Shown here piece by piece: positions 1-33,048 of a stretch of 33,048 nucleotides of DNA (position 1 is its first letter; each line of letters begins with the position of its first letter). Origin of the DNA: a candidate division WOR-1 bacterium RIFCSPLOWO2_02_FULL_46_20 (GTDB taxonomy: Bacteria > Margulisbacteria > WOR-1 > O2-12-FULL-45-9). The position numbers and the translations under genes were made by a program. The DNA is taken from NCBI GenBank assembly GCA_001771365.1, contig METP01000006.1, positions 1 through 33,048 of the forward strand. The letters run 5' to 3'. The notes under the pieces are model-generated. The model saw only the letters and a list, made by a program, of their open reading frames with translations. It did no database searches and was not told the origin of the DNA.

Positions 1-560
1 CAGCCAGTGACCAATACTTAAATAAATATCTTTTGGAATACGGTGAGGGGAGTTCTCCTGCCAGTTTTGAACAAATAATTGAAGGTTGGACGTCGGTGGC
101 CGGCGGAGTTTTAGGTACCTGGGAAACCACAGGGCTTAGTGGGTCGTATATCATAAGGCTTACTGTTTATGGCAAGGTAGGAGATTCTGTGACTACGAGC
201 GTTGTAGTGACTGTGCAGAACGCAACCGATCCAACGAAAACGGCGCAACAACAAACCGGCTTACCCCTTACTTATGCCGTGCCCAATCCTTTTGATCGCA
301 CCGTAACTGCCGAGATTCAATTTGGTTATACCTTAGCGGGCAACTTCGCCACTAGAATTTACCTTTTTGATTTGACTGGAAACTTAGCGTGGCAAAAAAG
401 TTATAGCGCCGGCGTTGATGGCGGTAAGGCAGGAGTCAATACTCCTACCTGGGATGGGAAAGATCTTTTCGGAGCGGAAGTTGCTAATGGGATATATCTT
501 TATCAAGTAGTGGCCGATCAGGCTGTGATTGCCAAGGGCAAAATAATAATTCTTAAATAA
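1..560 (+). CDS. Secreted/surface protein, C-terminal part (FlgD-like Ig domain)
   Basis: Partial gene. The reading frame is open from base 3 to the TAA at 558-560, so the true start lies upstream of the window; the TTG at 33 is not a credible start. About the first 65 visible residues form a beta-rich module ending in a run like TGLSGSYIIRLTVY, seen in large secreted repeat proteins. It is followed by a C-terminal domain of about 85 residues with YAVPNPFD, then IYLFDLTGN, then NGIYLYQVVAD. That pattern matches the FlgD Ig-like / type IX secretion type-A-like C-terminal domain family, normally the last domain of exported surface proteins. Export or surface display is inferred from the family; the signal peptide and main domains are outside the window. 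It converges with the outer-membrane protein gene, with only 11 bases between the stops and no evident terminator hairpin. Confidence 0.75.
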   Translation, partial: ASDQYLNKYLLEYGEGSSPASFEQIIEGWTSVAGGVLGTWETTGLSGSYIIRLTVYGKVGDSVTTSVVVTVQNATDPTKTAQQQTGLPLTYAVPNPFDRTVTAEIQFGYTLAGNFATRIYLFDLTGNLAWQKSYSAGVDGGKAGVNTPTWDGKDLFGAEVANGIYLYQVVADQAVIAKGKIIILK

Positions 561-571
561 TCCCCCGCAGC

Positions 572-3500
572 TTAGAAATTGAGTGCCCCTTCGATACTCA
601 GCAGCGAAGCCAGAAAATTATCCGAAGTATTTGCCAGATTTTTGTAATCGACTGATTTATAAGAGCCGGTCAGGACAAAATTTGTTAAAACCGGGTTATC
701 AACTGGCATGGTAACGCTCAAACTTAAAGTTTGAGTAACTTTTTGTATGTTCAGGTCGGCGACTGAGCCGCCCTGGATTTCTCCTCCGTTTTTCTCGTCC
801 TGTTGATCAAAGGTCAGAGTCCCCCAGCCAGCTATTTGGTATGTTGCTTTGGTGTCCATGATGATTTTCTTTTTATCGGACGGGGATACTCTTAAGTCTT
901 TAATAACTCTCGTCGTTTTATGATTATAGGTTGTGCTGATGGCCAGAGGGGGGAGGGGATTGAGTGTTGTGCCGGCAGTAATGGTACGGTTGGTTGTTTC
1001 TGTGTCTATTTGGCTGGCGGACAGAGGGTGGTCATTTGCGTTTTTGTAATTTTCCAGAGCCAGCCCCAAACTGAGCGGGAGAATGGGAAAAGGAGAAAGA
1101 GTTGCTGTGTAATTTTGGGCGAAGGTGTTGGTGTTTGTTGTTACCTCTGGAGTTGTACCGGAGGGGGCAGTCTGGTTGTTATCTGAAAGTGTAAAGCGCG
1201 AATCCAAGCTAAAAATAGGGATGGAAATTGGTTTGTAAGTAATGTTATAGGTGTTGGCTTTGCCCGTTGTTCTATTGCTCAGACCGGTTTCTGGGACGGA
1301 ATCACTCTGTGAACTTGCCCAAGAACCGGAAAGCCAGGCCAGGGGTGAAAGATTAATGTTGGCAGAGGTCCTTTCGGTTTTGGGGTTGGTTCCGCCGACA
1401 ACAACAGTTAAGCTTTCCTGCCGGTTATGATCTAAAGAAGTTGTTAACATTGAAAAGGGGATTAGATCCATGTGATAAGTTTGGTTTTTTGTCGCAGAGA
1501 CATCACTGGCCGCGCCAAAACTTTTAACCAGAGTGTTTCCTTCATGGTTGAGCAAGCTGGCACGGGCAGTCCATTTTTGCAGCGGTCCGGTCGTGAGGTC
1601 GACTGACAAATTGTATGAAGTATCAATCGACTGAGTGTGAGCAGAGAGCGCCTCAGCTGTAGCTTCTGTGCTGCTTGATCTCAGGGCAACAGTTGTTGGC
1701 TCGCTTTTTTGATAGTCAAAACCGGCAGTTACTCTTTCAGTAAACTTTAAGTTCGCGTTGGCATGCAAATAATCGGTGCTTGTTTGTGAAAAGCTGTTGC
1801 TGTCACGCAGGGGGTCTGATTCGGAAACGCTTTTCTTTAAATCATACTTATGGGTAAGAGAAAAAATGCCGCGCTCTATGCCCAGAGGCGCAACGCTCAG
1901 GGCGTAAGAGTTTTGAACGGTATCGCCGCTATGGCTTGAGCCGCTGGCAAGCTCGTCCAGTGTCTGATAAAGACGATAGCTGAAATCGATCTGCGCTAGC
2001 CCCCGCGGGTTTATACCCAGGGTAACAGAATTGTCATAGCTGTTTTGATACTGAGTGCGAGAGGCCCCGATGGGATTATTGTTTTCTTTATACGAATAAT
2101 TAGTAAAGAAAGAATGAAAATTGGGCTTAAGTTTAACATTATATTCTTTATACTTTGAGCCGAAACCAATAGAGGTCACTCCCATGGGGGTAAAATCAGA
2201 ATCTATTTGTTTGGTGCTTCCGCCGACAGAGAGTATATCCCCAAAAAGTTTTGTTTCGGCCCCAAAACGAAACGCCCCCCCGCTCTTTACTGTTTGTCCG
2301 ACAACCAGCCCAACCTGAGACTGGAACTGATATTCCACGGAGATGGCATCCGAAGAAGAAGGGGTAAGATAATAAAGGGTGATTTGTCCCGGTTTTGTGT
2401 AGCTGACAAAATAATCCAGATCTCTGTTTAAAACTTTTGCGTTAACCGAGACCTTTTCACTGCCTTCAATAATATCTTGAGCTGATTTCAGTATATAACT
2501 TTTTGTGCCGCTACCACTAAAACTTTCAAGGGTTGTTTCGGCAATAGAGACCTGGTCTGTTTCGCTTTTGGCGTAAGCGGAATTTATCGTGAATAAATCG
2601 CCGATCTTAAAACTGCCATCAGCGCCAATTACCGAATGTGTAATATCGCCCCCTGCAAAAACTTGAGGCGGGACGTATTGATAGATTATCTGGTAATTTT
2701 TGGTGGCAGAAAGTTCATTATTAAACGTGATGGAAGGGGTGTCAGCGATATAATTAATAGAATATCCTTTATCTCCCGCGTTAGCCTCAAAGCTTGCATT
2801 GCGCGTGTAGGAAGCAATAACGGAAGAGCCCTGTTCCCAGACCTGGACTGTTTCTGTCCCAGGGGCAATATTGCGCACGTTCCTTAAATAATAAGGACCA
2901 CGGGTTCCATCTCCCAGGCCGGAATATTTCCCCACAACACTTTTATAATATGTATAAGTTATTATAATCGTGCTGGCGGCAGAAATGTTAAGCGGATTTA
3001 AAAACTTAATTGTTCCAGTTGTGTAGCCGTCCGAGGGATCCCTATAATCGGTTCTAAAAGCAAGCTGTGCCTCTGGAGTAACGGTAAATTTGCCGGTGGC
3101 AGAATCAAGCTGAGTGGTTGGAATAGAATAGTCAACTTCCCAGGTCAGTTCTACGCCATCGAGCCTGACCGTGAAATTGGCGCCGGATTCGGTGGTGGGT
3201 GTAATGGGGCGATTTTGTAAATAAGCGTGATAGTTATTATTAATGATGTCAGCGCCGCTAATGCTTTCGATGATTGAAGCCGTAACTGTTCCGACGCTCT
3301 TTTTAGCGGATTCCTTAAGGTAAGTCGTGCCAATTTTAAGTTCCTTGGGGAACTTTGAGTCTGGAATGGCCGGGATAGCGGTGACTTTATAGCGATAGGT
3401 AGCTTTGATTTGAGAGGTAGAGCTGATGACGACGCCAAAAACAAGCTCCCCAAAATTATTATCAATCGAGTATTCTAAATCACGGGTAAGCAATTTGCCG

Positions 3501-4672
3501 TCAACTTCAATTCTTTCGCTTTCGGCCACAACATTGTCGTGCGCTAGTTGGTAGGGCCCACGACTACCAATACCCAACAAAGACTCAGTGTTTTCCGCGG
3601 ATTCGTAATAATTGTATTCAATGCTTAATGGTTCTGAAGCTTGGGGAAGAAACCTGGTTAGGAGCTTTATGATGCCTTGATCATAGCGTATGATATAGTC
3701 TTCGTTTTTTTTAAGTGCTGACCCCCGAAATGTAAGCTTCTCGCTAAAATTAACAACAGGAGTGTGTTTTAAACGGTACTGTCCCGAGGCTTCTTCCTCT
3801 GCCGGCGTGGGTTCAGCGGAACCGACTGAAGCGGGGTACATCTCCCGCATAGCTCTTGTAACCGGCTCCATTATAGGTTGAGATTTTCCAAACTCTTCCG
3901 GATTAAAGGTGAATCTGGATTGGAAACCAAAGAAATCCCTTTTAGAAAGAGTGGGGAAGAAAAGATCAAGAACATTAGTGTACTCATAATTATAGCTGAT
4001 GATGTCGTCTGAGGTTAAGATACGGGTAAAAGTAATTTTGCCTTCAAAATAATTAATCGTGTAATCGATGTTGCGCCTTTGGGAAATATTATTCAAGGTT
4101 ATTGCTTCTGACCCGTCAAGAATCGAGCCATGCCCAAGGCTGTACGGGCCCTGGGTGTTATTCCCTTTTTGAGTCGAGAGTTTTTGGCTTTGACTTTTTA
4201 ATTTAGCGGAAGGGACAGTGATGATATCGTACCAGCCGTCTTTGGCTGTGAGCAAAACACCGTTGAGTTGTTTGGCCACAGAAGCAAATTCGTTGCCGGT
4301 GAAGCTGGCGGAGAAATCGCCGAAGGTCAATTCGTTTTCATGGTATTTAACTTTGACGTCATAGCGTTCTGGTGTTTCCGGCTGCTGTTCCAGATCATAT
4401 CCAACGGAGAGATTTTCTGAAAGTTGTCCCAGAATTTGCAGCTGCAGCCTCTCCTGCCATGGTCCTCCCGTGAAAGTTGGGGAATAACCGCCTAATTGGG
4501 ATAAGCCTGAAAAATAATTGCTGGCCGGGCTGACTCCGGCTTTTTTGAACTCCCATTTTTTATAGCCGCCGATTTCTACTTGAGGATAATCGCCTTGATT
4601 GGCAAGCGAAGGAAGGGACAAGAGAACAACCGAAACAGACAGAAAAAATATAAGTCTGCAAATTTTATTCAT
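572..4672 (-). CDS. Large outer-membrane beta-barrel-like protein with repeated beta modules
   Basis: 1366 residues. A signal peptide (basic MNKICR, hydrophobic residues 7-20, likely cleavage after SLAN) starts the protein. Residues ~110-145 contain an LTFGDFSASFTGNEFA stretch. Divergent modules of about 60-80 residues then recur near 170-232, 298-357, 371-430, ~590-665 and ~735-795, each with GPY.L, GSE.V.V, a short L.RD.DY segment and a closing I.Y.Y strand. The last ~550 residues are alternating polar/hydrophobic strands and the chain ends in Phe (EGALNF), as expected for an outer-membrane barrel. The modules recall SprA-like giant outer-membrane proteins, but this one is much shorter, so I do not name it SprA. 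Its ATG overlaps the fabF stop (TAATG), implying translational coupling to fatty-acid synthesis. No other lipoprotein or secretion partner is next to it. Outer-membrane location is fairly secure; function is unknown. Confidence 0.7.
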   Translation of the reverse strand: MNKICRLIFFLSVSVVLLSLPSLANQGDYPQVEIGGYKKWEFKKAGVSPASNYFSGLSQLGGYSPTFTGGPWQERLQLQILGQLSENLSVGYDLEQQPETPERYDVKVKYHENELTFGDFSASFTGNEFASVAKQLNGVLLTAKDGWYDIITVPSAKLKSQSQKLSTQKGNNTQGPYSLGHGSILDGSEAITLNNISQRRNIDYTINYFEGKITFTRILTSDDIISYNYEYTNVLDLFFPTLSKRDFFGFQSRFTFNPEEFGKSQPIMEPVTRAMREMYPASVGSAEPTPAEEEASGQYRLKHTPVVNFSEKLTFRGSALKKNEDYIIRYDQGIIKLLTRFLPQASEPLSIEYNYYESAENTESLLGIGSRGPYQLAHDNVVAESERIEVDGKLLTRDLEYSIDNNFGELVFGVVISSTSQIKATYRYKVTAIPAIPDSKFPKELKIGTTYLKESAKKSVGTVTASIIESISGADIINNNYHAYLQNRPITPTTESGANFTVRLDGVELTWEVDYSIPTTQLDSATGKFTVTPEAQLAFRTDYRDPSDGYTTGTIKFLNPLNISAASTIIITYTYYKSVVGKYSGLGDGTRGPYYLRNVRNIAPGTETVQVWEQGSSVIASYTRNASFEANAGDKGYSINYIADTPSITFNNELSATKNYQIIYQYVPPQVFAGGDITHSVIGADGSFKIGDLFTINSAYAKSETDQVSIAETTLESFSGSGTKSYILKSAQDIIEGSEKVSVNAKVLNRDLDYFVSYTKPGQITLYYLTPSSSDAISVEYQFQSQVGLVVGQTVKSGGAFRFGAETKLFGDILSVGGSTKQIDSDFTPMGVTSIGFGSKYKEYNVKLKPNFHSFFTNYSYKENNNPIGASRTQYQNSYDNSVTLGINPRGLAQIDFSYRLYQTLDELASGSSHSGDTVQNSYALSVAPLGIERGIFSLTHKYDLKKSVSESDPLRDSNSFSQTSTDYLHANANLKFTERVTAGFDYQKSEPTTVALRSSSTEATAEALSAHTQSIDTSYNLSVDLTTGPLQKWTARASLLNHEGNTLVKSFGAASDVSATKNQTYHMDLIPFSMLTTSLDHNRQESLTVVVGGTNPKTERTSANINLSPLAWLSGSWASSQSDSVPETGLSNRTTGKANTYNITYKPISIPIFSLDSRFTLSDNNQTAPSGTTPEVTTNTNTFAQNYTATLSPFPILPLSLGLALENYKNANDHPLSASQIDTETTNRTITAGTTLNPLPPLAISTTYNHKTTRVIKDLRVSPSDKKKIIMDTKATYQIAGWGTLTFDQQDEKNGGEIQGGSVADLNIQKVTQTLSLSVTMPVDNPVLTNFVLTGSYKSVDYKNLANTSDNFLASLLSIEGALNF

Positions 4673-5913
4673 TAAAATGAATATTTTTTAACAATCAAAA
4701 TCGCATTATGTCCGCCAAAGCCAAATGAATTTGACATAGCTATCTCGAGGCTTTGTTTCCGGGCCTGGTTGGGAACATAATCTAAATCGCACTCCGGATC
4801 AGGAGTCTCATAATTTATGGTGGGAGGAATGATCGAGTTATTAATGGAGAGAATGGTAGCAATTATTTCTACTGCTCCGGTAGCCCCCAAAAGATGTCCT
4901 TGCATGGACTTGTTGGAACTTATCGGGATTTTTTTTGCTCTCTTTCCAAAGACCAATTTTAAAGCCATCGTTTCATATTTATCGTTAAGCATAGTTGATG
5001 TCCCATGGGCATTAATATAATCAATTTTATCCGGTGGAATATCGGCATCTTTGAGCGCCGCCTGGATGGCGCGTACCGCGCCCTCTCCGCCAGGGGCAGG
5101 AGCGGTAATGTGATTGGCGTCGCCGCTCATGCCGTAACCGATTATCTCAGCATGAATTTTGGCGCCACGAACTTTAGCTGATTCTAGTTCCTCTAATATA
5201 ACAATACCGCAGCCTTCACCAATCACAAAACCATCGCGGTTTTTATCAAATGGACGGCTGGCGCGTTGCGGCTCATCATTTCTAGTTGATAAAGCACGCG
5301 CAGCGCAAAAGGCGGCCACCCCCAAAGGAGTAATCGAAGCTTCTGTGCCGCCGGCGATCATGGCTTTTACTGTTCCGTGTTGAATGAGCTTGTAGGCGTC
5401 GCCAACAGCGTGTGTGCCGGTAGCGCAGGCTGTAACCACGCAGCTGTTGGGACCTTTGGCGCCTGTATTAATGGAAACATAGCCGGAGGCCATGTCGGCA
5501 ATCATGTATGGGACAGTGAAAGGGCTGACTTTATCAGGGCCTTTTTCCAGCAGAACCCTGGCCTGTTGTTCCAAAATTTCTAAACCGCCAATGCCTGAAC
5601 CAATTAAAACCCCAATGTCTGCTGCGTTGTTATCAGAAATAGTTAAATTAGAATCCTTTAAGGCTAATTGTGATCCGGCAATAGCAAACTGAATAAAACG
5701 CACCAGGCGGCGCGCTTCTTTTTTGTCTAAATAGTCAGCCGGGTTAAAACCTTTAACTTCACCGGCAATCTTGCTTGAGTGCGCGCTGGCATCAAAAAGA
5801 GTTATTTTATCGATGCCGCTTTTCCCGGCCGACAGGCTGTTCCAAAAAGCTTCCTGGCCAATCCCCAGGGGAGAAACAACTCCCAGGCCAGTTACAACAA
5901 CTCTTTTTGTCAT
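4672..5913 (-). CDS. fabF: 3-oxoacyl-ACP synthase II (FabF)
   Basis: 413 residues using the ATG at 5913, which gives the family-typical start [17 protein letters not shown] and has AAGGAAG about 9 nt upstream. A longer frame back to 5961 would overlap fabK and adds non-family residues. FabF elongates acyl-ACP by decarboxylative condensation with malonyl-ACP in the cytoplasm. The thiolase-fold catalytic triad is intact: Cys163 in TACATG, His303 in NAHGTST and His340 in KSMQGHLLG, the same spacing as in E. coli FabF. The C-terminal GFGGHNA motif is present. It lies 4 nt after fabK, and its TAA overlaps the start of the outer-membrane protein gene, so it is in the middle of a polycistron. Length is normal for the family. 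Confidence 0.96.
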
Positions 5914-5917
5914 GCTT

Positions 5918-6901
5918 TTATCTTCCTTCTGCGCCTTCGGGCTCCGAAGGACAAGCTTCAACTTCTTTAATAAGTTCTTTGATAATATCAGCCGCTGGCC
6001 TGATTCTCTTATCTTTTATCTTCCAGACGTTTTCACCAGAAAACACAACCCCCTCGTTGATTTTCCCATGCAGGGAATTTATTAAAGCCTGGATAATACA
6101 ATATTCCAAAGAACAGTTTTTTAAGCAAAAATCACAACCAATTGGTTTTGGCGCTTCTTTTTTTAAGATCTTGTTAACAAAATCTGTTTTTAAAGCGTGG
6201 CCAGGCAGACCAACCGGGGAAGAAATAGTGACTATATCACCCTCTTTCGCTTGTTGATAGAGTTGCTTATAGGGGAGGGCGGCATTGCATTCTTCTGAAA
6301 GTACAAAGCGGGTTGCGATTTGCACCCCGTTAGCTCCCAGGTTAAACATTTCAACAATGTCCTGGCCGGTGGTTATACCTCCGGCCGCTATAACCGGCAG
6401 GGTGGTAACTTTCCTGACTTCTGGAAGTACATCTTTGATTGAGCGATCCGTTCCCAAATGTCCGCCAGCTTCTCTGCCTTCTACCACGATGGCCGTGGCC
6501 CCACATTTATCTGATGTTTTGGCCAAACGGGCAGAAGAGACAATGGGAACAATTGGGATATTACTGTCTTGACCGATCTTAAAGATGTCTCGGGAAAAAC
6601 CAGCACCGGTAAATACGATGTCGATTTTTTCCTTGATCGCGGTCCTAACTATCCCCCAAAATTCCCGTGCTGCGAACATAATGTTAATGCCGATGATGCC
6701 GCCCATTGCTTTTTCACGAGCTATACGGATTTCTTCCGCTAACTCATCAAAAGTCATGCCTGAAGCACCGATAACCCCGATCCCGCCGGCCGCAGCAACT
6801 GCGCCGGCCAGGGCACCGGTTGATATCCTGATAGCCATCCCTCCCTGGATGATAGGGACTGAGGCAACCAGATTTCCAATTTTTAGTTCAGGCAATTTCA
6901 T
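5918..6901 (-). CDS. fabK: Enoyl-ACP reductase II, FMN-dependent (FabK) / NMO-family protein
   Basis: 327 residues, TIM-barrel FMN flavoprotein of the nitronate monooxygenase/FabK family. The N-terminus has PIIQGGMA (17-23), followed by a glycine-rich GIGVIGASG segment, EAGGHLG with the family histidine at 148, and phosphate-binding AAGGI (172-176). Its place between acpP and fabF, with no FabI or FabV in the cluster, supports the last reduction step of fatty-acid elongation (NAD(P)H-dependent reduction of enoyl-ACP). After the barrel there is a cysteine cluster, Cys256, 259, 263 and 268 (CDFCLKNC...YC). This occurs in some NMO-like proteins of anaerobes but is not part of the classical pneumococcal FabK as I know it, and could hold a metal or Fe-S centre. 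AGGA precedes the ATG. A nitronate monooxygenase role is possible but less likely in this context. Confidence 0.85.
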
Positions 6902-6909
6902 TTTTTATC

Positions 6910-7152
6910 CTACTTAGCGTGAGAAGTAATATATGTTACTGTATCCCCGATAGTTTTAATCTTTTCCGCGTCTTCGTCAGGGATTTCTGTTTTAAAAGCT
7001 TCCTCAAGAGCCATAACCAGCTCTACAGTGTCCAGGGAATCTGCTCCTAAATCATCCACAAAGGAGGCTTCTTTGGTAACCTCTGATTCAGAGACCCCCA
7101 GCTGTTCAATCACTACCTTTTTAACCTGTTCTAATACTTGTTGTTCGTCCAT
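6910..7152 (-). CDS. acpP: Acyl carrier protein
   Basis: 80 residues, acidic, with the phosphopantetheine attachment motif [15 protein letters not shown]; the modified serine is Ser39. ACP carries growing acyl chains between the Fab enzymes encoded on both sides. The start ATG has a strong Shine-Dalgarno (GGGAGGTGAG a few bases upstream), stronger than its neighbours', consistent with the high protein level ACP needs. Length and four-helix pattern ([10 protein letters not shown]..., [20 protein letters not shown]) are standard. It is 17 nt after fabG and 8 nt before fabK. Confidence 0.97.
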
Positions 7153-7169
7153 TTTCTCACCTCCCTTAT

Positions 7170-7919
7170 TTATGTGTTCATTAACATTCCGCCGTTTACA
7201 TTAATAACCTGTCCGGTAACATAATCAGCTGCCGGACTAGCTAAAAAGAGCACTGCGGCTGCCACATCTTCCGGTCGGCCAAGTTTGCCCAGCGGAATCT
7301 GGGTCAGCATCTTTTGTTTGATCTCTTCAGGTATCTTATCTGTCATGGCTGTCTGGATAAATCCCGGAGCAACGGCGTTGACCGTTATTTCTCTGGAAGC
7401 CAGCTCCCGGGCCAGGGTTTTACTTAAACCAATTACTCCAGCCTTTGAGGCGGCGTAATTAGCCTGGCCGGCATTCCCCATTTCACCAACAATGGATGCT
7501 ATGTTGATAATTTTACCTGAGCGCTGCTTCATCATCAAGGGGGAAATAGTTTTGCAGAGATTAAACACGCCGGTTAAGTTAATTGAAAGAACCAGATCCC
7601 AGTCCTCTTTTTTCATTCTGATAAAGAGGCCGTCTTTTGTAATGCCGGCGTTATTAACGAGGAGGTCGATCCGACCCATGACTTTGACCGCCTCTTCAAC
7701 TGATTTTTCGACATCGTTTAGATCGGAGACGTTTGTCTTAAGCGCCAGAGTTTTTACGCCCAGGCTTTCAACCTCTTTCGCCGTCTGCGTTGCGAGTTCC
7801 AGATTGATATCTGAGATAATAATGCTTGCGCCTTCTTTGGCCAGGGCGAAGGCAATGGCCTTGCCGATGCCTTGCGCGGCACCGGTGATAAACGCGACTT
7901 TATCCTTTAATTTCGTCAT
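7170..7919 (-). CDS. fabG: 3-oxoacyl-ACP reductase (FabG)
   Basis: 249 residues, classical short-chain dehydrogenase/reductase that reduces 3-oxoacyl-ACP with NADPH. The Rossmann motif TGAAQGIG is at 12-19 and NNAG at 89-92. The catalytic set is Asn114, Ser142, Tyr155 and Lys159 (YAASK). The C-terminal GQVINVNGG is typical of FabG. The ATG at 7919 is preceded by GGAGGT about 9 nt upstream, and this start lies inside the end of fabD (20 nt overlap), suggesting coupled translation. Position between fabD and acpP is the common bacterial order. Confidence 0.96.
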
Positions 7920-8775
7920 AAGTTTTTACCTCCACATTTCGGTCTATTTTCTTGATCAGGCTAGAAAGAACCTTTCCCGGCCCGACTTCGACAAATCTCG
8001 TTACTCCATTCCCAGCCATTTTCCTCACCGAATCCTCCCAAAGCACCGGAGAAGTAACTTGTTTGACCAATAACTTTCTAATCTCATTTCCAACGGTTAC
8101 CGGCAACGCGGTCACATTAGCGATGACCGGGAGGTTCGGTTCTTTAATTTGAATATTATCCAACACTTTGGCTAATTTGTCAGCCGCCGGTTGCATGAGC
8201 GGGCAGTGGAAGGGAGCCGAGACCGACAACGGAATTATTTTCTTGACGCCAGCCGCTTTCAGTTTTTCCCCGGCCGCCTCGACCGAATCTTTCTTGCCGG
8301 AGATGACGATCTGGCCGGGTGAGTTAAAGTTGGCCGGCCAAACTCCGCCGACTTCCTTACATATGTTAATGATAGTTTCCCGGTCGCCGCCAAGGAGGGC
8401 CGCCATGGCGCCTTCACCGGGTGGAACCGCCTCCTGCATGAACTTTCCTCTTAAATGCACGATCTTTACGCCGTCTTCAAACGAGATGGCGCCCGCAGCG
8501 TAGAGCGCCGAGTATTCGCCGAGTGAATGTCCGGCGACAGTTGTAAGTTGTAAGTTGTGAGTCGTGAGTTGATGAAAAGCCGCGACACTGATCGTAAAGA
8601 TCGCCGGCTGCTGGATCTCGGTTTTTTTTAGCTCTTCTTCCGGTCCAGCAAAACAGATCTTTTTGAGATCAAAACCCAATATTTCGTTAGCCTGATCCAG
8701 ATATTTTTCAGCCAGATCCTTGCCCATGCCAATGAACTGTGATCCCTGGCCAGGGAAAACAAACGCCGTTTTCAT
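7900..8775 (-). CDS. fabD: Malonyl-CoA:ACP transacylase (FabD)
   Basis: 291 residues. Transfers malonyl from CoA to ACP. N-terminal FVFPGQGSQ, nucleophile Ser84 in GHSLGEYSA, and catalytic His190 in SAPFHCPLM are present; Gln10 in PGQGSQ forms part of the oxyanion hole. Just before the nucleophile elbow, residues ~68-80 (HQLTTHNLQLTT) are encoded by a run of five heptanucleotide units (listed separately), so a simple-sequence expansion seems to have been accommodated in a normally variable stretch. An AGAGGT site lies at the end of etfA, directly upstream, and only one base separates the etfA stop from this ATG. The 3' end overlaps fabG by 20 nt. Confidence 0.95.
   Translation of the reverse strand: MKTAFVFPGQGSQFIGMGKDLAEKYLDQANEILGFDLKKICFAGPEEELKKTEIQQPAIFTISVAAFHQLTTHNLQLTTVAGHSLGEYSALYAAGAISFEDGVKIVHLRGKFMQEAVPPGEGAMAALLGGDRETIINICKEVGGVWPANFNSPGQIVISGKKDSVEAAGEKLKAAGVKKIIPLSVSAPFHCPLMQPAADKLAKVLDNIQIKEPNLPVIANVTALPVTVGNEIRKLLVKQVTSPVLWEDSVRKMAGNGVTRFVEVGPGKVLSSLIKKIDRNVEVKTYDEIKG
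8539..8573. repeat. Heptanucleotide tandem repeat inside fabD
   Basis: Five consecutive 7-bp units on the + strand: AGTTGTA, AGTTGTA, AGTTGTG, AGTCGTG, AGTTGAT. On the coding strand this reads in frame as HQLTTHNLQLTT. The 7-bp period keeps the frame open in this phase, and the encoded peptide is partly periodic (QLTT..NLQLTT). It looks like a simple-sequence or short dispersed repeat captured in a coding region. Confidence 0.85.
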
Positions 8776-8776
8776 A

Positions 8777-9994
8777 TTAACCTCTGATTTCTTGCAATTT
8801 CTTGGTTAGTAACGGTACATATTCGAACAAATCGCCAACAATACCGTAGGTCGCAACCTTAAAGATCGGAGCGTCCGGGTCTTTATTGATTGCCACAATC
8901 GTGTCTGATGCCTGCATCCCAACAAGATGCTGAATTTTTCCGGAAATCCCGCAGGCGATATAGAGTTTTGGCGCAACGGTTTTACCTGTTTGGCCAACCT
9001 GGTGGTGGGCAGAGATCCAGCCTGCGTCAACGGTGGCCCGAGAAGCGCCAACCGCGCCACCCAAAACCTTAGCCAGATCTTCAATCAGTTTAAAATTCTT
9101 GGCTTCCTGGATGCCGCGGCCGCCGGAAACAATAATTTCTGCTTCGGCCAGATTGATTTTTACGCTCTCATCCTTAATGATCTCAACGAGTTTTACGACC
9201 AAATCTTCCGGGTTAATCGCCGGATTAAATTTGATTAATTTGCCCATACGACCGTCTTTTTTATCAGATCTTCTGAAAACTTTTGGGCGGACGGTTGCCA
9301 TTTGAGGTCGATTGTTGGGAGAGATGATCGTTGCCATAATGTTGCCGCCAAAAGCCGGTCGGGTTTGTCGTAATATTTTCTTGTCCGGGTCGATTGATAG
9401 GTCGGTGCAGTCGGCTGTCAGGCCTGCGCCAACGCGAACGGCCAGTCTGGCCGCTAAATCTCGTCCCATGGTCGTGGCGCCCAATAAAAATATTTCGGGT
9501 TTGTATTTTGTTATTACTTCGGCAACAGCTCGAGTATAGGTAAGAGACTTGTACTCTTTTAATTCGTTGTGATGCAGGAGGTAAACTTTGTCAGCGCCGT
9601 AGGAAAAAAGATGCTCAACTTCTTCTTCAATGTCTTCGCCACCGCAGAGTACCGCGGAAAGGTCTGTCTTTAATTCTTGCGCCAGGTTTCTGCCCTCACC
9701 CAAAAGCTCATAGGCGATAGTTTGGACTTTACCTTCTCTTTGTTCAGCAAAAACCCAAACACCCTTGTAGTGACTTAGCTCTTGGCTGGTTTCTTTTTCA
9801 ACTTCAATCTCGATCGCCTTGAATTTACTGCAGGCATCAACACAGGCGTTGCAAAGGGTGCATTTATCCAAATCAATCACGGCCAATTTGTGCGGAGTCC
9901 CCTCGTGTGGTTGCATGTCAATGGCCGCAAATGGGCAGGCTTTGACGCAAAGTGTGCAGCCCGTACATTTATCAGCGTAAACAACAATGCTCAT
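8777..9994 (-). CDS. etfA: Electron transfer flavoprotein alpha subunit with N-terminal 2x[4Fe-4S] ferredoxin domain
   Basis: 405 residues. Residues 1-60 are a bacterial ferredoxin domain with two clusters: Cys10, 13, 16, 20 and Cys45, 48, 51, 55. Residues ~75-270 form the EtfA N-terminal domain. Residues ~285-400 form the FAD-binding domain, with SRATVDAGW (318-326), QVGQTGKTV (332-340) and ACGISGKIQHLVGM (347-360). This ferredoxin-EtfA fusion is known from Etfs of anaerobes that work with acyl-CoA dehydrogenases, such as the caffeyl-CoA reductase complex CarCDE, where Etf bifurcates electrons to ferredoxin. Its ATG overlaps the etfB stop (TAATG), so the two subunits are translationally coupled. 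The acd gene on the far side of the inserted genes is the likely partner. Bifurcation is inferred from the family and not shown. Confidence 0.93.
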   Translation of the reverse strand: MSIVVYADKCTGCTLCVKACPFAAIDMQPHEGTPHKLAVIDLDKCTLCNACVDACSKFKAIEIEVEKETSQELSHYKGVWVFAEQREGKVQTIAYELLGEGRNLAQELKTDLSAVLCGGEDIEEEVEHLFSYGADKVYLLHHNELKEYKSLTYTRAVAEVITKYKPEIFLLGATTMGRDLAARLAVRVGAGLTADCTDLSIDPDKKILRQTRPAFGGNIMATIISPNNRPQMATVRPKVFRRSDKKDGRMGKLIKFNPAINPEDLVVKLVEIIKDESVKINLAEAEIIVSGGRGIQEAKNFKLIEDLAKVLGGAVGASRATVDAGWISAHHQVGQTGKTVAPKLYIACGISGKIQHLVGMQASDTIVAINKDPDAPIFKVATYGIVGDLFEYVPLLTKKLQEIRG

Positions 9995-10776
9995 TAAAGA
10001 ATCTTCCTCTCTTTGATTTTATTGATTAATTTGTCAATAATCTCTGCCGGTTCACCTTCAAATCTTTCCCCGTTGCCTTTTGGCGGGGGGGTGAATATTT
10101 TAACGACCTGGGTGGGAGAGCCTTTTAGCCCGGTATTTTTTTCTTTTGCTCCGATTGCCTGGGCGGACAGGGTTTTAACTTCCGCTTTTTTTGCTCTCAT
10201 CATCCCTTTGAGTGATGGCAGACGCGGCTCATTGATTTGTTTGACTACGGTAATAACCGCAGGCAGTGGACATGTAACAACTTCATTATTTTCTTCGAGC
10301 AATCTTTCAACTCTGGCAATTTTGTTGGAAATTTCAATCTTGATCGCAAAGGTAACTTGGGGAATGCCCAGCCATTCGGCGATTCCGGGTCCGACTTGGG
10401 CGGTGTCGCCGTCAATGGCTTGTTTGCCGCAGAGGATCAGGTCAAAATCTCCGATTTTTTTAATGGCCCTGGATAGGGTGTAAGAAGTTGCCCAGGTGTC
10501 AGAGCCGGCAAAGGCGCGGTCAGAAACCAGGAAGACTTCGTCAGCCCCCATGGCAATACAGATTTTTAAAGCTTCGGCTGCCTGGGGTGGCCCCATAGTG
10601 ATAACGGTGATCTTACCACCGTGTGTTTCTTTTAGCTTTAGCGCGGCTTCTACCGCATTTTCATCGAAGGGATTAACGATCGACGGAACCCCTTCGCGCA
10701 CCAAAGTATTGGTTTCCGGGTTGATCCTAACCTCGGCTGTATCCGGGACCTGTTTTATGCAAACGATTATATTCAT
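9994..10776 (-). CDS. etfB: Electron transfer flavoprotein beta subunit
   Basis: 260 residues. Starts MNIIVCIKQVPDT, the usual EtfB N-terminus, with VNPFDENAVEAALKLKE (34-50) and VITMGP following. The nucleotide-binding segment GKQAIDGDTAQVGPGIAEWLG is near residues 127-147. It forms the heterodimer with the adjacent EtfA and in bifurcating complexes binds the second FAD and NAD(H). No Shine-Dalgarno is visible before the ATG (upstream bases are GTTTTGTTGCTGAT), and a putative extended -10 box lies about 21 nt upstream, so the transcript may start shortly before the gene. The gene is now first in its transcription unit, because two unrelated genes separate it from acd. Confidence 0.93.
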   Translation of the reverse strand: MNIIVCIKQVPDTAEVRINPETNTLVREGVPSIVNPFDENAVEAALKLKETHGGKITVITMGPPQAAEALKICIAMGADEVFLVSDRAFAGSDTWATSYTLSRAIKKIGDFDLILCGKQAIDGDTAQVGPGIAEWLGIPQVTFAIKIEISNKIARVERLLEENNEVVTCPLPAVITVVKQINEPRLPSLKGMMRAKKAEVKTLSAQAIGAKEKNTGLKGSPTQVVKIFTPPPKGNGERFEGEPAEIIDKLINKIKERKIL

Positions 10777-10797
10777 ATCAGCAACAAAACTTTAGTA

Positions 10798-10826
10798 AGT
10801 ATAACATGAAAATATATGTGAGAAAA
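10798..10826 (-). promoter_or_regulatory. Putative promoter for etfB-etfA-fabD...
   Basis: On the minus strand, the extended -10 TGTTATACT (-10 hexamer at 10798-10803) lies 21 nt before the etfB ATG. A poor -35 (TTTTCT, 10821-10826) sits 17 nt further upstream. It is supported mainly by the TGn extension and by the need for a promoter after the divergent insertion. Confidence 0.4.
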
Positions 10827-10862
10827 GATGAAATTACCGCTGGTTGCTGACGAAAATAAGTC

Positions 10863-13211
10863 ATGGGTGCTCCATATTTTAATTACTTTTTTAACTACCA
10901 GAAGATTAGAAGCTTTCGGTACACTTATCACCCGGCGGAAGAAATAAGAGTCCAGCGGGAAATAAGCCGGCTTATGGCGGATCCCTTGCCGTTCGGAGGG
11001 AGGAAAGTCCCGCATATTTCTCAAAATGCTCAAGTGAGAATTATTGAAGAATTGACCTTGTCCCTGCGTCTTCCCAATTCACGCTTGCTTGAAGTCGCTC
11101 ATTTCAGGGGAAGGCTTCCCGGTTGGAAAAATCAACTTTTCGATCTTTATGCCTACTATCATGATTTAAGGCTGGAAAATGAAACAACTGGCAGAACAAT
11201 TGATTTTATGCTCGACTATCTTGGCATGCCAAGACTAGATAATCTGCCGCTATCAGAACAAATTACACTGCTTAAAGCGTACAGCTCCAGGATAGCCTGG
11301 GATACGGCAGGTAAAACAATCAAGAGACACCTGGTTGAACGGTTGGCAGAAGAAGTCGATATTCCCCACCCCCGCATGTTAACTGATGCGCACTTTCGAA
11401 CTATTGTTATCCCGGAGATAGGAACGACGCTTATTGGTCTTCATCAACGTTATCACAATAGAGCTTCCGGATCCGGGAGAACAATTGATAAGTTGCTGGA
11501 CGATATTGGAATTCCCTCTTATGAGAGTCAATCGTGGGAACAACAAGTCAGTTGCTTACGACAATGCAGAAAAATTTGCTGGGAGAGAATCCCGGCTTCT
11601 ACGCAACTAAAATTATTATCACTGCTGGGCGAGAGAATCCCACCTAAAAATGGGGTTTCCATCCCGCACCTCCGTGCGCTTACGAAGGATGCTTTTTGGA
11701 TAACCATTAAAGAAATGGACGGAGGTTTAACCGGGCTGCTTGGCAATTATGCCAGAAAAACCCCCAAAGATTATAAGGGGACTACCATTGACTATATGCT
11801 AGACTCTCTCGGTGTCGCAAAGTTTGAAGAACTCTCCTTTGAGCTGCAATGCCAATGTTTAAAGTATACCCGTAATTTGTTGTGGTCTAGGTTCCCCCGC
11901 ACTGCCATTCTCCGTCTTCTGGAAAGACTAAAAGAACTTGCCGGCCTGCCTCATCTAAGATTTCTTAGGGTGGAGCATTTCAGGACTATTAAAATCCCCG
12001 AAATTAATCAAACCATCGGGGGCCTTTATGTTTACGCTTGCGAAAAAATAGCCCCTCCTGACACCAAAGATAAAGACGTCGTTGATATCCTTTTGGACCA
12101 TTACGGAGTTGAGAAGATTTTCGAAATGTCGTTCAGGTTGCAGCTGCAACTACTTCAACTCCCAAAGCGTCCAAAGTGGAGCCGCATTCCTCCTGCCGTA
12201 ATTGCTTACGAATTAGATACGCTTAGGCGTACTGTTGGCGGTGGGAAATTAAGCTGGAAAGACTTCCAATTCCCTACTGAAGGAAGGCGGTTCGGCCTGT
12301 CGGGGCTTTATCAGCGTTTAAGAACCATTCGGCCCCCACAATCTGCCCATGAAAGGTTTAGCGATTGGGCGTTACGCGAATACAAATTGGCGCTAAGAGA
12401 ACAAATTATAGCGAAACGAAGACTGAACGCCGGCCTTTTAAGCGGGGAAGAAAAAGAGTTTTTACTGCAAAGGGCAAAACTCGGGAACGAAGAAGCCCTC
12501 GACCACTTGATTTTCTTTTATCAACCGCTGATAAAGGGGTGTGTTTGGATGGCTCTCGCCAGGTTCCCATCGCCGCGCCAAACTTTTGAGGAACTGCTTC
12601 AAGAAGGGGTGACATATTTCCCTAGATTGATCCAAAACTACGCCTTTCTTAAAGGAAGCTTTGAAACTTACGCGAGGAAATCTCTAACCCTATATTTACT
12701 TAGGATAATTATTTGTGACACCGGAGTTATCCATGTTCCAGCTCGTCATCTTGAAGAAATGCGCCAGCTCAAAAAAACTACGGGAATATTATGGCGGAGA
12801 CTGAACCGCGCGCCAAGTGAAACAGAGCTCGCCCAAGAGCTTAACATCCCCGTCGCAGAGATTCACGTGATGCGTTTATTTTTAACGGATGAGTTGTCGC
12901 TTCAGCAGCCAATAGGCACGGAGGAAGCTTTCGCTTTCGAAGATGTCATTGCGGACGAGCATGCGCCGCGGCAAGATGAGAGCTGGGATAAAAGCGAGCT
13001 CGAACAAAAATTGCGTCAGGCGATAGAAGGCTCCGGTCTTAATGCAAACGAGAAGCTGGTTATAGAGAAACGTTGGCTGGAAGAAAGGACGCTTGAAGAT
13101 GTGGGAGCAGAATTATTTCGCACGGGGGAAAGAATCCGTCAAATTGAGTCCGCCGCTCTTGAAAAAATACGCAATGGCCCTTACGCGGCCATTCTTAAAG
13201 GGTTGCTTTAG
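10863..13211 (+). CDS. Sigma-70-like factor fused to an N-terminal array of about five repeats
   Basis: 782 residues. Residues ~535-772 resemble primary/alternative sigma-70: region 2 (FEELLQEGVTYF, then GSFETYA), region 3 (HVPARHLEEM, APSETELAQELNIPVAEI, then LSLQQPIGTEEAFAFEDVI), and region 4 (NANEKLVIEKRWL, then RTLEDVGAE and ERIRQIESAALEKIRN). The aromatic WW pair that RpoD carries after TYAT in region 2.3/2.4 is replaced here (TYARKSL), so it is not a housekeeping sigma. Residues ~56-490 hold about five divergent ~95-residue repeats (56-123, 128-218, 222-318, 322-416, 420-490) with W.R.P, LPHLR.LT..HFR, GL...Y and TIDYMLD.LGV motifs. I do not recognise this repeat as a named domain. The first ATG after an in-frame stop is used; no Shine-Dalgarno is visible, and ATG 10974 is an alternative. 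It is transcribed against its neighbours and splits the acd-etf-fab cluster. Confidence 0.8.
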   Translation: MGAPYFNYFFNYQKIRSFRYTYHPAEEIRVQREISRLMADPLPFGGRKVPHISQNAQVRIIEELTLSLRLPNSRLLEVAHFRGRLPGWKNQLFDLYAYYHDLRLENETTGRTIDFMLDYLGMPRLDNLPLSEQITLLKAYSSRIAWDTAGKTIKRHLVERLAEEVDIPHPRMLTDAHFRTIVIPEIGTTLIGLHQRYHNRASGSGRTIDKLLDDIGIPSYESQSWEQQVSCLRQCRKICWERIPASTQLKLLSLLGERIPPKNGVSIPHLRALTKDAFWITIKEMDGGLTGLLGNYARKTPKDYKGTTIDYMLDSLGVAKFEELSFELQCQCLKYTRNLLWSRFPRTAILRLLERLKELAGLPHLRFLRVEHFRTIKIPEINQTIGGLYVYACEKIAPPDTKDKDVVDILLDHYGVEKIFEMSFRLQLQLLQLPKRPKWSRIPPAVIAYELDTLRRTVGGGKLSWKDFQFPTEGRRFGLSGLYQRLRTIRPPQSAHERFSDWALREYKLALREQIIAKRRLNAGLLSGEEKEFLLQRAKLGNEEALDHLIFFYQPLIKGCVWMALARFPSPRQTFEELLQEGVTYFPRLIQNYAFLKGSFETYARKSLTLYLLRIIICDTGVIHVPARHLEEMRQLKKTTGILWRRLNRAPSETELAQELNIPVAEIHVMRLFLTDELSLQQPIGTEEAFAFEDVIADEHAPRQDESWDKSELEQKLRQAIEGSGLNANEKLVIEKRWLEERTLEDVGAELFRTGERIRQIESAALEKIRNGPYAAILKGLL

Positions 13212-13213
13212 CC

Positions 13214-13244
13214 CTACCTCTTACTGACGCTCTCTTTAATCAAA
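13214..13244. repeat. Relic copy of the acd 3' end (direct repeat, copy 1)
   Basis: 31 bp that match 14476-14506 at 28 positions (differences at 13218, 13226 and 13241). Read on the minus strand it encodes LIKESVSKR then TAG, versus LIKESVSKK then TAG at the end of acd. The copy contains the TGA stop of the ATPase gene on the same strand in another frame. The two copies bracket the ATPase gene exactly. Confidence 0.85.
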
Positions 13245-14382
13245 TTATTTTCCCGGCCCAGAGCTTTTCCAAGAATTCCTGCCACGGAAGAATGTGAATT
13301 CCCGAGGCCAACCGGGGTCTGGGATCAAGAGAAACGACAATGTTATGCCTTGTTTTATATTCCTCGCTAAAGGCTTTGAGCCCTCCGAGATGTTGCGCGC
13401 CAACATTTTTTGAGGACTTGGCTTCCAGCGCCACCTCATGTTCCCCGAGGATAAAATCGACTTCGAGCTGAGAGGTTGTATGCCAGTAATAAATGGGGAA
13501 ATTCTTGCCGGAGTAATGGCTGTAAGCAAAAATCTCCTGGTAGATATAATGTTCAAAAGCCTTACCGAAAGATTCCCCCCCGGCCTGGATTTCGCCGCGC
13601 TTTAACAGGAAATTTACCAGTCCCAGGTCGAAATAATAAAATTTTGGCGCGTGCAGGACGCGGCGCTTTGGGCGTTTCCGGTAAGAAGGGACATAGCGGC
13701 CAACCAGGGTGTCAACAAGGATTTGAAAGTATTCTTTAACAGTTGGAGAACTAACGCCGCATTCTCGGGCAATGTTGGAATAATTCACGATTTCACCGTT
13801 GCTAAAAGCCGCAGCCTGCAAAAAATCGCCAAAAGCGGGAATGCTCCTGCCGGCCGCTTCGGCGGCAATTTCTTCTTTAAGATATTCGCCAACATAGGCC
13901 TGAAGCAAAGGATACGAATTTTTAGCCAAATAGTGGCGGGGAAGGAGCCCATGATTTAAGGCGCGAACCAAGTCAAAATCAGGAATTTCCTGGGCTACCA
14001 GAGGGAGCAATTCGTAGCGCAGGGCGCGCCCGCCGAGAAGGTTCCCTTTTTTGCGTTTTAACTTACGCGGGCTTGAACCGCACATGATGAATTGGAACCC
14101 ATGATTAACCGTGAGCCAATGAATTTCATTTAAAAGCTTCGGTATCAATTGGATTTCATCGATGACTACCGGAGTTTTTAAGGAGGGGCGGAGGAGCAGA
14201 TCCTCGCGCAGCAGCTGGGGCTGGCGGCTAAGCCGCTCAAAGACTTCGGAGAGCAAGAGGTCATAATAAGGCGCGTGAGAAAAAAGCTCTTTTAAGAGGG
14301 TGCTTTTCCCTGTTTGCCGCGCCCCCCAGAAAAAACAGCTTTCTTTGCCCAGATGGATAAATTTTTGCAGGCGAGAGAACAT
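13240..14382 (-). CDS. AAA_14 / DUF4143 family ATPase
   Basis: 380 residues. AAA+ P-loop ATPase of the type usually annotated 'ATP-binding protein, AAA_14 and DUF4143 domains'. Walker A GARQTGKST is at 20-28, Walker B VVIDEIQ at 72-78, and a sensor-like FIMCGSSPRKLK stretch at 99-110. A winged-helix-like segment (EIVNYSNIARECGVSSPTVK) lies near 197-216. The C-terminal DUF4143 part has a PD-(D/E)XK-like pattern, EVD 307-309 and EAK 320-322. The cellular role of the family is not established; members are frequent, mobile and often present in many copies in anaerobes. It has its own good promoter and lies between imperfect direct repeats of the acd 3' end, so it is best read as an acquired cassette inside the fatty-acid locus. 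Convergent with the sigma-like gene. Confidence 0.9.
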   Translation of the reverse strand: MFSRLQKFIHLGKESCFFWGARQTGKSTLLKELFSHAPYYDLLLSEVFERLSRQPQLLREDLLLRPSLKTPVVIDEIQLIPKLLNEIHWLTVNHGFQFIMCGSSPRKLKRKKGNLLGGRALRYELLPLVAQEIPDFDLVRALNHGLLPRHYLAKNSYPLLQAYVGEYLKEEIAAEAAGRSIPAFGDFLQAAAFSNGEIVNYSNIARECGVSSPTVKEYFQILVDTLVGRYVPSYRKRPKRRVLHAPKFYYFDLGLVNFLLKRGEIQAGGESFGKAFEHYIYQEIFAYSHYSGKNFPIYYWHTTSQLEVDFILGEHEVALEAKSSKNVGAQHLGGLKAFSEEYKTRHNIVVSLDPRPRLASGIHILPWQEFLEKLWAGKII

Positions 14383-14418
14383 GATAGCTTAATTAGCCCC
14401 CTTAATAATGCATGATAT

Positions 14419-14447
14419 ATTAAAGCATGGCTTTAAATAATTGTCAA
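14419..14447 (-). promoter_or_regulatory. Promoter of the AAA_14/DUF4143 ATPase gene
   Basis: On the minus strand, TTGACA (14442-14447), a 17-bp spacer, then TTTAAT (14419-14424). The -35 is consensus and the -10 matches five of six. The -10 lies 36 nt before the ATPase ATG. Confidence 0.65.
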
Positions 14448-14475
14448 GCAAAAAAGCCTTCGAAAAATAGACTTG

Positions 14476-14506
14476 CTACTTCTTACTCACGCTCTCTTTA
14501 ATTAAA
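14476..14506. repeat. acd 3' end (direct repeat, copy 2)
   Basis: The functional end of acd, coding LIKESVSKK and the TAG stop. It matches the relic at 13214-13244 at 28 of 31 positions, in the same orientation. See that entry for the interpretation. Confidence 0.85.
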
Positions 14507-15636
14507 GCGAGCCCGATCTGGTTCCGCTGGATCTGGTTGGTGCCTTCGTAAATTTGGGTAATCTTAGCGTCGCGAGCCATTTTTTCAACCGGATATTCTT
14601 TCATGTAACCATAACCACCCAAGACTTGGATGGCGTCAATCGTGACTTTCATAGCGGTGTCAGAAGCAAAAAGCTTTGATTGAGAGGCGGGCAGAGTAAA
14701 AGTTTTGGCTCCCGCATCAATCATCCTGGCGGTAGCATAAACCAGCGCACGAGCCGCTTCAATTTGCGTGGACATATCGGCCAATATGTGCTGAATGGCC
14801 TGCAGAGCAATGATTGGTTTGCCAAATTGAATTCTTTGTTTGGCATATTTAATTGCTTCATCAAGAGCTCCCTGGGCAATGCCAACTGCTTGAGCGCCGA
14901 TGCCCGGACGGGTCAGGTCAAGAGTTTTCATGGCGACAATAAAACCCATGCCTTCTTTGCCTAATAGCTGATTTTTGTGGATTTTACAATCTTGGAAAAC
15001 TAATTCACGTGTTGCTGAGCAGCGGATCCCCATCTTGTTCTCTTTTTTGCCAAAGGTAAAGCCGGGGGTGCCTTTTTCAACAATAAAAGCAGAGGCGCCG
15101 CGCGGCCCTTTCTTTTTGTCTGTCATGGCAATTAATGTGTAGACGTCGGCTTCGCCGCCGTTGGTAATCCATTGTTTGGTTCCGTTAATAATATAGTGAT
15201 CACCATCTTTTTTGGCAGTTGTTTCAAGTCCGGCCGCGTCAGAACCGGCATTAGCTTCGGTCAAGCCAAAAGCAGCCAGTTTTTTGCCTGAGGCGATCTC
15301 CGGCATATACTTTTTCTTTTGTTCATCGGTGCCAAATAGCAGGATAGGGGTGGAGCCGAGCGCGGAAGCGGCAAAGGTTACACCCACACCGCCACAAATT
15401 CGGCTGATCTCTTCAGTGGCTAAACAAAAATTAAAAACAGACTGGCCCATACCGCCTAATTCTTCGGGAATATAAAGCCCGCAAAGATCCGCGTCAGAAA
15501 AAGCCTTCATCGCCTCCCAGGGAAATTCTCCTTTTTCATCCCACTCCGCCCTTTTGGGTAAAACTTTTTCAATTGCCACCGTTCTCGCTAAATCCCGGAT
15601 CATCTGTTGTTCCTCTGTTAAACCATAATCAAGCAT
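14476..15636 (-). CDS. Acyl-CoA dehydrogenase (short-chain type)
   Basis: 386 residues, FAD-dependent acyl-CoA dehydrogenase. The N-terminal helical domain starts MLDYGLTEEQQMIRD. FGLTEANAGSDAAGLET (~132-148) and ITNGGEADVY form the flavin/substrate strand region, and QVLGGYGYMKEYPVE is the late C-terminal motif. The catalytic base is Glu364 in YEGTNQIQRNQIG, the position used by short-chain/butyryl-CoA dehydrogenases. With etfB and ferredoxin-EtfA once directly downstream (now separated by two inserted genes), it resembles a Bcd-EtfAB or CarCDE-type module able to reduce enoyl-CoA with NADH while producing reduced ferredoxin. Direction in vivo cannot be told from sequence. It starts 3 nt after fabH. 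Its last codons are duplicated beyond the ATPase gene. Confidence 0.93.
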   Translation of the reverse strand: MLDYGLTEEQQMIRDLARTVAIEKVLPKRAEWDEKGEFPWEAMKAFSDADLCGLYIPEELGGMGQSVFNFCLATEEISRICGGVGVTFAASALGSTPILLFGTDEQKKKYMPEIASGKKLAAFGLTEANAGSDAAGLETTAKKDGDHYIINGTKQWITNGGEADVYTLIAMTDKKKGPRGASAFIVEKGTPGFTFGKKENKMGIRCSATRELVFQDCKIHKNQLLGKEGMGFIVAMKTLDLTRPGIGAQAVGIAQGALDEAIKYAKQRIQFGKPIIALQAIQHILADMSTQIEAARALVYATARMIDAGAKTFTLPASQSKLFASDTAMKVTIDAIQVLGGYGYMKEYPVEKMARDAKITQIYEGTNQIQRNQIGLALIKESVSKK

Positions 15637-15639
15637 TTT

Positions 15640-16608
15640 TTAGCCCCCCCATTTGATAACATTTGCCCCGCAGGTTAGGCCTGCGCCAAATCCAGACAGG
15701 ACAATAATATCACCTTTTTTAATTTTACCGTCAGCTAAAGCTTCATCTAAAGCCAGGGGGATAGAAGCGGCCGAGGTATTGCCGTACTTGTGTAGATTAA
15801 CATAAACTTTTTCTTTGGATAATCCCATTTTCTTTATTGTATAATTAACGATTCTGATGTTGGCTTGGTGAGGGATGAAGAGGTCAACATCCTCGATTTT
15901 CAGGTTTGCTAATTTAAGAGACCCAACAATTGATTCTTCCAAGGCTCTGACGGCGAATTTAAAAACTTCTTTGCCGTCCATTCTGATAAAACGGCCGTGT
16001 TTTTGTTCCGGGTCGCGTGAACCGCCGCCCGGCATGATCAAATGATAGCCAAGAGAGCCCTCGGCTTTTAGCCAGCTGGCCAGGATCCCAGCCTCATTCT
16101 CGGAAGCTGTCAGCACTACGGCGCCTGCTCCGTCACCAAAAAGTACGCAAGTGCCGCGATCTGTCCAATCCAAATATTTTGTCAAAGTATCGGCTCCAAC
16201 TACCAGAACATTCTTATATGTTTTGTTTTCGATAAATGAAGAACCTATGGTTAAGGCAAAATTAAATCCTGAACAAGCGGCTGAAACATCAAAAGCCGCG
16301 GCTTTGGTGGCACCCAGTTTGTATTGCAAAATGCAGCTAACTGAAGGAAAGAGAGTGTCTGGAGAGGTCGTTCCGACAACGATGAGATCGAGGTTCTCTG
16401 CCGGAAATTTAGCGGCGGCTAGAGCTTTTTTACAGGCCCCAAGGGCCAAATCGGAAGTTGACGTGTCTTCGTCCGAGATTCTTCTTTCGCAGATGCCGGT
16501 TCGTGTCTTGATCCATTCGTCCGAGGTGTCCACCGACTTAGCCAGATCATTATTTGTGACGACTCTTGAAGGAACGCAAGAACCAACTCCGATAATTTTT
16601 GCTTTCAT
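15640..16608 (-). CDS. fabH: 3-oxoacyl-ACP synthase III (FabH)
   Basis: 322 residues with the ATG at 16608, giving the family start MKAKIIGVGSCVPSRVVTN; the open frame continues to 16761 but the extra residues overlap plsX and are not FabH-like. FabH starts fatty-acid synthesis by condensing an acyl-CoA primer with malonyl-ACP. Triad: Cys112 (SAACSGF), His247 (PHQAN) and Asn277 (YGNTSAAS). GGAG at the end of plsX serves as ribosome-binding site, and the gap after the plsX stop is 4 nt. The TSDEWIKTRTGI motif typical of FabH is at 28-39. It is followed almost directly by acd, so primer formation and acyl-CoA redox chemistry are encoded together. Confidence 0.96.
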   Translation of the reverse strand: MKAKIIGVGSCVPSRVVTNNDLAKSVDTSDEWIKTRTGICERRISDEDTSTSDLALGACKKALAAAKFPAENLDLIVVGTTSPDTLFPSVSCILQYKLGATKAAAFDVSAACSGFNFALTIGSSFIENKTYKNVLVVGADTLTKYLDWTDRGTCVLFGDGAGAVVLTASENEAGILASWLKAEGSLGYHLIMPGGGSRDPEQKHGRFIRMDGKEVFKFAVRALEESIVGSLKLANLKIEDVDLFIPHQANIRIVNYTIKKMGLSKEKVYVNLHKYGNTSAASIPLALDEALADGKIKKGDIIVLSGFGAGLTCGANVIKWGG

Positions 16609-16612
16609 TTTT

Positions 16613-17581
16613 TTAGCTCCGTATTTTTTCCAGCATATTGCCTTTAACTGCTTCGGTTGTTTCTCGAATGGCATTATTAATAGCCCGAGCCTTTGATCGG
16701 CCATGGGCTTTAAAAACAACTCCTGAAATACCAAGCAGGGGGGCTCCCCCATATTCATCATAAGTAAGTTTATTTCTTAGTTTAAATAGTGCTGGCAGTA
16801 GAAAAACTAAGCCAACTTTATTAAGTATCCCTTTGGAGAGGTCGCTTTTTAGCATCTGGAAAATTGAACCGGCCAGGCCTTCGGCAAATTTTAGAACCAA
16901 ATTTCCGACGAAGCCGTCACAAACTACGACATCTGCTTTTCCCTGCAGGATTTCTTTTGATTCTACATTGCCGATAAAGTTGATGCGGGCATTTTTGAGC
17001 AGAGACCAGGCTTCGCGGGTTAGTTCGTTGCCTTTTTCTTTTTCCTCGCCGATATTAAGCAGCCCAATGCGTGGGTTCTCTATATGAAAAACATGTTGAG
17101 CATAAGAGCTGCCCATGACAGCAAATTGTTCTAGGTGCTTTGGCTTGCAATCTACGTTTGCTCCAGCATCAAGCAGTAAAACTTTGCCGGAAGGCAGAGG
17201 AAAGCCGGCTGCAATAGCCGGCCGTTCAATGCCGGGGAGTCGGCCTAATTTGAACAGGGCTGCTGCCATCAAGGCTCCCGTATTGCCGGCAGAAACTATG
17301 GCGTCGGCATTACCTTCTTTAACCAAGTTGACGGCAACATTGATGGAGGCATCTTTTTTTTGTTTAACCGCTTGAGCGGGGGCCTCATCCATTTGGATAA
17401 CTTCAGAGGCGGAAACTACCGGCAACTTGGCTTTGGCTTTGCTTAATTCTCGATTAATCATATCTGGTTGCCCAACCAGAACGATTTCAACAGCCAACTC
17501 TCGGCTGGCCAGAACCGCACCCCTAACAACTTCGGCAGGAGCAAAATCACCGCCCATCGCGTCGACTGCGATCCTGATCAC
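16613..17581 (-). CDS. plsX: Phosphate acyltransferase PlsX
   Basis: 322 residues. Converts acyl-ACP to acyl-phosphate for PlsY, linking fatty-acid to phospholipid synthesis. Family signatures: MIRIAVDAMGGDFAP at the N-terminus, VSAGNTGALMA near 100-110, CDGFVGNLVLKFAEG near 220-234, and YDEYGGAPLLGISGVV near 274-289. Length is normal. It follows rpmF by 4 nt and precedes fabH by 4 nt, the widespread rpmF-plsX-fabH order. PlsX is a soluble, membrane-associated enzyme; no transmembrane segment is seen. Confidence 0.96.
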   Translation of the reverse strand: MIRIAVDAMGGDFAPAEVVRGAVLASRELAVEIVLVGQPDMINRELSKAKAKLPVVSASEVIQMDEAPAQAVKQKKDASINVAVNLVKEGNADAIVSAGNTGALMAAALFKLGRLPGIERPAIAAGFPLPSGKVLLLDAGANVDCKPKHLEQFAVMGSSYAQHVFHIENPRIGLLNIGEEKEKGNELTREAWSLLKNARINFIGNVESKEILQGKADVVVCDGFVGNLVLKFAEGLAGSIFQMLKSDLSKGILNKVGLVFLLPALFKLRNKLTYDEYGGAPLLGISGVVFKAHGRSKARAINNAIRETTEAVKGNMLEKIRS

Positions 17582-17585
17582 TTAC

Positions 17586-17792
17586 CTACCCCTTCTCTTT
17601 CTTGGCTTTTTTATCTTTTATTTTGATAACCGTGCGGCCTTTATAGGTTCCGCAGGAGAGGCAGGCGTGGTGAGGTAGGTTGGCGGTACCGCAAGAGGGG
17701 CATTTGCTTAGATTTTTCTCTTTGAGCCGATAATTAGAAGCTCTTCTTTTTCCCTGTCTAACATTTGAATGTCTTTTTTTTGGTTGGGGCAT
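17586..17792 (-). CDS. rpmF: 50S ribosomal protein L32
   Basis: 68 residues with the start MPQPKKRHSNVRQGKRRAS, the usual L32 N-terminus. The ATG at 17792 has GGAGAAGAG upstream; an in-frame ATG at 17825 would add an arginine-rich 11-residue extension and is rejected. Two CxxC pairs (CPSCG and CLSCG) make the zinc-binding form of L32. First gene of the transcription unit with plsX, fabH and acd, served by a near-consensus promoter and a leader of roughly 100 nt. The leader is long for a gene of this size and could host regulation, but I recognise no known element there. Confidence 0.95.
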   Translation of the reverse strand: MPQPKKRHSNVRQGKRRASNYRLKEKNLSKCPSCGTANLPHHACLSCGTYKGRTVIKIKDKKAKKEKG

Positions 17793-17901
17793 TTTTACTC
17801 TTCTCCTTCGCATTCTGGCGTGCATAACGGCTTTGCCGGCAGCGCCAGTATAAACTCTTGTCTCAACAATTTAGTAAGGTCAATCTTCACAGCAACGGCT
17901 A

Positions 17902-17930
17902 ATTATACGGGATTTTGGAGAATGAGTCAA
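17902..17930 (-). promoter_or_regulatory. Strong sigma-70-type promoter for rpmF-plsX-fabH-acd
   Basis: On the minus strand, TTGACT (17925-17930), 17-bp spacer, TATAAT (17902-17907). The -35 box overlaps the last codons of the xerC/D gene, so this promoter separates the recombinase from the ribosomal/lipid operon. It predicts a leader of about 100 nt before rpmF. Confidence 0.8.
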
Positions 17931-18802
17931 CGAGAAGCGCGGGGATGTGCCGAATCATAGACCTCTTTTAGCCGTTCTTTGGTGATGTGGGTGTAAACTT
18001 GAGTGGTTGAAAGTGAGACGTGGCCTAAGAGCTCTTGAACCATCCTTAAATCTGCTCCGCCGGACAAAAGGTGGGTAGCAAAGGAGTGGCGCAGAGTGTG
18101 GGGGGTGACTTTTTTGGCGATGCCTGCTTTTTTAGTGTGCTGGATAATCGCTCGCTCCACTGAACGGGCAGTTAAACGGCTCCCCCGATGGTTGATAAAG
18201 AGGGCAGAACTCTTTTGTCTGCTGATAAGTTTAGGCCTTCCCTCACCTATATAATGATGTAAGGCCTTCTTGGCATGAGAGCCAAATAAGACAATCCGTT
18301 CTTTAGAGCCTTTACCTAAAACCTTAATTTCTCCCTCATCAAAATCAATGTCATTAATGTTCATCCTGACAATTTCCGCTACGCGCAGGCCGGTGCCATA
18401 AATAACCTCAAGAATGGCTTGATCTCGAATTCCTTTTGGTGATTTTTGGTCCGGAGTATTTAATAAAGAGATAAGTTCTTCCGGGTAAAGAAAATTTGGC
18501 AATTTTTTGGGCAGTTTTGGAGTTAATAGATTTTCAAAAGGGTTTTGCAGAGCCAGTTTTTCGCGCATCAGAAATCGGTAAAAAGAACGAGACGAAGAAA
18601 GTTTTCTGGCAATGGAGCGACGGGAATATCTCTTCTTTTCCAGCGCTAAAAGATATTCCCGGGCGGCCGAACGATCGGGTTTTCTGTCGGACAAAAAACT
18701 TATCAGGAATTTTATGTCGCGCGCATAATTGCTAAGAGTATGCTTGGAATAATTACGCTCGGTTTTTAGGTAGGAAATATATTTTTCGAGGCTAGAGCCC
18801 AT
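17927..18802 (-). CDS. Tyrosine recombinase XerC/XerD type
   Basis: 291 residues. The N-terminal SAM-like DNA-binding domain (EKYISYLKTERNYSKHTLSNYARDI) spans ~1-90. The C-terminal catalytic domain has Arg140 (GTGLRVAEI), Lys164 (GKGSKER), His235 and Arg238 (HTLRHSFATHLL), His261 (LLGHVSLSTTQVYTH) and nucleophile Tyr270. Length and motifs fit the chromosome-dimer-resolving XerC/XerD group better than phage integrases. Which of the two it is cannot be decided here, and no dif-like site was recognised in the window. Its start overlaps the end of the M15 peptidase gene by 11 nt, so both are probably co-transcribed. Confidence 0.9.
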   Translation of the reverse strand: MGSSLEKYISYLKTERNYSKHTLSNYARDIKFLISFLSDRKPDRSAAREYLLALEKKRYSRRSIARKLSSSRSFYRFLMREKLALQNPFENLLTPKLPKKLPNFLYPEELISLLNTPDQKSPKGIRDQAILEVIYGTGLRVAEIVRMNINDIDFDEGEIKVLGKGSKERIVLFGSHAKKALHHYIGEGRPKLISRQKSSALFINHRGSRLTARSVERAIIQHTKKAGIAKKVTPHTLRHSFATHLLSGGADLRMVQELLGHVSLSTTQVYTHITKERLKEVYDSAHPRASR

Positions 18803-19217
18803 ATTTGGTTTTTTTGTCGGCAGTTAGCGGGTAATAATCATTGCCTTCTTTGACAAATCTAACCGGGTCGCCAGGACGGGTATCAACGTGAATAAAGTTT
18901 TCTTTGGGATAAAGGCCGATGCCGCGCAGCTCCGGGACTGTTTCCGCATATTTAAACAGTTCCTGAATGGAAACTCCGTCGACGGCAATGTGAGCCGCTT
19001 TGCCTCTGGTGTGAAAACTCCTTTTTGATGTTTTTTTCAATTTTTCATAGTAAGCGTCGCACCAATAAGCAGAGAGAATCTGAGCCCTTTTTCTAAAATG
19101 TGTGCCGATTTGCTCTAAGGCTCCGACCAGCCCCAGGTGCACTTTATACTCGCCCCTGCATTCAGGGCAAAGACAGGCAAAGTCTTTGTTGTTATAGTGT
19201 TCACTTAAGTTGGTCAT
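18792..19217 (-). CDS. Peptidase M15-like protein (D-Ala-D-Ala carboxypeptidase-type fold)
   Basis: 141 residues with ATG 19217. The frame extends to a TTG at 19253, which would lie in the divergent promoter region and is rejected. The sequence has LSEHYNNKDFACLCPEC near the start, SFHTRGKAAHIAVDG near 86-100, and GIGLYPKENFIHVDTRPG near 115-132. This is the HxxGxAxD...HvD pattern of zinc-binding M15A/YcbK-like peptidases that cleave peptidoglycan stem peptides. In the first motif the position usually Asp is within HIAVDG, so zinc ligands would be His87, Asp99 or a neighbour, and His near 125. No signal peptide is evident, which is odd for a cell-wall enzyme. The -10 box lies only 7 nt before the ATG and no Shine-Dalgarno is seen. 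Family assignment is good; activity is uncertain. Confidence 0.75.
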   Translation of the reverse strand: MTNLSEHYNNKDFACLCPECRGEYKVHLGLVGALEQIGTHFRKRAQILSAYWCDAYYEKLKKTSKRSFHTRGKAAHIAVDGVSIQELFKYAETVPELRGIGLYPKENFIHVDTRPGDPVRFVKEGNDYYPLTADKKTKYGL

Positions 19218-19224
19218 CAAAATA

Positions 19225-19253
19225 ATTATATCTGCTTTATCTTGACAAAGCAA
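19225..19253 (-). promoter_or_regulatory. Putative promoter of the M15 peptidase-xer operon
   Basis: On the minus strand, TTGCTT (19248-19253), 17-bp spacer, TATAAT (19225-19230), which ends 7 nt before the ATG at 19217. Transcription would start at or next to the start codon. Its -35 abuts the -35 of the divergent metK promoter. Confidence 0.55.
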
Positions 19254-19270
19254 ATATTCTTGTTTATAAT
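19242..19270 (+). promoter_or_regulatory. Consensus sigma-70 promoter of metK
   Basis: TTGACA (19242-19247), exactly 17 bp, TATAAT (19265-19270): both hexamers and spacing are consensus. It predicts a leader of about 65 nt before metK. Back-to-back with the promoter of the M15 peptidase gene. Confidence 0.87.
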
Positions 19271-19341
19271 TACTACATAGTTTAATACAGGGTGAAGTTC
19301 ATTTGGAATTCCAGTCCGCTCGTATGAGGGAGGAGAAAAAA

Positions 19342-20532
19342 ATGAAAAAGACACGTTTGTTTACCTCGGAATCTGTCACCGAAGGCCACCCCGATAAAGT
19401 CTGCGACCAGGTTTCTGACGCTATCCTGGATGAAATAATGGCGGATGATCCTCTGGGACGTGTGGCTGTAGAAACGTTGGTAACCAATGGCACCTGTGTT
19501 GTTGCGGGGGAGGTTACCACCGGTTGCTATGTTGATATTCCAAAAGTTGTTCGGCAAACAATTAAAGAGATCGGCTATACTCGAGCCAAATATGGTTTTG
19601 ACTATGAAACCTGTGGATTGCTGGTGGCCATCCAGCAGCAGTCTAAAGATATCGCCCGAGGGGTTGATAAGGCACTTGAAATCAGGGGGGGTGAAGTTGT
19701 AAAAGAAGACCTGGAAGGGTTGGGGGCCGGAGATCAGGGATTAATGTTTGGTTTTGCTTGTGATGAGACTGAAGAATTAATGCCCCTGCCAATCAGCTTG
19801 TCGCATAAGTTAACCAAAAAATTGGCTGAAGTGCGCAAGACAGGAGAGCTTTCTTACCTTAGGCCTGATGGAAAATCGCAGGTAACCATTGAGTATGAAG
19901 GGAACAAACCAGTTCGTGTTCATACGGTTTTAATAGCCGCTCAACATGGCCCGGATGTTAAAATGGAGCAAATCACCTCAGATATTATTGAAAGGGTCAT
20001 TATCCCCATGTTGCCAAACTCATTGGTTGACGATAATATAAAGTATTATGTCAACCCAACCGGCCGCTTTGTTATTGGTGGACCTCAAGGTGATACTGGC
20101 GTGACCGGCAGAAAGATAATTGTTGATACTTATGGCGGATATTCACGCCATGGCGGTGGTGCTTTTTCCGGTAAGGATCCCACAAAGGTAGATCGCTCTG
20201 GTACCTATGCCGCCCGCTGGGTTGCTAAAAATATTGTGGCTGCGGGCTTAGCCTCAAAGTGTGAGGTTCAGTTGGCTTATGCTATTGGGATCGCTCATCC
20301 GCTTTCGATAATGGTTGATACTTTCGGCACCGGTAAAATTGATGAAGCAAAAATATCTGCGTTGATTGACGAAGTTTTTGACCTGCGGCCCGGGCTGATA
20401 ATTAAACATCTTGATCTGCGCCGACCGCTTTACAAGCAGGTGGCGTCTTATGGCCACTTTGGCAGGTTGGATCTCGATCTACCTTGGGAAAAAACAGATA
20501 AAGCTGCGGAGTTAAAAAAGAAAGCCGGCTGA
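19342..20532 (+). CDS. metK: S-adenosylmethionine synthase
   Basis: 396 residues with ATG 19342, preceded by AGGGAGGAG at an ideal distance; the open frame begins earlier at a TTG (19303) that is not used. Makes SAM from methionine and ATP in the cytoplasm. Motifs: [15 protein letters not shown] (8-23, with ATP-contacting His16 and Asp18), [10 protein letters not shown] (128-137), and [16 protein letters not shown] (271-286, phosphate loop). Length is typical. Monocistronic: the next gene is convergent with only 7 nt between stops. No SAM riboswitch fold is recognisable in the 65-nt leader, which is too short for SAM-I. Confidence 0.97.
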
Positions 20533-20539
20533 TCGTAAG

Positions 20540-23215
20540 CTAATAAATAAGATAGCTTTGGGCCTGAAGTGCTCTGCCGCCATTTGAGTAGTCTTCCCAG
20601 AAGAGGTAAAGGCGATTGTTGTTTATATCGCTTATAATCTGTGGGACTCTGGCTCCATCTCTAGTCTGATTTTTAATTCCGTTTGCGCCCCAGAGCGCCA
20701 GTCCCTGGCTGCTTAATTGTTGCATAAAAACCTCATAATAGTTGCCGCTGCGGTAATCTTCCCAGGCAATAATTGCGCTGCCATTTTTCCAGGAGGCAGC
20801 TTGAAGCGCATACTGTGTGTGAGGAATTAAAGCCACGGGTACCCCGTCTTTTTGCCAGAGAAGTTTTCCTTGTGGCGAAAAAGCGGCGGCATAGATGTCC
20901 CAGTTACCGTAGCGATAATCTTCCCAGGCTATGATTCCGTTGTTGCCGAATTGGCCATTTTGTTGAGTACGGCTTAGTTGATTGATGGGGATGCCATCTG
21001 AGGCCCAGAGAGAGCGCCCTTTTTTGTCCAAGCGTTGGGCATAAATGTCGTAGCTGCCTCCCGCCTTATCTGTCCAGGCAATAATTGATCCTCCAGCACC
21101 ATCCCCGATAATTTTAGGGGCACGCTGAACATCAGGCGCAGCGCATATTTTTTCCGCCGTTTCTTTCCAGACAACATGTCCATTTGCGGCAATCCTCTGG
21201 GCGTAAATATCCGGGTTTCTGTTGCTGCTGCGATAGTCTGTCCAGGCCAGAATGGCACCTTTTTGGCCATCGGAAATCATGGTGATGTCCGTTTGATCCC
21301 CATTGGCAGAGATAACTACTTTACCTTTTTCATACCAGACCAGCGTCCCTTTCGCAGATACCCTCTGAGCATATATGTCCTGCAGGCTTAAAACATCACG
21401 GTTATCTTCCCAGGCAATAATTGCGCCACCAGCGCCATCGGAGACCATGAGCGGTTTGGTTTGTGAAGACTTAACATTTACGACGGAGAGAGTGCCGGCC
21501 CAAACCTTTTCGCCGCTAGAGCTTAGGTGCTGGGCTTGAATAGAAGGAAAATCTTTATTGCTGTTCTCTTGCCAGCAGATGATCGCTCCACCTGCTCCAT
21601 CTGCAACAATTTGAGGGTTGGATTGATTAGCTGAAACCTTCGCAACTGCGATGCCATTGGAACCCCACGATAGATTTCCTGACACATCTATTTTTTGCGC
21701 GTAAATATTAAAATAGCCGGAGCGGGCATCTTCGAAAACGACAACGATGCTTCCATTTTTACTAAGCGCCAACTGGGCATTTTGTTGAATAACAGAACCC
21801 TGGGCGGAACATATGGTGACCTCTGCTGCGTTCCAAATGGGGGCTCCGTTAGCTGAGAGTGCCTGCGCAAAAATATCGTTGTTGCCAGATCGACTGTCCT
21901 CCCAGGCAATAACTACGTTGCCCTGAGGCGTGCCAACGGCCGCAGCTGATTTTTGGGATTCTCGTGCCGCGACAATTGGCATGTCGTTTTCCCAAAGGGT
22001 TGTTCCCACGCCATTTATTTTTTTAGCGTAGAGGTCAATGCTGCCTGATCGATCGTCTTCCCAGATAATAATCCAGGAGTTACTTGCCCCGCTTAGGATT
22101 CTGGGATTTTCTTGCGTGCCGTGCGCTTTAACTATTGGTTTCCCGTTGTCCTGCCAGGCAATGCTCCCATTTCTATAAATTCTTTGGCCGTAAATATCAC
22201 TTTTTATTTCACGTTGATCAGTCCAGACAATAATCGCGCCATCTTCTCCATCGGATGAAAGCTTTGGGTGTTCCTGAGCGTAAGGGAATGAACAGGCAGA
22301 AATCCCGTCGGCACCCCAAAGAAACTTGCCGTTGGCCTCTATCTTTTGGGCGTAAATGTCCTGATTGCCTGAGCGTGAATCTTGCCAGGTGATGATCACT
22401 CCATCAGCCACATTTAGGATGTCCGGGTTCTCTTGATTGTTGGGAGCGGAACAAACCGTCAGGCCATCTTTCCCCCAAAGAGTATTCCCAGAAGAATCAA
22501 TCCGTTGCGCATAGATGTTGTTGTCCGAGGAGCTTGCTCTGCCGTCAGTCCAGGCAATGTACGCTCCGCCGGCATTGTCGCCGACAATTCGTGGATACCA
22601 TTGGGTACCAGAAGCGGTTGAAATTGGCACGCCGTCTGCTGGCCAGAGAGTGGTGCCGCCGGCATTAATTCTTTGGGCATAAATGTCTTCTCCGGTACCG
22701 CCGCGATAATCATGCCAGGCGATGATTGCCCCTCCGCTCCCGTCAGAAATTATTTGTGGAGCAAATTGACCAGCTGTTGCGGAACAAACTACCGCACCAT
22801 TTTTTCCCCATAAAGCGGTGCCGGCATAATTTATATGCTGGGCATGAATGTCTGAGTTTTCGTTAGTATAATCCTGCCAGACAATAATGGCTCCGCCTGC
22901 CCCATCGCTGGTTATTTCAGGAAAATTTTGGTTGCCGGAAGAAAGACAAGCGGCAAGACCGTTTTGAGCCCACACCGGGCTGCCGGAACTGTTAATTTTT
23001 TGCACATAAATGTCGAAGTATCCGGCGCGCCCGTCTTCCCAGGCAATAATATTACCGCCGTAGTCATCGTTAATAATTTTTGGGTTTTGTTGTGTGGCGT
23101 TACCCTGAGTGTCGTTAACCACTGTGCCGTAGGTGGACCAGAGAGGTTTAGGCGCATTTTCTGCATAGATAGGACTGGTCAGTAACAGGAAAATTAAAAT
23201 GTAAATGGTTTTCAT
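20540..23215 (-). CDS. Secreted repeat protein, 16 WEDxR..DIYAQ repeats, probable beta-propeller
   Basis: 891 residues. A signal peptide (MKTIYILIFLLLTSPIYA) is followed by 16 repeats of about 50 residues. The repeat pattern is GGAIIAW(E/Q/T)D.R.G..DIYAQ(R/K)I...G...W...G, then a variable C/A-rich linker ending in ...P.I..DG. The last repeat is shortened and ends the protein. Each unit looks like one four-stranded blade, so one or two propellers are plausible; that is inference. No catalytic motif or C-terminal sorting domain is visible. The ATG overlaps the TGA of the upstream SMC gene (ATGA), so it should be co-transcribed with it although the two functions have no known link. Frequent acidic D/E-D-R motifs could bind cations. 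Function unknown; extracytoplasmic location is likely. Confidence 0.85.
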   Translation of the reverse strand: MKTIYILIFLLLTSPIYAENAPKPLWSTYGTVVNDTQGNATQQNPKIINDDYGGNIIAWEDGRAGYFDIYVQKINSSGSPVWAQNGLAACLSSGNQNFPEITSDGAGGAIIVWQDYTNENSDIHAQHINYAGTALWGKNGAVVCSATAGQFAPQIISDGSGGAIIAWHDYRGGTGEDIYAQRINAGGTTLWPADGVPISTASGTQWYPRIVGDNAGGAYIAWTDGRASSSDNNIYAQRIDSSGNTLWGKDGLTVCSAPNNQENPDILNVADGVIITWQDSRSGNQDIYAQKIEANGKFLWGADGISACSFPYAQEHPKLSSDGEDGAIIVWTDQREIKSDIYGQRIYRNGSIAWQDNGKPIVKAHGTQENPRILSGASNSWIIIWEDDRSGSIDLYAKKINGVGTTLWENDMPIVAARESQKSAAAVGTPQGNVVIAWEDSRSGNNDIFAQALSANGAPIWNAAEVTICSAQGSVIQQNAQLALSKNGSIVVVFEDARSGYFNIYAQKIDVSGNLSWGSNGIAVAKVSANQSNPQIVADGAGGAIICWQENSNKDFPSIQAQHLSSSGEKVWAGTLSVVNVKSSQTKPLMVSDGAGGAIIAWEDNRDVLSLQDIYAQRVSAKGTLVWYEKGKVVISANGDQTDITMISDGQKGAILAWTDYRSSNRNPDIYAQRIAANGHVVWKETAEKICAAPDVQRAPKIIGDGAGGSIIAWTDKAGGSYDIYAQRLDKKGRSLWASDGIPINQLSRTQQNGQFGNNGIIAWEDYRYGNWDIYAAAFSPQGKLLWQKDGVPVALIPHTQYALQAASWKNGSAIIAWEDYRSGNYYEVFMQQLSSQGLALWGANGIKNQTRDGARVPQIISDINNNRLYLFWEDYSNGGRALQAQSYLIY

Positions 23216-25452
23216 GCGGCAACTCCCGCTAATTTCATGGAGATTACCTTTGAAACCCCGGCATCTTCCATGGTTACCCCATAGATGTTGTCTGCTACAG
23301 CCATAGTGCGTTTATTGTGGGTAATGACAATGATTTGGCTGTGTTGAGAAAAGGTTTCAAGCATTTCCGTAAAACGGCCGATGTTGGCGTCATCCAGGGC
23401 AGCGTCAACTTCGTCCAGGAAAACGAATGGGCTGGGCCGTATTTTTAAGAGGGAAAATAGAATCGCGATGGCGGAAAGGGCCCTTTCTCCTCCGGAAAGC
23501 AATGGCAGGGGGAGCCATTTTCGTCCCGAAGGCCTGACGGAAATATCAATGCTGGCATCCAGCGAAGAGACGCCTGGAGAAAGCGTGATCTTGGCTTCCC
23601 CTCCGACAAAAAGCCTGGAGAAAGTTTCAGAGAAAATGGTTGAGAGTTGTCGCATGGTTTGCATAAATGTTTCCTCCGCTTTTAAATCGAACTCGGTGAT
23701 CAGGCTCCTTAAATTCTCGCGAGCAGAATTTAAATCCGCCAGCTGGGTTTCAACAAAAGAAAGGCGTTCTTTTTCTTTTTCAAATTCTTCAATGGCTAAA
23801 AGATTTACCGGTTCAAGCGAACGGAGAATTAGCTTGCCTTCTTCGATCTCTGCTTTAGCTTTCGAAACGTTTTTTATTTCTTGAGGCAGTTCTGACAGCT
23901 CTTCCAGGCTAAGATTATAATCCAGAGATAGTCTGTCACGGATAGCGGTCATTTCCCCCTCTAATTTTGCTAAGGCAATTTTCAGGGAGATCCCTTCATC
24001 CTGGGTCTGGCGCTCAATCTTGTCTTCGCTGCGAATTTTTTCTTCTAAGGCTGCAATTTGGTTTGATAAGGCTTCTTTGGCCTGTTTTTTTTGGGACAGC
24101 AGGGTAAGCGTTTCCCGTTTGTTTTTAGCTTCTTCGTTTTTGGTGTTTAGATTATTGAGCTGGCTGCGGTGAGCGTCCAGGGCAAATCTATTTCTTTCTT
24201 TTTCCTGGTCGATCTTTTTGACTTCTTCTTCCAGCATCTCTCGTTTTAGTTTGTAGGCTTCTTCTTTTTCATTGGACCGACCAAGACTAAGGCTAATCAC
24301 CGAGTGCTTGCCAAAAGAGGCTAAAATTAAAGCCAATGATTCGATTAATTGAGACAATTGTTTAATTATGTCTTCCAGTAGTGAGGCAAGGGGGGTGCCG
24401 GTTAAGTCGAAGCCGGGCTTGGTTTGTTTCAGCTCTTGTTTTATCGCAGCGATTTTTCCTAAAATATCACGAGCTTTTTTTCCCAGGTCAGCAGCAACAC
24501 TTTCTTCTCTTCTTACCTCTCCTTCCGTGAAGCGACGGTCCAGCTCAATGTCGCGCAAACGGTCTTTTTCTTCGTCAAGCTTAACTAGCGTTTCGTCTAT
24601 CTCAACCCCCAGGTCCCTGAGTAGTATTTTTAAGGAGGTTAATTCTTCAAGGTCTTTCTCTTCGGTTTCTTTTTTAGCAGAGCTTTCCCGTTTAACTTTT
24701 TCTAATTCGGTAAATAGGTCTTTTTGCCTTTCAAGAATATTGGCCAGTAGCCGCTTGCTGAGGCCGAGGTCAAGCTCTTTGACCAGGGCTTGAACCTCAA
24801 GGTATCGCTTGGCTCGTTTGGCTTGGCCTTCCAGCGTGATAATGTGTTCGTTGACCTCAATTTTAAGATCGCTAATGCGCAGGATATTTTGTTCCGCGGA
24901 GATGAGTTTTTTCTCCGCGGATAATTTTCTTGTTTTATATTTGTTGATGCCCGCTGCTTCTTCAAAAACGGCGCGTCTTTCTTCGCCTTTGCTGGAGAGT
25001 ATCGCGTCTACCTGGCCTTGAGTGATTATGGAGTAAGTCCCTTCACCCAGGCCAGTGTCCGAGAGCAGCTCTTTGATGTCTTTTAGGCGGCATTGATTTT
25101 TGTTAATAAAAAATTCACTCTCACCCTCGCGGAAAGTACGGCGCTTAATGGCGACCTCAGAAAAGGGCAAAGCAAATTTATTTGAGGAATTGTTAAAAAC
25201 CATAGCGACTTCAGCCAGGGAAAGTGGTTTTCTAGAAGCGGTACCGGCAAAAATAATATCTGAAAGATTTGCGACTCTTAGATCTCTCGGATTGTCTTCA
25301 CCCAGGGCCCAGCGAGTTGCATCCAGCAGGTTGCTCTTACCGCAGCCGTTGGGGCCAACGATAGCCGTGATGCGAGCCTCTTCTGGGAATTCAATCTGCG
25401 TTTGGTCGGCAAAGGTTTTGAAGCCCCTAAGAATCAAAGATTTTAGAAACAT
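23212..25452 (-). CDS. smc: Short SMC-family ATPase apparently lacking the hinge
   Basis: 746 residues with ATG 25452 (start MFLKSLILRGFKTFAD, as in SMC); the frame runs back to 25491 but the extra residues are not SMC-like. The head is complete: Walker A GPNGCGKS (33-40), Q-loop TQGQVDAIL, signature LLSGGERALSA (~651-661), Walker B FVFLDEVDAALDD (676-688) and H-loop VITHNKRTMA. Canonical SMC has about 1150-1190 residues with long coiled coils meeting at a ~170-residue hinge. Here the coils are about 185 and 150 residues, and between them (~346-395) there is only a short linker plus a hydrophobic helix (PLASLLEDII..LALILASFG), with no hinge-like sequence. The frame is continuous, so no frameshift is needed. 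Chromosome organisation is the family role, but dimerisation by a hinge is doubtful. No scpA/scpB in the window. The stop overlaps the next gene (ATGA). Confidence 0.88.
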   Translation of the reverse strand: MFLKSLILRGFKTFADQTQIEFPEEARITAIVGPNGCGKSNLLDATRWALGEDNPRDLRVANLSDIIFAGTASRKPLSLAEVAMVFNNSSNKFALPFSEVAIKRRTFREGESEFFINKNQCRLKDIKELLSDTGLGEGTYSIITQGQVDAILSSKGEERRAVFEEAAGINKYKTRKLSAEKKLISAEQNILRISDLKIEVNEHIITLEGQAKRAKRYLEVQALVKELDLGLSKRLLANILERQKDLFTELEKVKRESSAKKETEEKDLEELTSLKILLRDLGVEIDETLVKLDEEKDRLRDIELDRRFTEGEVRREESVAADLGKKARDILGKIAAIKQELKQTKPGFDLTGTPLASLLEDIIKQLSQLIESLALILASFGKHSVISLSLGRSNEKEEAYKLKREMLEEEVKKIDQEKERNRFALDAHRSQLNNLNTKNEEAKNKRETLTLLSQKKQAKEALSNQIAALEEKIRSEDKIERQTQDEGISLKIALAKLEGEMTAIRDRLSLDYNLSLEELSELPQEIKNVSKAKAEIEEGKLILRSLEPVNLLAIEEFEKEKERLSFVETQLADLNSARENLRSLITEFDLKAEETFMQTMRQLSTIFSETFSRLFVGGEAKITLSPGVSSLDASIDISVRPSGRKWLPLPLLSGGERALSAIAILFSLLKIRPSPFVFLDEVDAALDDANIGRFTEMLETFSQHSQIIVITHNKRTMAVADNIYGVTMEDAGVSKVISMKLAGVAA

Positions 25453-25461
25453 CTTAATTAA

Positions 25462-25491
25462 ATCATAACACAAATTTATCTTTGTCATCAA
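25462..25491 (-). promoter_or_regulatory. Putative promoter of smc
   Basis: On the minus strand, TTGATG (25486-25491), 18-bp spacer, and extended -10 TGTTATGAT (hexamer 25462-25467). The -10 ends 9 nt before the ATG, predicting a leaderless or nearly leaderless mRNA; no Shine-Dalgarno is present. It sits back-to-back with the promoter of the + strand envelope operon. Confidence 0.5.
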
Positions 25492-25505
25492 TAGAGATTG
25501 GTTGT

Positions 25506-25535
25506 TTGCAAGTATGAAAAAGAGTGTGCTAAAAT
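25506..25535 (+). promoter_or_regulatory. Putative promoter of the envelope operon
   Basis: TTGCAA (25506-25511), 18-bp spacer, extended -10 TGCTAAAAT (hexamer 25530-25535). It ends 10 nt before the ATG at 25546 and overlaps the upstream in-frame ATG at 25534, which argues for the later start. Confidence 0.45.
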
Positions 25536-25545
25536 GGCGTCAAAC

Positions 25546-27246
25546 ATGAGGAAGGTCTTTGTTTTTTTATTTTTATTTTTCATTTGTATTTCTTTGGTTT
25601 ATGCTGATCTTGCAGAATTAGGCATTAATCCCCTCAGTATGGAAATTGGCAGCCGACCCTTAGGCATGGGGGCGGCTTATGCTGGTTTGGCTGATGACGT
25701 TAATGCGGTTTTGTATAATCCGGGTGGGATGGCCTGGGCCAAGGGGGTATCCCTTTCCATAACAAGCATGACTAATATTGCGGCAGTGCAGGCTTACCCG
25801 ACTGGTTATGGTTCATCGTTCGGCTTTGCTGTGGTTACTAACAAAATATCTGATATTCCAATTCCTACCGGGATAGCCAATTCTGAAAGTAGTGTGGTTT
25901 TGTTGTCTTATGGGACAAAGCTTAGTTTTTTGCCCCAGTATGGTAAGCAGGACTGGCTGCAACGGATTGGTATTGGTGCAAATTTAAAAGGTTTAATGGG
26001 GCAAAGGCTAACCAGAACGGGTTTTATCGACAGATCCGCTTCGGGCTGGGATCTTGATTTAGGGTTTTTGTGGAAGGGAGATGATTGGTGGACCGCCGGG
26101 CTGTCCATGCAAAATATTTTACCTGCTCGGGCTTTGGGTGGTGGTTCAATAAAATGGGATATTGGCGGAGAAGAAGAAGGAATTCCGTCTGTGACGAAAA
26201 TTGCCGCTTCTGCCCGAGTTATTGGTGACATTGATACCCCAATTTTTATGGAAGGCAGAGAATTAGTTATAAGCGGTGAGCTTGATTTCTCTTTGGCTAA
26301 ACAAACCTTATTGCGCCTGGGTGGAGAATGGAATTTTTCCAAAGAATTTTATATACGAACAGGTATAATGCAGCAGTCTGGGGGACAGGGAGTTTCTTCC
26401 GATCTAAATTTTGGGGTTGGCTATCTTACTGAAAAGTGGGGGATCGACTTTGCTACTTATCGAGAGCCTGCTATGGGAGCTCGTTACTCTTATTTATCGG
26501 TGCTTTATTTCCCGCAAGATTGGATCGTTTTCAGGCGGCTGAGCTTTAACCAGCCGAGCATGATTTTGGAAGAGGCGATAGAGCAGATCTCTTTGGTAAA
26601 TAATGCCGTTACTTATGATGAAAAGATCGAAGTTTTTGGCAAGGTTAAGCCGGGAGTAGATGTTTATATTAATGATTTAAGAGCTGCGATAGGCTCGGAT
26701 TATTCCTTTAAAACCGTGGTGCCGCTGCATCTGAAAAAAAATTTGGTGGTTGTGGAAGCCCGCTACGAAAGCGAGAAAAAAACCTGGAAGTATAAGGTTC
26801 TTAGAAAGAAAAAAGTTGAGCTGGCTGAGGAGAAAAAAGTAAAAGAAGAGCTTGAACATGCGGTAACAAGCGAGGACAAAAAAACACTGGCAGAGAAGGA
26901 AAAAGAGATATTGAAAACCAAGGAAAAAGTTGAGACCCTGGTTACCATGGGTGTTATCGAGGTTAGTCCCGAGGCTGATTTTGCTATGGATGCCGGGATA
27001 ACCAGGGGAGAGCTGGCGACCTGGCTGGTAAAGGCCTCCGGTGCGCCGCTGCCGGAAATTAAAGAAAATCTCTATGTTGATGTGCCGGCAACCCATCCGT
27101 TGGCCCCCTATATTTTTGTTGTTAATAAGTTAAAAATTCTGCAACATTTTCCCGACGGTACTTTTAGGCCGGATGCGCTTGTTTCTAAAGATGAAGGCGC
27201 GATTATCTTCAAACGTATTTTTCAACAAACAGGAACAGTCAGATGA
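25546..27246 (+). CDS. PorV-like outer-membrane protein with Ig-like and C-terminal SLH domains
   Basis: 566 residues from ATG 25546 (signal peptide MRKVFVFLFLFFICISLVYA). Residues ~35-70 carry GSRPLGMGAAYAGLADDVNAVLYNPGGMAW, the N-terminal hallmark of PorV/PorQ/UPF0164-type barrels, and strands continue to ~322. Residues ~353-405 look like one Ig-like module (EKIEVFGKVKPGVDVYIND...). Residues ~415-465 are a highly charged helix (KKKVELAEEKKVKEELE). Residues ~466-560 hold SLH motifs (AMDAGITRGELATWLVKA and LQHFPDGTFRPDALVSKDEGA). SLH domains bind cell-wall polymers, so the protein probably ties the outer membrane to peptidoglycan. In the known Negativicutes and Thermotoga examples the SLH is N-terminal; here it is C-terminal. 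The stop overlaps the next ATG (ATGA). The ATG at 25534 is the alternative start. Confidence 0.8.
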   Translation: MRKVFVFLFLFFICISLVYADLAELGINPLSMEIGSRPLGMGAAYAGLADDVNAVLYNPGGMAWAKGVSLSITSMTNIAAVQAYPTGYGSSFGFAVVTNKISDIPIPTGIANSESSVVLLSYGTKLSFLPQYGKQDWLQRIGIGANLKGLMGQRLTRTGFIDRSASGWDLDLGFLWKGDDWWTAGLSMQNILPARALGGGSIKWDIGGEEEGIPSVTKIAASARVIGDIDTPIFMEGRELVISGELDFSLAKQTLLRLGGEWNFSKEFYIRTGIMQQSGGQGVSSDLNFGVGYLTEKWGIDFATYREPAMGARYSYLSVLYFPQDWIVFRRLSFNQPSMILEEAIEQISLVNNAVTYDEKIEVFGKVKPGVDVYINDLRAAIGSDYSFKTVVPLHLKKNLVVVEARYESEKKTWKYKVLRKKKVELAEEKKVKEELEHAVTSEDKKTLAEKEKEILKTKEKVETLVTMGVIEVSPEADFAMDAGITRGELATWLVKASGAPLPEIKENLYVDVPATHPLAPYIFVVNKLKILQHFPDGTFRPDALVSKDEGAIIFKRIFQQTGTVR

Positions 27247-28133
27247 AAATGATCAAATTTAAATATTGGGGCTCCATGCTTGGCGTTTTGCTGTTATTGA
27301 TAACGCTGACCTGTGCCGCTAAGAAAGCCGAAGCTGAAGACAAGAAAGCTTTGACTAAAGGTGAGTTTATTGAACAGCTCTCGGCCGATAAACTTATGAA
27401 AGATAAGATTAAGGAGCTTGTTTCCTGGACCGTTGGATACGACGTTTCAAAAGTTAGCAAGGTTAAGCTTACGCCAACCATTACTTATGTCAAAGCAATC
27501 CCAAAACGAATGCCGCCGGATGGCAATACGGTGCTGGAAATTTTTGCCTCAGTTTATGATCCGGGAGGGCCGGAGAACATAGCCGGAGTCAGGGCGGACT
27601 TAAGCCCTATTGGCAGGTTGGCAAACACAAAGATGATAGATGAAGGGTCATATGGGGATAGGGTGGCGGATGACGGAGTATTTACCGTACAAACAAATGT
27701 TGCGCCAAAAACAACTCTTGGGCCTAAAGAGATTCCTGTCTCGGTGGCGAATAATAGAGGTTGGTTGGCGCGAGCGAAAACCACCTTGGATGTTGAGAAA
27801 AATCCAGCTATAATTGATGTCAAGTTTTTGCCAGAAAAAATACTGCCAGACGATCAGACACTGGCGACAATAATTGTCGAGATTGATAATCCGGGCAGGG
27901 TCGAAGATTTAAAAAGTGTTACGGCTGATTTTCGGGCTTTTGGTTATACTGAACTGTTGCCGCTGAGAAATGATGGTGAGGGAGGTGATGTTGTGGCGGG
28001 CGACAACAATTTTGTGGCGCAGTTTGTGGTGCCGTCTTTTACCAGAGCGGGTGATTACCGCATAAGAATAGGGGCTTCAAATCTAGTTGGAGGTTATATA
28101 GATAGGGATGTTGTTTTGAAGGTGACCAGATAA
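27243..28133 (+). CDS. Exported protein with two Ig-like (choice-of-anchor X-like) domains
   Basis: 296 residues. N-terminal hydrophobic segment ~9-24 (SMLGVLLLLITLTC) followed by AAKKAEAEDKK. A Cys is at the right place for a lipoprotein but the residues before it (TLTC) are a poor lipobox, so signal peptidase I cleavage after AEA is equally possible. A short charged linker leads to two beta-sandwich repeats, ~75-165 and ~178-296. Each starts with a P..MPPDG.T or P..LPDDQT motif and contains a GD.VA(D/G)D-type turn (SYGDRVADDGVF, GGDVVAGDNNF). This is the pattern of the choice-of-anchor X / invasin-like Ig family found in periplasmic or surface proteins. It sits between the SLH barrel and the sensor kinase with overlapping start and stop codons on both sides, so it may act in the same envelope complex or sensing pathway. 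Confidence 0.65.
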   Translation: MKMIKFKYWGSMLGVLLLLITLTCAAKKAEAEDKKALTKGEFIEQLSADKLMKDKIKELVSWTVGYDVSKVSKVKLTPTITYVKAIPKRMPPDGNTVLEIFASVYDPGGPENIAGVRADLSPIGRLANTKMIDEGSYGDRVADDGVFTVQTNVAPKTTLGPKEIPVSVANNRGWLARAKTTLDVEKNPAIIDVKFLPEKILPDDQTLATIIVEIDNPGRVEDLKSVTADFRAFGYTELLPLRNDGEGGDVVAGDNNFVAQFVVPSFTRAGDYRIRIGASNLVGGYIDRDVVLKVTR

Positions 28134-30337
28134 TGTTGTCTACACTGACTATTGTTAATATTTTTAGCGAAATATTTGCCGCGGGTTTTTTGCTTGCCGG
28201 AGTTATTGTCTTTATAAAGAATTATTTTTCTTATAAAAAAACTAAGGATTTTTTCTTTGCCTTAATTTTCCTCAGCCTTTTTGTTTATGTTGCCACAACA
28301 ATTATTTCACAAATGATGTTTAATCTTGGTCGTGAGGTTTCCGAGCTTATTCTGGTTAATAAAATTATATATGTGAGCATTGTTTTGTGCTCGATTTTTG
28401 TCTGGGCTTTTCTGGTTGAGCGCTTTGATTTGACAAAATTGCGCTGGAGCAATGGATTTCTAATTGGTATCGGTGGCCTTATAATCTATCGCATCCTGGC
28501 CTCTACGGTTAATTTGATATATCGCGAGGGAATAATCGAGCCAATTGTAGACTTCTCTTTGTTTGTGCCAGCGAAGCAGGTTTTTGCCCTGATGTGGTTA
28601 GCCTTAGCTCTTTTTGCGTTTTTTTCAGCGATAAAATCAAAGGGTGGCAGAAGAACCCTTACTATGTATTTAGCCTCTTCCGCTGTGGCCTTTTTGTTTG
28701 TGTTGTTGTTTTCTTTCCTGTATGTGCGCTTTGGTGAGCCGGGCTATTTAGTTGCTTCCTGGAGCTTAATCCTGTTAGCGAGTCTGGGCTTTCTGTTGGC
28801 AGAATTGATTCCAATGGACTCGTTTGAAGCCAGGCAACCGCTGCGTTTTTTTAGGACGCGCTTGTTGTTTAAGCTTCTGCTAATTTTTGTTTTGTTGATT
28901 GTAATTCTTTTTGAAACTACTACTCTGGCTACTATAAATATCAGTAAAGATGCGCTGTCCAAGGTGATCCTATCCAATTATTCCAGGGCGGCAGAAGATG
29001 TGGCGGAAGAAATTGAAAGCTCGAGCGGGGAGCCTTCTTTAGTCTACCTGCAGATGTTGCTGGCTAAAGCTAGAATCAAAGGCCAGGGGGTAGTTTTTCT
29101 GGTTGATCAAGAGGGCAGGCTTATTTCTCATCCGGACAGTAACAGAGCCATACAAAAAGAGGATTTTTCTGGAAACCAGGCGGTGCGGCAGATTTTAAAA
29201 AAAGTTAAGGGAGAGGGGGAATTTCGTGATGAGCTGGGCAGCCTGATGGTTGGAGCTTACGTGCCGATAAATAAATTTGGTTGGGGGGTAGTAGCCCAGG
29301 AGCCCATGGCCTCAGCCTATTTTGAAATGCGCAGATTAGAAACAAACTCTCTTGTTTTTGTCATCCTGGGGATTTTATTGACGGCTTTGGTGGGGATATT
29401 TTTTGCCCGGTCTATCGAGAGGCCAATTAAAGAACTTACTCTAGGCACAGAAGCAGTGGCCAAAGGAGATCTGCGCTGGCAGGTTTTGGTGAATTCCTCG
29501 GATGAGATTGGTCGATTGGCAGCGGCCTTTAATCAAATGACCAAGGATTTGCGTGATAGTCAGGAGCGCCTCGTCCTGTCAGAAAAGTTGGCTTCTTTGG
29601 GGACAATGGCGGCTGGCATGGCGCACGAAATTAAAAATCCACTGGTTTCCATCAGAACCTTTACCCAGATCTTGCAGCAGAAATGGGATGATCAGGAATT
29701 TAGAAATAAATTCTCTTCCATTATCCCGCATGAGATTGAGCGCATTAATCGTATTGCTGAAAGTTTATTGAAATTTGGCAGGCCGATGAAGCCTGAGCTG
29801 GCCAAGCTAGAGGTTAATCTGCTTTTGGATGAAGTTCTCTTGCTTTTTGAGAGCGAGTGCAAGAAGTACAATATCAGAGTTGCCAAGAAACTGGCAGAGC
29901 TGCCGGAGATAACCGGCGATGCTGGTCAATTGCAACAAGTTTTTGTTAATATGATTAAAAATGCGATTGAAGCAATGCACGAAAAAGGTGGAGAGCTTAT
30001 TATTAAAACAGATCTGGGGGAAGTGGTGAGACTTGGCAAAATAGAAAAACAGGGAATGAAAAAAGGTGAGGATATGGTTTGGGGCGAAGGAGAAGCTCTA
30101 GCGGCACCGATCCCCGTGGTTTTTATTGAAATTACAGATACCGGGGAAGGGGTCTCCGATGAGAATCTGAAGAGTTTATTCGATCCATTTTTTACCACTA
30201 AGATGACGGGTACTGGAATGGGATTGCCAATTACTTTACGTATTATTGAAGAGCACAAAGGATCAATTAAGGTGAGGAGTCGGCCAGGGATGGGGACTAC
30301 GTTTATTATTACTTTACCTCAGACAATTAATGTGTAG
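28133..30337 (+). CDS. Membrane sensor histidine kinase (7TM, Cache-like, HAMP, HisKA, HATPase)
   Basis: 734 residues. Residues ~8-225 contain about seven hydrophobic helices, like the 7TM sensing modules of bacterial kinases. A further TM (~245-262) leads into an extracytoplasmic Cache-like domain (~267-398, with VFLVDQEGRLISHPD and GAYVPINKFGWGVVAQE), then a TM (~406-424) and HAMP (~425-478). The catalytic core has phospho-acceptor His498 (GMAHEIKNPLVSI), N box (VFVNMIKNAIEAM, ~603-615), G1 DTGEGV (669-674), F box FDPFFTTK (683-690) and G2 GTGMGLPI (693-700). The core is of the NtrB/AtoS-like type. It autophosphorylates and should pass phosphate to a response regulator, none of which is encoded in this window. 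Its ATG overlaps the preceding stop (TAATG), so the kinase is co-expressed with the two envelope proteins, its plausible sensory partners. Confidence 0.93.
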   Translation: MLSTLTIVNIFSEIFAAGFLLAGVIVFIKNYFSYKKTKDFFFALIFLSLFVYVATTIISQMMFNLGREVSELILVNKIIYVSIVLCSIFVWAFLVERFDLTKLRWSNGFLIGIGGLIIYRILASTVNLIYREGIIEPIVDFSLFVPAKQVFALMWLALALFAFFSAIKSKGGRRTLTMYLASSAVAFLFVLLFSFLYVRFGEPGYLVASWSLILLASLGFLLAELIPMDSFEARQPLRFFRTRLLFKLLLIFVLLIVILFETTTLATINISKDALSKVILSNYSRAAEDVAEEIESSSGEPSLVYLQMLLAKARIKGQGVVFLVDQEGRLISHPDSNRAIQKEDFSGNQAVRQILKKVKGEGEFRDELGSLMVGAYVPINKFGWGVVAQEPMASAYFEMRRLETNSLVFVILGILLTALVGIFFARSIERPIKELTLGTEAVAKGDLRWQVLVNSSDEIGRLAAAFNQMTKDLRDSQERLVLSEKLASLGTMAAGMAHEIKNPLVSIRTFTQILQQKWDDQEFRNKFSSIIPHEIERINRIAESLLKFGRPMKPELAKLEVNLLLDEVLLLFESECKKYNIRVAKKLAELPEITGDAGQLQQVFVNMIKNAIEAMHEKGGELIIKTDLGEVVRLGKIEKQGMKKGEDMVWGEGEALAAPIPVVFIEITDTGEGVSDENLKSLFDPFFTTKMTGTGMGLPITLRIIEEHKGSIKVRSRPGMGTTFIITLPQTINV

Positions 30338-30521
30338 CTTTTTTTAAGAAGCTGTGTATGCCATTTTCCAGCAGCGTATTCATATTTTCAAGAAGATCGC
30401 TTTGGGCCAGGAAAAACGATTTTTCTTCTGAACCGGCAAACAAAATGTTGCCGCTGGTTTTATAAATTACCCCTTCAATAGTTATAGTATTTGACGTTTG
30501 TTCTTTATATTCTGCGCGCAT
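30327..30521 (-). CDS. Small hypothetical protein (weak)
   Basis: 64 residues, starting MRAEYKEQTSNTITIEG. The composition is protein-like: a beta-like first half (VIYKTSGNILFAG) and an amphipathic helix at the end (SDLLENMNTLLENGIHSFLKK). It fills most of the 270-nt gap between the kinase and clpC on the opposite strand and overlaps the kinase stop by 11 nt. No Shine-Dalgarno stands out (upstream is GAAGACCTATT) and no family is recognised. It may be a real small gene or chance. Confidence 0.35.
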   Translation of the reverse strand: MRAEYKEQTSNTITIEGVIYKTSGNILFAGSEEKSFFLAQSDLLENMNTLLENGIHSFLKKATH

Positions 30522-30563
30522 AATAGGTCTTCGATATTATTATCGTGCGCGGAAGCCAAAAAC

Positions 30564-30592
30564 TTGCGTCAGTCAGTCAAGATTGTTATAAT
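30564..30592 (+). promoter_or_regulatory. Promoter of clpC
   Basis: TTGCGT (30564-30569), 17-bp spacer, extended -10 TGTTATAAT (hexamer 30587-30592). ATG codons in the clpC frame follow 10 nt (30603) and 16 nt (30609) after the -10. No CtsR- or CIRCE-like operator was recognised next to it. Confidence 0.65.
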
Positions 30593-30608
30593 GCATGCTG
30601 CAATGGCA

Positions 30609-33048
30609 ATGTTTGAAAGATTTACCGAAAAAGCCATCAGAATAATTATGGCCGCGCAAGAAGAGGCCAAACGGCTTGGGTCTCCTTTTGTTGGGACAGA
30701 GCATCTTTTGCTTGGTATGTTGCGTGAGGGCGAGCCCATAGTCATCAAAACCCTGGAATATTATAAAGTCGACGCTAAAACTATAAAAGAGCGTATTGAA
30801 GTTGGGTTAATGGATGAGCAACAAGGAGAGAAAGATGGTTCCGAAATTCCATTTAATGCCCAGGTTAAGTCTGTGATTGAGTTAGCCTGGGATGAGGCGC
30901 GGGGTTTGGGCCATAGCTATGTTGGGGTTGAGCATCTTTTTCTGGGAATCCTGAGGGCAGAGAAGGGTGTTGTTGGTGATATTCTGGCTGAATTGGACAT
31001 TACAATTTCTTCAGCCAAGAGCCGTATTATTACAGTTTTGGGTGAGGTTGGCACTTACCAAAAACAGATGCCGCGACCCAGCCGCACTCCGATTCTTGAC
31101 GGATTTAGCCGCGACATGACTGCTTTGGCCAGAGGAAGAAAATTAGATCCTGTGATCGGCCGGCATAGTGAAATAGAAAGGGTAACTCAAATTCTGTCAC
31201 GCCGCAAGAAGAACAATCCGGTTTTAATCGGGGAAGCTGGAGTGGGGAAGACCGCAATTGTCGAAGGGTTGTCCCAAAGGATTGTGACTGGCAATGTGCC
31301 CCCACCACTTTTGAGCAAAAAAGTCGTGACCCTGGATTTAGGCTTGTTAGTAGCCGGGACGCGCTACCGTGGAGAATTTGAAGAACGGATGAAAAAAGTT
31401 ATTTCGGAAGTAGGCAAAGACAGCAGTGTGATATTATTTATTGATGAGTTACATACTTTGATTGGGGCAGGGGCGGCAGAGGGAGCCATGGATGCGGCCA
31501 ATATACTGAAACCGGCTTTAGCCAGGGGGGAATTGCAATGCATTGGTGCGACGACTATTGACGAATTTCGTAAAAAGATAGAATCCGATCCGGCGCTTGA
31601 GCGCAGGTTTCAATCGGTCATGGTTGAGGAGCCTTCGGTGCCCGAAACCATTGAGATATTAAAAGGCCTGCGCGAGCGCTATGAGGATTTCCACAGAGTT
31701 AAAATTACCAACGATGCTTTAGTGTCGGCGGCACGTTTGTCCGCTCGTTATATCGCGGATCGGCATTTGCCGGATAAGGCGATTGATTTAATTGATGAAG
31801 CCTCTTCAAGAATTATGCTTAAGTCTTCTGTCGCTCCGCCTGAATTGATAGAGGTGATGAAGGAAATTGAGAAACTAAAAGCAGACAAAGAAAAAGCTGT
31901 TGAAAAACAGGAGTTTGAAACGGCAGCGCAACTCAGGGACAAAGAAGAAACGTTGCGTTTAAAATATGAGGAAATTGCGAAGCAATCAACCGGTTTGAGC
32001 CGCGAAGGGTATCCGGAGGTAACCTCAGAGGTTATTGCTCAGGTTGTTTCCGCCTGGACCGGTGTGCCGGTGACTCAATTAACCGCGGAAGAAACACAGC
32101 GGCTACTGGACATGGATGATGAGATAAAAAAGAAGGTGGTGGGCCAGGATGAGGCAATTTCTGGTATCTCTAAATCTATTCGGCGGGCACGGGCTGGCCT
32201 AAAAGATCCTAAAAGACCGATTGGTTCTTATATCTTTCTTGGCCCTTCAGGGGTTGGGAAGACCGAGCTGGCTAAGCGTTTGGCTGAATTTCTCTTTGGT
32301 GATGTCGATGCGGTAATCCGTATCGATATGTCGGAGTATTTGGAGCAGCATACAACTTCGCGTTTAATTGGCTCTCCCCCGGGCTATGTTGGTTTCGGTG
32401 AAGGTGGGCAGTTGACCGAGTCGGTGCGCCGCCGCCCGCATTCAGTTGTGCTTTTTGATGAAATTGAAAAAGCTCATCCTAATGTAATGAATGTCCTCTT
32501 GCAAATATTAGATGAAGGGCATATTACTGACGCGCAAGGCCGTTCGGTAGATTTTAAAAACACAGTTGTAATTATGACCAGCAATGTGGGGGCCGAGCTT
32601 ATCCAGAAAGAAACCTCCATGGGTTTTGCTCGTCATGCTGACGTGCAGGCTTCATATGACAGGATGAAAGAGACTGTGTTAGAAGAGCTAAAAAAACAGT
32701 TTAAGCCGGAGTTTCTTAATCGCGTAGACGCCAAGATTGTTTTCCGCCCATTATCCCGCGAAGATTTAGGCTGTATAATTGAGATTATGATGAAAGATAT
32801 TAATACTCGCCTGGAAGAAAAGGGCATTGCTCTAAAAGTTTCAAAAAATGTGAAAAAATTCTTGGTTGATAAGGGTTATGATCCGAAACTGGGCGCCAGA
32901 CCTTTACGTCGCGCGATTGAGGAGTATGTGGAAGATCCGCTATCTGAAGAGGTGCTTAAAGGCAAATTTGGCTATGGTAGCAAGATTAATCTGAGGATTG
33001 AAAAAGACAAGATAATTTTTTTTGGTAACAAAGGTAAATCTTTGACCT
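30609..33048 (+). CDS. clpC: ATP-dependent Clp protease ATP-binding subunit ClpC (3' end cut by window)
   Basis: 813 residues visible with no stop, so the gene runs off the window, probably by only a few codons since ClpC is about 810-850 residues. Start chosen at MFERFTEKA, the family N-terminus; in-frame ATGs at 30603 and 30591 are alternatives. Two Clp_N repeats (~1-145) bind adaptors. AAA domain D1 has Walker A GEAGVGKT (208-215) and Walker B with Asp279-Glu280. A middle region with a UVR motif ([22 protein letters not shown]) distinguishes ClpC from ClpA/ClpB. D2 has Walker A GPSGVGKT (545-552), then FDEIEKAHP and the C-terminal ClpB_D2-small domain ([22 protein letters not shown]). It unfolds substrates for ClpP. 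Unlike in Firmicutes, ctsR-mcsA-mcsB do not precede it; the upstream neighbour is a histidine kinase operon. Confidence 0.95.

Follow-up and report, generated by a model that had tools for sequence, protein, structure and literature searches.

Introduction

Sigma-70 factors with fused domains are already known, ECF41 and MzaA being examples. ECF sigma factors have no region 3, and in ECF41 the extra domain is located at the C-terminus. The domain fused to the sigma factor in ECF41 proteins is a regulatory one (PMC3426412). The anti-phage system MZA also includes a sigma factor (PMC9523054). Among the hallmarks of the primary (group 1) sigma factors, the tryptophan dyad W433/W434 has been tied to promoter unwinding (PMC6411747) and residues Q437 and T440 to promoter position -12 (PMC2613000). 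The wedge activity of sigma factors follows the order WW > HW > QR (PMC10216364).

In this work we analyzed a 33,048-nt stretch of DNA (the window) from a candidate division WOR-1 bacterium and found that its protein P0001 (782 aa) is a sigma-70-type factor that bears copies of a new domain family. Regions 1.2 to 4 of P0001 can be aligned with RpoD/SigA along some 250 residues, with 31-32% identity, and the QEG motif of region 2.2, the region 3 helix and the region 4.2 recognition helix are all present. P0001 differs from RpoD/SigA in the absence of the WW dyad, Q437 and T440, in a 4-residue insertion in region 2.1, and in four to five extra N-terminal domains. MzaA, too, is long and has its sigma-70 module at the C-terminus after an extension of ~500 residues, but only the sigma parts match (P0001 575-781 against MzaA 502-713 of 726); the 53 bits of this match do not reach the model cut-off of 800 bits, and by the Pfam names of the flanking genes there is no MZA-like gene set in the window. 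P0001 resembles ECF41 as an alternative sigma factor with an extra domain, and most ECF sigma factors also lack the Trp dyad (PMC6411747), but P0001 has region 3 and its array is N-terminal. SF1-type helicases of genomes G029 and G026 carry the same repeat N-terminally, in five and two copies, respectively; there the effector is an AAA_11/AAA_12 helicase (weak in G026) instead of a sigma module.

Results

Reading frame and layout of P0001

P0001 is encoded by an intact frame of 782 codons with an ATG start. An in-frame TAA is located directly upstream of the first ATG, and no alternative start codon is found before the conserved residue 19; the first ATG is the sole possible start. The features of the locus are as follows.

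10863..13211, (+), repeat-array sigma factor P0001, 782 aa (ORF, sigma models, repeats)
10917..11006, (+), N-terminal segment, aa 19-48, conserved before the first repeat in the 402-aa G028 relative (alignment)
11007..11291, (+), repeat 1, aa 49-143, aligns with the one repeat copy in the G028 sigma factor
11292..11573, (+), repeat 2, aa 144-237 (window 11289-11579 modelled, pLDDT 91.9)
11574..11876, (+), repeat 3, aa 238-338
11877..12170, (+), repeat 4, aa 339-436
12171..12407, (+), repeat 5, degenerate, with a linker helix, aa 437-515 (BLASTP match to repeat 4 at E = 3e-4)
12408..13208, (+), sigma-70 module, aa 516-782 (RpoD C-terminal model 9e-28, fold match to sigma factors)
12582..12728, (+), region 2.2-2.4, diverged, aa 574-622 (QEG present, K606-S607 in place of WW, Leu at the Q437 and T440 positions)
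12753..12980, (+), sigma region 3, aa 631-706 (Sigma70_r3 2.2e-12)
13035..13175, (+), sigma region 4, aa 725-771, including the recognition helix TGERIRQIE (Sigma70_r4 2.2e-12)
10777..10862, no strand, divergent intergenic region of 86 bp shared with etfB, no consensus sigma-70 promoter
13240..14382, (-), AAA_14/DUF4143 ATPase, in the same insertion as P0001 (association only)

The N-terminal repeat array

The array (aa 49-515) is built from ~95-residue repeats with the consensus I.W..[IV]P..TQ..L.E.LA.k.G.P...L...HF...I.L.EI...L.GLY.YY......G..vIDFML..LGI...eeLs...Q...iK. The initial annotation had counted about five copies. Four of these are clear, matching one another pairwise by BLASTP at E-values from 2e-6 to 3e-14; the fifth is weak and degenerate, matches repeat 4 only, and lies near noise for the repeat HMM. 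When an HMM built from repeats 1 to 4 alone was run on a set of six proteins, it matched a 1264-aa G029 protein (five copies, 2e-52), the 402-aa G028 protein (one copy, 5e-16) and an 857-aa G026 protein (two copies, 2e-8). The repeats are therefore not a chance pattern, and the HMM search of related genomes that had been suggested at the outset places them in three other genomes of the class. The copies found by this HMM scored 1e-25 to 1e-35 in the genome-wide profile search.

With the repeat profile we searched 31 genomes of the class, 74 of the phylum and a set of 383 relatives that extends into other phyla. At E <= 0.001 the repeat is present in 4 of the 383 genomes, all of the same class, and no further copy was found at this threshold in two other phyla (8 and 125 genomes); it is absent from the nine same-family genomes searched. 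Weaker matches in the phylum have E-values of 0.03-0.6. One weak match (G068:C1:31212-31403) lies within a 24,444-aa open frame for a giant protein of this phylum. The repeat-bearing effector proteins have the following architectures.

P0001, source genome, 782 aa: four to five repeats and a sigma module
G028, 402 aa: one repeat and a sigma module
G029 (G029:C44), 1264 aa: five repeats and an AAA_11/AAA_12 SF1 helicase
G026 (G026:C58), 857 aa: two repeats and a weakly AAA_30-like part

The helicase parts of the G026 and G029 proteins are related (28% identity, E = 4e-17; the G026 helicase match is weak), and within the class this helicase part is found only in these two repeat-bearing proteins. 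Read by eye, the G026 protein (L026:4202-6775) has the Walker A sequence GPAWSGKT, and its motif II is EN in place of DE, so its ATPase activity may have been lost. G029 also carries four adjacent paralogous genes on G029:C116 (L044:4492-8417) that look membrane-protein-like by their hydrophobic stretches; two of them contain one diverged repeat each, and one has an apparently broken copy. These single repeats were added by the profile, beyond the HMM made from P0001 only. Since the repeat is also carried by helicases and membrane-protein-like genes, its sequence distribution marks it as a mobile module that is not peculiar to sigma factors. A viral origin was considered and rejected: viral contigs scanned with the repeats, the sigma part, the 402-aa relative and the helicase contain no relative, and phage records match the sigma part of P0001 only. 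Plasmids gave no match to the G029 repeat array, and contigs of named genomes gave only generic sigma matches to P0001.

Net charge is zero or positive in all 11 repeat copies. It is small, and the repeats are only mildly basic; the most basic unit of P0001 is the degenerate repeat 5 (net +7). The repeat arrays have a pI of 9.2-9.5 against 5.7 for the sigma module. The most conserved positions form the hydrophobic core, and the conserved polar positions E43, D67 and Q86 are not basic.

Predicted fold of the repeat

An AlphaFold2 model of one repeat, based on an alignment of 11 sequences, is all-helical with five helices (mean pLDDT 91.9, pTM 0.81). Foldseek searches with this model found nothing below E 1.7 in the PDB (TM <= 0.34) and nothing below E 3.2 in a viral structure library. 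The repeat profile matched PDB sequences only from 0.0028 upward; these matches, an esterase and a COP9 subunit, were dismissed as incidental (best-domain E-values 0.25 or worse). No known DNA-binding fold was matched. Kinship with helicase-associated (HA) domains, which the initial annotation had raised, finds no backing: none of the 11 copies matches the Pfam HA model at E <= 10, and none belongs to a meaningful Pfam family. One G029 copy region has a weak match (9e-4, below the cut-off) to the RNA-binding family Pfg27, to which we gave no weight. No described family in Pfam, PDB, PHROGs or PADLOC matches the repeat, including any already described in sigma factors, and neither the open-licence literature searched nor the family models hold a description of an N-terminal array of this kind on a sigma factor, in agreement with the initial impression of novelty. 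The repeat is thus best described as a new domain family whose fold is confidently predicted and apparently unmatched. In the full-length model of P0001 (nine sequences, pLDDT 68, pTM 0.39) the helical pattern is repeated four times; the model is poor at 417-500 and its overall domain arrangement is not reliable.

The sigma-70 module

Regions 3 and 4 of P0001 exceed the Pfam cut-offs (both 2.2e-12), the RpoD C-terminal model covers aa 574-779 (9e-28), and solved SigA chains match the sequence with values up to 1e-20. In a fold search the sigma part of the full-length model matched SigA and RpoS structures with a probability of 1.00, so the C-terminal part is predicted to adopt the sigma fold expected of it. 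Regions 2-4 had all been called clear; this holds for regions 3 and 4, but Pfam's model for region 2 gives no match in P0001 even at E <= 1. The RpoD, RpoS and FliA models do run through region 2, and the Pfam model reaches 3e-4 on the 402-aa G028 relative. In comparison with the genome's own RpoD, a normal protein encoded elsewhere (G000:C3:1439-2188), identity is 7/23 in region 2.2, with QEG kept, 4/9 in 2.3, 2/14 in 2.4 (the least conserved), 9/28 in 3.0 and 17/30 in 4.2 (the best conserved).

As the initial annotation had noticed, the WW pair is missing. The equivalents of W433-W434 are K606-S607 in P0001 and R-S in the G028 relative; the Q437 position is Leu in both, and the T440 position is Leu in P0001 and Ile in G028. 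P0001 thus lacks the group 1 hallmarks, and it also falls outside the ECF (group 4) sigma factors, which are defined by the absence of region 3. By its sequence P0001 is probably a sigma-70-type protein of the alternative rather than the primary kind. Because the WW dyad, Q437 and T440 are lost, we infer that it should rely less on the standard -10 element.

Besides one RpoD per genome, only three proteins of the class pass the region 3 cut-off, namely P0001, the G028 protein and a 945-aa G021 protein (L024:4667-7504, G021:C21), and 2 of the 3 bear the repeat. The G021 protein, another oversized one-off sigma protein of the class, has its sigma-70 module behind ~690 uncharacterized, non-repeat residues. 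A 554-aa protein (L025:4186-5850, G024:C27) combines a diverged sigma region 4 with a C-terminal XRE-type helix-turn-helix (HTH_3).

A relative in another family of the class

The G028 protein comes from a different family of the class and is 35% identical to P0001; a tblastn match at 15-125, also 35%, covers the first-repeat region of P0001. The two proteins have in common 42 residues, the R-x-S-L replacement around the WW dyad among them, that are missing from five RpoDs. In a tree they group with 100/94 support, apart from the RpoDs and on very long branches. This grouping may be affected by long-branch attraction, but the kinship is independently supported by the first repeat and the N-terminal segment, which both proteins share. 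In view of the 42 common residues and the tree support, these changes have probably been kept by selection.

Genomic neighborhood

The sister genomes G003 and G009 have the gene order XerD-PlsX-FabH-acyl-CoA dehydrogenase-EtfB, with the dehydrogenase directly beside EtfB. In the source genome P0001 and the DUF4143/AAA_14 ATPase sit between these two genes, and P0001 interrupts an operon that is contiguous in G003 and G009. The dehydrogenase-EtfB junction looks like a spot of repeated gene gain or insertion, since G004 has other genes there and DUF4143 ATPases lie close to EtfB in G006 and G001. Several genomes of the family have DUF4143/AAA_14 ATPases adjacent to etfB or close by (window 13240-14382; L090, L091). 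P0001 has the same GC and GC3 as its neighbors, which gives no sign of a recent import. The gene is convergent with the ATPase and divergent from etfB over 86 bp. This intergenic region (10777..10862) gave no match to a consensus sigma-70 promoter, and regulation from it was discarded as a candidate, the only other signal being an 8-nt inverted repeat with a wide spacer, which is near chance expectation. By Pfam the flanking genes encode fatty-acid synthesis, ETF, DUF4143 ATPase, XerD, SMC/RecN-like and histidine kinase proteins. Two large ORFs of the window, 572-4672 (1366 aa) and 20540-23215 (891 aa), have no Pfam match over the cut-off. No partner gene common to the P0001 and G028 neighborhoods was seen.

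Discussion

We propose tentatively, at a little under an even chance, that P0001 is an alternative sigma-70 factor, accessory and lineage-specific, and that its array anchors RNA polymerase on nucleic acid. To judge from conserved residues, core RNA polymerase would be bound through the QEG surface of region 2.2 and a -35-like element would be read through region 4.2. Since region 2.3/2.4 has lost the residues for reading -12 and for wedging the strands apart, the sigma module alone would select and open ordinary promoters poorly. The array of five-helix units would most likely serve as a long arm for binding nucleic acid, keeping the holoenzyme at certain sites and thereby supplying the specificity and affinity lost from region 2. 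The repeat recurs on SF1 helicases and sigma factors, which means that two kinds of nucleic-acid machine have been joined to one module, and this module is never acidic; an arm for nucleic acid is therefore the simplest reading. Against it count the small net charge, the conservation of the hydrophobic core, the lack of a match to any known DNA-binding fold, and the single repeats in the G029 membrane-protein-like genes, which fit the binding of proteins or signals equally well. Most ECF sigma factors lack the WW dyad and function without any such arm (PMC6411747). In addition, the long array must be dispensable for the common function, because the 402-aa G028 relative manages with one repeat. 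It is quite improbable that the unit is a new nucleic-acid-binding solenoid repeat which, in tandem, brings whole enzymes (RNA polymerase by way of a sigma factor, and SF1 helicases) to chosen sites, with promoter choice set by the array and not by region 2.

Tandem helical solenoids commonly bind proteins, and the array could instead be a scaffold or sensor for proteins or ligands that controls when the sigma module can bind polymerase, either as a built-in anti-sigma factor or as a docking platform for a partner that the helicases and membrane proteins would also use. The repeats in the membrane-protein-like paralogues, the precedent of ECF41 and the hydrophobic conservation and the non-basic polar positions E43, D67 and Q86 would suit such a role. 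The recurrent fusion to two kinds of nucleic-acid enzyme and the uniformly non-negative charge favor nucleic acid, and the neighborhoods of the two repeat-sigmas offer no shared partner gene; we consider a scaffold or sensor rather unlikely, yet the leading alternative.

A conflict or defence-type sigma factor similar to MzaA, whose large N-terminal part recognizes invading nucleic acid or protein, is improbable. It is suggested by the match of the MzaA model (726 positions, C-terminal sigma module) to the sigma part of P0001, by the sigma factor among the MZA components (PMC9523054), by the patchy distribution (4/383 genomes), by the one-off oversized sigma proteins in sister genomes and the insertion of P0001 into a conserved operon, and by a match of the helicase part to Mokosh MkoA. 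The MzaA and MkoA matches, however, are limited to the generic sigma region and the generic helicase domain, the annotated neighbors are fatty-acid, ETF and recombinase genes instead of an MZA-like set, and the base composition is that of the host. Most improbable of all is a decaying, non-functional fusion gene that drifts fast and was kept by chance in one assembly. The very long branches of both repeat-sigmas, the absence from nine same-family genomes and the weak fifth repeat would be expected of such a gene, but the frame is intact over 782 codons, four repeats are well kept, and GC and GC3 are ambient. Moreover, a diverged relative in a different family has the same architecture and shared derived residues; the recurrence of this architecture and of the residue losses in two families argues against random fusion or decay.

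If the array of P0001 does target polymerase, this bacterial sigma factor would owe its choice of sites to an added solenoid and not to -10 recognition, and in the repeat a new recognition module would be moving between enzymes. Even if the array is a sensor, the repeat is an unnamed domain family that sigma factors, helicases and membrane-like proteins have in common in a poorly studied class.
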